NCBI RefSeq assembly: GCF_963667685.1
Contig: NZ_OY763930.1
Coordinates: 155,001-219,000, forward strand
Reading direction: 5' to 3'
From: Maridesulfovibrio sp.
Lineage (GTDB): Bacteria; Desulfobacterota; Desulfovibrionia; Desulfovibrionales; Desulfovibrionaceae
DNA length: 64,000 nt
Position numbers and translations under genes: made by a program. Every line of letters starts with the position of its first letter. Within the stretch, counting starts at the first letter, position 1. Positions 1 to 64,000 of this stretch are shown here, piece by piece. Below the pieces are notes generated by a model. The model was not told where the DNA came from. It saw only the letters and a list, made by a program, of their open reading frames with translations, and searched no databases.

Positions 1-99
1 TATTCGAAAATATTGCTAACTAGCTATTGCCTTTCCTCTTATACTACACATATTAGTACCCAATCCTTGAACTATTAACCGACTAAGCGTCAATATATT

Positions 100-1161
100 A
101 TGAACTTCTCTTCATTAACTTTACATACTCCGTATCTTAAGCACGGCCTCAAGACCGGCATAGCTGCTGTCCTGGCCTATATTGCTGCCGATCTTTGCAA
201 TTTGAAATTCGGTTATTGGGCCGCCCTTTCAGCCGTAATTGTTATGCAGATCAATGTGGCTGATTCAATCAAAATGTGCTGGTACCGCTTTTCCGGTACT
301 GCAATTGGTGCTTTTATTGGAATTTTATGCATCCTGACTTTTCCTCAGACTCCTAAAATGACCATGCTTGCGCTTTTTGTTTCCGTCGGATTCTGCGCAT
401 ATATGACTCGCTACAACAATCGCTATAAAATGGCTGCCATAACAACTACAATTGTGACTCTTGCCAGTCTTGGTGAACCAAACCGCATAGAATTCGGACT
501 CTTCCGAGTCCTTGAAATCGGCTTAGGAGTCGCCAGTGCGTTTCTAACCAGTATTTCTGTCTGGCCGATGCGCGCTTCAGAAGCCCTTAAATCAGACTTA
601 TTCAAACAATTTGAAGAATGCGCAACAAATTACGAGACATTAATGGACGGTTTTCTTGATAAACAAAGCTGTCTGATGCCAAGTGCGCTGGAAGCATTCA
701 ACAGTAAACTTACTAAAAACAGAGAAGTCTACACCAAAGTAATCCGCCTTGAACGCATTATATATGCCGAAGACACCCACCTGCTGGGAATGAAAGTCGA
801 AACATTGGAAAAATGCGCCTCACATCTTCGGGCCATGCTGCATGCTCTCAACCACGTTCATGGCGAAGGATACCAGATTATTATGGAAAAAGAACTGCGT
901 CAGCTTGCGAATGTGACAGCACAGGCCATGCGGGATATCGGTTCCAAAAGAATCCCAGATGAAAAAAGTCTACATGAGGCTCTCATCGCATCCCAGACAA
1001 GGCTTGAAGAACTGCGCAATGAAGGAGCTACCCGCAGATTCTACTTACAGAAAATAATCCAATTCTTTGCCTTCTATCATGGCGCACAGTTTATCTGCGA
1101 AGACCTGCTCCGCTACACACGCGAGAGAAAAAGAATTAATAACCGGCTTTCTAAGAATTAA
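100..1161 (+). CDS. FUSC-family (aromatic acid exporter-like) inner-membrane protein
   Basis: This 353-residue protein has an N-terminal block of hydrophobic helices (about residues 15-160) followed by a soluble, helix-rich C-terminal half. The segment FGYWAALSAVIVMQ followed by a W-R-F-x-GT-x-x-G pattern is typical of FUSC/ArAE proteins, which are proposed to export aromatic acids or other small organic anions. It is about half the length of YccS or AaeB, so it may work as an oligomer. It resembles the two FUSC genes near 38.8-40.9 kb. Its stop codon overlaps the stop of the convergent lipoprotein gene by three bases. No strong Shine-Dalgarno sequence is visible before this ATG. The substrate cannot be told from sequence. 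Confidence 0.8.
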   Translation: MNFSSLTLHTPYLKHGLKTGIAAVLAYIAADLCNLKFGYWAALSAVIVMQINVADSIKMCWYRFSGTAIGAFIGILCILTFPQTPKMTMLALFVSVGFCAYMTRYNNRYKMAAITTTIVTLASLGEPNRIEFGLFRVLEIGLGVASAFLTSISVWPMRASEALKSDLFKQFEECATNYETLMDGFLDKQSCLMPSALEAFNSKLTKNREVYTKVIRLERIIYAEDTHLLGMKVETLEKCASHLRAMLHALNHVHGEGYQIIMEKELRQLANVTAQAMRDIGSKRIPDEKSLHEALIASQTRLEELRNEGATRRFYLQKIIQFFAFYHGAQFICEDLLRYTRERKRINNRLSKN

Positions 1162-1865
1162 TAGATACCCGCGAGATTCATAAGCAGCAGATCCGCTTCG
1201 GGCTTATCATATTTATGGCTCATCAGCAGTTCACGAACGCTTACTTGCTTACCATAATACCGCTTATTAAAATCATTGCTGACCATGAAAGCACCTGCTC
1301 GATAAGTCATACCGCCATATGCTCCGGCCTGATCTACCAACAAAAGGATATTCCCCTCTGCATCGAAGGTCCCTCTATTGCTGTGTTCAGCAGCATGCCC
1401 AACGGCAAGGTCTGCGCCAAGGGAAAGGTCTATCTTTCCACCAAGCGCGGACTCCAATGCTTGATCATTCATCAGGAAAACAAGCAATGTTTTGCCTTCC
1501 ACTCCCCCCTGCAGGCCTATATCTATTCCGGCCATATTGAAAAAAGCAGGACCATTCCAGAATCCAGTATCATCCTTGGCACAAAGCACACCCGGCCCAA
1601 CCTCGGCCCCGACCATGAATGCCGCCTTGTACACATCAGGAAAAATAAATACTGCACGGGCGTCCTCCAGCAAATGATCAATGCGCGCGCCAACAGGTTT
1701 AGCACGCATCTGGTTAAGCGCACAAACAGACGAATCCACCACACTCTGCATTGTCGTAGAGGAATTGGTAACGCATGGATTACCCACAATCTTTTTTACA
1801 GGATTACATGCGCTGACTAACAACATAGCTATTCCCAGCATTACTGTTAACTTTAATTTTTTCAT
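1158..1865 (-). CDS. SYLF/YSC84-domain lipoprotein
   Basis: The 235-residue product starts with a basic, hydrophobic signal peptide ending in a lipobox (LLVSAC, Cys about residue 20), so it is predicted to be lipid-anchored in the envelope. The rest matches the Ysc84/SYLF layout: a helical stretch with DARAVFIFPDVYKAAF, then a glycine-rich beta region with GAEVGPGVL and GAYGGMTYRAG. Eukaryotic SYLF domains bind phosphoinositides; the bacterial role is unknown. It is a single gene facing the preceding FUSC gene tail to tail. The family call is firm, the function is not. Confidence 0.8.
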   Translation of the reverse strand: MKKLKLTVMLGIAMLLVSACNPVKKIVGNPCVTNSSTTMQSVVDSSVCALNQMRAKPVGARIDHLLEDARAVFIFPDVYKAAFMVGAEVGPGVLCAKDDTGFWNGPAFFNMAGIDIGLQGGVEGKTLLVFLMNDQALESALGGKIDLSLGADLAVGHAAEHSNRGTFDAEGNILLLVDQAGAYGGMTYRAGAFMVSNDFNKRYYGKQVSVRELLMSHKYDKPEADLLLMNLAGIY

Positions 1866-2029
1866 GCTGCTAATTTAAACTTATAAAAGCGCAATCATCA
1901 ACTATTATCAATTTTGAATCATCCTGCTTTCTTTTCAAGAAATTTCTAAGATGATAAAAAATGTCATGCTAAAAAGTCAGAATTGTGTTTACTTGAGATG
2001 AACAAAAGCTAGCCGCTAAAGGGAAATAA

Positions 2030-2923
2030 ATGTCCACTCTATTGCAGCCATATAATGAAAGAATGATGGAAGTCCTATTATACATCCAGCGCAATCTGGA
2101 TGGCGACCTTTCACCGGAAACACTTGCAGAACAAGCCTGTTTTTCTGTTGCACATTTTCATCGTATTTTCAAAGGGATGATTGGCGAAAGCCTCAAAGAG
2201 CATGTGCGTAGGCTAAGACTGGAACGGGGCGCCTACAGACTTTGCTACACAGACAAGTCAGTAATGAATATAGCTCTTGATGCAGGATTTGAATCACCGG
2301 AAACTTTCAGCCGGGCTTTCAAAAAAAGATTTCTAGTTCCTCCCAGCGATTTCAGGAACAGCTCACGGGCTATTCTCAGCCCCGGTAATGACGGTAAAAT
2401 CCATTACCGACCGGAACCATCCACTAAAAATTTTCAACTAGATGAATCCCCGGCAAAAAATAAAGTTGAGATTCGCACCCGTAAAGAGACACAGGTCGTA
2501 TTCATCCGGCATGTTGGACCATATTTTGATGTCACAAAGGCTTGGGCGAAGTTGTGCGGGTGGGGCTTCGGAAAGGGTTTAATGTCATATCAAACTGAAT
2601 TTCTCGGTCTATGTTACGATGATCCGGACATTACCCCAACTGAAAAAATAAGATATGACGCCTGCTTCAGCATTGATAACGAAGTAGAGACTCCGCCGGG
2701 TATGGGGATTCAGTTCATTCCCGGTGGTAAATATGCTGTCACTACACACTACGGTGATTATGAAGGACTGCACGATGCTTATCGGGAACTTTATGGAAAA
2801 TGGCTTCCCACCAGTGGCTATCAATTGAAAAACAATATCCCATCATTTGAAAAATACATAAAAGCTCCACCGGATGTTCCGCCCGAAAAAGCTGTAACGG
2901 AACTCTGGTTGGCGATTTATTAA
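2030..2923 (+). CDS. AraC-family regulator with GyrI-like effector domain
   Basis: The 297-residue protein has two AraC helix-turn-helix motifs in its first 110 residues (PETLAEQACFSVAHFHRIFK, then VMNIALDAGFESPETFSRAF). A linker leads to a GyrI-like/SbmC-type ligand domain (about residues 145-297) starting near QVVFIRHVGPYFDV. This is the Rob/BmrR-type layout in which the C-terminal domain binds small, often hydrophobic or cationic compounds. The ATG follows AAGGGAAATAA. The next gene, 25 bases downstream, encodes only a GyrI-like domain clearly related to this C-terminal half, so the two are probably co-transcribed and may sense related ligands. Confidence 0.88.
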   Translation: MSTLLQPYNERMMEVLLYIQRNLDGDLSPETLAEQACFSVAHFHRIFKGMIGESLKEHVRRLRLERGAYRLCYTDKSVMNIALDAGFESPETFSRAFKKRFLVPPSDFRNSSRAILSPGNDGKIHYRPEPSTKNFQLDESPAKNKVEIRTRKETQVVFIRHVGPYFDVTKAWAKLCGWGFGKGLMSYQTEFLGLCYDDPDITPTEKIRYDACFSIDNEVETPPGMGIQFIPGGKYAVTTHYGDYEGLHDAYRELYGKWLPTSGYQLKNNIPSFEKYIKAPPDVPPEKAVTELWLAIY

Positions 2924-2948
2924 TAATTAACAATACGGAGTTTCAAGA

Positions 2949-3410
2949 ATGGACGTTAAAATCTGGGCAATTGATGCTGCAAAAATGGCTTATGTTGAGC
3001 ATGTCGGACCTTATGAAGGAGTGGGTGAGGCATGGGAAAAGCTTTGCTCATGGGCAGGTCCGGCGCAATTATTTACCCCCGGCACAAGATTTTACGGTGT
3101 TTATTATGACGACCCCCGTGAAGTTCCGGCTGAAAAACTGCGTTCAGAAGCATGCATAACTATCGAAAAGGAAGTAGCTGTTCCTGATGGAATCATGCTC
3201 AAAGATTTTGAAGGTGGTAAATATGCTGTGACCACCCATCTGGGACCCTATGAAAACCTAAGTGAATCTTGGCTGAAGTTTTATACGGAATGGCTTCCCC
3301 AGAGCGGCGAAACACATGCGGAAAGTTCATGTTACGAGCAGTACTTGAACGATCCCAAGAACACGAAGCCTGAACATCTCGTAACTTTACTGCTCATGCC
3401 ATTGAAATAA
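2949..3410 (+). CDS. Stand-alone GyrI-like small-molecule-binding protein
   Basis: This 153-residue protein consists of a single GyrI-like domain with no DNA-binding motif. It aligns along its whole length with the C-terminal half of the preceding regulator; shared landmarks are HVGPY, YYDDP/CYDDP, GGKYAVTTH, EWLP/KWLP and the C-terminal PE(H/K) segment. Members of this superfamily bind drugs or other small hydrophobic molecules, and some hydrolyse them or inhibit gyrase. An ACGGAG ribosome site lies before the ATG, and a strong hairpin follows the stop. It is likely the second gene of a two-gene operon made by tandem domain duplication. Confidence 0.82.
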   Translation: MDVKIWAIDAAKMAYVEHVGPYEGVGEAWEKLCSWAGPAQLFTPGTRFYGVYYDDPREVPAEKLRSEACITIEKEVAVPDGIMLKDFEGGKYAVTTHLGPYENLSESWLKFYTEWLPQSGETHAESSCYEQYLNDPKNTKPEHLVTLLLMPLK

Positions 3411-3420
3411 AACAAGCTAA

Positions 3421-3453
3421 AACGCCCCGTTTTTATACTGAAAACGGGGCGTT
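3421..3453. terminator. Bidirectional rho-independent terminator
   Basis: A perfect 13-bp stem (AACGCCCCGTTTT with its complement) encloses a 7-base loop between convergent genes. It can serve the GyrI-like operon on plus and the NHL lipoprotein on minus. Confidence 0.8.
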
Positions 3454-3470
3454 CCTACCTTTAACTTACA

Positions 3471-4349
3471 TTAATAACCAACGATCATAACTTTATTTTC
3501 CAGCATCATGGGTATCCATATCCGTTTGCCCTTTGTATCCAGATATAAATCTGCCGGACCGCCGATCTTTTCCCCCAGCTCGAGTGTCGAAAGCTTTCCT
3601 GTTTCAAGATCCTGACGGATCAAAACACCCTCTTTCTTAAAATCAACCCAATCGGAAAAGATCACTTCGCCATCTGAATAGACCATCCCGTCATAGAATC
3701 CATCTCTCCGGCATGTCTTTTCAAAATAAAACCTGTTCCCGTCAATATGCCCTTTACCTACAATTCCATTTGGTTGGTTATCCTTACCGAATGAGCAGAG
3801 ATAAACAGTCCCGGTTTTAGAGTCGTATGAAAGTCCATTAGGTCCGTAGAGGTCAGTATCGCATTCAAGTCTGTGAAATGATCCAGCGGATGTTGGATCC
3901 ACTACAAAAAGGGACCCGATATCCGTTGCTGAAACAAGCAGCTTACCATCGTCAATAACAGTCATACCGTTAAGGAATGATGTTCCATCAACTGAAAAAT
4001 CCAGATCAAGCACCTGCTTTCCATCTGCAACTGCGTATCCTTTAATATGATCAATATCATTAATATAAAGAACACCGTCTAAAACTGTCATGCCCTTGGG
4101 TGCATTAAGTCCAGTGATGAATTTACGCTCAATAACTTTGCCGTCTGCTGAAAGACGGGAAATATATCCATCGCCATCTTTATCCATGGGCCTAAGCTTT
4201 TCTCCAACATTAGAAACATAAAAATAAGTTCCATCAGAGGTGACACTTTCTGGAGCAGAAAACCCTTCGACCTTGATTGTCTTTGCTGAACATGCAGCAA
4301 GAACAAAAAGCAGAACCAAAAGAATTAAACCGAAAACATATTTACGCAT
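3471..4349 (-). CDS. SMP-30/NHL beta-propeller-like lipoprotein
   Basis: I place the start at the ATG preceded by GGAGGAAATT rather than at an in-frame ATG 12 bases upstream, because that upstream codon overlaps the ribosome site. This gives 292 residues. A signal peptide with lipobox FVLAAC predicts an envelope lipoprotein. The remainder shows repeats of the SMP-30/gluconolactonase or NHL beta-propeller kind (for example APESVTSDGTYFYVSNVG, GPNGLSYDSKTGTVYLCSF, GGPADLYLDTKGKRIWIP). Such folds can be lactonases or binding scaffolds; no catalytic residue set could be assigned. It follows an AraC-type regulator gene on the same strand. Confidence 0.72.
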   Translation of the reverse strand: MRKYVFGLILLVLLFVLAACSAKTIKVEGFSAPESVTSDGTYFYVSNVGEKLRPMDKDGDGYISRLSADGKVIERKFITGLNAPKGMTVLDGVLYINDIDHIKGYAVADGKQVLDLDFSVDGTSFLNGMTVIDDGKLLVSATDIGSLFVVDPTSAGSFHRLECDTDLYGPNGLSYDSKTGTVYLCSFGKDNQPNGIVGKGHIDGNRFYFEKTCRRDGFYDGMVYSDGEVIFSDWVDFKKEGVLIRQDLETGKLSTLELGEKIGGPADLYLDTKGKRIWIPMMLENKVMIVGY

Positions 4350-4409
4350 AATTTCCTCCATGTTTTTGTTGAAAGGAAATTAGCGCAAAGTATTGATGCT
4401 TACTTTCGA

Positions 4410-5291
4410 TTACAGTTCATATTTTAGCGGATTCGGTTCAGCGCGATATTGTCTGGGAGTCATGCCGTATTGTTTGCGGAAAAGGCTACTGAAATGGGAA
4501 AGGCTGTCGTACCCGGATTCGTAGGAGATTTCAGTAATATTCTTATCTGAATTACGGATCAACTGGGCAGCCCATGAAAGTCGGCGTTCCCGGATCCACT
4601 TTGCAGGTGTGGTATTGAAAGTCTTGTTGAACTCGCGCTTAAAAGTGGACAGACTGCGCCCGGAAAGTTCAGCCATATCGCCAAGACTGATGTTTTTGTT
4701 GAAATATTGCTCCATGACCGCTGAAAGATCTGTTTTCAAACTGTTGCGGCAATCCTGCAAGAAATTCAAGAAATATTCATTTCCATCTGAGGAGCAGAGA
4801 TAATGGAGCAGCTCACGGACTTTTAAGCGCAAAAAATCGTCGTCTCTGCCCAAAGATGACTCAAAAAGCGGCATCATTGAGGATAAAAAAATCTTGATCT
4901 GTTCGCTGACATTGATCTTGAACACGGCTTTTCCCGTTGCTTTATTCATACCCGCTTCAACGGTCAAAGAATCTACAAAATCAGTCAGCATGCGATCATC
5001 TAAAAAAAACAGCACTGTATCAAAGGAACCGCCCTGCTCCGGAATCATCTCGGACATAAGGTGAATACCTTTGCGACAGAAAAAAGCTTCCCCCTTTCCT
5101 AAAACAATATCGCCGTCAGCAGAATGTATATATTTGGTTCCCTCAATAATAAACACCAATGAGTGCTGGGAAACACAGGTTTCGTGCCGTATCTCAGATT
5201 TTTCACTTCGATATTGCACAAAAGTGACGCCCCCCAGGCTAATACTTGGAATCTGACCGGACTCATTAATATATCGAGGAATTGACAGCAT
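4410..5291 (-). CDS. AraC-family transcriptional regulator
   Basis: The 293-residue protein has an N-terminal cupin-like sensor region (about residues 20-110, with VFIIEGTKYIHSADGDI) and a C-terminal AraC DNA-binding domain (about 190-285). The first helix-turn-helix lies around ISLGDMAELSGRSLSTFKRE and the second around ITEISYESGYDSLSHFSSLF, followed by the signature GMTPRQYR. The family usually activates a neighbouring gene in response to a small ligand; the NHL lipoprotein gene 60 bases downstream on the same strand is the obvious candidate target or operon partner. The effector is unknown. Confidence 0.87.
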   Translation of the reverse strand: MLSIPRYINESGQIPSISLGGVTFVQYRSEKSEIRHETCVSQHSLVFIIEGTKYIHSADGDIVLGKGEAFFCRKGIHLMSEMIPEQGGSFDTVLFFLDDRMLTDFVDSLTVEAGMNKATGKAVFKINVSEQIKIFLSSMMPLFESSLGRDDDFLRLKVRELLHYLCSSDGNEYFLNFLQDCRNSLKTDLSAVMEQYFNKNISLGDMAELSGRSLSTFKREFNKTFNTTPAKWIRERRLSWAAQLIRNSDKNITEISYESGYDSLSHFSSLFRKQYGMTPRQYRAEPNPLKYEL

Positions 5292-5304
5292 TAGAAATAA
5301 GAAA

Positions 5305-5327
5305 AAGGGCCGCGCGAGACGGCCCTT
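5305..5327 (-). terminator. Rho-independent terminator of asnS
   Basis: An 8-bp stem AAGGGCCG/CGGCCCTT with a 7-base loop is followed, reading on minus, by a run of T residues. It lies 14 bases after the asnS stop and just before the start of the AraC gene. Confidence 0.75.
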
Positions 5328-5341
5328 CTGATATTATAGAT

Positions 5342-6733
5342 TTAGAATTCGAGATTCTTGGGAGTTCTGGGGAAAGGAATTACGTCGCGAATGTTGGTCA
5401 CACCGGTGAGCAGCATGAGCATACGCTCAAAGCCCATTCCGAATCCGGCATGCGGTGCAGAACCAAAACGGCGGGTATCAATATACCACCAGTAATCTTC
5501 CGACTCCATCCCGGTTTCAGCAATTCTGTTTTCCAGAACATCAAGCCTTTCTTCACGCTGAGAACCACCTACCAGTTCCCCGATTCTGGGAACAAGCAGG
5601 TCCATGGCGGCAACGGTTTTGTTATCATCATTCACACGCATGTAAAACGGTTTGATTTCTTTAGGATAATCATAAACGATGACTGGCTTTTTGAAATGTT
5701 TTTCGGTCAAATATCTTTCATGTTCAGTTTGCAGGTCCTGACCGTATTCCGGATAATATTCGAACTTCTTGGCCTGTTTGCAGCGCTGCAACAGGTCCAC
5801 AGCATCAGTATAGGTAATGCGCTCGAAATCATTATCAAGAGTGTTACGCAATGTATCCATCAGGGTTTTGTCCACGAATTTAGCGAACAGATCGATGTCA
5901 TCGGCGCAATTTTCCAGAACGTGGTTAATGAGATATTTAACCATCTCTTCGCCAAGATCCATGTTATCGTTAAGATCAGCGAAAGCCACTTCCGGTTCAA
6001 TCATCCAGAATTCGGCAGCGTGGCGAGGTGTATTGGATTTCTCAGCGCGGAAAGTTGGTCCGAAAGTATAGACCTGACCAAGGGACAGTGCGTACATTTC
6101 AACATCAAGCTGGCCGGACACAGTAAGGTGTGCTTCTTTACCGAAGAAGTCATTCACGCCCTGCTCTTCTTTTTTCATTGAAGAAAGAGCTTCGTGGTCA
6201 AGGGAAGTAACCCGAAACATTTCTCCTGCCCCCTCACAATCGGAGCCGGTGATGATCGGGGTATGTACGTAGAAGAAGCCTTTGTCGCGGAAAAATTTAT
6301 GAATCGCATAGGAAAGCTCGGAGCGGATACGGAACATGGCTCCGAATTTATTTGTGCGCGGACGCAAATGCGCAATGCTCCGCAAAAATTCATCTGAATG
6401 GCGTTTTTTCTGCAGCGGGAAAGTCTCAGGATCAGCAAAACCGATCAATTCAATGGACTTGCCACGAACTTCCCATTTCTGCCCTTTACCGGGAGATTCA
6501 ACAAGTTCCCCGATAACACTGACTGATGCACCTGTAGAGATTTTTTCAAGCTCAGCTTCAATTTCCGGAGTATGATCAATTATGACCTGCACATTTTTCA
6601 AGCAGGAACCATCATTAACTTCCAAAAAGGAAAATCCTTTGTTATCACGTTTGGTGCGGACCCAGCCTTTAACCAGAATTTCGGATGAGGCATGTTCAGC
6701 ATTCAAGATATCTATGACGCATGTTCTTCTCAT
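5342..6733 (-). CDS. asnS: Asparaginyl-tRNA synthetase
   Basis: The 463-residue cytoplasmic class II aminoacyl-tRNA synthetase charges tRNA-Asn with asparagine. An N-terminal OB-fold anticodon-binding domain (about residues 10-110, with [23 protein letters not shown]) precedes the class II core. Motif 2 is visible as [21 protein letters not shown] and motif 3 as [15 protein letters not shown]. The length is normal for AsnRS and the C-terminal [10 protein letters not shown] is characteristic. The ATG is preceded by GGAGAC. It appears monocistronic, with its own terminator. Confidence 0.96.
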
Positions 6734-6915
6734 AAATTGTCTCCAATCACTTGGTTTAGCGCCGATAATTGCGCTTCGCGTTAGATGTAGCCCCTAGTCG
6801 TGTAAATTTCAACTAACTTATGCTTCATTAATATATAAAGACCTCGGCATGCCACGCATTTCAGATGGGTCATCTTGACACAGAAAATATTAGTTAAATT
6901 TTCTTCATTTTTTAC

Positions 6916-6944
6916 TTGCATTTCATAATAGGAATCGTTATTAA
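6916..6944 (+). promoter_or_regulatory. Predicted sigma70 promoter of rubrerythrin with internal inverted repeat
   Basis: TTGCAT and TATTAA are separated by 17 bases. An inverted repeat TAATA-N8-TATTA (6926-6943) fills the spacer and reaches the -10, where a repressor such as PerR could act. The site was read by eye; repressor identity is a guess. Confidence 0.4.
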
Positions 6945-7016
6945 TTATTTCAACGAAACGGAACAAAGATTTTAAACAATAAATTCACACTCAAATCTTA
7001 CACAAGGAGAATTACA

Positions 7017-7514
7017 ATGACCAAAACAATTGAAAACCTCAAAGCAGCATTCGCAGGCGAATCCCAGGCTAACCGTAAATACCTCGCTTTCGCAGAGAAA
7101 GCAGAAGCAGAAGGTAAACCCGGCGTTGCAAAACTTTTCCGCGCGGCTGCAGCAGCTGAAACCATCCACGCTCACGCACACCTGCGTCTTATGAAGGGAA
7201 TCGGTTCCACCGAAGAAAACCTCAAGGCAGCAATTTCAGGCGAAACATATGAGTTTGAAAAAATGTACCCTGAAATGATGGAAGACGCAAAAGCTGAAGG
7301 TGAAAATGCTGTTCTGCGCTACTTCGGTTTCGCTAACGAAGCTGAAAAAATCCACGCAGACCTCTACACCGAAGCACTCAACGCAGAAGGTGACGTGTTC
7401 GCTGAAGCAGAATTTTACATCTGTTCCGTCTGTGGGCACACCCAAAACGGTGAAGCCACTGAAAAATGTCCCATCTGTGGCGCTGCTCCCAAAGCATACA
7501 GCAAAGTTGACTAA
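7017..7514 (+). CDS. rbr: Rubrerythrin
   Basis: The 165-residue protein has a ferritin-like diiron domain (residues 1-130; AFAGESQANRKYLAFAEKAE and the later E-x-x-H of NEAEKIHADLY) and a C-terminal rubredoxin-like Fe(SCys)4 knuckle (CSVCGHTQNG and CPICGAAPKAY). Rubrerythrins reduce hydrogen peroxide in the cytoplasm of anaerobes, with electrons from rubredoxin or NADH. A good AAGGAG site precedes the ATG, codon use looks like that of a highly expressed gene (many GAA, GCA and AAC codons), and a strong terminator follows. It appears monocistronic. Confidence 0.96.
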   Translation: MTKTIENLKAAFAGESQANRKYLAFAEKAEAEGKPGVAKLFRAAAAAETIHAHAHLRLMKGIGSTEENLKAAISGETYEFEKMYPEMMEDAKAEGENAVLRYFGFANEAEKIHADLYTEALNAEGDVFAEAEFYICSVCGHTQNGEATEKCPICGAAPKAYSKVD

Positions 7515-7539
7515 ACAGACTGTTGTCTCGTCTCTCCCT

Positions 7540-7571
7540 AACCCCGGTGTAGCTTCTACGCCGGGGTTTTC
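7540..7571 (+). terminator. Rho-independent terminator of rubrerythrin
   Basis: An 11-bp stem with one G-T pair (ACCCCGGTGTA/TACGCCGGGGT) is followed by TTTCTT. Confidence 0.8.
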
Positions 7572-7718
7572 TTATTTGTTTCCGATATCCTCTGGACTAA
7601 TCACAGCTGATGCCTATTTGTTAAAATGATGCCAGAATGGACCTGACCAGGACAGTTGCGTATCCTAGATTACTGCGCTATCTTCGCCTGTTCAAAATAG
7701 ACTTCAAAGGGGATTTCA

Positions 7719-9440
7719 ATGGGATTTTTTTCTAAAGTAAAAAAATTGTGGAGCAGCCCGGAAGACAGGGCAGAACAAGCACTTAAAGATTATCTTGGCG
7801 ACGAATACGAGTCGCAGGAAACAGAACAACAACAAGAAAATTCTGCGCCGGAGCCAGAAGCAGCACCGGAGCCGACAGCCACAGCGGAAGCTGAGCAAGA
7901 AATAAAACCAACTCCCGAACCAGAACCTGAGCCGGCTCCCGAGCCTGTTACAGAAATAATCCCTGAAAAGATCTCGGTTGCTGAAGAGCCGATAGCTGAA
8001 CCGGAAGATGCTGTCGAACCAGAAATTTCATTTGAAGAGGCTGTTACAGAACCGGAGCCGGAAATAGATCTTGAAGCAGCACCGGAAACTGCTTCGGAAC
8101 CGGAAATCATTCCAGAACCGGTGGCTGAAATTGAAGCACCCATTATAGCTGATGAACCGGAAGATGCGTCTAAAAGACCGGGCGCGCCGACAATCCTTGA
8201 GCCGGTTATGGAAACCGAATCTCGTCCCGCCGAGGACAAACCGCAGTGGCAGATTGACCTTACCAAATCACTGCAACAGGCTGAACCGCGTCTTTCCGTA
8301 TGGTTAGGCCTTATTCTCGTTGGCATTGAAGAAGCAGGGGACGACCTCTGGGACCGTCTTTCCTTCCTGTTGGAAGCACTCGAAGCACCAAAAAGTGAAG
8401 CAGAAGACTTCATTGTCCGTTTCAAAGACTGGCTCGAAGAAATGGACTACGAGTATGTGGAAGAATTCCGCTCCGAACTCCAGTATCGCCTCGCTCTCGC
8501 CCTTGAACTTGAGGACGAAGAAGATGAGCGCAGCCGCTTGTTTATCAAGCTTTCGGAAGGTCTGAACAAGACCCGCGAGCAGATTACCAAGCGTATCGAC
8601 TCCATGCTTTCCAGCCACACCGCGTTTGATGACGATTTCTGGGAAGAATTTGAAGAAATACTCATTATGGCGGATGTTGGGTACGAAGCTTCCATGGAAT
8701 TGGTTGAGCGCATGAAAGACCGCATCCGTAAAGCCGGGGAAACCAATCCCGAAAATTTCAAAGACCTGCTGCGCGAAGAACTGGATGAAATATTTAAGGT
8801 TCCCAAACGCATCAAAGCTTTCAACCCGCCGGAAGTTGTCATGATGATCGGCGTGAACGGTGTTGGTAAAACCACCACCATTGCTAAACTGGCCCACCGC
8901 GCCCAGATGCAGGGCCGCAAGGTTCTCATTGTTGCTGGTGATACCTTCCGCGCTGCCGCAATCGGCCAGTTGGAAGTATGGGCTCGCCGCGTCGGTGCCG
9001 GATTTTACGCCAAGGCTGAAGGTTCCGATCCTGCCGCTGTCGCTTTCGAAGCCATCGATTACGCTGTTAAAAACGGCTATGACCTCATGCTGCTCGACAC
9101 CGCCGGACGTCTGCACAACAAAGCCAACCTCATGGAAGAGCTGCGCAAGATCCGCCGCGTTCTCGGTAAAAAGCATGATGAAGCACCGCACCGCAGTGTG
9201 CTGGTAATTGATGCCACCACTGGACAGAACGCCCTTTCCCAGACCAAGATATTTAATGAGGAAATCGGTGTTGATGAACTGATCCTGACCAAGCTTGACG
9301 GTACAGCGAAAGGTGGAGTCATGATCTCAGTAACCATGCAGCACAAGCTGCCCATCACCTACATCGGGCTGGGCGAGAAAATGGAAGACCTCAGGCCGTT
9401 TAACGGCGAGGACTTCGCTAAGGCTCTGCTGCTGTCATAA
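7719..9440 (+). CDS. ftsY: Signal recognition particle receptor FtsY
   Basis: The 573-residue SRP-receptor GTPase docks ribosome-SRP complexes at the inner membrane for co-translational insertion. Residues 1-12 (MGFFSKVKKLWS) form a basic amphipathic membrane-targeting helix. Residues about 25-185 are a very acidic, Pro/Glu-rich linker with repeated PEPE-like motifs. The NG domain follows, with P-loop GVNGVGKTTT near residue 378, DTAGRLHN near 460 and TKLDGTAKGG near 524. The ATG follows AAGGGG. The linker is long, as in enterobacterial FtsY, and probably tunes membrane or SecY contact. It appears to be a single gene. Confidence 0.95.
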   Translation: MGFFSKVKKLWSSPEDRAEQALKDYLGDEYESQETEQQQENSAPEPEAAPEPTATAEAEQEIKPTPEPEPEPAPEPVTEIIPEKISVAEEPIAEPEDAVEPEISFEEAVTEPEPEIDLEAAPETASEPEIIPEPVAEIEAPIIADEPEDASKRPGAPTILEPVMETESRPAEDKPQWQIDLTKSLQQAEPRLSVWLGLILVGIEEAGDDLWDRLSFLLEALEAPKSEAEDFIVRFKDWLEEMDYEYVEEFRSELQYRLALALELEDEEDERSRLFIKLSEGLNKTREQITKRIDSMLSSHTAFDDDFWEEFEEILIMADVGYEASMELVERMKDRIRKAGETNPENFKDLLREELDEIFKVPKRIKAFNPPEVVMMIGVNGVGKTTTIAKLAHRAQMQGRKVLIVAGDTFRAAAIGQLEVWARRVGAGFYAKAEGSDPAAVAFEAIDYAVKNGYDLMLLDTAGRLHNKANLMEELRKIRRVLGKKHDEAPHRSVLVIDATTGQNALSQTKIFNEEIGVDELILTKLDGTAKGGVMISVTMQHKLPITYIGLGEKMEDLRPFNGEDFAKALLLS

Positions 9441-9510
9441 GATTACGTTCTGCATCCCTTCGAGAGCCTCCCGACGGACTTAAACCCTTTTAGTTGTCTA
9501 GCTAAAAATA

Positions 9511-9546
9511 AAAATCCCTTGGAGTTTAAAAAACTTCAAGGGATTT
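9511..9546. terminator. Bidirectional rho-independent terminator
   Basis: A 16-bp stem with one wobble pair (AAAATCCCTTGGAGTT with AACTTCAAGGGATTTT) sits between the convergent ftsY and pseudouridine synthase genes. Confidence 0.75.
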
Positions 9547-9548
9547 TC

Positions 9549-10394
9549 TTATACCCAGCCAGTCTCGCAAACAGCCTCAAATCCCGGCAGTTTGATCCTT
9601 TGGTGATGCAGGAACATGCGCTCTGCCCCGTCTTCTTTTCCATAGATTGGATCACCTATGATGGGAAATCCCATATGGGCAAGATGCGCCCTGATCTGGT
9701 GCCGTGCGCCCTTGGCGATACGCACTTCCAGTAGAGCTGTTCCGTCCGCAAAACTTTCCAGCAACTTTGCATAGGACCAGCGTTCCGGATCTGCCTGCTC
9801 ATTGAGTACTTTGGTACGCTTGCGCTCAGCGGTATCCAGCCTGTTTTTGACTATGAAATCTTCAGCCGGGATACCGTGCACCCTGGCGTGGTAGATTTTA
9901 TCCACCGTGCCGGAATCCTCATAAGCGCGAAATTCATTTTCCCGCTCTACCCCGAAAGCTATAAGGAGCATGCCGGATGTCAGGAAATCCAGCCTGTTTG
10001 CAAGAATCGGGTCATGCTTGGGAAAAATCTTGTCCAAACATTCCTCTACAGAAGGCTCCAGACTTCCGGCTACAGCTGCAGAATGAATACCTTCAGGTTT
10101 ATAAACTGTTCCAAAACCATCACCCTGCTTAACTACATTGATTCGTGAGAGTATTTCAACAAAACAGGAGCGCTCTTCACCTGCAAACAGAACAACTTCT
10201 GCTCCGGGGAAAATCTTAAGCCCGGAACGGCAGTTACGGCCATTTACCTGCACAAAACCGTTCTCGATCAAGCGCCTGCGTTCACGCAAGCCGCTGTCAG
10301 GAAGCAACTTGAGCAAGAATTTATCCACCCGCATTCCTTCGTCACAATCCTGCGCAATAAGTCTGTCAATTTCATTCAATTTTTCATCTTCCAT
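9549..10394 (-). CDS. RluA-family RNA pseudouridine synthase
   Basis: An S4-like RNA-binding domain (MRVDKFLLKLL to VQVNGRNCRSG) is followed by a pseudouridine synthase catalytic domain. The family signature with the catalytic Asp is seen as ANRLDFLTSGMLLIA, and RIAKGARHQIRAHLAHMGFPIIGDPIYG is also diagnostic. It isomerises uridine to pseudouridine in rRNA or tRNA; the exact site cannot be assigned. The start is uncertain: an ATG at 10394 gives 281 residues and suits the family, but an ATG at 10457 and a TTG at 10475 are in frame and none has a strong ribosome site. Confidence 0.85.
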   Translation of the reverse strand: MEDEKLNEIDRLIAQDCDEGMRVDKFLLKLLPDSGLRERRRLIENGFVQVNGRNCRSGLKIFPGAEVVLFAGEERSCFVEILSRINVVKQGDGFGTVYKPEGIHSAAVAGSLEPSVEECLDKIFPKHDPILANRLDFLTSGMLLIAFGVERENEFRAYEDSGTVDKIYHARVHGIPAEDFIVKNRLDTAERKRTKVLNEQADPERWSYAKLLESFADGTALLEVRIAKGARHQIRAHLAHMGFPIIGDPIYGKEDGAERMFLHHQRIKLPGFEAVCETGWV

Positions 10395-10548
10395 TTCTGT
10401 TAGCTGATTACCATTCAAATTAATCCAACAGGGTTTACGCTGCAAGGGAAACAGCATACAACTCGTTAAGTGCAATTTATTTAGCTGGCCGCCTTTACAG
10501 CTGCCCAGCGGTCTTGATCAACCTTTTCCCACTGTAACAGGATTTGCC

Positions 10549-11463
10549 GTGAATATTAAAGGCTGTATTTTCGTGATCTGTGCCGCCATCATGTGGGGGC
10601 TGATTGGTCCGATCTCAAAATTTCCTATTGAACAAGGAATTGCTCCGCTGGAAAACGCCTTCTGGCGGGCGGTTTTCGCATGGATACTCTTCGCTGTCCA
10701 CGCCTGCCGCATCCGGGCTGTAAAAATTAACATCAAGGACCTGCCCCAAATTATCATATTCGGTTTTGTGGGTGTGACCATCTTTTACGGTTCATACCAA
10801 CTGGCGGTACAGAATGTCGGCGCAGCGCTGGCCTCAGTGCTGCTTTACACTGCACCGGCATGGGTTGCCTTTATGTCATGGTTACTGCTGGGTGAAAAAA
10901 TGACCCCGGTAAAAATATCCGCCATGCTGATCACTCTCTTCGGTGTGGTCTGTGTGTCGCTCGGACCCCAGATTTTCGGAACAGGCAAGGAAATGAATTT
11001 CACTTGGCCGGGCATCATTTTCGGCCTGACTTCCGGGTTCACCTATGCCCTCTACTACATTTACGGCAAGACTATTTTTGCGCGTTATACAACCCCGACC
11101 ATTTTTCTCTACGCCCTGCCCATCGGCGCACTATGTCTGCTTCCGACCTTTGATTTCACCCCCAAAACCGGGACCTCATGGGCGAGCATCGTCGCACTGG
11201 CAGTAATTTGCACCTACGGAGCTTACTCCGTCTACTACGCCGGACTTAAAACTCTGGAACCGACAGCCGCGTCAGTAATTGCCACTATTGAACCGGTAGT
11301 AGCCGCCATACTGGCATGGCTCTGGTGGAATGAAAGCTTCGACTGGACCGGATACATCGGCAGTGCCTTAATTATTGCCGCCGTACTAATGATGGTAATG
11401 GAAAAAAGGATAACAGCTTTTTTAGCCTCAGGCAGTCCTGCCACGGCTACAGTTAAAGAATAA
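10549..11463 (+). CDS. EamA/DMT-family transporter
   Basis: The 304-residue protein has ten predicted transmembrane helices arranged as two EamA repeats. The first repeat starts with GCIFVICAAIMWGLIGPISK and the second with GIIFGLTSGFTYALYYIYGKT. Drug/metabolite transporters of this type usually export amino acids or other metabolites; the substrate is not predictable. Translation starts at a GTG preceded by AGGA, and the gene diverges from the pseudouridine synthase. A short GCGC-TTC-GCGC hairpin with five T residues follows the stop at 11471-11486. Confidence 0.86.
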   Translation: MNIKGCIFVICAAIMWGLIGPISKFPIEQGIAPLENAFWRAVFAWILFAVHACRIRAVKINIKDLPQIIIFGFVGVTIFYGSYQLAVQNVGAALASVLLYTAPAWVAFMSWLLLGEKMTPVKISAMLITLFGVVCVSLGPQIFGTGKEMNFTWPGIIFGLTSGFTYALYYIYGKTIFARYTTPTIFLYALPIGALCLLPTFDFTPKTGTSWASIVALAVICTYGAYSVYYAGLKTLEPTAASVIATIEPVVAAILAWLWWNESFDWTGYIGSALIIAAVLMMVMEKRITAFLASGSPATATVKE

Positions 11464-11470
11464 CTTTAAT

Positions 11471-11486
11471 GCGCTTCGCGCTTTTT
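11471..11486 (+). terminator. Short terminator-like hairpin after the EamA gene
   Basis: A 4-bp GCGC/GCGC stem with a TTC loop is followed by TTTTT. It is weak but well placed. Confidence 0.45.
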
Positions 11487-11499
11487 ATTGAATAGATTT

Positions 11500-11712
11500 T
11501 GCCTCCGGCGGCCCTGTCAGGGAACCCTTCGGGGGCTTAAACCCTTTTTATTGCGCCCCTTCCTGGGGCTTACCCCTTCGGGCGGTGCTTTGAGGCACCG
11601 GGCAAATCCGCTTTGCTGCGGATTTGTGGCAAAAGGGTTTGTTTCACTGTCGCCATCTCTAAGACTCGCGGAAGACCGCTCGCCTAAGCGCTGATGCAAG
11701 AATCCAAAAACT
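11500..11712. repeat. Hairpin-rich dispersed intergenic repeat (composite)
   Basis: This non-coding stretch starts with GCCTCCGGCGGCC and contains many short hairpins, including GCCCC-TTCCT-GGGGC and a perfect 9-bp stem CAAATCCGC/GCGGATTTG. Its outer parts (CTTAAACCCTTTT and GCAAAAGGGTTT, then AAGAATCCAAAA) match the compact palindromic repeat at 15133-15170, as if about 80 bases of further hairpins had been inserted at its centre. It resembles REP/BIME-type repeats. The small open frames here are low-complexity by-products. Confidence 0.6.
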
Positions 11713-11800
11713 TTTTAGCAAGGCTTCGCCGACAGGCGACTTAACACCGCATTTAATTTTTTAAAAAGAACACATCCCCCAACTAAAACGCGTTTGGGTA

Positions 11801-11895
11801 GAGGGGATGGGGATTCTTAAGGGGAAGGGGAGACCCCCTTTTGGCGTTAGCAAAGGGGGGCTCCCCTTCCCCTTAAGCCGCCGGAGGCACAACAA
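11801..11895 (+). promoter_or_regulatory. Hairpin leader with ribosome site before addA-like gene
   Basis: A long hairpin (11817-11876) has a perfect 16-bp outer stem, one A-G mismatch and eight more pairs, closed by a loop TGGCGTTAGC. It is followed directly by GCCGCCGGAGGCACAACAA and the ATG, so GGAGG lies a few bases from the stem. A related leader precedes the addB-like gene with a different stem sequence but the same loop and the same ribosome-site block. The structure could control translation or termination. Confidence 0.6.
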
Positions 11896-14800
11896 ATGCT
11901 CAAACAAGTAAAAGCTTCAGCCGGGTCAGGTAAGACATACGAACTTACGGCCCGCTTCTTATCTCTTTTAGCCGGAGCACAGGAAGAGGATTCTATCCCT
12001 GTATGCAAAAGCTCACAGGGCAAGGGATACTGCTGGCCAGAAATCATGGCTGTAACATTCACCAACAAAGCCGCAGCCGAAATGAAGGAACGCGTTATCC
12101 GTTCGCTGAAAAACCGTGCTCTTGATATTCAAGGAGACGGACTTGGCGCGGACTGGAAACCGCAGGAAGCCAAAAGACAGCTCATCCCGATCCTTCAACG
12201 CTACAACCGATTGAACATTCGTACCATCGACAGTTTGCTTAACCTGCTGGTGCGCATCTTCGCACTTGAGCTGGGCCTTAACCCTGAATTCGAACTTCTC
12301 TTTGAACCGCAGGCTCTGTTCGAGCCGAACTTCAACAAATTTCTGGCCCAATGCGAAGAAGGCGACCTGCGGCGCAAGGAACTTCTGGATGATGCTGTGG
12401 ACAGCCTTGTGCTCAAAGAAGAGAAACAGGGGTTCTGGCTTGCTGAACAAATGCGCATGCGGCTGCTATCCATACTGACCCACGTTATCGACCATCCTGC
12501 GGAACGCCTTACCGATCAGGAAGAAATCGCCGGATTGCTGCAAGTTGAGTACGATGCTTTCCAGAAAGCGGTGCGTGATATCTCCGGGGTAATTGATACG
12601 GACAAGCTGGCTGCTTCGGCACACCTGAATAAATACCTTGCCCATGCCGCGACTATTGATTTTATGGACCTGCCCAAAGAATCGACCATGCTCGCCAAAG
12701 ACAGCTTCGAGGATTGCGTAAATAAAAAATCCAAGGGTGATATCAATAGCTACCACGAAAAAATTTACGCCGAGCTTAAAAAGGCTCATGAGATCTACCG
12801 CGATAAAGCGACTATTCTGCGCGGGGCGTACGCACTGGCACCGTTCGTGCGCATTGTAGAGGAAATACGCGCCGATATTATCGAATACCAGACCCGCAAC
12901 GGCATGTTGCTCAGTGCAGACCTGCCCAAGGTTGCCAGCTATGTGCTGCAAGGCGAAAGCGCGCTGCCCGATGCCTTCTGCCGCATGGGTTCACGCTTGC
13001 ATCACCTGCTTATCGATGAATTTCAGGACACCAGCCTCGCCCAGTGGCAGGCCATGATTCCGCTGGCTATGGAATGCTTGTCCAAAGCGGGCAGCCTCTT
13101 CTACGTGGGCGATGTCAAGCAGGCCATTTACAGTTGGCGAGGCGGACGTTCAGAACTTTTCGATGAAGTTGGCGAAGAGCCGGAACTTAATATGCTTTCC
13201 GAGTTTATCCCGGCCAATCTGGATTACAACTGGCGCAGCCTTGAGCATGTCATTGGATTCAACAACGAATTCTTTGATGCACTGGCGGATTACGACCTCG
13301 CTCTGGAACTTTCGGAAAAGCTTTACCCCAATGGCCCGCAGGATCAGCAGATTGAACTGGCCCAGCGCATTTCCCATTCATTTTATGAAGCATCGCAACA
13401 ACTGCCGCCCAATCAGGACCGCGCCGGTGGATACGTAAGGCTTCAACGCATATTTGCTTCCAGTGCGGCTGAAATTGTGGAAGAAACACGCCGCAACTTT
13501 GACCAGCTCATGGAAGAACTGCTACCCCGACGCGAATACCGCGACATTTGCGTGCTGGTCCGCTCCAACGGGCATGCCCAGTTGATATGTGACTGGCTGG
13601 TGGAAAAATCCATCCCGGTGATCACCGAAAACAGCCTGCAACTGGATCGCCACCCCATCGTGCGCCAGATGGTTTCGCTGCTTAAATTTCTTGATTACCC
13701 GCAGGACGACCTTGCTTTCCTTGAATTCATCTGCGGACAGGAAATATTCGGCACTATATCCGGTATTGCCCATGAAGACCTTTTTGAGTGGCTGGCCGGC
13801 CGGGACAAAGGACCGCTGTACCGCCGCTTCTCAGAGCAATACCCGGATTTCTGGAACACCCATATCTCCCCTTTTATCCGCAAGTCGGGCTTAATGACTC
13901 CTTACGACCTTGCCAGTGAGATGGTCAGCCGCTTCAAGCTCATCGAGCACTATCCGCTGGATGAATTATACATCCGCCGTTTCCTTGAGGTGGTTCACCT
14001 CGCCGAAGAAAAACGGGGCACTTCGCTGGCCGCTTTTCTCGATTTCTGGGAACTCTCCTCCGCCGAAGAGAAAGTCCCACTGCCGGAATCAGTCAATGCG
14101 GTACGCATTATGACCATTCACAAATCAAAAGGACTGGAATTTCCGGTCATAGTGGTACCCTTCCACAACTGGTCAGTCTCCGGGCCGGATGCTTCGCTGG
14201 CTGATATCGAAGTGGACGGACAAACCATGCTTACGCCCATGAGCAGCGCGCTCGGTGATATCTACTACGAAAACCGGACCCGCATGTTCAGCGAACAGCT
14301 AAACCTGCTCTATGTGGCATGGACCCGTGCAGGACAGGAACTGTACGGATTCCTGCCGTCTGAAAAGACACGCGGCGTCACCCCGGCACTGACGGCAATT
14401 GACCTTATCCTTGAAGATAGATTCAATGATTTGGGATTGCTGGAGTACGGACTCAAGCCGCAGGCAACAGAGCCGGAGCCGGAAGTAACGGAAATTATCA
14501 CACAAAAACAGTGTGATGATTTCTGTACGCAGGAAGACGCTGCTTCATCCCTTCAAGAACCGGAACTTATGGCCTGGTTGCCGAGACTGCGAGTCTACCG
14601 TCACAACCTTGAAGACTATTCCTACGATGCGCGCATGCGAGGCGAACTGGCCCACAATGCCATGGAGAATCTGATCCTCACCGGTAATGATGCAGCCGAC
14701 TGCCGGCGCAGTGCCGAAGCCGCTTTCGCCAAGTTCCCGGCAGTGACCGAAGAGGAAGATGTACTCGTTCCGCAGGTAACAGAAATGGCTCTCTGGGCTT

Positions 14801-15075
14801 TATCCGAACCGGATATCAGGACTGCCATTGAGCATGGCAGACCGGAAGTGGCCATAATGGATGCCAAAGGTGAAACACACCGTGCCGACCTGCTTCTTCT
14901 GGAAGAGAAACAGGCACTGGTAGTGGAATACAAAACCGGACAGCCCTCACCGGAGAATGAAAAGCAGGTCAAAAGATACCTGAAGCTGCTGCGTGAAATG
15001 TATGGCGATAAAAAAGAATTACGCGGTTTACTGGTATATCTTGACGGCAAATTCACAAGAGAAATCAATTTATGA
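11896..15075 (+). CDS. addA: AddA-like UvrD-type helicase/nuclease
   Basis: The 1059-residue protein has SF1 helicase motifs: Walker A ASAGSGKT at residues 7-14, Walker B/motif II with IDEFQDT near 373, motif III region VGDVKQAIYSWRGG, and motif VI region LLYVAWTRA. A C-terminal RecB-type nuclease domain follows, with GELAHNAME and the catalytic D...EYK of RADLLLLEEKQALVVEYKTG near residue 1010. AddAB/RecBCD enzymes process double-strand ends for RecA loading. The addB-like partner lies downstream after a 268-base repeat-bearing gap. Distinguishing it from a lone RecB-like helicase rests on this neighbour. Confidence 0.85.
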   Translation: MLKQVKASAGSGKTYELTARFLSLLAGAQEEDSIPVCKSSQGKGYCWPEIMAVTFTNKAAAEMKERVIRSLKNRALDIQGDGLGADWKPQEAKRQLIPILQRYNRLNIRTIDSLLNLLVRIFALELGLNPEFELLFEPQALFEPNFNKFLAQCEEGDLRRKELLDDAVDSLVLKEEKQGFWLAEQMRMRLLSILTHVIDHPAERLTDQEEIAGLLQVEYDAFQKAVRDISGVIDTDKLAASAHLNKYLAHAATIDFMDLPKESTMLAKDSFEDCVNKKSKGDINSYHEKIYAELKKAHEIYRDKATILRGAYALAPFVRIVEEIRADIIEYQTRNGMLLSADLPKVASYVLQGESALPDAFCRMGSRLHHLLIDEFQDTSLAQWQAMIPLAMECLSKAGSLFYVGDVKQAIYSWRGGRSELFDEVGEEPELNMLSEFIPANLDYNWRSLEHVIGFNNEFFDALADYDLALELSEKLYPNGPQDQQIELAQRISHSFYEASQQLPPNQDRAGGYVRLQRIFASSAAEIVEETRRNFDQLMEELLPRREYRDICVLVRSNGHAQLICDWLVEKSIPVITENSLQLDRHPIVRQMVSLLKFLDYPQDDLAFLEFICGQEIFGTISGIAHEDLFEWLAGRDKGPLYRRFSEQYPDFWNTHISPFIRKSGLMTPYDLASEMVSRFKLIEHYPLDELYIRRFLEVVHLAEEKRGTSLAAFLDFWELSSAEEKVPLPESVNAVRIMTIHKSKGLEFPVIVVPFHNWSVSGPDASLADIEVDGQTMLTPMSSALGDIYYENRTRMFSEQLNLLYVAWTRAGQELYGFLPSEKTRGVTPALTAIDLILEDRFNDLGLLEYGLKPQATEPEPEVTEIITQKQCDDFCTQEDAASSLQEPELMAWLPRLRVYRHNLEDYSYDARMRGELAHNAMENLILTGNDAADCRRSAEAAFAKFPAVTEEEDVLVPQVTEMALWALSEPDIRTAIEHGRPEVAIMDAKGETHRADLLLLEEKQALVVEYKTGQPSPENEKQVKRYLKLLREMYGDKKELRGLLVYLDGKFTREINL

Positions 15076-15132
15076 TGCACTGCGTATTTTTAAGAATGAC
15101 AGACAAAGCCTTCGGCGACCCTGCCGGGGGCC

Positions 15133-15170
15133 TTAAACCCTTTTGCAAAAGGGTTTAAGAATCCCAAAAC
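15133..15170. repeat. Dispersed palindromic repeat, copy 1
   Basis: The 38-base block begins TTAAACCCTTTTGCAAAAGG and ends AATCCCAAAAC; it recurs exactly at 40990-41027. Its core, TTAAACCCTTTT and its complement around GC, is self-complementary. It lies after the addA-like stop and could also act as a transcription attenuator. Confidence 0.7.
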
Positions 15171-15253
15171 CTTATATTGAGCTTCGCTGGTTGTTTATGC
15201 AAAGACAACCGTTATGCGCTACTTGCGAAGCATAATTAACACGTCTTTGAAAG

Positions 15254-15343
15254 AGAGGGGATGGGGTCTGGGGAAGTGGAGAGAAAACTTTGGGCGTTAG
15301 CAACATTTTCTCTCCACTTCACCAGCCGCCGGAGGCACAACAA
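15254..15343 (+). promoter_or_regulatory. Hairpin leader with ribosome site before addB-like gene
   Basis: A hairpin (15268-15325) has a perfect 15-bp stem GAAGTGGAGAGAAAA/TTTTCTCTCCACTTC, extended by CTGG/CCAG across one mismatch. The loop region GGGCGTTAGCAA matches the addA leader loop. GCCGCCGGAGGCACAACAA then leads into the ATG. The upstream flank AGAGGGGATGGGG is also shared. Stem sequence differs from the first copy while pairing is kept. Confidence 0.6.
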
Positions 15344-18247
15344 ATGAATAATAAAAATATACAGATAATATCGTGGAAAGAGGATTTCATTGAAAACCTT
15401 GCCACTACTATAATTAACGATTCAGACGGGGACTTAAGCCGGGTTACGGTTATTGTCCCGCACCACCGTCCGGCGCGTTATTTGAAGAAAGCGCTTGCTG
15501 CATCGGACCAGCTTTCCAAACCGTGCATTCTGCCGGAGATCTATTCTTTTTCAGACTTTGTCTCTTCGTTAATCCCGAAACTGACCGCAGAATTCCCGCG
15601 CAAAATCGGCAAGCTGGATCAAGTAGGCCTGCTCTTTGATATTATTGAAAAGCTGCGCGGAGAATCCACTGGAATGCTGTCAAAGATGCCTGCGGACCTG
15701 CAATTGTTTTTCCCATGGGGAACACGGCTTGCTTCGCTGCTGGAAGACCTGTTGCGTCAGGACATCAAACCGCGCAACCTGACCATGTTGCAGGGCGAAG
15801 TGCTTGAATGGGCAGCCGCCCTGCTGGAAGAGCTGGAAATAATTTTCGTACGCTACGTGGAAGAGCTTGAAAGACGCGGCTGGACCACATCCGGTTTGGA
15901 AAACCGCACTCTGGTGGAAAATCTCGGCGGCCTTGATGAAATCCTGCAAGACCGCAAACTTTATCTCGCGGGGTTCTACGGCGTCAGCGGTGTGGAAGAC
16001 ATGTTCTTCCGCTACCTGTGGGAAAACCTCGGACTGCAAGTTATCTGGCACAGTGATCCCGGGCTGGCTGAGGGGCGCAAGGGACATTTCGCCGTGCGTG
16101 AACACCGCCTATGGTTACAGAATTGGAAAGCCCAAGCGATTTCAGATCATACCGCCGAGGGTAGCTGCGACCTTCCAGCACTGAAATTTTTTGAAGGCTT
16201 CGACCGCCATTCCCAGTTATCAGCCATGCGCGACGAACTCTGCTCGCAAAAAGTGGAAGGATGCGCTGTAGTCCTGCCGGACACATCTCTGCTGCTCCCG
16301 GTCATGCATCACCTGCCGGAACAGGACATCAACATCAGTATGGGCTACCCGCTTGAGCGCTCTGCACTGAACGGTCTGCTTGAAGCCACCCTCAAACTTC
16401 AGGAAAACCGTAACGGCCAGAACTTCTACTGGAAGGATATCCTAGCCCTTATCCGCCACCCCTACCTAAAAATGCTTGAAGTGGACGGCGACCAGCCCCT
16501 GCGAACAATTTTCCACCAATGGGAAAATGCGCTGCGCCACGGTGCACCCTATGCGGATATAAAAGATTTTGTCCCGGTCTACAGCGACGACAATGGTAAT
16601 CTGGTCGATAATCCTGAGATTACGGAAGAGCTGCGCGCAGAAGCAGTACGGATCTGCATTGACGGATTCAAGGATATCGAAACTCTTTCAGAGCTTGCGG
16701 ACAGTCTGCAGGCCATGGCTGAAATGCTGCGCCGGCGTGGTGGAACGCTCTGGAACCGCTACCTGCTGGACTCTGAATGTCTGTTCCGGCTTATGAATGA
16801 AGTTATCCCTGAACTGCGTGAAAGCTCGATCAGCAATGAAATTTTCGGGCAGTCACTCTGCTTTTCCATTTTCCGCCAACTGCTTTCATCACAACGTGTA
16901 TCCTTTGAGCCGGACCCCATTTCCGGCATGCAGGTACTGGGTATGCTGGAAAGCCGTCTGCTGAATTTCAAGCGCACCTTCATCCTGGATACCGTGGATG
17001 ATAAACTTCCCGGAACGGATCCCTACGATCCCCTGCTCCCGGACCAGCTGCGCCATCTGCTGGACCTCCCTGATTCACGGGAAAGGGAATCCGTAGCCAC
17101 CTACAACTTCTACCGCTTGATCATGGGCAGCAAGGAATCCTGCATATTTTACCAAAGCGGTGTGCAGCCGGGATTACTGGATTCAAAATCAATTCGCTCC
17201 CGGTTCGTAGAGCAACTGCTCTGGGAAATAGAACAACAGCGCAAGGAAATCATCACTCCGGGAGAAGATTTTCCGCTCAAGGCGGTCAACTTTCCTGTCG
17301 GGGCCATCGTCAACAGCCCGGCGGCCATTCCCAAAGAACCGTTGCAGGATAAATTGCGCAACCTTCTAAAATTCAAGGGACTCTCACCTTCTGCGATTGA
17401 TTGCTACGTGGGCTGCCCAAAACTATTCTTTTTCCGCTACCTTTCCAATGTGCGCGAAAGTGTTAGTGTGGATACAGAAGGCGACCGCGCCGGATTCGGC
17501 GACCTGATCCATTCCGTTCTCAAGGACTTTCTTGAACCACACCTGCACAAGGATATTTGTGGTGCGGACTTGAGTCCCAATGATTTACAAGACCTGTTCA
17601 TGCTCCGGCTGGAAAGGGATTCCCTCTATACCAACCTTGCATATGACATTAAAAAGTCCCTTGAACAGGCCGGGAAAAATAGACTGGCCCTGTTTCTGAA
17701 AAATCTTAAGCCGACCAGAATTGTAGAACTTGAATCCGACTCACAGGCCGAACTTGAAATAGACGATTTTAAAGTACGCATTCATGGCCGTGTAGACCGT
17801 GTTGATGAGCGGGGCGCCGAACGCCATGTCCTCGATTACAAGACCGGACGGCTGCACCTGCCCCGCCGCTCTTTCTGGGAAGATGAGCAAATATGGGGAC
17901 CGGTCCTTGATGACCCTCAAGCCATCCATCATGACGGAACCATCTTTCTGGAGATGATCAAGAACAGCGCGGACAGCCTACAGCTGCCACTTTATCTACT
18001 CATGGATCATCATACGTCAGGAGAGATACCACGGCAGGCTGCACTGGTTGAACTTCTAACCGATGGCCGTGAAATGGGCTTGTTCGATTCGAAAACCAGT
18101 GATGAAGACCGCGAGGAAATAATTGAAACCAAAATTCCGGCGCTGACCAGACTCATCATCAACAACATGCTGGTTGAATCAGATTTTAAACCTATCCGCT
18201 CAAATATGTGCCAATGGTGTGCGTACCGAGAAGCGTGCGGAAGCTGA
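15344..18247 (+). CDS. addB: AddB-like nuclease with Fe-S-type cysteines
   Basis: I start at the ATG preceded by the GGAGG block, not at an in-frame codon 54 bases upstream that lies inside the hairpin loop; this gives 967 residues. The C-terminal third is a PD-(D/E)XK nuclease: GDLIHSVLKDFLE, then RIHGRVDRVDERG and HVLDYKTGR near residue 830. Four cysteines typical of AddB/Cas4-type Fe-S nucleases are present, one in the DCYVGCPK segment (near 687-691) and three in CQWCAYREAC at the C-terminus. No Walker A motif is seen at the N-terminus (IVPHHRPARYLKK), so it is likely a helicase-dead subunit working with the AddA-like protein. Confidence 0.82.
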   Translation: MNNKNIQIISWKEDFIENLATTIINDSDGDLSRVTVIVPHHRPARYLKKALAASDQLSKPCILPEIYSFSDFVSSLIPKLTAEFPRKIGKLDQVGLLFDIIEKLRGESTGMLSKMPADLQLFFPWGTRLASLLEDLLRQDIKPRNLTMLQGEVLEWAAALLEELEIIFVRYVEELERRGWTTSGLENRTLVENLGGLDEILQDRKLYLAGFYGVSGVEDMFFRYLWENLGLQVIWHSDPGLAEGRKGHFAVREHRLWLQNWKAQAISDHTAEGSCDLPALKFFEGFDRHSQLSAMRDELCSQKVEGCAVVLPDTSLLLPVMHHLPEQDINISMGYPLERSALNGLLEATLKLQENRNGQNFYWKDILALIRHPYLKMLEVDGDQPLRTIFHQWENALRHGAPYADIKDFVPVYSDDNGNLVDNPEITEELRAEAVRICIDGFKDIETLSELADSLQAMAEMLRRRGGTLWNRYLLDSECLFRLMNEVIPELRESSISNEIFGQSLCFSIFRQLLSSQRVSFEPDPISGMQVLGMLESRLLNFKRTFILDTVDDKLPGTDPYDPLLPDQLRHLLDLPDSRERESVATYNFYRLIMGSKESCIFYQSGVQPGLLDSKSIRSRFVEQLLWEIEQQRKEIITPGEDFPLKAVNFPVGAIVNSPAAIPKEPLQDKLRNLLKFKGLSPSAIDCYVGCPKLFFFRYLSNVRESVSVDTEGDRAGFGDLIHSVLKDFLEPHLHKDICGADLSPNDLQDLFMLRLERDSLYTNLAYDIKKSLEQAGKNRLALFLKNLKPTRIVELESDSQAELEIDDFKVRIHGRVDRVDERGAERHVLDYKTGRLHLPRRSFWEDEQIWGPVLDDPQAIHHDGTIFLEMIKNSADSLQLPLYLLMDHHTSGEIPRQAALVELLTDGREMGLFDSKTSDEDREEIIETKIPALTRLIINNMLVESDFKPIRSNMCQWCAYREACGS

Positions 18248-18314
18248 TCTCTCACATTAATTTGTGACACAACACTTTATTAAGGTTATGCTTCGCACAT
18301 GAAAAGGATATATA

Positions 18315-19505
18315 ATGAAAACTTCTGAAATTATGATTTGTGGAGCTGGCATCGTAGGCCTTACTGTGGCTCGGGAACTGGTTTCCAGAGGATATAAAGA
18401 TATTCTGATCATTGATAAAGAGACTGCAATCGCAAAACATGCGTCCGGCCGCAACAGCGGTGTCCTGCATGCGGGGATATATTACGCTCCGGGAAGTCTG
18501 CGTGCGGTTTCATGCCTTTCCGGCAACTTAAGGATGAAAGAATACTGCCGGGAAAAAAATCTGCCACTGCTGGAGACCGGAAAAGTAATTGTCGCACGTG
18601 ATGAATCAGAACTGCCCACCCTGCACGAGCTCTATACCCGGGCTACGACTAACGGCGCCAAAGTCGAAATTATTGATGAACGACGTCTTGCAGAAATAGA
18701 ACCCAATGCAAAAACGACCAAAGAAGCACTATTTTCTCACTACACGGCTGTAATAGATCCTCGTGCAGTGATGCAATCACTATATAACGACCTTGATTCC
18801 AGCGGCAAAGTCTCTTTTATGTTAGGCACTAAATTCATCACCGCTGAAAAAAATAATCTAATTGTTACCGATAAAGGAGAATTTAGCTGTGGACTTTTTA
18901 TTAATGCAGCAGGTTCCTACAGCGATCAGGTTGCCCGGTCATTCGGATTTGGAGAAGGCTACCAGCTGATCCCTTTCAAAGGCATCTATAAGAAACTAAA
19001 GAAAGAAAAAGCCCATATAATCAAGGGAAGCATATATCCGGTGCCCAACATCAAGAACCCTTTCCTCGGTATTCATTTCACCCGCGGTGCCAGCGGCGAT
19101 GTATATCTCGGTCCAACGGCGATACCGGCTTTTGGACGCGAGAACTACGGCATCCTCAGCGGATTAGACTCGGAAGCCTTAGACATTATGATTCGCGACA
19201 CCATCCTCTTCTTTAAAAACAATAAATTCAGGTCTGTTGCATTTGAAGAGCCGCGCAAATACTTTTTTAAATTTTTCTTCAATGATGCCAAAAAACTGGT
19301 TAAAACTCTCTCCCCTGACGACATTGAAAACACTTCCAAAGTTGGCATTCGCCCTCAGCTTGTCGATCTGAAACGTAACGAACTCGTCATGGACTTTTTA
19401 GTAGAAAGTGATAAAAAGAGTGTGCACGTACTCAACGCTATTTCACCTGCATTCACCAGCTCCATGTATTTCGCTGAAATGATTGCTGACAAATACATAC
19501 ACTAG
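18315..19505 (+). CDS. lhgO: L-2-hydroxyglutarate oxidase-like FAD enzyme
   Basis: The 396-residue protein begins with a dinucleotide-binding motif MICGAGIVGLTVARELVSRG and shows the DAO-superfamily segments ASGRNSGVLHAGIYYAPGSL and VYLGPTAIPAFGRENYG that typify LhgO/YgaF. LhgO oxidises L-2-hydroxyglutarate to 2-oxoglutarate with FAD and passes electrons to the membrane quinone pool. AAAAGGATATATA provides a good ribosome site. It is flanked by intergenic regions on both sides, so is probably monocistronic. A related 2-hydroxyacid substrate remains possible. Confidence 0.8.
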   Translation: MKTSEIMICGAGIVGLTVARELVSRGYKDILIIDKETAIAKHASGRNSGVLHAGIYYAPGSLRAVSCLSGNLRMKEYCREKNLPLLETGKVIVARDESELPTLHELYTRATTNGAKVEIIDERRLAEIEPNAKTTKEALFSHYTAVIDPRAVMQSLYNDLDSSGKVSFMLGTKFITAEKNNLIVTDKGEFSCGLFINAAGSYSDQVARSFGFGEGYQLIPFKGIYKKLKKEKAHIIKGSIYPVPNIKNPFLGIHFTRGASGDVYLGPTAIPAFGRENYGILSGLDSEALDIMIRDTILFFKNNKFRSVAFEEPRKYFFKFFFNDAKKLVKTLSPDDIENTSKVGIRPQLVDLKRNELVMDFLVESDKKSVHVLNAISPAFTSSMYFAEMIADKYIH

Positions 19506-19506
19506 A

Positions 19507-19538
19507 GAATGTATGTATTTTACAATACAAAAACATTC
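19507..19538 (+). terminator. Imperfect hairpin after lhgO-like gene
   Basis: GAATGT/ACATTC and GTATT/AATAC form an interrupted stem just after the stop. There is no clear T tract, so terminator function is uncertain. Confidence 0.35.
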
Positions 19539-19625
19539 ATTTTGCATAGCACAACTAAGATATAACAGTTAAAAAGAACTTGACTTTAAACCTCATACAG
19601 GAAAAAACTTTTCTCGGAATTTAAA

Positions 19626-19722
19626 GTTGCCTCTGAACTATAGATACACATCCGTATGTATCCGTTCAGAATACCTTCGACAAAGCGTTTTGTTGGCAGT
19701 ATTGTTTAATTAGCGAGGCAAC
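19626..19722 (+). promoter_or_regulatory. Predicted three-way-junction RNA leader of flavin oxidoreductase gene
   Basis: GTTGCCTC (19626-19633) pairs perfectly with GAGGCAAC (19715-19722) as a closing stem. Inside are two hairpins: one with CTGAAC/GTTCAG (19633-19638 with 19664-19669) capped by GATACA/TGTATC, and one with AATAC/GTATT (19670-19674 with 19699-19703) followed by a 7-bp helix including ACAAA/TTTGT and a GCGT loop. It ends 33 bases before the start codon. I do not recognise it as a known riboswitch class. Confidence 0.45.
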
Positions 19723-19755
19723 TCTCAAATATACAAGTCATAGGAGAACTTTACT

Positions 19756-20835
19756 ATGAATCTTCCTCAGCTCAAGATTGGTGATCTGGTTGCAAAGGTG
19801 CCCGTCATACAAGGCGGCATGGGTGTGGGAATATCCCTCTCCGGCCTTGCTTCCGCAGTTGCTAAAGAGGGTGGCATCGGCGTTATCGCTGCTGCAATGA
19901 TCGGTCTTACCAACAAAAATGGTGGTAGAGACCACGCCAAAGCACACATTGAAACTCTGGCCGAAGAAATTCGCAAGGCCAAAGAAATGACTTCCGGTAT
20001 ACTCGGTGTAAACATCATGGTTGCCCTGTCCAACTTCGCGGACATGGTTACAACTTCAGTCAAAGAAGGTGCTGATGTTATCTTTTCCGGTGCCGGCCTT
20101 CCGCTTGACCTGCCCAAATACCTGCACGACGGAGCAAAGACCAAACTGGTCCCCATTGTTTCCTCCGGACGCGCAGCATCTATAATCTGCAAAAAATGGA
20201 TATCCAAATTTGATTACCTGCCTGATGCTTTTGTTGTTGAAGGCCCCATGGCAGGCGGACATCTCGGCTTCAAACGCGAGCAGCTCAATGATCCTAAATT
20301 CGCACTGGAAAATATTCTTCCTGAAGTAATCAAAGCTGTTAAACCTTTCGAAGAAAAATCAGGACGCACGATCCCCGTTATCGCGGCGGGCGGTGTATAC
20401 TCCGGTGAAGACATCAATAAATATCTTCACATGGGTGCAGCCGGGGTTCAGATGGGAACCCGCTTTGTTGCCACCCACGAATGCGATGCTGATGAAGAAT
20501 TCAAACAGGCTTATGTTAACTCCACCAAGGAAGACATGGCCATCATTCAGAGTCCCGTAGGACTCCCCGGCAGAGCCGTCAAGAACGACTTCCTGCAAGC
20601 GGTCACTGATGGCAAAAAGTCCCCCTTCAAATGCCCGTTCCATTGCATTAAGAGCTGCAAAGTTGAAGACAGCCCGTACTGCATTGCCTCTGCACTGATC
20701 AATGCGCAGCGCGGTAAACTGAAAAACGGTTTTGCTTTTGCCGGTTCCAACGCCTGGAGAACGGAAAAAATCATTTCAGTAAAACAGCTCTTCACCGACC
20801 TTAAAGCGGAATTTGACCGTGCTGTTGCACGCTAA
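19756..20835 (+). CDS. NAD(P)H-dependent flavin oxidoreductase (nitronate monooxygenase/FabK-like)
   Basis: The 359-residue TIM-barrel flavoprotein has the FMN-binding family signatures: VPVIQGGMGVGISLSGLA at the N-terminus, GPMAGGHLG in the middle, and IPVIAAGGVYSGEDI followed by GAAGVQMGTRFVATHE. Family members oxidise nitronates, act as enoyl-ACP reductases (FabK) or reduce quinones; sequence alone does not settle which. The C-terminal cysteine-bearing tail (CPFHCIKSC, then SPYCIASAL) is seen in anaerobe members. A GGAGAA ribosome site precedes the ATG, a structured leader lies upstream, and a strong terminator follows. Confidence 0.85.
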   Translation: MNLPQLKIGDLVAKVPVIQGGMGVGISLSGLASAVAKEGGIGVIAAAMIGLTNKNGGRDHAKAHIETLAEEIRKAKEMTSGILGVNIMVALSNFADMVTTSVKEGADVIFSGAGLPLDLPKYLHDGAKTKLVPIVSSGRAASIICKKWISKFDYLPDAFVVEGPMAGGHLGFKREQLNDPKFALENILPEVIKAVKPFEEKSGRTIPVIAAGGVYSGEDINKYLHMGAAGVQMGTRFVATHECDADEEFKQAYVNSTKEDMAIIQSPVGLPGRAVKNDFLQAVTDGKKSPFKCPFHCIKSCKVEDSPYCIASALINAQRGKLKNGFAFAGSNAWRTEKIISVKQLFTDLKAEFDRAVAR

Positions 20836-20856
20836 GTTCCAACCTTTCTAGAAAAT

Positions 20857-20893
20857 AAAAAAGGCGTTCTGCATTTTGCGGAACGCCTTTTTT
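20857..20893. terminator. Bidirectional rho-independent terminator
   Basis: A 13-bp stem (AAAAAAGGCGTTC with GAACGCCTTTTTT) lies between convergent genes, with U tracts in both directions. Confidence 0.85.
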
Positions 20894-20915
20894 TATACTT
20901 ACGACGGTCAAATAT

Positions 20916-21461
20916 CTATTTCATTTCTGCCGTTTTCTTTTCTTCGGCTTTGGGGTCTTCTTTGAGAGCAGCTTCTTCTTTAGTAGCAGCTTCTTTCTTG
21001 GGTGCTGCTTTTTTAGCGGCGGGTTTCTTAGCAGCTGGCTTCTTGCGCTTGGTGAGGAGTGACTCTAATTTCTCGGCAGCGGCCTGCGTCTCTCCTGCTT
21101 CACCTAAGTAATGCATTTCACCCTGCGGAGAAATCCAATGCCACCCCTCAGGCTTTTTTAGTATGCGTGCTCCCTTTGAATCCAGAAAATCCTTGAATGA
21201 TGCTTTTTCCAGACTTTCGTCAATCTGCACGGTCAGCTTATGGTTCTCGGCCATGACTTGCGTATGACGGAAAATTTCGAATGCGCTGTGCACGAGATCA
21301 AAGGCCGGATCTTCAATTACACATTTCTTGGAGGAGAGTTCTTTTTCAAGCTGAGCCAAATCCTTTTTCATGCTGCGAAGCTCAAAAAGTGCGTCCTTAC
21401 GGGCTTCTTCGCTCTTGTCATCGATTGCATTTGTAACCGCCGCTGCTGTCTGTTTTTTCAT
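20916..21461 (-). CDS. Conserved-looking small protein with Lys/Ala-rich tail
   Basis: I do not recognise the family. The 181-residue product has a charged, probably coiled-coil N-terminal half (residues 10-60), a central globular stretch with EGWHWISPQGEMHYLG, and a C-terminal tail from about residue 137 rich in KKPAAKK-type repeats and then Glu/Lys/Ala, reminiscent of histone H1-like tails. The tail could bind nucleic acid or be a disordered linker. Start ATG follows GGAGG. It is the last gene before a shared terminator and is separated from xerC upstream by 81 bases, so it could belong to that transcript. Confidence 0.7.
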   Translation of the reverse strand: MKKQTAAAVTNAIDDKSEEARKDALFELRSMKKDLAQLEKELSSKKCVIEDPAFDLVHSAFEIFRHTQVMAENHKLTVQIDESLEKASFKDFLDSKGARILKKPEGWHWISPQGEMHYLGEAGETQAAAEKLESLLTKRKKPAAKKPAAKKAAPKKEAATKEEAALKEDPKAEEKKTAEMK

Positions 21462-21542
21462 CGAACGTCCTCCAAAGTTGTTAAGTTAATTTTTGCTTAA
21501 CACATGTGTTAACAAAAGACTATCTCAAACTAGCGTATTTTA

Positions 21543-22502
21543 CTATTCTTCCTCATTTTTTCCACCACCCGGAGCCTGACTCCCTGCCAGAGGATGGGCT
21601 TTATCGTAAACATTCATTATCTGCTGCAAATTAAGATGCGTGTAACGCTGAGTGGTGCTCAAGTGTTCATGCCCCAAAAGTTCCTGCACCGAACGCATAT
21701 CGGCACCTGATTGCAGCATGTGCGAAGCAAAACTGTGCCGCAACATATGCGGATGCACCCCCTCATGCAGCCCGGCACCTTCGGCCATTCGGGCGAGGAT
21801 ACGGTTCACCTGCCTGCGGTTCAAGCGTCCACCGCGATTTCCCACGAAAAGAGCCTGTTCTTCAAGTGACGGCCCCAGCTCGGCCCGTACTTTAAGATAA
21901 TCATCCACCGCCTTACGCGCCGCATCACTCATAGGAGAAAGCCGTTCCTTATTCCCTTTACCGGAAATACGGACGACCCCGCTGGATGTATCAACATCAA
22001 ACAAATCAATAGTAATTGCTTCACTTACCCTTAATCCGGAACCATAGAGCATCTCTGCCAGTGCCAGATCGCGTTTATCGGCAGGCTCATCACCGACATG
22101 CGCATCCATCAGGTTCACAGCCTGATCCACATTTAACGAACGTGGATGGCGGATCTCCTGCTTTGGATTGCGGATGCCTATCATAGGATCTTTCGGAATG
22201 AACCTATGCTTGCTCATGTATTTGAAAAAAGAACGCAGAGAAGAAAGCTTGCGGGACAGGGTTGATTTTGCCAGTCGCTTGGCATGCAGCTTGGCAAGAA
22301 ATCCGCGCACATGGTCCGGTGTGATATTTTCGGGAGAGGCGAGAGTGACTTTGCGTCCCTCAAGAAATTCTTCAAATTGAGCGAGGTCCTTTTCATAAGA
22401 CCGGAGCGTAGCAGCGGAAGAGCGTTTCTCCACATCAAGATAGGTCATGAAGACCAGAACAGGTTCGGGCAGTTCTTTAGGATTGCCTGCGGTCGAGGAC
22501 AT
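21543..22502 (-). CDS. xerC: Tyrosine recombinase XerC-like
   Basis: The 319-residue protein has an N-terminal SAM-like core-binding domain (about residues 15-110) and a C-terminal catalytic domain. The catalytic set is visible: Arg in YGSGLRVSEA, Lys near SGKGNKERLSP, HxxR in HMLRHSFASHML, His in LLGHEHLS and the nucleophile Tyr in TQRYTH. XerC/D resolve chromosome dimers at dif sites. The gene overlaps the GGDEF gene by 26 bases, so it is translationally tied to it. No dif site was recognised nearby, and no integron or phage context is seen. Confidence 0.88.
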   Translation of the reverse strand: MSSTAGNPKELPEPVLVFMTYLDVEKRSSAATLRSYEKDLAQFEEFLEGRKVTLASPENITPDHVRGFLAKLHAKRLAKSTLSRKLSSLRSFFKYMSKHRFIPKDPMIGIRNPKQEIRHPRSLNVDQAVNLMDAHVGDEPADKRDLALAEMLYGSGLRVSEAITIDLFDVDTSSGVVRISGKGNKERLSPMSDAARKAVDDYLKVRAELGPSLEEQALFVGNRGGRLNRRQVNRILARMAEGAGLHEGVHPHMLRHSFASHMLQSGADMRSVQELLGHEHLSTTQRYTHLNLQQIMNVYDKAHPLAGSQAPGGGKNEEE

Positions 22503-23442
22503 AGCAGCTCTTAGGATTTTCCTTTGCTTTTTTCTTTAAATTCATGGCAATGGCTGAAGCCTCGCCAAAGTGTTTCATCCTGCCGTTAAGATTGAATACA
22601 ACAGCAATCGAAATCGCCATCAACGGAAAAGTCTGAATATTACCCTGACGGTCTTTGGAAACAATTGATTTACGCTGTCTGTCTTCCAGATCATAAAAAT
22701 TGGGGACAATACCGTCGAAAGAAAAAATGATCCGCTGGCAGACTTCTTCAATTATATCCGGGGAAGTAATCACAACAAAGTCATCACCTCCCACATGACC
22801 GACGAAAGTCTGTTCCCCGGCAAAACTACGCACGGTGTTGACAATGATACGTGCACTCATCATCAGCACTTCGTCACCACGTGAAAAACCGTACTTATCG
22901 TTAAATGACTTGAAATAATCCAGATCGCAATAAGCCAGAGCGAAATCCTGCTTGCGGTCAATAAGGTTCTGAATCTTCTGAATAATGGAAGTGTTGCCGG
23001 GAAGTTTGGAAAGAGGGTTCGCGTCAAGGGCCCGCAAGGCACGGCATAGTGTAAGATTTACCCTTTCCCGAACAACGGGAAGGAAAAACGGACGGACCAG
23101 AAAATCATCAACTTCAACCTTGTTCCAGTCCCATGAATTCTGTAAGTCTGCATCATCAAGGCAGATAATGACCGGGAGCTGGCGGTAGACATTCTCACTT
23201 TTAACCAACCGGGCCAACTCCTGCGCCGGAACATCCTCCACCCGGCTATCCACGATAAGCAGGTCCGGCGGATTGTTGAACAACTCCTCTACAGCCCCTC
23301 TCGCTTCAGGATAGCAGGTGAACTCCAGCACATCTTTAGGCCAAATCTCGAAAAGAAGGTCACGCAGGGAATTGTCCGGCGAGACTAGAATGGCTTTGTG
23401 TTTTATAAGCCCCAGGAGGCAATGATCCTTATTCATATCCAT
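22477..23442 (-). CDS. GGDEF-domain protein with receiver-like N-terminus
   Basis: The 321-residue protein has an N-terminal CheY-like fold (about residues 12-130) in which LLIVDSRV supplies a candidate phospho-Asp but the usual acidic pair is reduced to SPDNS. A GGDEF domain follows (about 150-310) with an active-site variant GGDDF. The RxxD inhibitory site normally upstream of the motif is absent. It is expected to make cyclic di-GMP or act as a degenerate GGDEF sensor. It lies between an HDOD gene and xerC on minus and overlaps xerC. Confidence 0.83.
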   Translation of the reverse strand: MDMNKDHCLLGLIKHKAILVSPDNSLRDLLFEIWPKDVLEFTCYPEARGAVEELFNNPPDLLIVDSRVEDVPAQELARLVKSENVYRQLPVIICLDDADLQNSWDWNKVEVDDFLVRPFFLPVVRERVNLTLCRALRALDANPLSKLPGNTSIIQKIQNLIDRKQDFALAYCDLDYFKSFNDKYGFSRGDEVLMMSARIIVNTVRSFAGEQTFVGHVGGDDFVVITSPDIIEEVCQRIIFSFDGIVPNFYDLEDRQRKSIVSKDRQGNIQTFPLMAISIAVVFNLNGRMKHFGEASAIAMNLKKKAKENPKSCYVLDRRQS

Positions 23443-23529
23443 GCCCTAGGCTTTAACATCAACCTCTGACTAACGTCAAAGCTCCTAACCGAGCTGCACA
23501 TTATTTTTTTCAAAAAAATAACTGGATGA

Positions 23530-24369
23530 CTAAAAAGTAAGATCTGAAATTTCCATAAATTTATCGGACACTTCGTCCATAACCGGCTCCAGATCTTTCA
23601 TCTTCAGTTTAAGAATCTTCATGGCCGCGGGTTTAAAGTAGGAAATCTGGTCATCCCCCCCGTTTCCATATTCAAACAGGCGCACCAAAAAATCACCAAC
23701 ATGAACCACTGCTGCTGTCTGCTGGTAAAACTGAGCCCGGTCCGGATGGTGATGATAAGTCATTGCTTCACGGACATTGGGAGGCAAATGCCAATGGCGG
23801 GCAAGCCATGCATTGATGCGATCATGACCGAAACCAAGGATATGCCGCTCTGCTTCATAGTATGTCAGATCCTTTTCCCGCACAGTCATGCGTACTGCTT
23901 CATTGAGTTCCGGAAGCTGCACGGCAGTTACAACTTTACCCAGATCATGCAGAAGTCCGGCTACAGTGAATTCTTCCGGATCTTCAAATCCGGCTGCTTT
24001 TGCAATGGCTCCACTTGCCAGAGCGCAACCTATGCTATGCTCCCACAGTCCTGCCATTGCCTGCTGAATCATATCAAAAACAGAGGTCGAAATAATAATA
24101 CCGCGGATAACGTTCAAGCCAAGAAGCACAAGAGCATGCTGGATAGTCGTTATCCTGCCCGGAAAACCATAGATGGGCGAATTGACCATCTTGAGAACCT
24201 TTGCAGAAAGCACCTGATCCTGAGAAATAACTTTAGCGACCTGTTCGGTAGATGAGTTTGGGTCATCAACCAGCTTGGTGACTTCATCAAGTACTGAGGG
24301 CAGAGTCGGCAAATCCGAAGTAGAGAGAATCTGGCCTTTGACGCTTGTTTTTAGATCCTGTGCAGCCAT
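23530..24369 (-). CDS. HDOD-domain signalling protein
   Basis: The 279-residue protein is almost entirely an HDOD domain: LSTSDLPTLPSVLDEVTKLVDDP, QVLSAKVLKMVNSPIYGFPGRITTI, and the HD-like segment AGLLHDLGKVV with a later YHHHPDRA. HDOD proteins are regulators related to HD phosphohydrolases, often acting with cyclic di-GMP or two-component pathways. Its start codon directly abuts the stop of the upstream 136-residue gene, so the two are translationally coupled. Enzymatic activity is not assured. Confidence 0.85.
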   Translation of the reverse strand: MAAQDLKTSVKGQILSTSDLPTLPSVLDEVTKLVDDPNSSTEQVAKVISQDQVLSAKVLKMVNSPIYGFPGRITTIQHALVLLGLNVIRGIIISTSVFDMIQQAMAGLWEHSIGCALASGAIAKAAGFEDPEEFTVAGLLHDLGKVVTAVQLPELNEAVRMTVREKDLTYYEAERHILGFGHDRINAWLARHWHLPPNVREAMTYHHHPDRAQFYQQTAAVVHVGDFLVRLFEYGNGGDDQISYFKPAAMKILKLKMKDLEPVMDEVSDKFMEISDLTF

Positions 24370-24780
24370 CTATGCCTTCCCCCCGTTTTCAGCTGCCTCA
24401 GCAGCGGCAGCAGCTTCAGCTGCGGCCTGTTCTTCAGCCAGCCTTTCCGCTTCCTCTTCCGCCTTCTGCGCTGCCGCTTTCAGATCGAAATATTCCTTGA
24501 AGAATCCTTTGACACGATACATCCACTTATCTTTTGTATAGCTGCGGAAAAGATAATCCAGCCTTTCTGACTTTTTGGACCATGAAGAATTATCATTAGC
24601 ACCAAGATCAACAGGGTTACCCTTGACAATGATACGCTCAACATCCATGCTTTCCAGCTTCTGGATAATACCATCGGTCAGCTCCAGCCCTTCAGCCAGA
24701 ACAACCATTCCATTATCTCTGGTAACCGGCTTGGCAAGCTTCATGCCCGGTGCCGCAAGTTTAACCGGAATTTTCTGCAT
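24370..24780 (-). CDS. Small protein of unknown function, coupled to HDOD gene
   Basis: The 136-residue product has an N-terminal segment (residues 3-53: LAAPGMKLAKPVTRDNGMVVLAEG, then a helix and ERIIVKG) that resembles the short beta-domain found at the N-terminus of many HD-GYP proteins. The C-terminus is a low-complexity Ala/Glu helix (EEEAERLAEEQ and following). It abuts the HDOD gene and lies 44 bases after dprA. It may be a split-off accessory domain of an HD-type signalling protein; this is inference from resemblance and position. Confidence 0.65.
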   Translation of the reverse strand: MQKIPVKLAAPGMKLAKPVTRDNGMVVLAEGLELTDGIIQKLESMDVERIIVKGNPVDLGANDNSSWSKKSERLDYLFRSYTKDKWMYRVKGFFKEYFDLKAAAQKAEEEAERLAEEQAAAEAAAAAEAAENGGKA

Positions 24781-24824
24781 CAGTTGGAGTTCTCCTAATA
24801 AAATTCAAAAATACCCGCCCCATA

Positions 24825-26030
24825 TCAACAACGCTTTAAATCATAATACATGCCGGGAAAGCGCACAACCATTCCCTTTACTTCCATGCCGAGTATCATC
24901 GCTCCGACGATGGAAACGTCAAGGCCCGCGGCACGGCATATTTCATCAATATGCATCTTCCCCCCTTTTTCAAGAGCAAGAGCGATATCGCATTCAGGGG
25001 GCTCTAAAGCTGAAATATCCAGGACAGACAGACTCTCAGCAGGCTTCGGTATCTCTATCTCAGACCTCTGCGGACAGCTTTTAATTGTCTTCTTTACGGA
25101 ATAATCATTTGTTACGGCAGGACCACTTTTTTTAACAGAGGTCTCTAGCATGTGCCTTATATTTAATAAGACATCTTCGGCGGTTTCCACAAGTGTCGCG
25201 CCTTCCTTAATCAATTTAAGACATCCGGCAAAGTTACTGTCACCGCTTGGCCCGGGCATAGCCATAACTTCCCGGCCCTGTTCTCCGGCCAGCCGTGCGG
25301 TTACAAGACTTCCACTGGCTATATCCGCCTCTACCACAACAACTCCAAGCCCCAACCCGCTTATCAGGCGGTTGCGGAAAGGGAAATTACGGGCAAAAGG
25401 TTTTGTCCCCGGTGGGAATTCAGAAATCATAAGACCCGATTCCACAATTCTGCTGCGCAACCAACCACTGTCCACCGGATATGTATCAAAATCAAGACCG
25501 GTACCGAGTACAGCTACAGTTGATCCTACGCCTTGCAGTGCCGCCTCATGCACACAGGAGTCAACTCCCTTTGCAAACCCTGAAACAACTGTAATTCCGC
25601 TTCGGGACAAATCAGCTGCCAGTCTTTCACCATATTCTATACCCAGCCGTCCACTGTTCCGCGCTCCAACTATCGCTACGGCCGGATTAACCAATAGCTG
25701 AGGATCGCCCAAATAATAAAGACAGGTAGGAGGATCAGGGAGTTCTTTCAACAAGGCGGGAAACAGAGGATGGGTCCAAGGAAGAATCCCGAAACCGAGC
25801 CGGCATGCCGCCCGGTATTCTTTTTCCGCTTTCACGCGCCACTCTTCATTGAGTGCAGAGGCAGAACTCTTTTCCGATGCAAATGCCAATGAATGCCAGT
25901 TGGCAGCATCCTTAAGCCCCGCGTAGGCTGAATCATAATAACGTAAGATATTTGACCACGATTTAGGGCCAAGGCCCGGCGTATAACGTAGAGCTAGGCA
26001 TGCAAAATATTCTTCCCGGAGTGAATACAC
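24825..26030 (-). CDS. dprA: DNA-processing protein DprA/Smf
   Basis: The 401-residue cytoplasmic protein loads RecA onto incoming single-stranded DNA in competent bacteria and is widespread also in others. An N-terminal SAM-like region (residues 1-110) precedes the Rossmann-like core: VAIVGARNSGRLGIEYGERLA, VVSGFAKGVDSCVHEAA and FPFRNRLISGLGLGVVVVEA are diagnostic. The final 60 residues (HIDEICRAAGLDVSIVGAMIL) match the winged-helix domain of DprA. It follows cpoB by 15 bases on minus and leads into a signalling gene group. Confidence 0.93.
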   Translation of the reverse strand: MYSLREEYFACLALRYTPGLGPKSWSNILRYYDSAYAGLKDAANWHSLAFASEKSSASALNEEWRVKAEKEYRAACRLGFGILPWTHPLFPALLKELPDPPTCLYYLGDPQLLVNPAVAIVGARNSGRLGIEYGERLAADLSRSGITVVSGFAKGVDSCVHEAALQGVGSTVAVLGTGLDFDTYPVDSGWLRSRIVESGLMISEFPPGTKPFARNFPFRNRLISGLGLGVVVVEADIASGSLVTARLAGEQGREVMAMPGPSGDSNFAGCLKLIKEGATLVETAEDVLLNIRHMLETSVKKSGPAVTNDYSVKKTIKSCPQRSEIEIPKPAESLSVLDISALEPPECDIALALEKGGKMHIDEICRAAGLDVSIVGAMILGMEVKGMVVRFPGMYYDLKRC

Positions 26031-26045
26031 CGCTGCAACCGCAGG

Positions 26046-26897
26046 CTAGCCTTCAATGGTGCGAAGACGCTCACGCCCAATTTTTGCCGGATCGGACTTT
26101 GGATACTCCTCGATCAGGGTTCGCAAGTAGAATAAGGCATTTTCACGGTCACCGAGTTTATCATAGGCAAGCCCTATCTTGAGCATAGCAGCAGGTACTT
26201 TGGAAGCCTTGGGAAAACGTCTGCTTACTTCCTTAAATTTGAGAATAGACTGGGCGAAACCCTTTTCAGAATAGTATGTCTCACCAATCCAGTACAAGGC
26301 ATTGGGGGCAAGCTTGGCAGAAGGGTTAGCTGCCAAGTATTTCTCCAGCAGAACACGGGCTTTCACCGGCTGATCATTCATGACCAGTCGTACCCCTTCT
26401 TTGTACAGATCGTCATTGCCTACAGATGGTCCGGATGCAGCTGAAGGGACCGGAGTTGAAACAGCAGGTTTGGATGCTGTCTGCACAGGAGCAGGATTCT
26501 CGCCGGGCACAACCATCCACGGCTTTTCCTCTGTGCTGGAATTTCCTCCCATAACAACTTCAGTCGTAGCGGTTTCTTCCGGGGCAACAGCCTCTTCAAC
26601 CTTCACAGCCATCATCTTCTGCTGATTTTCCTTAAGCTCGGCAAGAGTCTTATCCAGTTCGCCAAGCCTGTTTTCGAGCTTTTCAATCTGTGCTGTGGTA
26701 TCTTTATGATTGCTTTCAATCAGGTCATTCTGCTGCCGCAGTCCTTCTTTGAAATTAAGGAAATTCTCTTCAAGGCTCTTCAAGCGCCACTCTTCACTGC
26801 CGCCCCACGCTGGTTGCTCAGGCTGCTTAGAGGCAAAACATCCGGAAATTCCTAAGGACAGAATTGCAACAAGAAGGATACGTATGTACTGCATCAA
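26046..26897 (-). CDS. cpoB: Cell division coordinator CpoB / YbgF-like TPR lipoprotein
   Basis: The 283-residue product starts with a lipoprotein signal peptide (lipobox GISGC, Cys about residue 20). A coiled coil (residues 35-95, LEENFLNFKEGLRQQNDL onward) and a low-complexity Ala/Pro/Ser linker follow. The last 120 residues hold three TPR-like repeats with the family pattern LYKEGVRLVMND, APNALYWIGETYYSEKGFAQ and AMLKIGLAYDKLGDRENAL. CpoB links the Tol-Pal system to peptidoglycan synthesis during constriction. The lipobox is unusual against the soluble E. coli protein but common elsewhere. No tol or pal gene is in the window. Confidence 0.86.
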   Translation of the reverse strand: MMQYIRILLVAILSLGISGCFASKQPEQPAWGGSEEWRLKSLEENFLNFKEGLRQQNDLIESNHKDTTAQIEKLENRLGELDKTLAELKENQQKMMAVKVEEAVAPEETATTEVVMGGNSSTEEKPWMVVPGENPAPVQTASKPAVSTPVPSAASGPSVGNDDLYKEGVRLVMNDQPVKARVLLEKYLAANPSAKLAPNALYWIGETYYSEKGFAQSILKFKEVSRRFPKASKVPAAMLKIGLAYDKLGDRENALFYLRTLIEEYPKSDPAKIGRERLRTIEG

Positions 26898-27100
26898 TTA
26901 TTCTCCGGGAGACCGGTTGAATCTAACTGGTGAATTTGGTTCAAGTTTCAACGGAATTAAAGTAGGACACTTAATAAGATTTGGCAAGTATATCTGCGCT
27001 TATAGAGAATGAAGAGCCTCATGCCCTTGAGTTCTGTGCAAATTTAGGGCAAAAGTGCTCACAAAAGATGTTTTAAAAACCTTATTTAAGGAATGTAAAT

Positions 27101-28078
27101 ATGAATATCCCTATGGAACCAATCCGGCTCACTGCAATGATGAGCACTCAGATGCTGCCAAAAGCATTGGTGGATTTCGCTACCTTAGCGGCAATCGGCG
27201 CGCCGGTCATGGCTGTGATTCTTGAAGTTACGGCGAAGGCACGCAAAAAAGTTTTTTATGACAAACTTGCGCAGCAGGTTATGGCAATGACTCTTGTCCT
27301 ATACCTGCTATTTATTCTTTGCCTTGGCAGTGCAGCAGCTTTCTTCTGCCGCCAGATACCATGGCTGAAGGACTGGTTCATAAACCCTGCCTCCCCGATG
27401 ATGATGTTCTACATTACACTGGGTATAGCACTGGCAGGACTTGTACCATACAAGTTTTCCTGGAAAAAACTTAAGAAGAAAAAAGCCCTGCACATATTGC
27501 TAGGTTCCATCGGGGCGATCGGTGGTATCGCAACTATCCATGTCGCTACCGTTATTATGCAGAAGTTCTTCACCCTGCAAATGCAAGGGGCCACTCCGGT
27601 TGTTCCGGATATTCCGTTTTACACACATTTTCAAACAGTCCCCGGAAAAGCGGGACTATGTCTTGCCGGAATATACCTGATAATGTCCATGGCCTTCGCA
27701 GCATCTGCATCCGGTCTCTACCTTGTGCTCCGACGCAATAAGGACGACTTCGGACGGGATTACTACAAATTCAGCCTGCCGGTTGTCTCACGCTGGGCAC
27801 TTTTACCTACTCTGGCACAGAGTGCAGCCTCCGCAGGGGTAATATACTATATCTGCGGGCTGAATATCACTCCCCTTTACAGCAATATTCCTGTAGCTAT
27901 CAGCTTCGGAGTATCACTGTTGCTGACACTTATATGCTGCGCAATATGGATTGTAGCCATGCGGAGCGAAACTCCCATGCGCCACAAAATAGGACTCGGC
28001 CTCACACCGTTGCTGGCGGTTCTTGCGCACGCAACGCTCATGGCCGGAACTATGAACCTCTATTTAAGTATTTCCTAA
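27101..28078 (+). CDS. Multi-spanning membrane protein of unknown function
   Basis: I do not recognise the family. The 325-residue protein has about eight hydrophobic segments, for example MAMTLVLYLLFILCLGSAAA, MMFYITLGIALAGLVPY, HILLGSIGAIGGIATIHVAT and LLTLICCAIWIVAM, joined by short basic loops. There is no recognisable cofactor or catalytic motif; a few histidines (IHVAT, YTHFQTVPG, LAHATLMAG) lie near membrane faces and could bind haem, but this is speculative. It stands alone, divergent from cpoB, and ends at a clear terminator. Confidence 0.75.
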   Translation: MNIPMEPIRLTAMMSTQMLPKALVDFATLAAIGAPVMAVILEVTAKARKKVFYDKLAQQVMAMTLVLYLLFILCLGSAAAFFCRQIPWLKDWFINPASPMMMFYITLGIALAGLVPYKFSWKKLKKKKALHILLGSIGAIGGIATIHVATVIMQKFFTLQMQGATPVVPDIPFYTHFQTVPGKAGLCLAGIYLIMSMAFAASASGLYLVLRRNKDDFGRDYYKFSLPVVSRWALLPTLAQSAASAGVIYYICGLNITPLYSNIPVAISFGVSLLLTLICCAIWIVAMRSETPMRHKIGLGLTPLLAVLAHATLMAGTMNLYLSIS

Positions 28079-28100
28079 ATACTGACGTCATAACAAATTT

Positions 28101-28134
28101 AAAGGCTTTTCCATGCAGGAAAAGCCTTTTTTTA
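28101..28134 (+). terminator. Rho-independent terminator of membrane protein gene
   Basis: A 12-bp stem AAAGGCTTTTCC/GGAAAAGCCTTT with a 5-base loop is followed by a T run. Confidence 0.8.
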
Positions 28135-28180
28135 TTATTAGCTTGTTCAGCCTATACCGAGCCGCTTCAAAAGCCAATAA

Positions 28181-28214
28181 AAAGCCCCCTGACGCATGAA
28201 CATCAGGGGGTTTT
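28181..28214 (-). terminator. Rho-independent terminator of the che operon
   Basis: An 8-bp GC-rich stem CCCCCTGA/TCAGGGGG, extended by A-T pairs, lies 25 bases after the cheA stop; the minus strand continues with TTTTTATTGG. Confidence 0.75.
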
Positions 28215-28239
28215 AATTTCTTATCTAATTTTCTAAAAA

Positions 28240-31176
28240 TTACTGGATGGATCCGCTTTTTACGGTTGCCATACTGTAAATTTCATGAGGGTCAAGGATA
28301 AGCACAACGCTACCGTCACCCATAATAGTTGCGCCGGACACACCCTTGAGATCAAAACCGTTTAGGTAATTACCAAGCGGCTTAATAACGATCTCCTGAC
28401 GCTCAAGCAATCTGTCAACAACAAGTCCCAGCCGGCGCTCGTTATCATGGACGATAACAACCGGCAGAACCTCACGGTCCGGGTCACTGACAGGCTGTTC
28501 CAGCAACTCGGCTAATTCAGCAATACCGAGGACTTCCCCACGTAAAGTGACAGCCTTACGATTATTGACTTCGGTAAGTCTTTCAGCTTCGATCTTGGTA
28601 GTTTCAGAAACAGCATCAAGAGGAATGGCGTAGTTTGCGCCATTGATCTGAACCATGAGCGCATCAATGATGGCCAGAGTCAGAGGCAGTGTCAGGGTAA
28701 ACTTGGACCCCTTGCCCACTTCAGATGCGATATGAACACTACCTTTAAGGTCTTTGATGTTGTTCCGTACAACATCCATCCCAACTCCTCGTCCGGAAAT
28801 ATCAGTGACCTTCTCAGCTGAGGAAAATCCCGGAGCGAAAATCAGTTCAATAGCTTCCCGGTCATCAAGGTTTCGGGCTTCTTCCGGTGAAATGAGTCCC
28901 TTCTTGATGGCGACGTTGCGCATCTTTTCAGGATCAATTCCACGTCCATCATCTTCTACCTCAATGGCGACAGAGTTACCCTTGTGATAAGCACGCAACC
29001 AGACATGACCCTGTGAAGTTTTGCCGTTGGCGATACGCTCTTCCTCCGGCTCAAGTCCATGGTCTACAGAGTTTCTTATCAGATGGACAAGAGGATCGCC
29101 GATTTCCTCGACAACACTCTTATCGAGTTCAGTCTCTTCGCCTTCGGTAATCAACTCAACCCGCTTGCCGCTCTTGCGGCTGAGGTCGCGAACCAAACGG
29201 GGAAATCTGGAGAAAACAGTCTGAACAGCGACCATACGGACCTTCATGATCGTATCCTGCAGGTCATCGGAAATTCTGGACAACGCGTATGTTGTCTCTG
29301 TCAGCTGCTGGGCAACGACAGGAACTTCAAGATGGCCTTCCTCAAGACCACGGGCCAGCATCGTGTAACGTCCCCTGCTGATAATAAGCTCACCAATCAG
29401 GTTCATAAGATGGTCAAGCTTCTGGTGGTCTACCCTGATTGTAGACATGGCTTTTGGTTTTGAGCTCTTAACCGGGGCGCCTGTTGCAGCCTTAGGCTTA
29501 GCTTTGGCTTCAATCGGCTTTACAGCCGTCTTGGGCGGAGCCGGCTTAGCAGGAGCTTTAGCCACAGGCCTAGCTTCTGCCTTCGGAGCTGGTTTAGGGG
29601 CTTCTTGCGGTTCCGGTTTCGGTTCCGGCTTTGGAGCTGGGGCAGGCTTAGGCTTAGGCTTAGGCGCGGGCGCGGGAGCCGGGGCAGGCTTAGGAGCTTC
29701 CTCCGGCTCAGACACCGCTTCCTCAGCGTTATCCTCGCCAACCTTAAGCTCGGCAATGGCTGAATCAATCATTTCTTCGATGATTCCGCATTCCTGTCTC
29801 AACAGGTCTAGCATGAGCCCAAAATCCATATCAGAAGAGCGGGCCTGATCTACCAGACCGGCTGTACGCTCAGCGTATTCCTTCAAGCTATCAAAACCCA
29901 TGTAGCCGGCTGAATTCTGGATGGAAACAAGACTTCTGTAGAGCCCGTCAATGTAATCTTTTTGGGTGGCATCCTCGCCAAGAGTTTTCAAAGCCAGACC
30001 AATGTTATCTATCTGCTGGTGAACTGTCTGTTCGAAAATTGCAACATCTTCGGGATCAAGATTGTCTTCTTCCGGATCTATCTCTTCCAACGGCTCTTCT
30101 GTGTCCTCTTCAGGCTCTTCTTCCAGCTCTTCGGAAGCTACAACTTCACCCTTTTCCACCGCTTCCTGCAACGGAGTAACCAGCTGATCTATATCCAGAG
30201 GCTGAACATCTCCTGTCTTCGGTGAAACATGGGCTATAAGGGATTCAATGCCATCTACTACAGCGAGCAGCAAATCGATCATGGAACGTGTTGCGGCCAC
30301 TTCCCCCTTGCGAACTTTGTTCAGAAGGGTTTCTGCTTCGTGGGTCAATGAATTCAATTCACGAAATCCTATGATTCCGCTGTTCCCCTTAAGATTATGG
30401 AAATACCTGAAGATATCATTGATAAGATCGTCATTATCTTCATGATCCTGCTCAAGTTCCAATAACCCGTTTGTCAGATTCTCGATGATTTCATGGGCTT
30501 CTTCGAGAAAATCAGCAAGATGACCTTCACCTACAGTTGTCAACTTGTAAGGTTCGACGTCCTCATTCACGATAGCTACAAACTGAAAAGCCTGTTTACG
30601 TCCTGTGTCGGCCATAGTGGACTCCTGATCAATTTGGGTCTGCGGCAAATCTTCTTCGACTTCAACTTCACTTTCTTCGACCGGCTCAGGCTCAGTCACT
30701 TCCAGCTCTGGTTCCGGTTCAATCTCAGGCTCAGGTTCCGGCTCAGGTGCTGCTTTAACCTGATTCACCGGGGCAGGGGTTTCACCGGCCATTATAGCAT
30801 CAATTCTTCCAATTGTTTCAGAGGTATTAACTTCACCCTCATTGCCAAGTTCATCTAAATTATCAATCAACTTGCGCAACAAATCTGTCGCAGCAAGAAT
30901 GACATCCATAATTTCAGACGTAACTGCAATTTCACCCTTACGGAGTTCATCAAGAATGTTTTCCGCTTTATGGGCCAGCCCGTTAATAATATTTAACCCG
31001 AGAAAGCCTGATGCCCCCTTAAGGGAATGCATCGGCCGAAAAATTTCATTGAGAAGATCAAGATTCTCGGGATTGTTCTCAAGCTCAAGCAGGTTGGGTT
31101 CAATCGTTTCGAGATGCTCTTTAGCTTCAATAATGAAATCTGCAAAAATTTCAGGATCCATGAAATCCTGGCTCAT
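28240..31176 (-). CDS. cheA: Chemotaxis histidine kinase CheA with multiple Hpt domains
   Basis: The 978-residue kinase has two N-terminal Hpt domains with intact phospho-histidines: H50 in FRPMHSLKGASG and H260 in FRYFHNLKGNSG. A third Hpt-like segment (about residues 375-480) has Val417 at the His position (YRSLVSIQNSAG). A Pro/Ala/Lys-rich linker spans about 490-572. The dimerisation helices start near 579 and are followed by the HATPase domain (LIRNSVDHGLEPEEER, DDGRGIDPEKM, SGRGVGMDVVR) and a C-terminal CheW-like domain. It autophosphorylates in response to chemoreceptors and passes phosphate to CheY and CheB. It is the last gene of the che operon. Confidence 0.95.
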   Translation of the reverse strand: MSQDFMDPEIFADFIIEAKEHLETIEPNLLELENNPENLDLLNEIFRPMHSLKGASGFLGLNIINGLAHKAENILDELRKGEIAVTSEIMDVILAATDLLRKLIDNLDELGNEGEVNTSETIGRIDAIMAGETPAPVNQVKAAPEPEPEPEIEPEPELEVTEPEPVEESEVEVEEDLPQTQIDQESTMADTGRKQAFQFVAIVNEDVEPYKLTTVGEGHLADFLEEAHEIIENLTNGLLELEQDHEDNDDLINDIFRYFHNLKGNSGIIGFRELNSLTHEAETLLNKVRKGEVAATRSMIDLLLAVVDGIESLIAHVSPKTGDVQPLDIDQLVTPLQEAVEKGEVVASEELEEEPEEDTEEPLEEIDPEEDNLDPEDVAIFEQTVHQQIDNIGLALKTLGEDATQKDYIDGLYRSLVSIQNSAGYMGFDSLKEYAERTAGLVDQARSSDMDFGLMLDLLRQECGIIEEMIDSAIAELKVGEDNAEEAVSEPEEAPKPAPAPAPAPKPKPKPAPAPKPEPKPEPQEAPKPAPKAEARPVAKAPAKPAPPKTAVKPIEAKAKPKAATGAPVKSSKPKAMSTIRVDHQKLDHLMNLIGELIISRGRYTMLARGLEEGHLEVPVVAQQLTETTYALSRISDDLQDTIMKVRMVAVQTVFSRFPRLVRDLSRKSGKRVELITEGEETELDKSVVEEIGDPLVHLIRNSVDHGLEPEEERIANGKTSQGHVWLRAYHKGNSVAIEVEDDGRGIDPEKMRNVAIKKGLISPEEARNLDDREAIELIFAPGFSSAEKVTDISGRGVGMDVVRNNIKDLKGSVHIASEVGKGSKFTLTLPLTLAIIDALMVQINGANYAIPLDAVSETTKIEAERLTEVNNRKAVTLRGEVLGIAELAELLEQPVSDPDREVLPVVIVHDNERRLGLVVDRLLERQEIVIKPLGNYLNGFDLKGVSGATIMGDGSVVLILDPHEIYSMATVKSGSIQ

Positions 31177-31264
31177 CTAGAGACCCCTGTATTAAAAGTT
31201 CCTTCTGCACCGGTCAGTTGCAGTCAAATTCAGCAACAGTCCTATTGGACCGAACCGTCAGTCT

Positions 31265-31633
31265 TTACCCAAGAAGCATCTTGATATTTTTGACCATCTT
31301 TTCAGGCTGTGCGGGCTTAACCATATATAAGTTGGCCCCGAGGCTGAGTCCGGTCTGAATATCTTTTTCCTGACCTTCAGTGGAAAGCACAATTATCGGA
31401 ATATCTTTGTAGGCATCCTGCTCACGCACTGTTTTTATGTAAGTAAAGCCGTCCATTCTGGGCATATTGACATCAGAAATGATTAAATCAACCTTATCCA
31501 GACTGTAAAGCTTTTCTAGGCCGTCCAAGCCATCTTCTGCTGTGGTAACCTTGAACCCTTCCTTTTTCATAATGAAGGCGACGAGATTCCTTACAGTCTT
31601 TGAATCGTCCACTATCAGAATATGTTTAGGCAT
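31265..31633 (-). CDS. cheY: CheY-type response regulator
   Basis: The 122-residue single receiver domain has the acidic pair D9/D10 (LIVDDSKTVRN), phospho-Asp D54 (ISDVNMPRMDG), a conserved Thr/Ser in VLSTEGQ and Lys in MVKPAQPEK. I start at the ATG behind GGAGAGGGAA rather than at an upstream GTG. It overlaps the end of the cheW-like gene by eight bases and is the likely output of CheA to the flagellar switch. Confidence 0.93.
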   Translation of the reverse strand: MPKHILIVDDSKTVRNLVAFIMKKEGFKVTTAEDGLDGLEKLYSLDKVDLIISDVNMPRMDGFTYIKTVREQDAYKDIPIIVLSTEGQEKDIQTGLSLGANLYMVKPAQPEKMVKNIKMLLG

Positions 31634-32324
31634 TTCCCTCTCCTTCACTCTTTAAAATTTGTTCCACCAGCCGATCCACGGAAAGAATATTGACCAGTTT
31701 TTCACCATTTTTATAAAGTCCAAGCAAGAAATCAGAGCTAACACCAATCTCAGACTCAACTCCCCAAACCAGATCTTTTTTATCCGCGCGATACATGGTC
31801 CTTACGGCACTGATGGCCAAACCTATCTGCAATCCTTTATGCCTGCAGATAACTACAAATTTGTCATGAATCCCCATTCCATCATGCAGCAGGTGTCTCA
31901 GGTCGAGTACAGGAGTAACCCGTCCCCTCAAATTAATAATCCCCTGCATGAACCGTGGTGCTGCGGGCAACAAGGTTACCGGAACCTTTTTTACAACTTC
32001 CTGGATTACCATTATTGGTAAGCCGTATTCACGGTCACCGACAACAAAGCTGACCAGTTGAACTTCATCTTCTTCTTTGAGTTTTTCCTCAAAATCAGCG
32101 GAACTTCCTTCACCACCGAAATCGTCCACAGGTTTGGGACCTAAGCCGGGTATAACCACATTACGACGGGGATCAACCGGCTCAATGCTGTTGAGCGCAG
32201 CCTGTCCGCCGATACCAATGTACTTATCCATAAATGCTTTTTCAGCATCGCTGTACCCGTCGGCCTGCTTTTCTTCGCTGGGCAGGTTTACGTTTTCAAC
32301 AAAATATTCTTCAGGCGTCTTCAT
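31626..32324 (-). CDS. CheW-like protein with N-terminal extension
   Basis: The 232-residue protein has a C-terminal CheW domain (about residues 88-225; VQLVSFVVGDREYGLPI, MQGIINLRGRVTPVLDLR, GVSSDFLLGLYKNGEKLV) that docks CheA and receptors. The first 85 residues are an extra acidic, probably disordered segment absent from ordinary CheW. The start chosen is the ATG MKTPEEYF, since an upstream in-frame start would run far into parA; even so it overlaps parA by 14 bases. Position next to a ParA ATPase recalls ParP, the CheW-domain partner of ParC in Vibrio. Confidence 0.85.
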   Translation of the reverse strand: MKTPEEYFVENVNLPSEEKQADGYSDAEKAFMDKYIGIGGQAALNSIEPVDPRRNVVIPGLGPKPVDDFGGEGSSADFEEKLKEEDEVQLVSFVVGDREYGLPIMVIQEVVKKVPVTLLPAAPRFMQGIINLRGRVTPVLDLRHLLHDGMGIHDKFVVICRHKGLQIGLAISAVRTMYRADKKDLVWGVESEIGVSSDFLLGLYKNGEKLVNILSVDRLVEQILKSEGEGNA

Positions 32325-33132
32325 TTCTGATAATCTCTCTTGCCAACTGCATATATTCCTGAGCGCCCCGGGTATTGGGATCAATCCCGAAAATAACCTG
32401 TCCGCTGGCGCATGCCTCTCTAAACTTGGTGTCCATATGGATGACAGTGCTGAAAACTTTGTCACCCAGCTTTCTTCTAATCAGATTCAAAATCTTCCTG
32501 CAGGCTCCTGCCCGTCCGTCGTACATAGTTGGTAAAGCCATAAACTTCACCGGGCTGGGTAGAACCTTATTTAAAATCTTAATTGTATCAAAGAGCAGCC
32601 GGATACCATAAAGAGCCAAAAAGTCAGTCTGAATAGGGATGAGCACCTTGTCCGCAGCAACGATAGCATTGACCAGCAGGACACCTACATGAGGCGGACA
32701 GTCGATCAGGATATAATCATAATATTCCTTGATCTCATCCAACGAATTGGAAAGAACCATCCCCTTATTCTTCCTGTCTTTAAGATCAACCTCCAGCTCA
32801 GAAAGCCTGATGCTGGCCGGGACAAAGTCAAAACCCACCCATTCGCGCTTCTTGACTATTTTGCCCCAGAGACTCTTGAAATCCGCATCATCATAGAACA
32901 GATCATGAGCCGAGGTGGTAACGGTTTCGGGAAAGTATGACATGTGAACCGAAGCATTGGCGTGCGGGTCGAGATCTATGACCAAAACTTTTTTCGAAAG
33001 TCTGGTCAGTGCCTCACCTAATGTCAATGCTGTGGTCGTCTTGCCAACTCCCCCTTTCTGGTTGGCGATTGCAAAAACTTTCGCCATAGAAGCAGTACTC
33101 TTCAACTGCATTTCTTCATTATTATTTTCCAT
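32311..33132 (-). CDS. ParA-family ATPase in che operon
   Basis: The 273-residue deviant-Walker ATPase has KGGVGKTTTALTLG (Walker A, about residues 25-38), VLVIDLDPHANAS (A') and ILIDCPPHVGVL (Walker B). ParA proteins use nucleoid or polar gradients to position cargo. Inside a chemotaxis operon the closest precedents are Vibrio ParC and Rhodobacter PpfA, which place chemoreceptor arrays. There is no ParB gene nearby, which argues against plasmid-type partitioning. The start at MENNNEE lacks a strong ribosome site; MAKVFAIAN is an alternative. Confidence 0.88.
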   Translation of the reverse strand: MENNNEEMQLKSTASMAKVFAIANQKGGVGKTTTALTLGEALTRLSKKVLVIDLDPHANASVHMSYFPETVTTSAHDLFYDDADFKSLWGKIVKKREWVGFDFVPASIRLSELEVDLKDRKNKGMVLSNSLDEIKEYYDYILIDCPPHVGVLLVNAIVAADKVLIPIQTDFLALYGIRLLFDTIKILNKVLPSPVKFMALPTMYDGRAGACRKILNLIRRKLGDKVFSTVIHMDTKFREACASGQVIFGIDPNTRGAQEYMQLAREIIRNEDA

Positions 33133-33175
33133 AACAGCCCGCAGCTTTAAAGATTAACTCAACCGCAGACTGCCG

Positions 33176-34054
33176 TTATTCCAGTTTCTGATAGATAATC
33201 GCCCCCGGATGATGAACCGGTTTGAATGCTCTCGTAATATTGTGCAAAGATTCCGAATGCCCGATTATCAGGTAGCCACCTGGAACCAGGTTATCGTAAT
33301 AAGCATTAATGACCTTCTTCTTCATGGCCTCATCGAAGTAGATGATAACGTTACGGCAGAAGACAATTTCAGAACGTTCCACCCGTTTAACCTGCATACG
33401 GTCACTCAGGTTAATCTGGCCGAAGCTTACCAGCTGTTTAATAGCAGGCTTGACTTTATACTGCTTCCCGTCTTTATCAAAATACTTGGCAATGATTTCC
33501 TTAGGAGTGGTACGCAGAGAATACTCGCTGTAAACAGCACGTCGCGCAGACTTAAGCACTCTTTCGGAAAGGTCATTTGCTGTAATTTTAATGTCCCAGT
33601 TTTTAAGCTCAGGCCCAAGCACGTCATGAATAATCATGGACAAAGTGTAAGGCTCTTCACCGGTAGAGCAGCCGGCAGACCAGATCCGCAAACGCTTGCG
33701 CCCTTTCTTACGCAGCTCATCAAAAACCGCAGGCAAAACCTTCGTCTGAAAAACCTTAAGCTGAGGCGGGTTACGGTAAAAACTGGTTTCGTTGGTAGTA
33801 ATTACCTCAAACAGCTTATTTAGTTCCGTTTTTTTACCAGGATCATACTGTAAGTAATAATAGTACTCACCAAAACTTTTGAGGTTAAGCTCCTTCAAAC
33901 GGTTGGCAAGACGGTTTTCAAGCAGATACTTACGGTTCCCCGCAATAAAAATGCCTGCCTGCTCATAAATAAAATCCCTGAGCTGGGTAAACTCCAGATC
34001 GGAAATCTTCAACTCTTTCCGTAATGATATTGTCTTTGAAAACAGAGAAGACAT
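33176..34054 (-). CDS. cheR: Chemoreceptor glutamate methyltransferase CheR
   Basis: The 292-residue enzyme methylates receptor glutamates with S-adenosylmethionine for adaptation. An N-terminal helical domain (QLRDFIYEQAGIFI, NRKYLLENRLANRLK) precedes the methyltransferase core with RIWSAGCSTGEEPYTLSMI (SAM loop) and FCRNVIIYFDEAMKK. Its start codon directly follows the stop of the HEAT-repeat gene, with AAGGAGAGGGAGAC as ribosome site inside the upstream gene, so the two are coupled. Confidence 0.94.
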   Translation of the reverse strand: MSSLFSKTISLRKELKISDLEFTQLRDFIYEQAGIFIAGNRKYLLENRLANRLKELNLKSFGEYYYYLQYDPGKKTELNKLFEVITTNETSFYRNPPQLKVFQTKVLPAVFDELRKKGRKRLRIWSAGCSTGEEPYTLSMIIHDVLGPELKNWDIKITANDLSERVLKSARRAVYSEYSLRTTPKEIIAKYFDKDGKQYKVKPAIKQLVSFGQINLSDRMQVKRVERSEIVFCRNVIIYFDEAMKKKVINAYYDNLVPGGYLIIGHSESLHNITRAFKPVHHPGAIIYQKLE

Positions 34055-35983
34055 CTAGTCTCCCTCTCCTTGCTCTTCTTGAATTCTCAAAATGGCCTCT
34101 TCAGCGGCCTGGATGACCTCAGAATCGGAATCGGAATTGGACGCTTCCAGAAGAGCCTGAAACGCCATAGTTCCGCCAATGGCGCCTAATACTTCAATTA
34201 CTTTGAGGACCACAAGCTTATTTGGAGAGTCCAGCATTGTTATAAGTTGGGGCAATGCACTTTCTTCACGATGTTCACCAAGAGCTTCCGCAGCGCGAAT
34301 CTGCACCCAGTCGTCATCATCTTGAAGGGCTTGAATAATATAAGGAATGGCCTCATCGGTGTAACATCCACCAAGCAGCTCAATCACAGTCAGGCGCACA
34401 TCGCGGTTTTCATCATTCAGTCTTGAAAAGACAAGCGACATACTTTCAGAACCAGAGGAACAATCATGCAGCGCCTCGAGAGCTATTTTCCTGATATCTG
34501 GAACTTCATCCTCAAGAGCGGCTCTGATCTGATCAAGGTTGCCGTTGGCATCAATTTTACCCATGGCAAACACGGCCATTAAACGGTCGATTGGTTCATC
34601 GCTATTGAAAAGTTCAACAAAACGCCGATTAACATCCTCTCCGCCAATGGCTACACAGGCATTTAGAGCAGCCTCTTTCACATCGTCATAAGAATGTGAA
34701 AGTTGGGCGAAAATTCCGTCAACGGCATCAGCATCCTTAAGCTTACCGCCAAGGAAATTAATGGCGGACTTAAGCATGGAGCCATCCTGCTCACTCTCAA
34801 GAACATTTTCGAAAAATTCTTTGGCTTCTTCACCGGCAGTAACAACGAGTGCTTCAAGAATGCCGCGTTTGATATCACGATCACCATTTCCAAAAGCGTC
34901 CATCAGGACCTGAGAAACTTCTGGACCTTCAAATCTGGATAACATCTCGATGGAAATCGCAGCCTTTTTAAAATCTCCGCTGTTAAGAGCCGCAACCATA
35001 GCGTCATTAAGGCCGACATTGTGAAGATCATTGATAATTCTAGTCAGTCGGTCGCGGTCACGGTCTGGATCAAGTTCACTGGCTAAATTAAGCACTTCTT
35101 CGGTTGCCTTTTCTCCGCCAACATAACTAAGGCCGGAAATGGCAGCATCCTGAACATCTTCATCTTCATCCTTAAGCGCGACCAGCATATATTGACGAAG
35201 CTTTTCACGCTCACTGGCAGAAAGCAGCTTAAGGGATTTCCCGCCAAGGATGCTTACAATCGCCTTTACAATCTTATTGCGCAGCGCAGTAGGGCTTTTA
35301 TCCAGATGGCGCAGCAACATGGTGACGGCCTTTATATTCCCGACCTCGCCTAGCGCATCCACAATCATGGAAGCGACAAGATCGGAACTGGTGTTCAGTG
35401 CCTGTACCAGAGCGTCAACCGAACTGGAATGCTTGATCTTTGCCAGGGCTTCGATAACAGCATACTGAACCCATTCATCATCCTGCATAGCCTTATTCAG
35501 GCAGCGTGCTGCAGCCGGGTTAGCAAGATCTCCAAGGCTGACCGCCGCCTGGTAGCGCACGTTAACTTCAGGATCTTTAAGCAGCGCATCACATAGGGGT
35601 TCAACAGCCATAAAGCTGTTAGTCGACCCCAGAATATCGGTTGCAAAAATCCTGATATCAGCATCTTCGTCATGAACCAGAGCCACAAGAGAAGCAAAAT
35701 CCTGCGCACCAACTTCACGAAGAATATCCATGGAAAGGTTTCTGACCGGAGCGTCATCGGAACGGAGTAAAGGAACCACAGCCTGAACCGCACCTTTACC
35801 ACCGATCCTGCGTAAAGCATGGTCAGCAGCTTCCTGCAATCCCAGATGCCGGGATTTCAAAAGGTCGGCCAGCTGGGGCACGGCATTTTCGCATTTCAAC
35901 TCACCAGCCAGAAACGCGGCCTCACGGACAACTTCATTGTCATCGCTTTTAAGTTCATCAAGAACCTTAGAACAATCCGTCAT
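34055..35983 (-). CDS. HEAT-repeat scaffold protein in che operon
   Basis: The 642-residue protein is built almost wholly of HEAT/PBS-lyase-type helical repeats of about 31 residues. Typical units are VREAAFLAGELKCENAVPQL, VRYQAAVSLGDLANPAAARC, VRLTVIELLGGCYTDEAIPY and VQIRAAEALGEHREESALPQ. There are roughly eighteen units with no signal peptide or catalytic motif. Such solenoids mediate protein contacts. It lies between cheB and cheR and abuts cheR exactly, which suggests a role in the chemotaxis complex, perhaps adaptation; the specific partner is unknown. Confidence 0.85.
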   Translation of the reverse strand: MTDCSKVLDELKSDDNEVVREAAFLAGELKCENAVPQLADLLKSRHLGLQEAADHALRRIGGKGAVQAVVPLLRSDDAPVRNLSMDILREVGAQDFASLVALVHDEDADIRIFATDILGSTNSFMAVEPLCDALLKDPEVNVRYQAAVSLGDLANPAAARCLNKAMQDDEWVQYAVIEALAKIKHSSSVDALVQALNTSSDLVASMIVDALGEVGNIKAVTMLLRHLDKSPTALRNKIVKAIVSILGGKSLKLLSASEREKLRQYMLVALKDEDEDVQDAAISGLSYVGGEKATEEVLNLASELDPDRDRDRLTRIINDLHNVGLNDAMVAALNSGDFKKAAISIEMLSRFEGPEVSQVLMDAFGNGDRDIKRGILEALVVTAGEEAKEFFENVLESEQDGSMLKSAINFLGGKLKDADAVDGIFAQLSHSYDDVKEAALNACVAIGGEDVNRRFVELFNSDEPIDRLMAVFAMGKIDANGNLDQIRAALEDEVPDIRKIALEALHDCSSGSESMSLVFSRLNDENRDVRLTVIELLGGCYTDEAIPYIIQALQDDDDWVQIRAAEALGEHREESALPQLITMLDSPNKLVVLKVIEVLGAIGGTMAFQALLEASNSDSDSEVIQAAEEAILRIQEEQGEGD

Positions 35984-36042
35984 TGCAAGTCCCCATTTTG
36001 TTTAAATCCGCAAGACATCTCACGGTTGCGTCATAAAAAATT

Positions 36043-37092
36043 TTACAGGTAAAGATTGTTGATAATAGCATTGGCCATATCATCAATATCTACAATTTCA
36101 TCCGCGAGACCATCATCAACAATGGCTTTAGGCATACCGTAAACCACGCAGGAGGAATCGCTCTGGGCAATGGCCCTTCCGCCTTTGCTTTTAAGCTCTC
36201 TGATACCATCCCGACCATCATTCCCCATTCCGGTCAGAATAACTCCCAACGCTCTGCGCCCAAGACTCTTGGCAACAGAAGATACAAGTACGTTCGCAGA
36301 AGGTTTATAAAGGGCTTCCTTAGGTTCAGGTGTTACAATAAGGTCAATTCTGCTGACTTTTTGGTCGACAATCAGATGGGAGCCCCCAGGAGCCACAAAA
36401 ACATGTCCGGGCAAAAGTCTGTCACCGGTCTCCGCTTCTTTAACGTTCAGCTGGCTGACGCCGTTAAGACGGTTGGCGAAAGGCCCTGTAAAAGCCTTTG
36501 GCATATGCTGGGCAATAACAATTCCCGCCGGGAAATCCTTCGGGAGTGAAGAAAGAATTTTCTGCACAGCCGGAGGTCCACCGGTGGACACGCCTATCAC
36601 AACAACATCACGCTTGGCGCGGCCAAGCTGAGCTTTAACCGTAATCGCCGGTCTGCGCTGGGCAGCTGCACTTCGCAAACGCGGAACCGGGCGCATCTTG
36701 CGTCTGGCAACTGTCTTAACCTTGGAGATCAGGTCATTTTCAATTTTGACAATGTCGAGAGATACTTTGGAAAGCTGCTTTGGAATAAAATCGACGGCCC
36801 CCAGATCCATGGCCTTCAGGGTTGCCTCTGCGCCCTCTGTTGTCAGGGAACTGACCATGAGCACCGGGCGGGGCATTTCCATCATGATATGCCTCAGAGC
36901 GGTTAGTCCGTCCATTTTAGGCATTTCAATATCAAGAGTGACAACATCCGGGTTATGTTTCCGGATCACCCTTAAACCTTCCTCTCCATCACGGGCAGTA
37001 GCAACAACCCTAATACCAGGGTCCTTTTGCAACATAGTGCTGATTGCCTTACGCATGAAAGCGGAATCATCTACAACAACGACATTTATCAC
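36043..37092 (-). CDS. cheB: Chemoreceptor methylesterase/deamidase CheB
   Basis: I start at the GTG preceded by AAGGAGATCTGGTTA, giving MINVVVVDDS and 349 residues; an upstream ATG is in frame but adds an atypical leader. The receiver domain has D8/D9 and phospho-Asp D54 (TLDIEMPKMDG). The methylesterase domain has the catalytic Ser in GVSTGGPPAVQ, His in IAQHMPKAFT and Asp in GMGNDGRDG. It removes receptor methyl groups when phosphorylated by CheA. It is the first gene of the operon cheB-HEAT-cheR-parA-cheW-cheY-cheA. Confidence 0.95.
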   Translation of the reverse strand: MINVVVVDDSAFMRKAISTMLQKDPGIRVVATARDGEEGLRVIRKHNPDVVTLDIEMPKMDGLTALRHIMMEMPRPVLMVSSLTTEGAEATLKAMDLGAVDFIPKQLSKVSLDIVKIENDLISKVKTVARRKMRPVPRLRSAAAQRRPAITVKAQLGRAKRDVVVIGVSTGGPPAVQKILSSLPKDFPAGIVIAQHMPKAFTGPFANRLNGVSQLNVKEAETGDRLLPGHVFVAPGGSHLIVDQKVSRIDLIVTPEPKEALYKPSANVLVSSVAKSLGRRALGVILTGMGNDGRDGIRELKSKGGRAIAQSDSSCVVYGMPKAIVDDGLADEIVDIDDMANAIINNLYL

Positions 37093-37423
37093 TAACCAGA
37101 TCTCCTTATCGCTAGGCCACAAACCAACAAGAAGCTTTAACAGCTTGTATACAAAGACGATTTTCTTTTTTTATAAATATATTGGAGTCGTTCATATTAA
37201 ATTGAACCACAACCGTAAATAAAACTTGGCATATATGCGTTTTTTTGTCCAACAAACTCCCCGAATTTCATTAAAAAAGCAACACAAGCATGAAGCTCGT
37301 AAATATTTATTACTCTCACTTATAGCACTTTAAAACATTGGAAGTTTATGTGCAAGGATATAAAAAATCACAACCGATAATTTTGAAATTATTTTTTTTC
37401 TTAATTTTTTTATTACTTTTTAC
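37093..37423. other. AT-rich intergenic region upstream of che operon and tRNA-Pro
   Basis: No coding sequence is supported here. The stretch is AT-rich with long T runs near 37392-37420. It must hold the che operon promoter on minus, but I could not pick a convincing sigma70, sigma28 or sigma54 site by eye. Confidence 0.5.
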
Positions 37424-37451
37424 TTGCCAAACCAATCAGGATTAGATAGTT
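37424..37451 (+). promoter_or_regulatory. Candidate tRNA-Pro promoter
   Basis: TTGCCA is followed after 16 bases by ATAGTT, placed 14 bases before the tRNA. The -35 is good and the -10 is weak. Confidence 0.35.
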
Positions 37452-37465
37452 ACCCAATCTCACGA

Positions 37466-37542
37466 CGGGATGTGGCTCAGTCTGGTAGAGCGCTGCGTTC
37501 GGGACGCAGAGACCGGAGGTTCAAATCCTCTCATCCCGACCA
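37466..37542 (+). tRNA. tRNA-Pro (anticodon CGG)
   Basis: The 77-base gene folds as a full cloverleaf. The acceptor stem is CGGGATG/CATCCCG, the D arm GGCTCAGTCTGGTAGAGC, and the anticodon stem CTGCG/CGCAG with loop TTCGGGA, so the anticodon is CGG (codon CCG). The T arm contains GGTTCAAATCC and the 3' CCA is encoded. A hairpin terminator follows. Confidence 0.97.
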
Positions 37543-37552
37543 GATAAAACTT

Positions 37553-37590
37553 AAAAGCCCTTACAATTAATTTTGTAAGGGCTTTTTATT
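37553..37590 (+). terminator. Rho-independent terminator of tRNA-Pro
   Basis: A 14-bp stem AAAAGCCCTTACAA/TTGTAAGGGCTTTT is followed by TATTTT. It may also serve the convergent PerM gene. Confidence 0.82.
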
Positions 37591-37631
37591 TTGGACGGTT
37601 AATAATTTCCACGGCAAAAAAAAACTACAAC

Positions 37632-38756
37632 TTACCCTTCTCCCTCAATAATTTCCTCTGCGTCACCTTGCCCCATTACCCATTGACGGTAGAGGGCCAG
37701 AGCCATACAGGTCAGAGGCAATGCCATTACGAGCCCCAGAAAGCCCAGCAGGTTGCCCCAAATGGAAAGGGAGAGCAGGATCATCCACGGGGAGAGCCCC
37801 ATGCTTTCTCCTTGCAGTCGCGGAACAAGCACAGCGTCCTGCAAGACCTGCACAACGGCGAAAATAATCCCCACACCGCCTAGGGCAAACCAAAAATTAC
37901 CACCAGTTGCCAGAGCATCAATCGCGGCCAGCAGAAAAGCCGGAATCAGCCCTGCAATTTGCAGGTAGGGAACCATATTAAGTAGCCCGATAAGCATGCC
38001 CAGCAGGATAGCCAGCGGAAGCTTGATGATCAGAAATCCAGTGGAAAACAGACATCCGATTATCAAGGCTATTAGAGCCTGTGTGCGGAAATAACGGTTG
38101 GTCACTGTGGTGAAATCATCTACCAATGACGCAACGCGACCCCGGTATTTTTCGGGGATCTGGTTGCGCCAATTGCCTAGTTTATCGTAATCCGTCAGCA
38201 GGAACACAAGGTAAAGGATAATCACAAACAACCCGGCCAGCGCCCCTATAGTATGCGCCGAGCCGCTGACCACATTCCAGATGCCGGGCAGCGCTTTCTG
38301 CGCGGAAACCCTGAGCAGGTCAGTTAAACCGGATTCTGTTAGAAACGAGCGGACATCATCCTGCTTCGCAAGGTCATGAATTGTCTGCCAAAGGTCCTCC
38401 GGAATGTACTCCGCCGCCCGCTGCGCAACTTTCGAGTCATTGACCAGACTGGCCAGCAGCATCCCGGTCTGTTTCATTTCCAATCCCACAGCGCGAACAG
38501 CCATCCAGAACCCTTTCACTGTGGGGATAAGCAGGGCAACAAGAGTCACCAGAACGGCAGCCGTTCTATTTTTAATGAACCTGCCTGTAAAATTTACCAG
38601 TGGATTAAGCAGATAAGCCAGTGTCAAAGCCACAGCAAAAGGAGCCAGAACCGCGCTCAACTTTCCGAGTAACACCACTGTTACCCAGATAAATCCAGCG
38701 CCCAGCAAGATGCGTACGACACGGTCAAACGTATATGGAGTGTTCTCATCAAGCAT
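37632..38756 (-). CDS. AI-2E/PerM-family transporter
   Basis: The 374-residue membrane protein has the AI-2E exporter layout: two N-terminal helices (ILLGAGFIWVTVVLLGKL, VALTLAYLLNPLVNFTG), a soluble middle domain and five C-terminal helices, with the family signatures PYLQIAGLIPAFLLA and DAVLVPRLQGESMGLSPWM near the end. Members include TqsA and Na+/H+ antiporter-like proteins; the substrate is not predictable. AAGGGGG precedes the ATG, 11 bases after the FUSC gene upstream, so it is probably the third gene of that operon. Confidence 0.85.
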   Translation of the reverse strand: MLDENTPYTFDRVVRILLGAGFIWVTVVLLGKLSAVLAPFAVALTLAYLLNPLVNFTGRFIKNRTAAVLVTLVALLIPTVKGFWMAVRAVGLEMKQTGMLLASLVNDSKVAQRAAEYIPEDLWQTIHDLAKQDDVRSFLTESGLTDLLRVSAQKALPGIWNVVSGSAHTIGALAGLFVIILYLVFLLTDYDKLGNWRNQIPEKYRGRVASLVDDFTTVTNRYFRTQALIALIIGCLFSTGFLIIKLPLAILLGMLIGLLNMVPYLQIAGLIPAFLLAAIDALATGGNFWFALGGVGIIFAVVQVLQDAVLVPRLQGESMGLSPWMILLSLSIWGNLLGFLGLVMALPLTCMALALYRQWVMGQGDAEEIIEGEG

Positions 38757-38767
38757 TTTAGCCCCCT

Positions 38768-39856
38768 TTAACTTCTACCATACCGCAGATCATGCATTCT
38801 GCGTCCGGCCCTTGAAATCTCACTGGCAAGAGCATGAATATTCCAGATAAAAGCTGAAATATTATTGCGCCGTTCCAATGGAACATCTTCAAAGTAACCG
38901 CGAACACGAGCTTCGCTGACCGCAGACATGAAGTCATCGATAGACTTCTCGAAATCCGGTTCATCAGGACAGTCTTCCGGACTCAGCGAATACTTCTCCA
39001 GCCATTCGTAGTGCTCAGCTGTTGCAACCAGAATGTCGGTCATAGCTTGCTCAATTGACGGCAACGGGCCGCCATACCCGCGGCGAATGATGGTGGACAT
39101 AGTCATAAGGATACTGTGCATACGGCTGAATGACCTGATCAAACGGTTCAGTTCGTTGCGCTGCCAGCCTTGCAATCCCGGCTCGGCAGCCGCTTCACTA
39201 AAAGATTCCGCACAGGTATCAAGCATGGTGGACGCATCAATTCTGCTCTGCACCAAAACTGATTCGCTTACCCCGCCATGCAGATATGATTCGGTCAATT
39301 TCTTAAAATGAACTGATTGCAATTCAACGAGTGAAGCCATTTTCGTACGTAAGTTTTTGCGGGCCATATTCGGCCAGACCCCGAAAGAAGCGGCTACGCC
39401 GATAAGTATCCCAAGCCCGGTATCGACAATCCGCTCCACCCCGAACTGCCAGCCATCCGTAAAAATAATCCCCAATATCAGAATAACCCCGATACTCAGA
39501 CAACATGAGAACGCCGTGTAGCTGAACACCCTGACCAGAATCATCAAGAAGAATGAAAGGATAACCAGAAAAAACAACACCGTATTGGTCGGATTAAAAA
39601 ACAAGATCACGACACCGATAGCAGCGCCGGTGGCAGTGCCCCAGAATCTTTTCCAACCCAATCTCAGAGTACCACCGACAGAGGGACGCATGACCACAAT
39701 CACACTGACCGGAAGCCAGACAGCGTGCTGCAATTCCAGAAATTGCGCCGCCATAATAGCGAAAGTGATAGCAACAGCGGCCTTGAGAGCGTGGCGAAAT
39801 GGCACAGCATCCAGACGAAATTCTTTTTTCAAAGTGTGGAAGGCATCAGCGAACAC
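38768..39856 (-). CDS. FUSC-family membrane protein (second of pair)
   Basis: The 362-residue protein has an N-terminal membrane block (LKAAVAITFAIMAAQFLEL, VWLPVSVIVVMRPSVGGTL, W-K-R-F-WGTATGAAIGVVIL) and a helical cytoplasmic C-terminal half, as in FUSC/ArAE exporters. It starts at a GTG inside the end of the upstream FUSC gene, with AAAGGAGG well placed before it, so translation is coupled (11-base overlap). It is closer in sequence to the FUSC gene at the window start than to its overlapping partner. It may form a hetero-oligomer with that partner. Confidence 0.82.
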   Translation of the reverse strand: MFADAFHTLKKEFRLDAVPFRHALKAAVAITFAIMAAQFLELQHAVWLPVSVIVVMRPSVGGTLRLGWKRFWGTATGAAIGVVILFFNPTNTVLFFLVILSFFLMILVRVFSYTAFSCCLSIGVILILGIIFTDGWQFGVERIVDTGLGILIGVAASFGVWPNMARKNLRTKMASLVELQSVHFKKLTESYLHGGVSESVLVQSRIDASTMLDTCAESFSEAAAEPGLQGWQRNELNRLIRSFSRMHSILMTMSTIIRRGYGGPLPSIEQAMTDILVATAEHYEWLEKYSLSPEDCPDEPDFEKSIDDFMSAVSEARVRGYFEDVPLERRNNISAFIWNIHALASEISRAGRRMHDLRYGRS

Positions 39857-40949
39857 TGCACACGCCTCCTTTACAGAAAAGCTTGCTCATCTCCGCAAAC
39901 TCAATACTCAGATTCCTCAGCCCGTAAACAGCTCCCCACGCCTCAAGAAATTCATCACGCAATTCGTCATCGCGATTGTATGCGCCAAGGCGCAGCAGTT
40001 CGCTTTCAAGCTCTGCAATACCTTCATCAAGCCCACGCAAGTCAACTTCACCTTTTCCGGTGGAAATTCCAGCTGCAAGAACATCAAATGCTACAGCGCT
40101 ACGTCCGGTAAGATCACTGAACTTGAAGCGCATATCCTTAAATACCGCACTATGCTCCGCGAATTTGCGGCTATTAGATAACCCTACAACAGCCTCAATC
40201 ATTCGCACCAAGAGCGCGTACAGGCCCGAAGGGCCTTCATAACTACCCAGTTCTTTCACAGGGTCTACGTTCATGGCTTCCATGAATCTCCGATAACGCC
40301 GCACAGACTCCACTGAGCGATCATGAATCTCTGCGATCTGCTGTAAATCTTCCTTACGTCCTGAGGATGAGGCAACCGCGCGGAAGTAATCTCCAATATC
40401 AGTTAGGGCAACAGCTCCAGCACGAGTCAGAATCTTTTCAGGATTAATGGGCCACAGATAAAAAACAAAAACATACGCAACGGTTGATCCGAACAACACA
40501 GCCCCGGACCGCTCAAGGCCTACCAACAAAGTATCCGGCGACGTTAAAGCCAGCAAGTTGACGATAAGCGTTCCTATAGCAGCTGTCCCGGCGGCCACAC
40601 CCAAAACCTGAACGAAGAAAACTGCAAAAGCCAGAAGAAACAGATATAGTTCAAGTCCGATATTGTGATTACCAATGACTGTTGAGCATGGAACAAGAAA
40701 CATTACAGCAAAGGTCAGCCAGCGAGCTACAGCCTTACGCTTGGTGAGAGTACTCCCTGCGCGGAAAACCACTACAACCATAGAACCGTAAACAGACCAT
40801 TGCACAAACTTGGTACTCATGCCCACCATATAGGCCAGCATCAGAGCAACAAGACAAGCACATATGGATTTGGCCGCATACTTGGTCATAAACAGACCAG
40901 GATCAACAGGCCTGATAAATATTCGATAAAATTCAGATACTAATTTCAT
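39846..40949 (-). CDS. FUSC-family membrane protein (first of pair)
   Basis: The 367-residue protein has hydrophobic segments KSICACLVALMLAYMVGM, WSVYGSMVVVVFRAG and several more before residue 165, then a soluble helical region with a typical FUSC linker. It is more diverged than the downstream copy: the motif W-x-R-F/GT is replaced by KRKAVARWLTF. GCCGCCGGAGGCAT, part of a dispersed intergenic repeat, supplies its ribosome site directly before the ATG. It is the first gene of a predicted three-gene membrane operon. Confidence 0.75.
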   Translation of the reverse strand: MKLVSEFYRIFIRPVDPGLFMTKYAAKSICACLVALMLAYMVGMSTKFVQWSVYGSMVVVVFRAGSTLTKRKAVARWLTFAVMFLVPCSTVIGNHNIGLELYLFLLAFAVFFVQVLGVAAGTAAIGTLIVNLLALTSPDTLLVGLERSGAVLFGSTVAYVFVFYLWPINPEKILTRAGAVALTDIGDYFRAVASSSGRKEDLQQIAEIHDRSVESVRRYRRFMEAMNVDPVKELGSYEGPSGLYALLVRMIEAVVGLSNSRKFAEHSAVFKDMRFKFSDLTGRSAVAFDVLAAGISTGKGEVDLRGLDEGIAELESELLRLGAYNRDDELRDEFLEAWGAVYGLRNLSIEFAEMSKLFCKGGVCSVR

Positions 40950-40951
40950 AT

Positions 40952-41027
40952 GCCTCCGGCGGCGCTGCAGCGGCTCTCAGCCGGGATTCTTAAACCCTTT
41001 TGCAAAAGGGTTTAAGAATCCCAAAAC
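40952..41027 (-). repeat. Dispersed repeat leader with palindrome, copy 2
   Basis: Reading on minus, a perfect 36-base palindrome (41020-40985, GATTCTTAAACCCTTTT and its complement about GC) is followed by GC-rich sequence and GCCGCCGGAGGCAT before the FUSC ATG. The 38 bases at 40990-41027 are identical to 15133-15170. The hairpin plus GCCGCCGGAGGC plus start-codon layout parallels the addA and addB leaders. Confidence 0.65.
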
Positions 41028-41153
41028 ATTAAATCAAGACTTTGCCGCATACTGGATCAAAGCGCCATGCTAACCCATTAAATTCAAGAACAAAACGTAC
41101 TGTTATGTTATTCATATAACGATTGACCGCTTCAGAATAAAGAATATTCTTGC

Positions 41154-41675
41154 CTACTTGGCAGCCAGTTTAATTATTTCCCGGCAGAACGCAGGCAAGT
41201 CGTCGGGCTTACGTGAAGAAACCTGATTGCGGTCTACCACAACTTCCTCATCAACCCATGTGGCACCGGCATTCTCAAGATCGTCTTTAATTCCGGGTGT
41301 GGATGTGCATCTGTATCCTTTCATGATCTTGGCGGAAATTGGAATCCACCCGCCATGGCAGATATGCGCCACAACCTTACCGGCATCATTTATCTCGCGG
41401 GTCAATTCCAAAACCTTGGGGTCGCGGCGGAGTTTATCCGGAGCAAATCCACCCGCGATAACCAGCAGATCAAAATCATCTGCATTCATGTCTCCGATTG
41501 CAGCGGTAGAACGGAACGGATAACCGTTTTTGCCAGTATAAACCTCACCATACTCCGGTCCGGCAACCACGACTTCCGCCCCCTCTTCAATCAAGCGGTA
41601 ATAGGGATAAAGAAGCTCCATATCTTCAAAGACATTGTCAATAAACATCAAAACACGTTGGCCGTTAAGTTTCAT
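41154..41675 (-). CDS. DJ-1/PfpI-family protein
   Basis: The 173-residue protein has the DJ-1/PfpI flavodoxin-like fold: RVLMFIDNVFEDMELLYP at the N-terminus, VIAGGFAPDKLRRD, and the nucleophile elbow with Cys in VAHICHGGWIPIS. Family members are deglycases, proteases or chaperones with a Cys-His site. I start at the ATG behind AAAGGAGCACAC; an upstream in-frame start lacks such a site. It is a single gene. Similar proteins are often stress-induced general stress proteins (YhbO/YraA type). Confidence 0.86.
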   Translation of the reverse strand: MKLNGQRVLMFIDNVFEDMELLYPYYRLIEEGAEVVVAGPEYGEVYTGKNGYPFRSTAAIGDMNADDFDLLVIAGGFAPDKLRRDPKVLELTREINDAGKVVAHICHGGWIPISAKIMKGYRCTSTPGIKDDLENAGATWVDEEVVVDRNQVSSRKPDDLPAFCREIIKLAAK

Positions 41676-41821
41676 GTGTGCTCCTTTAGTAATATGTTTA
41701 TAAGAACTACCGAATATCAAATACCATAAAACCATGCAAAAAAGACCGCAATATCGTAAAAGATGCTGTGTCTGCTGGACTCTGACATTTTTAATCCGGA
41801 CTAAAACACCTCTGAATAAAA

Positions 41822-41853
41822 AATCCCCGACTCTAACGAATCAGGGATTTTCT
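41822..41853 (-). terminator. Terminator of the amino-acid ABC operon
   Basis: The stem AAAATCCCCGA/TCAGGGATTTT has one mismatch and, on minus, runs into TTTTTTATTC. It lies about 80 bases after the ATPase stop. Confidence 0.65.
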
Positions 41854-41931
41854 TAAGATCAAATCGACGAAGCCCAGCTATTTAAAAATCCAGAGGACTG
41901 CCGTGGTAAAATCAATTCATTTTCAAATAAA

Positions 41932-42696
41932 TTAAAGTAGCTTATCCATAAACTCTTTAATTCTGGGATGCTGAGTTTCAGCGGAGAAAAACTCGGAGGG
42001 AGTTCCCTTTGCGATAAAATCCCCAGTTTCCATAAAGATAACAGTGTCAGCAACTTCGCGAGCAAACCCCATGTTGTGGGTAACAATAACCATGGTCATG
42101 CCGTCATCCGCGAGAGAACGGATGGTATCAAAAACTTCACCGACCAGTTCAGGGTCAAGAGCAGAAGTAGGCTCATCAAAGAGCATCATCTTAGGTTTCA
42201 TAGCCAAAGCGCGGGCAATGGCTACACGCTGCTTCTGACCGCCTGAAAGGGTTACCGGATAGACAGTGGCACGGTCGGACAATCCGACTTTATCCAGCAT
42301 CTGAAAAGCGACATCGCGGGCTTCTTCCTTGGATTTACCGAGCACAGTAACCTGCCCTTCCATGACGTTCTGAACAACGGTCATATGCGGGAATAGGTTG
42401 AACTGCTGGAAAACCATCCCTATCTCGGAACGCAGAGCGCAAAGATTTCTCTGGGAATCCAGCACCGGAGTTCCTTCTTTATAGGTATAACCACAGAGCT
42501 TGCCTTCAAAATGAATCTCCCCGGAATCAATGGTTTCGAGGAAGTTCATGGTCCGCAGCAGGGTAGATTTACCGGACCCGCTGGGACCGACGATAACCAC
42601 CTTTTCACCCCTGCTGATTTTGAGGTCGATATTATTGACCGCAGTCAGCTGGCCAAAACATTTAACGACTTTCTTGAGTTCTAAAATTGTTTCCAT
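41932..42696 (-). CDS. Polar amino-acid ABC transporter ATPase
   Basis: The 254-residue ATPase has Walker A GPSGSGKSTLLRTMN, Q-loop FQQFNLFPHMTV, signature LSGGQKQRVAIARALA, Walker B MMLFDEPTSALD and switch His in VTHNMGFA. It matches GlnQ/HisP-type importers that energise uptake of polar amino acids. It is the last of three genes: its ATG follows directly after the permease stop with no gap. Confidence 0.93.
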   Translation of the reverse strand: METILELKKVVKCFGQLTAVNNIDLKISRGEKVVIVGPSGSGKSTLLRTMNFLETIDSGEIHFEGKLCGYTYKEGTPVLDSQRNLCALRSEIGMVFQQFNLFPHMTVVQNVMEGQVTVLGKSKEEARDVAFQMLDKVGLSDRATVYPVTLSGGQKQRVAIARALAMKPKMMLFDEPTSALDPELVGEVFDTIRSLADDGMTMVIVTHNMGFAREVADTVIFMETGDFIAKGTPSEFFSAETQHPRIKEFMDKLL

Positions 42697-43731
42697 TTAG
42701 CGCCTCTCGTATACCCCGACCTTGTATTCGATCTTCTCGAAAAGAAGAGTGAATACAGAGGTAAAAATAAGATAGATGACAGCGGCCATCACTAATACGG
42801 TTACGTTGAAATAGGCGTTGAACATCTGGTCCGCAGCACGCATGAGTTCGACCATGGCAATGGTGGAAACAAGCGCGGTGTCTTTGATCAGCGCGATAAA
42901 TTCGTTAGCAATAGGCGGGATAATCCGCTTGTAGGTCTGCGGAATAATTACCCGGCGCATGGTCTGGCCGTAGGTCATGCCGATCGCTTTGGCCGCTTCG
43001 GTCTGGCCGTCGTCGATTGATTCGATACCGGCCCTGATGATCTCGGCGAGATATGCAGAATAGTTGATCCCAAGACCGATAAGAGCCGCAGCCAGCGGGG
43101 AAAGGGTAATACCTATTGCAGGCAGACCATAATAGATAAAGAAAAGCTGCAGCAACAAAGGCGTTCCGCGGAAGAACCAGATAATAAACCAGCTGATGGT
43201 AACAAAAGGCTGCATACGGCTGATCTTACCCAGAGCGATAAATAAACCGCCGACGGGAGAAACAATCATGGTAAAGAAGACCAGCAGCAGGGTCATGCTT
43301 GCACCTTTGAGCAGGTTAGGCATGAAGCGCTTACAGTCTTCCAGGGTTTTCTGCCATTCCGGCTTGGCCTCGCGGTCGAGGGAGGTCAGGAAATTCTGTG
43401 CTTCCACGTTATCCGGATATACGGCTATCACCTGCTCGGCATAAGAGCGGGCCTTAGCCGGATCTTTCATGGAATAACTGATGCGTGCAAGCTGCATGCG
43501 GGAATAAACATACTGCCCATCATCACCTTCGGTTCCGGGAGCGGGAACCTGCTCGAAGAGAGAGCATGCCTGATCAATCTTACCAACGGTCAGGGCATCG
43601 CGCGCCTGCTTAAGCAGGACGTCTGCATCCACACTGGCAGAGGAGACAACCGGAAAAATCAAAAGTGCAAACAGCAGAAAGAGCGAGGCAACCGCCCCGC
43701 TCTTTCCGAGTTTATTATCTAAATTAATCAT
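42697..43731 (-). CDS. Amino-acid ABC permease fused to periplasmic TPR-like domain
   Basis: The 344-residue protein has an N-terminal signal or anchor helix (residues 13-32), then about 95 residues of TPR-like helices (LKQARDALTVGKIDQACSLF, MQLARISYSMKDPAKARSYAEQ, YPDNVEAQNFL), then a normal HisM/GlnP permease (about 130-340). The EAA loop is seen as GQTEAAKAIGMTYGQTMRRV. With N-in/out topology the extra domain would lie in the periplasm, in line with the usual periplasmic N-terminus of such permeases. It could help recruit the binding protein encoded three bases upstream. Confidence 0.87.
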   Translation of the reverse strand: MINLDNKLGKSGAVASLFLLFALLIFPVVSSASVDADVLLKQARDALTVGKIDQACSLFEQVPAPGTEGDDGQYVYSRMQLARISYSMKDPAKARSYAEQVIAVYPDNVEAQNFLTSLDREAKPEWQKTLEDCKRFMPNLLKGASMTLLLVFFTMIVSPVGGLFIALGKISRMQPFVTISWFIIWFFRGTPLLLQLFFIYYGLPAIGITLSPLAAALIGLGINYSAYLAEIIRAGIESIDDGQTEAAKAIGMTYGQTMRRVIIPQTYKRIIPPIANEFIALIKDTALVSTIAMVELMRAADQMFNAYFNVTVLVMAAVIYLIFTSVFTLLFEKIEYKVGVYERR

Positions 43732-43734
43732 TTT

Positions 43735-44526
43735 TTACCATTTTGCAGGGTTGGTGACATCTTCACCGAACCATTTCCGGGATATTTTACCCATGGTTCC
43801 GTCAGCAATCATAGCATCAATTGTTTTCTGTACTGCTGCGCGCAGAGAGTCTTCACCCTTGCGGAAAGCGATACCGAAAGCTTCGCTGGTAATGTAGCCG
43901 GGAAGGGCTATGTATTTACCGGGACGCTGAGACATGGAGTAGCGCCCAGCAATGTTATCTACAACAACGCCGTCCAGACGACCGGATTCAAGGTCGAGCA
44001 GAGCTTTAACGTTGGTGTCGTATTCACGGATTTCTTTAGGTGCGGGATTAAGGGACTTTGCAGCTTCAAGAGCAGGAGAACCTTTCTGCACGCCGACAAC
44101 TTTACCACCGAGATCTTTGTGGGCTTTGATCTCTTTGTTGCCCATGGCGATCACGGCAATCTGGCCGTCCATAATATAAGGTTTGGAAAAGGAAACTGCT
44201 TTTTCACGCTCGGGGGTGATAGTCATGCCGTTCCAGATGCAATCGAACTTTTTAGCATTCAGGGAGTGGATAACACCTGACCACGCGGTGGGCTGCCATA
44301 CGATTTTAATGCCGAGACGCTTACCTACTTCTTCAGCAGCATCAATGTCAAAACCGACCAGGGTTCCATCGTCTTTTCGAAAGCCCATGGGAGCAAAAGT
44401 GTCATCAAGACCGATAGTAAGCTTGCCAGCTTTCTGTACTTTTTCAAGAGAACCGTCACCAGCCATTGCGGTGGTTGCAAATGCCAGCATCATTGCAACC
44501 ATGAGAATTACTAATACCCTTTTCAT
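43735..44526 (-). CDS. Periplasmic polar amino-acid-binding protein
   Basis: The 263-residue protein has a cleavable signal peptide (residues 1-22, ending ATTAMA) and the SBP-3 fold: GKLTIGLDDTFAPMGFRKDD, VGFDIDAAEEVGKRLGIKIV, and later VGVQKGSPALEAAKSL. The ligand-binding Arg/Asp residues typical of HisJ/GlnH-like proteins lie around FSKPYI and DGVVVDN. It delivers a polar amino acid to the permease and ATPase encoded next. AGGAGTGACGC precedes the ATG. The exact amino acid is not predictable. Confidence 0.92.
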   Translation of the reverse strand: MKRVLVILMVAMMLAFATTAMAGDGSLEKVQKAGKLTIGLDDTFAPMGFRKDDGTLVGFDIDAAEEVGKRLGIKIVWQPTAWSGVIHSLNAKKFDCIWNGMTITPEREKAVSFSKPYIMDGQIAVIAMGNKEIKAHKDLGGKVVGVQKGSPALEAAKSLNPAPKEIREYDTNVKALLDLESGRLDGVVVDNIAGRYSMSQRPGKYIALPGYITSEAFGIAFRKGEDSLRAAVQKTIDAMIADGTMGKISRKWFGEDVTNPAKW

Positions 44527-44916
44527 GCGTCACTCCTAAAAAGAAAATGTATTTGCGCTTCTGTAATGTGTTTAAGAAGACACAGTGAAAAACAGTTCCA
44601 GCATGCCTTTTTAAAATTAGAAGCGATGAACCGAATATCTCATGAAGCGGCAACATGCAAGACTGTATCCGCTCAAAAACTGAACTTATGAACCCTTTTT
44701 TGTCAAAATTGTGAGGATACTGACCTAAAAATGCCTATATAGATGACACATATTCCAGTTATTACAATTCAAACAAATACAGCAAGAATATTCCCAGCGT
44801 GCTGGGTAAATTTAGACTGTTTGATTTTCCTCCGCAAAGCGGTTGCTAAACTTTTTCTGTATGTGTTAATTTAGAATTAACTGATATTCCCACCAGTTTT
44901 AACAAGGAGACTATAC
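44527..44916. other. Divergent intergenic region between ABC importer and hsp20
   Basis: This 390-base AT-rich stretch holds no supported gene. It contains an inverted repeat CCCAGC-GT-GCTGGG at 44793-44806. A weak promoter-like pair TTGCTA-N17-TTAATT (about 44845-44873) precedes hsp20. No CIRCE element was seen. Confidence 0.45.
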
Positions 44917-45339
44917 ATGCCAAACCTTAGATCGTGGGGAAGCCGTGAAATCGAACGATTGAAAACCGACATGGACAAGCTGTTCAACAGCCTCTGCCAT
45001 GATTATGGCATCCCTTCCGTATGCGGAATAATAGACTGCACCCCTCAGACAACAATGCAGGAATCCGGAAATGCCCTTGAGGTAAAAACCACAATGCCGG
45101 GATTTCATGCCGAAGACCTTGAAGTAAAAGTAACCGAAACTTCCATGACCATTTCCGGCAAAAAGAACATCACTTTCAGCGGCGGCCGTAGAAACAGCCA
45201 TTTCAAGAAAACCATTCCCCTGCCCTGCCGGGTGGACCCCGAGAATGTCGCCGCTACCTTTAAGGACGGCGTACTTACAATCGTGCTTGATAAATGCATC
45301 ATCAAACCTCAAAAAATTATCACAATAACAGCTGAATAG
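44917..45339 (+). CDS. Hsp20-family small heat-shock protein
   Basis: The 140-residue protein has an alpha-crystallin domain (about residues 45-140): ALEVKTTMPGFHAEDLEVKV, SMTISGKK, FKKTIPLPCRVDPENVAATF and the closing motif KDGVLTIVLDK. Small heat-shock proteins hold unfolding proteins in the cytoplasm. AACAAGGAG precedes the ATG. A Lon-type protease gene begins 19 bases downstream, forming a probable protein-quality-control operon. Confidence 0.92.
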   Translation: MPNLRSWGSREIERLKTDMDKLFNSLCHDYGIPSVCGIIDCTPQTTMQESGNALEVKTTMPGFHAEDLEVKVTETSMTISGKKNITFSGGRRNSHFKKTIPLPCRVDPENVAATFKDGVLTIVLDKCIIKPQKIITITAE

Positions 45340-45358
45340 TCATAAACCGGAGACAGCC

Positions 45359-47854
45359 ATGACCAGCATCCTGAAAGACCGAGAACTGCCACTTGAAAAA
45401 CTTAGATGGACCCTTGCCCCAGAGGAGCTTCCCTTTGACACTACAGCCGACATTTCCCCAGAAGATAAAATAATAGGTCAGTGCCGAGGAGTTGAGGCTT
45501 TCCGTTTCGGAATGGGGATGGGCTTGAAAGGCTACAATATCTTTGTGACCGGCCCGGCCAATAGCGGAAAGCAAGCTATGGTAAAAAAAATGCTAACCGA
45601 GCTGTCAAAATCAGATAAGAGCCCTGATGATTTGCTCTACGTCAATAACTTCAAAGCCACTGAATCACCTATCCTGATTCACATGCCTGCGGGAAAAGGA
45701 GCCATATTAAAAAAGGATATTCACGATTTTCTTGAAGGTATTAAACGCGAAGTACCTCAGCTTTTCGAGAGTCAGGAATACATTGCCCGCAAGAATGAAA
45801 TTATTGAAATGCACGAAAAGCAGACCCGTGAATTCTTCCAGGGAGTAGAAGATAAGGTAAAAGATTCGGGTCTGGTTATAGTTAATATGCAGATGGGCCA
45901 GTTCCAGCGCCCGGATGTTGTTCCGCTGGTGGACGGAGAACCGATCCGCATGATTCAGCTGGAGGAAAAAGTCGAAAAAGGCCGCTTCCCTCGTGAAGAA
46001 TTTGAAAAGCTGAAAGAAAAGCAGAAGGAGCTGAAGGAAGAAATCGACAGTATTCTCGCGCAGGTCCGTAAACTGCAAAAGGAAGTTAAGAAAAAAAGCG
46101 AAGACGTGGATAAACTTATGTTCATGACACTCGCACAGGACCTGATTGCCCCGCTCAAGGAAAAATATACCGACACCAAGATCCTAAAATATTTTGACGA
46201 AATGCTGGAAGAAATGAGCAACGACCTCGATTCCCTGCGTATGATCGGCAGAAAACCGCATGCAGGGGAAGGCGGCATGATGTTCATGCCTCCGCAGGCC
46301 GACGCCATCCTGCACCCCTATCAGGTCAACCTGCTGGTGGATAACACTGAACAGGAAAGCCCGCCTGTAATATTTGAATCCTATCCCACCTACCGTAACC
46401 TGTTCGGCTCTATTGAGCGTGTAATGGATAGACACGGCGGTTGGCGGACAGACTTCACCAAAATCAAGGCCGGGTCTTTCATTAAGGCTAACGGCGGTTA
46501 TCTGGTCATTAACCTGATGGATGCCATTGTAGAACCGGGCGTCTGGCCCACCTTGAAGCGTTCCCTGAAAACCGAAAAAATCGAAATCCAGACCTTCGAC
46601 CCATACTATTTCATTTCCTCCACCGGACTAAAGCCTGAACCAATTGATATGGATGTAAAGGTGGTCGTGCTCGGCGATCCCCATCTGTATCGGTTACTGC
46701 GGCATTACGATCCCGACGTGCCTAAGATTTTCAAAGTACGCGCGGATTTTGAAACGTCCATGGACCGGGACGCAGAAGCAATTGAGTCCGTATCCAATTT
46801 CATCAGCCGCATAGTGGAAAAAGACAGCCTGATGCCCTTTGACAGAACCGGAGTAGCGGCCATAATCGAACAGGCAGTGCGCATGTCCGGTCGTCAGGAA
46901 AAAATCAGCACAGCCTTCCCGCTTCTATCCGACCTGCTGGGTGAAGCCAATTACTATGCTTCCCGAAACGGCTCCACCACAGTCGAGTCAAAGCATGTTG
47001 ATGAGGCTCTTGAGGCCCACCGCAAACGTTCAAATCAGACCGAAGAACTCCTGCAGGAAATGATTGACCGTGGCAGCATCTATGTTGACACTGACGGAGC
47101 AGTAATCGGGCAGGTCAACGGACTGGCAGTATACTCCTTAGGTGATTATTCCTTCGGCAAGCCTTCGCGTATAACCGCTGTAACTGCTATGGGTAAGGGC
47201 GGCATCATTAATATCGAACGCGAAGCAGATATGTCAGGCCCGACACATAATAAAGGTATATTCATCCTTTCCGGCTTCCTGCGGCGTCAATTCGCACAGG
47301 ACAAACCTCTCTCACTAACTGCAAGTATAGCTTTCGAGCAAAGCTACGGCGGGATTGACGGCGACTCTGCATCATCTACTGAACTTTACGCCCTGCTCTC
47401 ATCTCTGGCAAAAGTTCCCATTCGTCAGGACATCGCCGTTACCGGATCTATCAACCAGAAAGGTGAAGTTCAGCCTATAGGAGGAGTGAACCAGAAAGTG
47501 GAAGGTTTTTACCTCTGTTGCAAACACGCAGGACTGACCGGTAAGCAGGGCGTTATGATTCCTGAACCGAACGTCAAGGATCTTATGCTGCGCAAGGAAG
47601 TGGTGGAAGCAGTGAAGGAAGGCAAATTCCATATCTGGTCGGTGGAAAGTATCGAGCAGGGAATTGAAATCCTAACTGGAATACCTGCGGGCAAAAAGGA
47701 TTCAGATTCCAAGTTTCCCGAAGATTCAATCTACGGCAAAGTGGACGCGCGACTCATCGAGCTGGCGGAAGGACTCAAAAGCTTTGGTGCAAGCGATGAC
47801 GAAAAGGATGAGAAGAAAAAGGACACCGGAGGAAGCTGCGGCTGCGGCAAATAA
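45359..47854 (+). CDS. Lon-type ATP-dependent protease (LonB/YcbZ-like)
   Basis: The 831-residue protein combines an AAA-type region and a C-terminal Lon protease domain. The protease dyad is Ser670 (DGDSASS) and Lys713 (VNQKVEGF), 43 residues apart as in E. coli Lon. The P-loop is atypical, GPANSGKQ at residues 65-72 without the usual Ser/Thr, as in other members of this family; a long coiled insert (about 120-260) follows. The C-terminus ends in GGSCGCGK. It lies directly after hsp20, which supports a role in degrading misfolded proteins. Confidence 0.9.
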   Translation: MTSILKDRELPLEKLRWTLAPEELPFDTTADISPEDKIIGQCRGVEAFRFGMGMGLKGYNIFVTGPANSGKQAMVKKMLTELSKSDKSPDDLLYVNNFKATESPILIHMPAGKGAILKKDIHDFLEGIKREVPQLFESQEYIARKNEIIEMHEKQTREFFQGVEDKVKDSGLVIVNMQMGQFQRPDVVPLVDGEPIRMIQLEEKVEKGRFPREEFEKLKEKQKELKEEIDSILAQVRKLQKEVKKKSEDVDKLMFMTLAQDLIAPLKEKYTDTKILKYFDEMLEEMSNDLDSLRMIGRKPHAGEGGMMFMPPQADAILHPYQVNLLVDNTEQESPPVIFESYPTYRNLFGSIERVMDRHGGWRTDFTKIKAGSFIKANGGYLVINLMDAIVEPGVWPTLKRSLKTEKIEIQTFDPYYFISSTGLKPEPIDMDVKVVVLGDPHLYRLLRHYDPDVPKIFKVRADFETSMDRDAEAIESVSNFISRIVEKDSLMPFDRTGVAAIIEQAVRMSGRQEKISTAFPLLSDLLGEANYYASRNGSTTVESKHVDEALEAHRKRSNQTEELLQEMIDRGSIYVDTDGAVIGQVNGLAVYSLGDYSFGKPSRITAVTAMGKGGIINIEREADMSGPTHNKGIFILSGFLRRQFAQDKPLSLTASIAFEQSYGGIDGDSASSTELYALLSSLAKVPIRQDIAVTGSINQKGEVQPIGGVNQKVEGFYLCCKHAGLTGKQGVMIPEPNVKDLMLRKEVVEAVKEGKFHIWSVESIEQGIEILTGIPAGKKDSDSKFPEDSIYGKVDARLIELAEGLKSFGASDDEKDEKKKDTGGSCGCGK

Positions 47855-47940
47855 GGGGTACAGATTCTGATATTCTGGGTTCTTTATTCAGATCTACCAC
47901 GACAGTTTTGTAGAAGCCGGCCAATTCACTATTCAAAAAG

Positions 47941-47978
47941 AAGCGGGGGCGTAAAATATTTATTTTACGCCCCCGCTT
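47941..47978. terminator. Strong bidirectional terminator
   Basis: A 16-bp perfect stem AAGCGGGGGCGTAAAA/TTTTACGCCCCCGCTT with a 6-base loop sits between the convergent Lon-type and acyltransferase genes. The minus-strand exit is CTTTTTGAAT. Confidence 0.82.
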
Positions 47979-48001
47979 TGAAATCATTAAAAAAGATCAA
48001 T

Positions 48002-49108
48002 TTACAAAAATCCGGATACCCCTTTGATCTTCTTCAACGCAACAGTCAGCACCCAGCAGCTTAATGTCGACCCCAGCAATAACAGTGGAGCCTTAATAAA
48101 CGGTGAGGCATCCAGACCAAGCAGGTAATAAGCACCGTAATAAACTGCCAGTGAATGGAAAAGATAAATTCCGTATGAACTGGCAGAGAATGATTTCCAA
48201 AAGCCATTGGAGCTGTTTACAAAAGCTTTAAACAAAGCAGTACTGGTCATAAGAACACTGTATGCTAATACGTTAAATCCGAGAGCATTACCCAGTTGTA
48301 TGGGCAGTTCACTCCCCCTTGTAAACATCATTCCTTTAAAAGTAAGATAAAAAACAGCTGAAACAACAGTGACAATCAACCATGGCAGAATTCTTGGTGT
48401 GTACCCCTGCCGTGTAAACCAGTTTCTTTTCCACGCAAGGACACCAAGCCAGAAATAAAGCAGGTATACAAACACACGCAATGGCTGAAAAACAAGCAGG
48501 TAATAATCACTGATCCAGGTATCCACACGAAAAAACTGGTTCATTCCCAGAAAAGAAACCGTTGCAACAGAAATAAACAAGAGTGGAAGCAATGGTGAAG
48601 GATTGCGACTGATCCGTGGCGGACTCTGCAAACTTGGAAAGAATCTGTAGCAGCAGCTTAAAACGAGATAGAACAAAACCAGCTGTCCCAGAAACCAGAA
48701 TACGGACTGACTGAACATGGAACCCCAGAATGGGCCAGCCCAGAAATCCATATAGCCTGATGCCTTACCACGCGAAAGAAGAATCATATACATAGAAGGA
48801 GGTGCTAGGAAAAGCACGCCAAGCACCCATGGAATTACGATTCTCTTGAATTTACCACTCCAGAATCTGGGCATGCCGTGTTTCTGCAAGGACGGCAGAG
48901 CAAAATATCCGGCGAGAAAAAACATTGCGGGCATGATGGGGACATCAACAAGCATTACGACATAGGTAAAAAACATACTCTGGGATGGATCAATTACATA
49001 CCACCACTGAGGGGCAAACTTCATATAGCAAAGCGAAACATGCAGAACTACGACCATCAAAATAATCACAGCCCGCAGGTTATCCAAAAAGTACATACGT
49101 TGGTTCAT
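48002..49108 (-). CDS. Acyltransferase family 3 membrane protein
   Basis: The 368-residue integral membrane protein has about ten hydrophobic helices and starts with the family signature YFLDNLRAVIILMVVVLHVSL (Arg and catalytic-type His). FFLAGYFALPSLQKHG and WFLGQLVLFYLVLS are also typical of acyltransferase-3/OpgC proteins, which acylate periplasmic glycans, polysaccharides or lipids from the inner membrane. It is a single gene, followed by a strong terminator. The acceptor is unknown. Confidence 0.87.
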   Translation of the reverse strand: MNQRMYFLDNLRAVIILMVVVLHVSLCYMKFAPQWWYVIDPSQSMFFTYVVMLVDVPIMPAMFFLAGYFALPSLQKHGMPRFWSGKFKRIVIPWVLGVLFLAPPSMYMILLSRGKASGYMDFWAGPFWGSMFSQSVFWFLGQLVLFYLVLSCCYRFFPSLQSPPRISRNPSPLLPLLFISVATVSFLGMNQFFRVDTWISDYYLLVFQPLRVFVYLLYFWLGVLAWKRNWFTRQGYTPRILPWLIVTVVSAVFYLTFKGMMFTRGSELPIQLGNALGFNVLAYSVLMTSTALFKAFVNSSNGFWKSFSASSYGIYLFHSLAVYYGAYYLLGLDASPFIKAPLLLLGSTLSCWVLTVALKKIKGVSGFL

Positions 49109-49215
49109 AGCAGTTACACCTTTTCATTAATCACATGAGTAACAGACTGCTTTTTAAGCTTCCCGAATATGTAAGTCAAACACAGTCGACCTTTCAAAAA
49201 ACAAAAGTAACAAAA

Positions 49216-49243
49216 AAAGGCCGGAGCAAAGCCCCGGCCCTTT
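49216..49243 (-). terminator. Terminator of chemoreceptor gene
   Basis: The GGCCGG/CCGGCC stem, extended by A-T pairs with one bulge, is followed on minus by CCTTTTTTTG, about 20 bases after the stop. Confidence 0.75.
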
Positions 49244-49264
49244 ATTTATTATTTCATACCGAGG

Positions 49265-51430
49265 TTATGAATTGCGCAATTCTTCGATAAGAGAAGTCAA
49301 TTCTGAACCAAGTCTCATAAGCTCTTCAACTGCGACAGTTGATTCGCGCATAGCTTTAGCATTCTCGTTGGCAATGAGGTTTACTTCCTCAATACCGCGG
49401 TTGATCTGCTCACTGGCAGCAGACTGTTCTTCTGAAGCAGTCGCGATGCTGCGAACCTGACTTGCGGTTTCCTCAACAATATCAACTATACCTTTTAGCG
49501 CATCCCCGGCCTTAGTCGCAGACTCAGTGCTGGCAGCAACTTCGACAGCAGCCTTGGTCATGCCATCTATGTTTTCGCGGGTTCCACTCTGTATAGCGGA
49601 GATAAAATCACCAACTTCCTTGGTGGCAGCCATGGTCTTTTCAGCAAGCTTGCGGACTTCATCTGCCACAACCGCAAAGCCCCGTCCGGCTTCTCCTGCA
49701 CGCGCGGCCTCGATTGCGGCGTTCAGAGCCAGCAGGTTGGTCTGGTCGGCAATATCGGTAATCACGTTCATGATTTTACCGATTCCATCAGCCTGATCTC
49801 CCAATGTTCCCAGCCCTTTTTCCATCTCGACAGTCATTTCCTGAACTCGATTAATGTGGGCCACAACATCGTTGACTATGGTTCCGCCTTTTTCAGCTTC
49901 TCCCCGTGCGTTATCAGCTGAATCAGCAGCCTCGGCAGCATTGCGTGCAACTTCTAATACACTGGCATTCATCTGTTCCATGGCAGTCGCAGATTCGGCA
50001 GTACGCTCACGCTGAGTTTCTGAACCACGGCTGGATTCATCAATTTGTGCGGTTAGCTCATGACTTGCACTCGCTACCTGAGAAACAATTCCTGCCAACT
50101 GGTCAGCAGCCTGCAACATACCTTCACGCTTTGCATTTTCTGCTTGAGCTCGGGCTTCCTCAGCTTCCTTGACAGCGACTTGAGCTTTTGCAGTCTGCTC
50201 TTTAGCTTGCTCAGCCATATGTTCTGCTTTGGAAATATTCTCCACCAGACCGTTAAGCATATTCCCCAAAGCCGTGTTCAGATCCAGGAGTTCACCGCCG
50301 AACATTGAATTATCCAAACGGATATCCATATTACCACCGGCAACCTCTTTAGCCGCATCGGCCATAACACCTATGGGTTTGGAAATAGAACGGGCAACAA
50401 AAAACATTGCGATCATAAACAGCACAAACGAAACTGCGCCGATCGTTAACAGATCGAGGGTAAGTGAATGGGCGTTAGCAAGGATTTTATCCATGGGGGC
50501 GCTGACAGCAAGATACCAGCGCAACCCGGTTCCAACGAACTCAACCGGAACATACTGAACCATTGATTTAATACCGGTATCAGCTGAAACACGGACTTCA
50601 AAAAAAGACTCGCCATTTTTCATGGCCTGCCTGAGCCCGGCTTCATCCTCGAAAGAGGAAACGTCAAAAATGGACTTACCGGCAAATTCTTCATTGGGAT
50701 GATGTATAAGTGTTCCGTCATCCATCATCAACCACGCATACCCAGTACCGTAGGGGTGTATTTTCGAGACAACGTTACTTATCTTGTCGATGGGTACATC
50801 CACGCAAACTACCCCCAAAGGACGACCATCAAGCATGATTGGAGCACCGATAGTGGTAAGCATGAGCCTTTTGCCATCAACATCATAAGGATACGGAGGT
50901 GTAATGTAGGTCTTGCGTCTTTCGATCGGTTTCAGATAGTAATCGCCGTCACCGGGAATAAAATATTCAGCAAGAGGGACAACTTTCATCTCGTCACCGG
51001 CACGGAAAACATATGGAATGTGACGACCTGTTTTATCATGCATCTCTGTATTGGCATACTCTGCATCGCGGCCGTCAAAAGCATTAGGTTCCCAGGCGTT
51101 ACAACCACCGATAAAGTTATCGTTTCCTTTAATCAGACCGATCAGCATTGAAATAGCGTCTTTGCGGCTCAATTCTATTTTTTCACGTCTTATCTGCGCA
51201 AATGTGCTCGCCAAACCTTCGGCCTGTCCCTGAGCATGGGTCATATAGTTCCTGATCAGGCCACAATACTCTCCGGCGAGGGCCGAAATTTCCTTCCTTG
51301 CCACCTTCTCAATGGCCGCAGAGCTGCTTTCAGTTGCAAAATATTCCATACTGCCTACAGTCAACAGAAGCAACGCCCCTACCGGCAGCATGATCTTGTA
51401 CATCATCCTCAAATTTTTAAACCATCTCAT
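49265..51430 (-). CDS. Methyl-accepting chemotaxis protein with Cache sensor
   Basis: The 721-residue chemoreceptor has TM1 at about residues 13-30, a periplasmic double-Cache-like domain (about 35-330; [46 protein letters not shown]), TM2 near 335-355, a HAMP domain, and a long cytoplasmic signalling hairpin. The tip shows [20 protein letters not shown] followed by [19 protein letters not shown]. Double Cache domains often bind amino acids, amines or carboxylates. The C-terminus lacks a CheR-tethering pentapeptide. It may signal to the CheA encoded 18 kb away; a TTGACA-type promoter lies upstream. Confidence 0.93.
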
Positions 51431-51486
51431 CTAAGCACCGCCTCAATTAAGGTTGTCAATGGGCCCCTCACTATACCCTTTTTCGT

Positions 51487-51515
51487 TTGTTATTTTCATT
51501 TTCGCTACATGTCAA
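51487..51515 (-). promoter_or_regulatory. Predicted sigma70 promoter of chemoreceptor gene
   Basis: On minus, TTGACA (51515-51510) and TAACAA (51492-51487) are separated by 17 bases. The -35 is consensus. Confidence 0.5.
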
Positions 51516-51648
51516 CTTTTGATATTTCGCGCCATATATGGCACACAAAAACGACGATTTATGAAATAGATTTCTCTTTAATTATTCATCCGGAACTTTA
51601 CCCAAATACGCTTCCAGTTTACGCCGCAGGAATGCACCAAGGACATAA

Positions 51649-52368
51649 ATGAGTATAAATACAATTGCTATTGTCACAGCCATGATGCAGGAAGCACAAG
51701 CAATCTGCCCTGCTCCCAAAAGTGAAGCCATCGGCAAGTTTTCCACGCTGAGCGGAAAATTTACTAAAGGAACTAATTACCGCTGTATCGTCTCCGGCAT
51801 CGGGATAGCTCGTGCGGCAGAAGCAGCAGCCATGCTTTGCGCAGAGAAACCGGATTTATTACTGAGTATCGGCGTATCAGGAGGTTTGGCTCCAGGGATA
51901 GATGCCGGAAGCATAATAGCGGCCACAACTATCCATTCAGATATTGCCGAGTTCAATTCGTGGCATGAAACCGAAAATGACTTAAAGCTGCGCAATGAGC
52001 TTATTTCGGCATGCGGAAAAATTCAGTGCGGGAAATTGATAACCGCAGCGAAGCCTGTGCTCACCCCGCAGGAGAAGCTTTTCATGTTTGAACGCACCGG
52101 GGCAATGGCTGTTGACATGGAATCCATAGCTGTTGCGCAAGCCGCAAAACAGGCTGGGATTCCTTTCGGCTGCATACGGGCTATCAGCGACGACTTCAAG
52201 CGGGGTATCCCTGAAGAATCGCTGGCCGGGGTCAATGAAAACGGCCAAACACAGCTCAGTCCAATTCTAAAAGCAATTATCAAGAGGCCCGGACTGATTC
52301 TTGAGCTGATCCCCATGGGGCGGGATTATTCTAAGGCTTTAAAGGCGCTGGGGGAAATTTTTAAATAA
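51649..52368 (+). CDS. hpnG: Hopanoid-associated nucleosidase/phosphorylase HpnG
   Basis: The 239-residue protein has a nucleoside phosphorylase/MTAN-type fold: CIVSGIGIARAAEAAAML, LLSIGVSGGLAPGIDAGSII and the ribose/base-binding segment AVDMESIAVAQAAKQAGIPF with IRAISDDF. HpnG removes adenine from adenosylhopane during bacteriohopanepolyol synthesis; MTA/SAH nucleosidases have the same fold. Convergent hpnH next door favours HpnG. AAGGACATAA precedes the ATG, and a strong terminator is shared with hpnH. Confidence 0.8.
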   Translation: MSINTIAIVTAMMQEAQAICPAPKSEAIGKFSTLSGKFTKGTNYRCIVSGIGIARAAEAAAMLCAEKPDLLLSIGVSGGLAPGIDAGSIIAATTIHSDIAEFNSWHETENDLKLRNELISACGKIQCGKLITAAKPVLTPQEKLFMFERTGAMAVDMESIAVAQAAKQAGIPFGCIRAISDDFKRGIPEESLAGVNENGQTQLSPILKAIIKRPGLILELIPMGRDYSKALKALGEIFK

Positions 52369-52404
52369 AAAAGGCCCGTTGAAGGTTACTTCAACGGGCC
52401 TTTT
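52369..52404. terminator. Bidirectional terminator between hpnG and hpnH
   Basis: A 14-bp perfect stem AAAAGGCCCGTTGA/TCAACGGGCCTTTT with an 8-base loop lies between the convergent stops. Confidence 0.87.
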
Positions 52405-52417
52405 CCAACTAATCAAT

Positions 52418-53434
52418 TTACTTAACGCTGACACCTTTTAGGGCCAGCAAGGCACCTTTAATAGGGTGTCTTACTGAATCAGCCACTGCAGTAGGCTCAA
52501 AACCACAATGAACCATGCAGTTCGCGCAACGGGGATCGTTACCAACACCGAATTTGTCCCAGTCAGTATGTTCCATTAGTTCCTTATAGGATGAAACAAA
52601 ACCGTCTTCAAGCAGGTAGCAGGGACGCTGCCAGCCATGCACGGAACGACAGGGGTTGCCCCACGGGGAACATTTGTAATCCGGCTGATTTCCGGCGAGA
52701 AAATCGAGATAGAAGCTACTGTGGCTGAAATCCCAATCCTTGCCTTTGCCGATGGTGAAAATTTCACGGAAAAGCTTCTCACTCTGCGGACGGGTCAGGA
52801 ATGCATCCTGATCTTCTGCTGCTTCGTAGCTGAATGCAGCGGAAAGAGTCATGCCGTCAACTTTAAGATCCATGAGAAAATCAAAGAACTCAGCAGCTTT
52901 TTCAGCAGTCTGTCCGCCGAAGAGAGTTGTATTGGTATTCACCCGAAAGCCCTTTGATTTAAGCAACTTGATGGTACGAACTGCAGAATCAAAAACGCCC
53001 TGCTTGCAGACAACCTTATCGTGAACTTCTGCGGGACCGTCCAGATGAAGGTTGAAGGTCAGGTATGGGCTGGGTTTGAACTCGTGAATGCGCTCGGGCA
53101 TGAGGATGCCGTTGGTGCAGAGGTAGACGAATTTCTTACGTTTGATCAGCTCGCTGACGATGGTCGGAATTTCCGGGTGAAGCAGGGGCTCACCACCGGG
53201 AATGGAAACAATAGGAGCACCGCACTCTTCCACCGCCGCTATGCATTCATCAACAGAAAGACGTTTATTTAGAATTTCCGGCGGCTGGTTGACTTTACCG
53301 CAGCCTTTGCAACGCAAATTGCACTGGAAAAGCGGTTCGAGCATAAGTACCAGCGGGTAATGTTTGTTACCCTTAAGGGTCTGGGTGAGAATATATTTGC
53401 CGAGTCTAGCTACTTGAATTGCGGGAATTGCCAA
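52418..53434 (-). CDS. hpnH: Radical SAM adenosylhopane synthase HpnH
   Basis: The 338-residue radical SAM enzyme joins the adenosyl group to diploptene, the first step of side-chain addition to hopanoids. The [4Fe-4S] motif is C38-x3-C42-x2-C45 (CNLRCKGCGK). The glycine-rich SAM segment IVSIPGGEPLLHPE and the C-terminal Cys pair CANCMVHCGFEP are typical of HpnH. Translation begins at a TTG preceded by AAAGAGGT. It is the last gene of the minus-strand group running from hpnN. The family match is strong because length and motifs agree throughout. Confidence 0.92.
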   Translation of the reverse strand: MAIPAIQVARLGKYILTQTLKGNKHYPLVLMLEPLFQCNLRCKGCGKVNQPPEILNKRLSVDECIAAVEECGAPIVSIPGGEPLLHPEIPTIVSELIKRKKFVYLCTNGILMPERIHEFKPSPYLTFNLHLDGPAEVHDKVVCKQGVFDSAVRTIKLLKSKGFRVNTNTTLFGGQTAEKAAEFFDFLMDLKVDGMTLSAAFSYEAAEDQDAFLTRPQSEKLFREIFTIGKGKDWDFSHSSFYLDFLAGNQPDYKCSPWGNPCRSVHGWQRPCYLLEDGFVSSYKELMEHTDWDKFGVGNDPRCANCMVHCGFEPTAVADSVRHPIKGALLALKGVSVK

Positions 53435-53472
53435 GGTATCAACCTCTTTGCCGCCACGTGGGGACGGGTTTA

Positions 53473-54201
53473 TTATTCATTGACCTTATTGCCGGCACAG
53501 GCTTTGGTCAGCTTTTTAAAGAAATCAACTTTTAATAATTGTTCACTGAAACTTTTAGCCTTCAGAGCCTTTTCATAGTGAACGCATGCTTCCTTCACTT
53601 CATCATCTTCAAGTAATGCGGAAGCAAGTCCGAGATGATTCAAAGCGAAGTCCGGAGCAACCTCAACGGCCCGTTCATAATGCTCCAAAGATTTATCCAT
53701 GCTCCCGATGCTGATCGGCGAGGAAGGTGCCTGCAGATAAAGCTCGCCCAGAAAACGATCAGGTCCTCCGTGGTCAATCTCCGGGGTTAGTTTGGAAGCA
53801 GTGAGTGCTTCTTGCTCCATCAACGGGACAAGGTCAAGACCCTTCAGGGGAGCAAGCTGAGCCTCTTTAGCAATTAAATAAGCCAAAAGATAGTGTCCCG
53901 GACCTGATTGGGGATTTTTCTCCAGAAATTTCTTCAAACCTATCTGAGAAGATTTCGCATAGTCTGCGGAAGAGACTGTCCCGCTCTCCAGCAGCCATGA
54001 CGAGCAGGCCGCCCCTTGTAAAATATCCTTACCATTCGCAGACCCGGATAATGCTTCGGATTGCGCACGAGTACAGGGCTTCCAAAAAATTACGCCACCG
54101 GCATCATATTCGCTCAGCGGCAGACCGGACGTTGCCGAACACGCGCAGAGCAGAGTCAGCAAACCAGACACCAGAAAAGCAGTACGCAAATGATTCATCA
54201 T
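53473..54201 (-). CDS. TPR-type lipoprotein in hopanoid cluster
   Basis: I do not recognise a named family. The 242-residue product has a lipobox (LLTLLCAC) and several helical TPR-like units, such as FLEKNPQSGPGHYLLAYLIA, LEHYERAVEVAPDFALNHLGLASAL and ACVHYEKALKAKSF. It is predicted to be a periplasm-facing lipoprotein. Its ATG overlaps the stop of the binding-protein gene by one base (TAATG) and hpnH follows 38 bases later, so it belongs to the operon. A scaffold or tethering role in hopanoid transport is inference. Confidence 0.75.
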   Translation of the reverse strand: MMNHLRTAFLVSGLLTLLCACSATSGLPLSEYDAGGVIFWKPCTRAQSEALSGSANGKDILQGAACSSWLLESGTVSSADYAKSSQIGLKKFLEKNPQSGPGHYLLAYLIAKEAQLAPLKGLDLVPLMEQEALTASKLTPEIDHGGPDRFLGELYLQAPSSPISIGSMDKSLEHYERAVEVAPDFALNHLGLASALLEDDEVKEACVHYEKALKAKSFSEQLLKVDFFKKLTKACAGNKVNE

Positions 54202-54977
54202 TAAAGGTCCTTATCCGCCGGGTTAAAGCCGGAGGTCTGCAACAGTTTCAACAATTCCTGTGCCTTTGGGTCCTTGCCCATGTTGAGTAACACAGCCTGT
54301 AAACGAAAAGAATCATCATCTGTCTTGCCGAACCAGACAACCGGGCTGGTTGGCAGTTCCTCAGATGTGTAAATAACCTTTGTATTGGAGTAGCGATCAG
54401 AATCCTTAATTACAGAATACTGAACAGCATCAAGCACAACCCCGACAGCTTTACCCTTATTAACCTTACGCAGCATCCGCAAAGCACTGTGCGTACCTTC
54501 GGGAGTAATATCCGCTCCTCCGGTTCCGTGGAAAAGGATATCCAACGCCTTGGGGGTATAAAGCATGGAGCCGAAAACAGTACCTTTCACGCCTTCAGGG
54601 TTATCTGTTCCCGATGCGGGCACAATCAAACGCCATATATCCTTTTGCATTCCCTGCGGAAGGGTTGCGGCAACAGGAGTCATAGGGATTTTAGATTTGT
54701 AGGATTCAAAAAAAGTCAGGCCGGTAATTGCCCATGCAGGAGCTTCCTTGCCGAGAGCATCCAGAGCAGCATTCAGTTCATTGTAATAAACACCCTGAAC
54801 CTTTTCCCCCAATTTGGCAGAAAGATATTTTGCCAACTCATCCATAACGGGCTGAGCTTCAGCGGTACTACCCGGCTGACCGGGCTGGATGATGGCGAAA
54901 TCAAACCTTCCGGCAGTCGCAGCCGAGCTGAAAGCAAGAACCATTACAAATGTGCATACGATAATTCTTCTGAACAT
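54201..54977 (-). CDS. PhnD-like periplasmic solute-binding protein in hopanoid cluster
   Basis: The 258-residue protein has a signal peptide (residues 1-22, ending SSAATA) and the phosphate/phosphonate PhnD-type fold: FAIIQPGQPGSTAEAQPVMDELA, LGEKVQGVYYNELNAAL, WAITGLTFFESYKS and AVGVVLDAVQYSVI. PhnD proteins normally feed ABC importers, but no ABC genes are adjacent. It lies three bases after hpnN and overlaps the lipoprotein gene, which suggests a periplasmic shuttle for the RND-type hopanoid exporter. The ligand is unknown. Confidence 0.8.
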   Translation of the reverse strand: MFRRIIVCTFVMVLAFSSAATAGRFDFAIIQPGQPGSTAEAQPVMDELAKYLSAKLGEKVQGVYYNELNAALDALGKEAPAWAITGLTFFESYKSKIPMTPVAATLPQGMQKDIWRLIVPASGTDNPEGVKGTVFGSMLYTPKALDILFHGTGGADITPEGTHSALRMLRKVNKGKAVGVVLDAVQYSVIKDSDRYSNTKVIYTSEELPTSPVVWFGKTDDDSFRLQAVLLNMGKDPKAQELLKLLQTSGFNPADKDL

Positions 54978-54980
54978 AAA

Positions 54981-57677
54981 TTACTTTCCTTTAATCCTTT
55001 CAATCAACCTGAAAACAGCGGGAAGGACCACCATGCAACCCACAAGGCAGGTCGCCGATCCGGTAACCATGATTCCACCGAGGGAGGCAAGTCCGCGATG
55101 ATGTGCAAGCAGCAATCCGCCGAAACCTATCATTGTAGTGCAGAAACTAAGCCCAACCGCCACCGGAGTGCTTGTATGGTACAACCGTTCGCCCTTTGAG
55201 AGTTCTTTCCAGCGCGCCAGGAAATGCACACCCCCGTCTACGCCGATGGCTATAAGCACAGGAATAGCAAAGAAATTGGCTAAATTGAAGCTCAAACCGG
55301 TGATGCCCATTATCTCCAGAAGCCAAAAGATTCCGGCGAAGAGTGGTACAAGGGTCAGTAATACGTAACTGAGGCTGAATGAGCTAAGGAACAGAAGAAG
55401 AGACACCAGAATAATGGTCAGGCCTGCAGCCTCCAGAAAAGTCTCCCGCATGAGCAGAGACGACTCGTAAACCACCACCGGAACCCCGGTAACTTCAGGG
55501 TCTATCTTGCGCAGATCAGCGACAAATCCGGTCAGTTTATCAAAATCCCAGACATTGCCGACCGGGGAAACCTTAACCATGAAATGACCGTCCTTGCCCA
55601 CGTAAAGCGAACGTAATTGTACGGGCAGATCGTCCGGTGTAACTGACCGGACTTCAAGAATTTCCTTAAGCCACGCAAAAGAGCTGGAAAGCTCAGATAT
55701 CATGCGCTCCTGAAGCGGGGTCAGATTGGCTCCTTCAGCAGGATTCTTCTCAAGAATTTCAAGACATAATTCCGCACGGTCAATAATACCAGCGATCTGA
55801 TCCAGCTCTTCCTTGGCTCCGGCTGAAAACAATTTTTCCTGAAGGTTTTCAAGGGAATCAATCAGCTTTTCGAGCCCGGCGATAACATCAGCGGGGACAA
55901 GTGACGAATTGTGGGTATCGAAATTAATTCCCTGTAGCGCCGCAGCTTCGCCGCGCAGGATTCCAGCCTTTTCTTTCTGTCCTTCGGGCAGAAAATCCAG
56001 AATGGAATCAATGCGGCCCACAGATGGAACCTGCTTCAAGCGTCCTATCAATGCCTTCACGGATTCAAGGTCCGGGCAGGTCATGACCGCGAACCATGTG
56101 GATTCGTCGGAATCATTAATCAGCACATGCTCGTATTCGACAGACTCAAGACCTTTAGCCTGCAACTCAAGTAGATTATAGTTGAATCCGGCTTTCTGTA
56201 ATCCTGGTAAAGCCACGGCTGTCAAGACCGCGAAGACGACCAGAACAGTCCCCGGGCGGGAAAGGATCTTTTCCATAAACGGCATTGTCGCCATGCGCGG
56301 ACGGGATGAAGGGAACCAGTTGCGCCGTCCCGCAATGAGCATCGCGGAAGGCAACACAGTAAGCATGGAAATAAGACAGAAGATAATACCGGTTCCGCCG
56401 ACAAGACCAAGTTCAGCCAGTCCTACAAAATCCTGTCCCAGCACGGCATAAAATGCGCAAACCGAGGTAAGCCCGCCCAGCAGCACGCCGGGTCCGGTAT
56501 GGACCAGAGCTTCTTCAACAGCGTCATCCGGGGTCATGCCTGAGCCGGAAGCTTCCACATAACGCATGACAATATGGATACCGAAGTCCACCCCGATACC
56601 GACCAGAACAAGGGCAAAAACTATGGAGAGCAGGTTCAGGCGCCCCAGCGTCACCAGCGTGAAGCCGAAGGTCCAGGCCATAGCGCAGAAAAGAGACCCC
56701 ATAACCAGCATGGGCCGCAACCAGCCATGCAGGATGAACATGAACAGAACACCTACCACGACTACCGAAATAATAGCCGCAATGGTCATATCCTGATCCG
56801 TGGTATGCATTTCATCAGCAGAGAGCACCGGGCGCCCGGTCAATCCTGCTTCAACTTCCGGGAACTGCGCCCGTACTTCATCCAGTGAAGCACGCACAAA
56901 ATTAAGTGACGGCCCGATCACGTCCATGGCCCCGAAATCCTTCTTGGGCAGAATACGCATGATCAGCAGTTTACCGTTGTCTGTGAAGAAATAGTGTATT
57001 CCGGCTTTATCAAGGCCGAACACTGGTTCGCCCGTTTTTTTTAGACCGGGTCCGGAAACAAGCGAAGTCTCCATCTCAGAGACCACCTTATCAATCGCCC
57101 CGATAAACGGGCCGAACATTTCAGGAGCAGCTCCGCCGCTGACTCCGCTGCCCTTTTCCCCGTTCAGGAGCCCTGCGGTCATATTCAGAAAACGGGACAG
57201 CCCCGGCTTCTGAAACCACTCCCGGCCCAAGGGACCGAAATCACGGGCAAGGGCGACAAACTGACGCAGTTCGTCCGGGGAAGCAAACATGAGAACCCCG
57301 GGGCCCATGTCACGGGCGGACATGGCGTAATGCACTTCCTTTACCAGATCAGGATGATTCTCCAGTTTTGCGGCAAGTGAGACCGCAAACTGCGATGCTT
57401 TGGCCTTCCCTTCTTCAGAGCCTCCGGTCTTAATGACCACAAACATATATTCCTGATCGCCGAAATTCCTGATCTGCTCCAGATTACGTTTCTGAAAAGG
57501 AAGTTCATGGGAAATCAAGTTATCCTGATCGCTGTCCAGCTTGAGCCAGAGAGCAGATGAACCGGCACTGACTGCGGCAAGCAGCACAGCGCAAATAACA
57601 ACAGCCACAGGAGCTCTGCGGACCAGTTTCCATATGGAACGGATTAACAATTCCAGTGCATTATAAAAAATATTCAT
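54981..57677 (-). CDS. hpnN: Hopanoid transporter HpnN (RND/MMPL family)
   Basis: The 898-residue protein has the RND/MMPL layout: an N-terminal helix, a large periplasmic domain (about residues 50-300), a membrane block starting MTIAAIISVVVVGVLFMFIL, a second periplasmic domain and a final membrane block. GVDFGIHIVMRYVEA and GVDGGVHFLARWKE are the paired motifs of the two halves. HpnN moves hopanoids to the outer membrane in Rhodopseudomonas. Length and context with hpnH, hpnG and hpnO fit. It is the first of the tightly spaced set hpnN, binding protein, lipoprotein, hpnH. Confidence 0.9.
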   Translation of the reverse strand: MNIFYNALELLIRSIWKLVRRAPVAVVICAVLLAAVSAGSSALWLKLDSDQDNLISHELPFQKRNLEQIRNFGDQEYMFVVIKTGGSEEGKAKASQFAVSLAAKLENHPDLVKEVHYAMSARDMGPGVLMFASPDELRQFVALARDFGPLGREWFQKPGLSRFLNMTAGLLNGEKGSGVSGGAAPEMFGPFIGAIDKVVSEMETSLVSGPGLKKTGEPVFGLDKAGIHYFFTDNGKLLIMRILPKKDFGAMDVIGPSLNFVRASLDEVRAQFPEVEAGLTGRPVLSADEMHTTDQDMTIAAIISVVVVGVLFMFILHGWLRPMLVMGSLFCAMAWTFGFTLVTLGRLNLLSIVFALVLVGIGVDFGIHIVMRYVEASGSGMTPDDAVEEALVHTGPGVLLGGLTSVCAFYAVLGQDFVGLAELGLVGGTGIIFCLISMLTVLPSAMLIAGRRNWFPSSRPRMATMPFMEKILSRPGTVLVVFAVLTAVALPGLQKAGFNYNLLELQAKGLESVEYEHVLINDSDESTWFAVMTCPDLESVKALIGRLKQVPSVGRIDSILDFLPEGQKEKAGILRGEAAALQGINFDTHNSSLVPADVIAGLEKLIDSLENLQEKLFSAGAKEELDQIAGIIDRAELCLEILEKNPAEGANLTPLQERMISELSSSFAWLKEILEVRSVTPDDLPVQLRSLYVGKDGHFMVKVSPVGNVWDFDKLTGFVADLRKIDPEVTGVPVVVYESSLLMRETFLEAAGLTIILVSLLLFLSSFSLSYVLLTLVPLFAGIFWLLEIMGITGLSFNLANFFAIPVLIAIGVDGGVHFLARWKELSKGERLYHTSTPVAVGLSFCTTMIGFGGLLLAHHRGLASLGGIMVTGSATCLVGCMVVLPAVFRLIERIKGK

Positions 57678-57736
57678 TAAAATCTGCCCACTGCGGATAA
57701 TATAACAGGGGTCTTTTTTTGCGGCAGATAACTAAA

Positions 57737-57774
57737 AGAGGCAAACCATGTACATTTGTACAGTCTGCCTCAGA
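57737..57774 (-). terminator. Terminator-like hairpin between hpnO-like and hpnN
   Basis: GAGGCA/TGCCTC with an inner GTAC-AAAT-GTAC forms an imperfect stem; on minus it is followed by CTTTTAG. It may separate the hpnO-like and hpnN transcripts. Confidence 0.45.
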
Positions 57775-57815
57775 TTAGTTCCACGAATTTCAGTCTTCGC
57801 CAGCAGGCGGGACAG

Positions 57816-59198
57816 CTATGCGGTCTTTGCGGTACGGATGCCAAGATCCTTGACAGTTTTCCATGCCGATCCGGTGATTTTATGCGCTTCCTTGAGCACA
57901 TCATCCATGGCGTCGAGGAATTTATCAACATCATCATCATTGATCATTAAAGGAGGCAGGATCTTGACCGTATCGAGTCCGTGCCCGGCAACCTGACTGA
58001 GAATGTTGTGTTTTTCCAGCAGCGGCATGGTGATCATCTGGCAGAAAAGATCACCGTTCATTTTGTGCAACAGCTTCCAGCTGGCTTTAAGAGCCATGGA
58101 TTTAGGCTCGCCGAACTGCATACCGACCATAAGACCTTTAGCCCGGACCTCGGTCAACATCTCGTACTTATCGGCAAGCTTTTTCAAGCCTTCTTCAATT
58201 CGAACGCCCATTCTGGCTGCATTTTCAACCAGATTTTCTCTCTCTAGAATCTCGATGGTCGCCAGACCGGCCGCCATGGCCAGATCGTTCTGGCCGAAAG
58301 TATTGGAATGGGCAAAACAACGTTCCATGGAATCGAAAATCCTGCCGTGAATCTCACGGGTGGTAATAATAGCGCCGACAGGAATGTAGCCACCGGAAAG
58401 AGCCTTGGATACAACAAGTATATCGGGCTTAACGCCCCAATGGTCGACAGCGAACATCTTACCTGTCCGCCCCATTCCGCATTGAACTTCATCGGCGATC
58501 ATATATGTTCCATACTTATCGCAAAGTTCCCTCACGCCTTGGAGATAGCCGTCTTCAGGTACAAAAACACCTTTCCCCTGCACGGTTTCAAAAATGAAAG
58601 CACCGACATCTCCGCCTTTAAGTGCTTCTTCAAGAGCATCCAGATCATTAAAAGGGACAGCAACGCAATCCGGGAGCAATGGTTCATTGCGATCCCTGAA
58701 CTCATGGTTGGCATTGACGGAAAGCGATCCTAGAGTCAGACCGTGGAAGGCATGGTGGCAATGGACCAGCTTATGCTTACCACTGGCCTGCCGGGCAAAC
58801 TTAAGGGCGCCCTCTACGCCTTCGGTTCCTGAATTGGTGAAGAAAACAGCATCAAGATCGCCGGGAGCAATTTCAGCAAGCTTTTCAGCAAGCATCCCGG
58901 ACAGTACACCGAGATCCATCTGCACAAGACTGGCGGTTTTTTCATCCATAACTTCTTTGAGCACTTCAGCTACATGCGGATGGTTACGCCCGATATTGTA
59001 GACACCGAACCCGGACAAAAAATCAAGAACCTTAACTCCCTTGGCATCGGTAAGGTACGCACCTTCGGCAGAAACATAGTTGCGGTTATATCCGATAACT
59101 TCAAGGACCCGCACAAACTGGGGATTCACATAATTGCGGTGCAGCTCGTAGGCTTCCGCCATTCTATCTCTATATTTTTTTACTATCTCAGAACTCAT
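57816..59198 (-). CDS. hpnO: Class III aminotransferase, HpnO-like
   Basis: The 460-residue PLP enzyme has the class III signatures: FTNSGTEGVEGALKFARQASG (phosphate site), CHHAFHGLTLGSLS, YMIADEVQCGMGRTGKMFA with the cofactor-binding Asp, and the Schiff-base Lys in VVSKALSGGYIPVGAI. In a hopanoid locus this fits HpnO, which aminates the C-35 position to give aminobacteriohopanetriol. Acetylornithine- or 4-aminobutyrate-type aminotransferases share the same motifs, so the assignment leans on position and on its above-average length. GGAGCC precedes the ATG. Confidence 0.72.
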   Translation of the reverse strand: MSSEIVKKYRDRMAEAYELHRNYVNPQFVRVLEVIGYNRNYVSAEGAYLTDAKGVKVLDFLSGFGVYNIGRNHPHVAEVLKEVMDEKTASLVQMDLGVLSGMLAEKLAEIAPGDLDAVFFTNSGTEGVEGALKFARQASGKHKLVHCHHAFHGLTLGSLSVNANHEFRDRNEPLLPDCVAVPFNDLDALEEALKGGDVGAFIFETVQGKGVFVPEDGYLQGVRELCDKYGTYMIADEVQCGMGRTGKMFAVDHWGVKPDILVVSKALSGGYIPVGAIITTREIHGRIFDSMERCFAHSNTFGQNDLAMAAGLATIEILERENLVENAARMGVRIEEGLKKLADKYEMLTEVRAKGLMVGMQFGEPKSMALKASWKLLHKMNGDLFCQMITMPLLEKHNILSQVAGHGLDTVKILPPLMINDDDVDKFLDAMDDVLKEAHKITGSAWKTVKDLGIRTAKTA

Positions 59199-59408
59199 AT
59201 TAAAGGCTCCAATTTATATCAAAATTAACTGCTGAATAGATTTTCGGGGGAAAATACTCCCCTTCCCCCTTGTGGTCAATGGGTTATCCCCACGTCGGTG
59301 CCGAGAGCACGCCATTGCCAAACGAAAGGATGAAATGTAATATAGATAAGTTAAACATAAGACCAATCAATACGGCAATAGATGCCGTGAATTTTATGGA
59401 GGCCATAT

Positions 59409-60257
59409 ATGGTTGAAGTTATCAGGGCTAAGACAGCCGGATTCTGCATGGGCGTAGACCTTGCCCTCAATAAGCTTGATTCCCTTATAGAAAAAAATGA
59501 AAACGGGAAAATATATATCCTCGGACCGATCATCCACAACCCGCAGGTTTTGGAAGACTATGAGAAGCAGGGAGTTATAACGGCTACTACACCTGACGAA
59601 GTTCCAGAAGGAGCCTACGTGGTAATCCGCGCTCACGGTGTTCCAAAATCAGTGGAAGAAGATCTGCGCAAACGCGGCGTCTATGTTATTGACGCAACCT
59701 GCCCGAAGGTAAAAAAAGCGCAGCTTCTCATCCAGCGCAATACTGAAGACGACCGCATCCTGCTCCTTTACGGCGAAGACAGCCACCCTGAAGTTAAAGG
59801 ACTGCTCAGCTACGGACCGGCAGGTCCTCACCTTTTTGACTCGCTTGAAGAACTTCAGGCTATCAATCTGGATCAGGACAAAAAATACTGTCTGGCTGCC
59901 CAGACAACACAAGACCGGGCAGTATATGCCGACTGCATCCAATACCTCGAAAACAAGGGCATCGACTTTGTCACCCTGAACACAATATGCGATGCAACCC
60001 GCCAACGTCAGGACGAGGCAATCGCCCTTTCCGGCAAAGTGGACCACATCATTGTGGTGGGTGGGCTCATTTCCGGCAACACACGCCGCCTCGTTCAGGT
60101 TGTTGAAACCGCGGGAACTAAATGCACCCATGTTGAAACTGCCGATGAACTTCCTCTGGATCAACTGAAAAAAATGAGCAAAATCGGGCTTACTGCCGGG
60201 GCTTCCACTCCAAAACGGCTCGTGGACGGTATTCAGCAGATTCTTGAGGCTTTATAA
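59409..60257 (+). CDS. ispH: 4-hydroxy-3-methylbut-2-enyl diphosphate reductase IspH
   Basis: The 282-residue Fe-S enzyme catalyses the last step of the MEP isoprenoid pathway, giving IPP and DMAPP. The three cluster cysteines lie in AKTAGFCMGVDLAL, VIDATCPKVKKAQ and NTICDATRQRQ, and the substrate-binding HG motif is VIRAHGVPKS. GGIISGNT-like and TAGASTP segments are also present. GGAGGCCATAT supplies the ribosome site. It diverges from hpnO-like and could raise precursor supply for hopanoids made nearby. Confidence 0.96.
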   Translation: MVEVIRAKTAGFCMGVDLALNKLDSLIEKNENGKIYILGPIIHNPQVLEDYEKQGVITATTPDEVPEGAYVVIRAHGVPKSVEEDLRKRGVYVIDATCPKVKKAQLLIQRNTEDDRILLLYGEDSHPEVKGLLSYGPAGPHLFDSLEELQAINLDQDKKYCLAAQTTQDRAVYADCIQYLENKGIDFVTLNTICDATRQRQDEAIALSGKVDHIIVVGGLISGNTRRLVQVVETAGTKCTHVETADELPLDQLKKMSKIGLTAGASTPKRLVDGIQQILEAL

Positions 60258-60277
60258 GATACTGAAAAATAAAAAAT

Positions 60278-60312
60278 AAAGCCCGTGACCTTATGCGTTG
60301 CGGGCTTTTTTT
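60278..60312 (+). terminator. Rho-independent terminator of ispH
   Basis: An 8-bp stem AAAGCCCG/CGGGCTTT is followed by TTTTGC. Confidence 0.75.
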
Positions 60313-60363
60313 GCGTCCATGACTGCAACTCCGCTTCCGGACTTTGCATCACTACTCCTTTCG

Positions 60364-60392
60364 TTGACAAATCCCGGACACTTCACTACCTA
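60364..60392 (+). promoter_or_regulatory. Candidate promoter of DUF4242 gene
   Basis: Consensus TTGACA is followed after 17 bases by TACCTA; a TAAAAT lies four bases further on. The -10 is weak. Confidence 0.35.
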
Positions 60393-60491
60393 AAATAACA
60401 GGCCCAAGTCTTGTCTACTTATTAGCACACGTCAGAAAAAAGACTTATGAGCCATCTGGCGAACAACACTTACCATTATCAGGAGTGTCTA

Positions 60492-60764
60492 ATGCCCAAG
60501 TATGTCATCGAAAGAGAAATTCCAGGAGCTGGAGATTTAACCCCGGAAACATTGCAGGAAATTTCTCAAAAGTCCTGCTGCGTCTTGCAGGAACTAGGAC
60601 CGCAAATCCAATGGGTGCAGAGCTATGTCACAGACAACAAAATATACTGCATCTATATTGCCCCGGATGAAGAAACGGTACGCAAGCACGCTGAAAAGGG
60701 CGGATTCCCCGCAAACAGCGTTGCACAGGTACGGACCATGATTGACCCGACCACATCTGAATAG
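60492..60764 (+). CDS. DUF4242 (SCO4226-type) small protein
   Basis: The 90-residue protein starts at the ATG preceded by AGGAGTGTCTA; an in-frame ATG 45 bases upstream would add a leader not typical of the family. YVIEREIPGAGDLTPETLQE, WVQSYVTDNKIYCIYIAPDEETVRKHAEKGGFP match DUF4242, a dimeric ferredoxin-like fold; the Streptomyces member SCO4226 binds nickel. The role here is unknown. It is a single gene with a strong terminator after it. Confidence 0.82.
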   Translation: MPKYVIEREIPGAGDLTPETLQEISQKSCCVLQELGPQIQWVQSYVTDNKIYCIYIAPDEETVRKHAEKGGFPANSVAQVRTMIDPTTSE

Positions 60765-60787
60765 AACGGATCACACCAGAGTTTTAA

Positions 60788-60818
60788 AAACCCCCGTCTT
60801 ATGAAAAGACGGGGGTTT
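60788..60818. terminator. Bidirectional rho-independent terminator
   Basis: A 13-bp perfect stem AAACCCCCGTCTT/AAGACGGGGGTTT with a 5-base loop lies between the DUF4242 gene and the convergent RND gene. Confidence 0.82.
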
Positions 60819-60868
60819 ATATTGTTAGAAGACTGCTTCAAATCAGCAGCTGTTCTTAATATATTTTC

Positions 60869-63800
60869 CTACATATCACTACCCTGCTTAACCACATCCT
60901 GATTCCATTCATATTTTTTGAAACTCTGTTTGAAGAATAGCGAATAAAGCACAGGACATAAGATCAGGGTCAGCACTGTGGCAAAAGTCAGCCCGGACAT
61001 AATGCAGTTGGCCATGGGCCGCCACATCTCACCGCCCTGTAGCGACAGCGGAACCATACCGATAATAGTTGTAGTTGCAGTCATGATGATCGGCCTTGCG
61101 CGCTCCAGTGAGGCCAGAACAATAGAGTTATCAAGGCTCATCCCGCGGCCGCGCAGGATCTCAATCCGGTCGATAAGCATGATGGCATTGTTGACAATAA
61201 TCCCCAGCAGACTGATCATTCCCAGCATGGGCATGAACCCGAACGGGGAGTTAGTCAGGATCATCCCCGGAGTAATACCGCACATCATCGGCGGTAAAGT
61301 AAGCAGGATGATCAACGGGCGGCGGAAGGAGTTGAACTGGAAGATCAGAACCAGCACCAGCAGTCCCATGGCAAGAGGCATATGGGCGTTGATGGCTTCC
61401 TGACTTTCCTGACTCTTCTCAAATTCACCGCCGTAATCAACGGAGTATCCGACAGGCCAGTTTTCGGAGTGAATCATTTTATCTATTTGAGGACGCACGG
61501 CATTCAGGGTCTGCATGGCGAAATAACCGTCGAACAGATCAGCCTTGACGGTCATGGTCCTTGTCTGGTCCCTGCGACGGATATCCGAAGGCTGCCAGAC
61601 CAGCTCAGATGAAGCAATCTGGCTCAGGGGAACATTTTTCTGATCCTGATATGAATATACGTTCAGACTTTCCAGCTTATCCAGGCGGTCGCGAAAATCA
61701 CCTTCACTGCGCAGCATGATGGGAATATTAGTGTCCCCGTCACGGTAAGTGGAAGCCTGATAACCGCTCATGCTTGACTGTAGACTAAGCGCCACATCGG
61801 AACTGGTCAAACCGGCCTGACGGGCCTTATCCTGATCTACATTCACTTCCATCTTTTTGGTCCACTGGCCCCAGTCATCCCAAACGCGGGCAACGCCGGG
61901 GGTCTGCTCCACCAGCGCGGCGACCTTATCACGCAAATGGTAAAGGATTTGCTGGTCAGGACCGGAAATACGGATCTGAACCGGAGCACCGACCGGAGGA
62001 CCGTTCATAAGCTTTTTAAGGCTGAAGTCTGCATCCGGGAAATTGGCTTTAAGTTCACTGCGGGTACGGTCAATGACTTCATCAGTGGCTTCGACGCTCT
62101 TGGTATTGACCACGAATGTAGCAAGGTTGTCGTTACGCTGTTCAAGGTTCAGAGGAAGATACCAGCGCGGACCGCCGTGACCGATGAAAGTTCCCACGCT
62201 ATCCACGCCCTTATCAGCGAGAAGGAACTTTTCCAGCTTGCCTACTTCATCGGCTGTAGCAGTGATATCAGTACCGAAGGGTTGCCAGAAATCAATGGTA
62301 AACTGGGCTCGCTCGTTGGGCGGAAAGAACATCTTGGGCACAAACTGGAATCCCCAGAACGCGGCCATACATGCGATGAGCACGACAGCCAGAAATCCGG
62401 GGCGGTGCTTGAGGCTGAACAGCAGCATGGACCGGTAAACACGGTACATACGGCTGGAAAAGGTCTGGATAACAATCTTGGGTTTCAGCACGTAGTAGCA
62501 GAGCATGGGTACCATGGACATGGACAGCCCCCATGAACAAAGCAGGGTCAGGCTGACTACGATGAACAGGGAAAAGCAATATTCCCCGGTGGCGTTCTCA
62601 GCAAGCGGGATAGGCAGGAAGGCGAAAATGGTGGTCAGCGAAGCAGCCAGCAGCGGCATCCATAGTTCGGAGACAGCTCCGGCAACAGCCTTCAGGCGTT
62701 CCTCGCCGGAAGCAAGACGCACCAGAATAGCCTCGGAAACAACAACCCCGTTATCAACCAGAATCCCAAGGGCAATAATCAGCGAAGCAATCGAAATCCG
62801 CTGCAATCCCACATCAAAAAGCGGCATCAGCCCGAGGCAGCCCAGCATAGCCATTGGAACCAGAGACCCAGCCACCAGTCCGGTTTTGAAACCGGCGAAG
62901 ACAAGAATGACGATAACAACGAAGACAAATGATTCAAGCAGATTGATCATGAAGTCAGTAACCGCCGTATCAACATAGTCCGGCTGATATACGACCACGT
63001 TGTATTCCATGCCGTGATAAAGGTCTTTAGACAGCTTTTCGAGTTTTGCTGTGACCAGCTCCCCCACTTCCATGATGTTGTTACCGTCGGCCATTGAGAT
63101 AGCCAGCATGATGCACGGATCTCCGTTGTAACGGGCCATAACTCCCGGCGGATCTGCGAAACCACGGGTAATCTCAGTTACATCGGAGAGCTTAAGCGAA
63201 GTCCGCATGCCTTCAACTCGCAGGGACATATTTTTAATGTCATCAACGGATTTGAATTCACCTGTAGGCTCGATATAGATGCGCTCGGGTCCGACCTTGG
63301 CCGAGCCGCTGGGACGAATCATATTCTGCTGGTTAAGCATCTGAGCCAGAGCAAAGGGAGTGATCCCCGCCGCAGCCATGCGCGAGTTGGAAAAATCAAC
63401 AAAAACACGCTCATCCTGCAAACCCCAGCGGTCAACTTTACCGACACTTGGTATGGAAAGCAGTTCATCACGGGTGTAGTCGGCAACATCTTTAAGTTCC
63501 CGGTAGGTAAAGCCGTCCCCGGTAAGGGCGACCACGATCCCGAAAACGTCTCCGAACTCATCATTGACTACCGGCTCATAAGCCTCGGCAGGCAGGTCCT
63601 TTTTAGCATCGAGTACCTTATTGCGCAGCCGCTGCCAGATCGGGGTCATATTTTTCTGGCTATCCTGAAATTCCACCTCGATGATGGAAAGTCCGGTCAT
63701 GGATTGGGATTTGACGTTCTTTATTACATCAATTTCCCTGATCTTTTCTTCAAGTTTATCAGTAACAAGCTCTTCTACCCTCTGCGGGGAAGCTCCGGGA

Positions 63801-63952
63801 AAAACAGTCGTAACAACGGCGGTCCTGATAGTAAAATCCGGGTCCTCAGATTTGGGGATACTGAAGAAAGTCATCACCCCGGCAAAAGCAATCAGCACAA
63901 AAAGGGCAATGGATGTTCTGTTGTTTTCTATGCACCATTTAGCAAGATTCAC
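60869..63952 (-). CDS. RND-family efflux pump inner-membrane subunit
   Basis: The 1027-residue protein has the AcrB/MexB-type layout: TM1 near residues 12-30, a periplasmic porter domain, a membrane block from about 335, a second porter domain and a final block. FVVIVILVFAGFKTGLVAG, ALGILVDNGVVVSEAIL (proton-relay region) and GIIVNNAIMLIDRIEILR are typical. It is similar to multidrug efflux permeases, but metal-type (CzcA) motifs are lacking. It starts at a GTG overlapping the stop of an upstream gene, most likely its adaptor. The substrate is not known. Confidence 0.92.
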   Translation of the reverse strand: MNLAKWCIENNRTSIALFVLIAFAGVMTFFSIPKSEDPDFTIRTAVVTTVFPGASPQRVEELVTDKLEEKIREIDVIKNVKSQSMTGLSIIEVEFQDSQKNMTPIWQRLRNKVLDAKKDLPAEAYEPVVNDEFGDVFGIVVALTGDGFTYRELKDVADYTRDELLSIPSVGKVDRWGLQDERVFVDFSNSRMAAAGITPFALAQMLNQQNMIRPSGSAKVGPERIYIEPTGEFKSVDDIKNMSLRVEGMRTSLKLSDVTEITRGFADPPGVMARYNGDPCIMLAISMADGNNIMEVGELVTAKLEKLSKDLYHGMEYNVVVYQPDYVDTAVTDFMINLLESFVFVVIVILVFAGFKTGLVAGSLVPMAMLGCLGLMPLFDVGLQRISIASLIIALGILVDNGVVVSEAILVRLASGEERLKAVAGAVSELWMPLLAASLTTIFAFLPIPLAENATGEYCFSLFIVVSLTLLCSWGLSMSMVPMLCYYVLKPKIVIQTFSSRMYRVYRSMLLFSLKHRPGFLAVVLIACMAAFWGFQFVPKMFFPPNERAQFTIDFWQPFGTDITATADEVGKLEKFLLADKGVDSVGTFIGHGGPRWYLPLNLEQRNDNLATFVVNTKSVEATDEVIDRTRSELKANFPDADFSLKKLMNGPPVGAPVQIRISGPDQQILYHLRDKVAALVEQTPGVARVWDDWGQWTKKMEVNVDQDKARQAGLTSSDVALSLQSSMSGYQASTYRDGDTNIPIMLRSEGDFRDRLDKLESLNVYSYQDQKNVPLSQIASSELVWQPSDIRRRDQTRTMTVKADLFDGYFAMQTLNAVRPQIDKMIHSENWPVGYSVDYGGEFEKSQESQEAINAHMPLAMGLLVLVLIFQFNSFRRPLIILLTLPPMMCGITPGMILTNSPFGFMPMLGMISLLGIIVNNAIMLIDRIEILRGRGMSLDNSIVLASLERARPIIMTATTTIIGMVPLSLQGGEMWRPMANCIMSGLTFATVLTLILCPVLYSLFFKQSFKKYEWNQDVVKQGSDM

Positions 63953-64000
63953 GACAGCCCCCCGACATTGCGGACTTTAAGACCGTCCTTAAGGGAATGT
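63949..64000 (-). CDS. Partial gene, probable RND periplasmic adaptor C-terminus
   Basis: Only the last 16 codons and the TGA are in the window. The visible tail SLKDGLKVRNVGGLS resembles the C-terminal L-x-D/E-G-x-x-V of membrane-fusion adaptors. The TGA overlaps the GTG start of the RND gene (GTGA), so the two are translationally coupled. The assignment rests mainly on position. Confidence 0.5.
   Translation of the reverse strand, partial: HSLKDGLKVRNVGGLS

What the first reader, a model, noticed from the sequence alone, without database searches (positions are those of the whole stretch)
11801..15343. Covarying hairpin leaders before both addA-like and addB-like genes
The sequence shows two leaders with the same order: AGAGGGGATGGGG, a long hairpin whose apical region is GGCGTTAGCAA, then GCCGCCGGAGGCACAACAA and the ATG. 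The stems are unrelated in sequence (GGGGAAGGGGAG-type versus GAAGTGGAGAGAAAA) but both pair almost perfectly. Conserved loop and flank with changed but paired stems is what selection on RNA (or single-stranded DNA) structure produces. Because the two genes encode partner subunits, a shared element could tune their ratio or respond to a common regulator. A dispersed repeat that happens to supply ribosome sites is the main alternative.
Basis: partly seen in the sequence, partly recalled or inferred. Interest (0 to 1): 0.7.

Follow-up and report, generated by a model that had tools for sequence, protein, structure and literature searches.

The report
Gene-edge hairpin repeats across a genome
The two matching hairpins in front of a pair of DNA-repair genes are copies of a hairpin repeat scattered at gene edges in this genome and its relatives, and its end can serve as a ribosome-binding site; they do not look like a private switch for those two genes.

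Summary
Both leaders exist, with paired stems, the same 13-nt 5' flank, GGCGTTAGCAA apex and 23-nt 3' stretch. The addAB-specific reading fails. The 3' box GCCGCCGGAGGC occurs 87 times in this genome (reversed control 0) and 317 times in one relative. In my gene of 87 copies are intergenic; the next gene edge on the box side is a start for 44 and a stop for 41, often within 10 nt. Architecture: RGRNTC, a variable palindrome, GCCGCCGGAGGCA. Four outer stems combine with shared inner stems and apices and stay paired. Twelve of 17 same-genus genomes have no element between addA and addB (nine with overlapping genes); five carry one. Mismatch contexts and one flipped loop hint at palindrome upkeep as DNA, but raw G-T counts exceed A-C. 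Best reading: a REP-like mosaic repeat of this bacterial family, with no Y1 transposase match in this genome, whose box supplies the Shine-Dalgarno site when it lies before a gene. Its role at gene ends is open.

The parts
11464..11799 (-). rest of the gap before addA: inverted element next to the upstream gene's end (GCGC second module 11464-11500, box GCCTCCGGCGGC 11501-11512, T-type arms 11531-11548 and 11629-11640 with other hairpins nested between, GGCTTCGCCG near 11730)
11800..11816 (+). 5' flank AGAGGGGATGGGG plus RGRNTC box (GGATTC 11811-11816)
11816..11877 (+). addA leader hairpin: TTAA outer stem, GGGGAAGGGGAG middle, GGCGTTAGCAA apex at 11843-11853
11877..11889 (+). 3' box GCCGCCGGAGGCA; GGAGG at 11883-11887 lies 8 nt before ATG 11896
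11896..15075 (+). addA-like gene (UvrD helicase + PDDEXK_1)
15076..15253 (-). left half of the addA/addB gap: inverted, diverged box GCCTTCGGCGAC 15108-15119, T-type hairpin 15132-15159, then other sequence
15254..15268 (+). 5' flank AGAGGGGATGGGG plus TC (RGRNTC box GGGGTC 15263-15268)
15269..15324 (+). addB leader hairpin: TGGGG outer stem, GGCGTTAGCAA apex at 15293-15303
15325..15337 (+). 3' box GCCGCCGGAGGCA; GGAGG at 15331-15335 lies 8 nt before ATG 15344
15344..18247 (+). addB-like gene (PDDEXK_1)
40951..40963 (-). another copy of the box, with a T-type hairpin (GGGATTCTTAAACCC/GGGTTTAAGAATCCC) at higher coordinates, before the minus-strand gene 39846-40949

Best explanation
Both leaders are copies of a dispersed, mosaic, palindromic repeat of this bacterial family, most abundant in a seven-genome clade of this genus. 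A copy has a 5' box (RGRNTC), a variable palindrome, and a 3' box GCCGCCGGAGGCA whose end faces a gene edge. Shown: copy number, gene-edge placement and orientation, pairing across stem types, presence or absence at the same gene junctions between species. Inferred: (1) where a copy lies before a gene, GGAGG in the box acts as that gene's Shine-Dalgarno site, so an element can separate overlapping genes such as addA and addB without silencing the second; (2) stem diversity arises mainly by exchange of whole inner palindromes between copies, and arm correction by DNA template switching keeps the arms matched; (3) spread does not need a RAYT-type Y1 transposase in the present genome. At gene ends the hairpin may act as E. 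coli REP hairpins are reported to do near stop codons, but nothing here tests that.
For: GCCGCCGGAGGC: 87 copies, reversed control 0; 317 in G003. GCCGCCGGAGGCA per genome: 34-206 in the seven-genome clade, 0-34 in the other ten of the genus, 0-46 in other genera of the family, 0-2 in other families of the order; reversed controls at most 2 per genome. Gene calls: 85 of 87 intergenic; 44 starts, 41 stops. Of 52 copies without the second module, 35 (15 of 29 start side, 20 of 23 stop side) lie within 10 nt of the gene on the box side, against 3.5 expected by random placement in the same gaps. G003: 37 of 37 examined copies intergenic; without the second module 14 of 16 stop-side and 4 of 6 start-side copies within 10 nt. 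Divergent gaps hold 1 of 85 (G000) and 2 of 35 (G003) copies against 46 of 159 background gaps. Hairpin in 95 of 150 distinct copies against 9 of 450 shuffles; 56 end exactly at the box. Swap test. Apex GGCGnnAGC with outer stems TGGGG, CAGAG, CAAAG and, in addA only, TTAA. Empty and filled addA/addB junctions. Distinct G-T and A-C contexts 9 vs 7 or 15 vs 14; flipped loop in L204. No Y1_Tnp match in G000 or G003.
Against: Raw mismatch counts do favour G-T over A-C on the box strand (23 vs 7 and 34 vs 17 under the two scorings), although distinct contexts do not. In other genera 7 of 23 copies fell inside called genes, and only 3 of 9 start-side and 1 of 5 stop-side copies were within 10 nt (the caller was trained on this genome). 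The caller rewards a Shine-Dalgarno motif, so start-side distances are partly circular; stop-side distances are not. For copies with the second module the 10-nt rule fails (3 of 33, 1.8 expected). Only 46 of 86 distinct own-genome copies pass my hairpin score within 80 nt. No target-duplication rule or autonomous partner was found; genes enclosed by four wider box pairs look ordinary by eye. G004 and G008 have Y1_Tnp matches, so a lost donor is not excluded. The sites before addA and near 40.95 kb are occupied in most relatives that could be compared, which could reflect function. No expression data.
Confidence: 0.75

Rival explanations
1. A cis-acting RNA element shared by addA and addB sets their ratio or answers a common regulator through the conserved apex.
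For: Both leaders share apex, flanks and SD spacing and fold well.
Against: The longer apex pattern has 14 matches in this genome (addB's own copy, ending AAC, is not among them) and 46 in 10 genomes; 22 of 30 fetched loci carry the box, at starts and ends of other genes (by eye). Relatives lack the addB element or carry a stem without the apex.
Confidence: 0.05
2. The hairpin is selected as mRNA structure at gene edges generally: a 5' leader hairpin before starts and a 3' stabiliser or ribosome-stalling hairpin after stops.
For: Gene-edge placement on both sides, paired stems, few copies in divergent gaps, raw G-T excess. E. coli REPs within 15 nt of a stop codon are reported to stall ribosomes (passages of PMC12306157 citing an earlier study).
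Against: The box faces the gene at starts and stops alike, so the transcribed strand differs between the classes; in stop-side copies the G-T pairs of the box strand (6 vs 3 A-C, or 10 vs 8) would be A-C mismatches in the mRNA. Copies are absent from many orthologous gaps.
Confidence: 0.3
3. The hairpins are ordinary intrinsic terminators that have become repetitive.
For: Stop-side copies sit just after stop codons. 63 of 80 hairpins have a T-rich stretch within 25 nt on that strand (no null was run). The scan marks a broken T-type arm at 11531-11546, after the upstream gene, as terminator-like (9 sites in the region against 5.7 in shuffles).
Against: 0 of 80 have 5 T in 8 nt directly after the stem on either strand. 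The scan marked neither leader hairpin. By eye, ordinary terminators lie between the elements in 3 of the 10 pairs printed.
Confidence: 0.1
4. Paired copies are the terminal inverted repeats of a MITE that inserts as one unit.
For: Close pairs are outward facing: 8 of 11 in G000, 13 of 14 among the 100 copies listed for G003, none inward. In G008 a 226-nt unit with both ends fills the addA/addB junction.
Against: By eye the centres of the 10 pairs printed are different DNA. Only 16 of 87 copies in G000 are in such pairs (exact 12-mer only). No transposase was recognised between four wider pairs (by eye).
Confidence: 0.12

Closest known systems
REP / BIME elements of E. coli and relatives (repetitive extragenic palindromes, interspersed mosaic elements)
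   Same: Short, intergenic, palindromic, mosaic, tens to hundreds of copies, rare in divergent gaps, some close to stop codons (stop-codon distance from passages of PMC12306157; the rest recalled).
   Different: About as often next to gene starts, with an SD-like end; variable stems between fixed boxes; no Y1_Tnp match in this genome or in the richest relative.
Rhizobial intergenic mosaic elements (RIME)
   Same: Large palindromes in a modular intergenic repeat (recalled; one paper using the term was seen only in a search listing).
   Different: No sequence comparison was made; a different class of bacteria.
Hairpin elements with compensated stems, as in some mitochondrial genomes
   Same: Conserved ends, stems that differ but stay paired (recalled).
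   Different: Bacterial, tied to gene edges; no comparison made.

Membership tests
REP/BIME-like extragenic palindromic repeats | Many interspersed intergenic copies | tested here: met
   87 copies, 85 intergenic; G003 317 copies, 37 of 37 examined intergenic; in other genera 16 of 23 examined
REP/BIME-like extragenic palindromic repeats | Palindromic hairpin in the copies | tested here: met
   95 of 150 distinct copies at score 9 or more vs 9 of 450 shuffles; 55 of 150 fall short
REP/BIME-like extragenic palindromic repeats | Mosaic of recurring modules | tested here: met
   Four outer stem kinds, several inner stems and apices among 102 distinct hairpins, 17 of them outside the four kinds; second GCGC module in 33 of 85 copies
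RAYT-linked REPs | Y1 (TnpA-REP) transposase in the genome | tested here: not met
   PF01797: 0 matches in G000; 2 of 11 genus genomes have matches (G004, G008), not G003
RAYT-linked REPs | GTAG-type tetranucleotide at the hairpin foot | not tested
   Feature recalled; the conserved foot here is RGRNTC / GCCGCC
MITE | Terminal inverted repeats around a shared interior | tested here: not met
   Interiors of the 10 pairs printed look unrelated, by eye
MITE | Target site duplication | tested here: inconclusive
   ATGA lies on both sides of the addA/addB insert in G000 and G008, but both genes need it
Intrinsic terminator | T tract directly after the stem | tested here: not met
   0 of 80 on either strand; neither leader hairpin marked
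Curated Rfam RNA family | Score above gathering threshold | tested here: not met
   Only a tRNA in the window; 10 sub-threshold miRNA hairpin matches at the two stems

The most novel reading that the evidence does not exclude
A mobile hairpin that reaches gene edges preferentially and can insert exactly at the stop/start overlap of coupled genes, bringing its own Shine-Dalgarno box so that translational coupling is replaced by independent initiation; its stem evolves by swapping whole inner palindromes, so that pairing is kept without selection on RNA.
Probability: 0.3. Interest if true: 0.7.

Novelty: new variant of a known kind. Interest (0 to 1): 0.5.

Why it matters
If right, a palindromic repeat family has spread to tens or hundreds of gene edges per genome in one clade and supplies initiation sites as it goes, which changes how operon junctions such as addA/addB are translated. 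The paired-stem pattern, often read as RNA structure under selection, may here come from DNA-level copying between palindromes; that is a caution for covariation-based RNA discovery. The gene-edge rule, with the same box facing starts and stops, is unexplained and testable.

Tried and rejected
Rfam at both thresholds gave nothing relevant. Phage and plasmid collections gave no blastn match to the addA/addB gap. Four wider box pairs enclose genes that look ordinary by eye, no transposase. GGCGTTAGCAA alone is not enriched in the window (14 matches with up to 2 mismatches, shuffles mean 16.8) or clearly in the genome (5 vs 4 for the reversed control); only the longer apex pattern is. A likeness of the apex to integron attC cores was considered from memory and dropped. 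Base-pairing of a 5' box with a 3' box on one mRNA was considered and not tested. Paper searches listed no paper that I recognised as describing this element; I read passages of PMC1852404 (it lists D. desulfuricans G20 among genomes rich in intrinsic terminators) and passages, abstract and outline of PMC12306157, the rest as listings only. The four papers holding the 12-mer or its complement (listing only) are, by title, on cancer pharmacogenetics, vaccinia motility, human translation initiation and Caulobacter BR-bodies. R-scape and a covariance model were not run.

Scripts redone: one search failed; one search read minus-strand loci unturned and was replaced; one search's swap test could not handle short stems and was replaced; one search's G-T count was biased by its scoring and was replaced; one search's gene calls were replaced. 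The confidence was lowered from 0.78 to 0.75 on re-reading the raw counts.
Full report
1. The observation. Both leaders are as described: the same 13-nt 5' flank, the same 11-nt apex, and a 23-nt identical 3' stretch that includes the ATG. The leaders fold better than any of 200 shuffles (z -5.1 and -4.5). The genes are addA-like and addB-like by Pfam. The stems are not wholly unrelated: both contain a GGGGAAG(G/T)GGAGA block.

2. Not private to addAB. GCCGCCGGAGGC occurs 41 times forward and 46 reverse in the 4.42-Mb genome; read backwards it occurs 0 times. I fetched 68 stretches, which with the window cover all 87 places. With a simple codon-model gene caller, 85 of 87 copies are intergenic. 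On the side the box faces, the next gene edge is a start for 44 and a stop on the other strand for 41. Of the 52 copies without a second GCGC-hairpin module, 35 lie within 10 nt of that gene (15 of 29 starts, 20 of 23 stops); random placement in their own gaps predicts 3.5, with a maximum of 12 in 10,000 simulations. For the 33 copies with the second module it is 3 against 1.8, so the rule fails there. The caller gives a bonus for a Shine-Dalgarno motif, which biases start-side distances; stop-side distances are free of that. In G003 the 37 copies examined (of 317) behave alike: all intergenic, and without the second module 14 of 16 stop-side and 4 of 6 start-side copies are within 10 nt. Five copies in the syntenic stretches of four other relatives are also intergenic, four of them within 10 nt. 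In other genera the picture is weaker: 16 of 23 intergenic, 7 inside called genes, 3 of 9 starts and 1 of 5 stops within 10 nt. Divergent gaps hold 1 of 85 and 2 of 35 copies, against 46 of 159 background gaps over 60 nt.

3. Anatomy. A hairpin scoring 9 or more lies within 80 nt upstream of the box in 95 of 150 distinct copies (own 46 of 86, G003 29 of 36, syntenic relatives 4 of 5, other genera 16 of 23), against 9 of 450 shuffles. In 56 the right arm ends exactly at the box. The left foot is RGRNTC (ggattc, ggggtc, agagtc). Among 102 distinct hairpins close to the box, outer stems TTAA, TGGGG, CAGAG and CAAAG cover 85. The apex GGCGnnAGC occurs with TGGGG (9, addB among them), CAAAG (2), CAGAG (1) and TTAA (1, addA itself), and in 4 unsorted ones. 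The pattern TTNGGCGNNAGCAAA has 14 matches in this genome and 46 in 10 genus genomes (reversed controls 1 and 5). Of 30 such loci fetched, 22 have the box within 60 nt with at most 2 mismatches; random 60-nt windows of the same loci give 69 of 3000. By eye these lie before and after various genes.

4. Do the arms co-vary? For copies whose outer 9 nt match at 8 or more, own arms score 8.63 of 9 against 6.17 when swapped (68 of 150 copies). Within types: F 8.56 vs 8.25, T 8.86 vs 8.22, S 8.2 vs 7.03; permutations reaching the observed value 0, 0 and 2 of 2000. Without preselection: 10, 0 and 0 of 2000. Copies are related, so these are not independent trials. Among non-Watson-Crick pairs on the box strand, raw counts favour G-T over A-C (23 vs 7, or 34 vs 17 under laxer scoring), while distinct sequence contexts are nearly even (9 vs 7, 15 vs 14); S-type copies share one inherited G-T. 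In stop-side copies the mRNA is the other strand, where the counts read 3 G-U against 6 A-C, or 8 against 10. So I see no G-U excess in mRNA sense at gene ends, but numbers are small. In one relative's copy (L204) the loop is reversed relative to its flanks. I read this as palindromes exchanged as units and repaired arm from arm as DNA. That is inference and does not exclude RNA selection.

5. Relatives. The window is largely collinear with five same-genus genomes at about 67-86% nucleotide identity per block. Reading for the addA/addB junction in 17 genomes (own included): nine (G005, G006, G007, G009, G011, G012, G013, G014, G015) have ATGA-overlapping genes, G002 overlaps as TAATG, G016 and G004 have a 2-nt gap, and G000, G001, G003, G008 and G010 hold an element (G010's contig is cut upstream). 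In the addB tree the last five fall in a supported seven-genome clade with G016 and G004; G016 pairs with element-bearing G010 at 89/93 support, so one gain alone does not explain the pattern without a loss or exchange. Before addA, G016, G003, G004 and G001 carry a T-type or shortened T-type stem where G000 has the long chimera, and G008 has none. Of 25 gaps compared across six genomes, 6 show the box or a near form in at least one genome; some comparisons failed. Copies of GCCGCCGGAGGCA range from 0 to 206 within the genus.

6. What it is. A REP-like mosaic repeat of this bacterial family. Five contigs of two named Desulfovibrio MAGs hold exact matches to one 25-nt T-type form, as does one contig of a MAG labelled Oscillospiraceae; the collection may leave out near records. 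PF01797 has no match in G000 and G003 and has matches in G004 and G008. The GGAGG in the box lies 3-12 nt from the called start in 17 of 29 start-side copies without the second module (with the caller's bias noted above), and 8 nt for addA and addB. So it plausibly serves as the SD. At gene ends the function is open. E. coli REPs near stop codons are reported to stall ribosomes (passages of PMC12306157). A direct T tail is missing in 80 of 80 hairpins, which speaks against a plain intrinsic terminator.

7. Limits. No expression data; gene calls are approximate; not all copies were examined in relatives; copies that differ from the exact 12-mer were mostly not counted; several readings were made by eye.

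Noticed in passing
window 11531-11640; also L004 and L063: Hairpin-rich DNA (AAATCCGC..GCGGATTT, GGTGC..GCACC, GCCCC..GGGGC) sits in the loop of a T-type hairpin; similar stretches appear in L004 and L063.
   Followed up: no
33 of 85 intergenic copies, e.g. window 11464-11500: A second module, roughly GCGAAATCnnnTCATCAAAAAGCGCGAAGCGCATCAAA, follows the box and separates it from the gene.
   Followed up: partly
L204 (G004:C1:402046-402060): The apex of a long hairpin is reversed relative to its flanks, as if the loop had been inverted between the arms.
   Followed up: partly
G003, gap orthologous to window 28078-28240: Both edges of a convergent gap carry outward-facing elements where relatives have ordinary terminators or other sequence.
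   Followed up: no
L184 (JAFQAX010000037.1): A MAG labelled Oscillospiraceae holds an exact 25-nt T-type match; possibly a misbinned contig.
   Followed up: no
close pairs in G000 and G003: Copies under 400 bp apart face outward in 8 of 11 (G000) and 13 of 14 (100 listed copies of G003) pairs; the remaining four are tandem at 61-67 bp and none face inward.
   Followed up: partly
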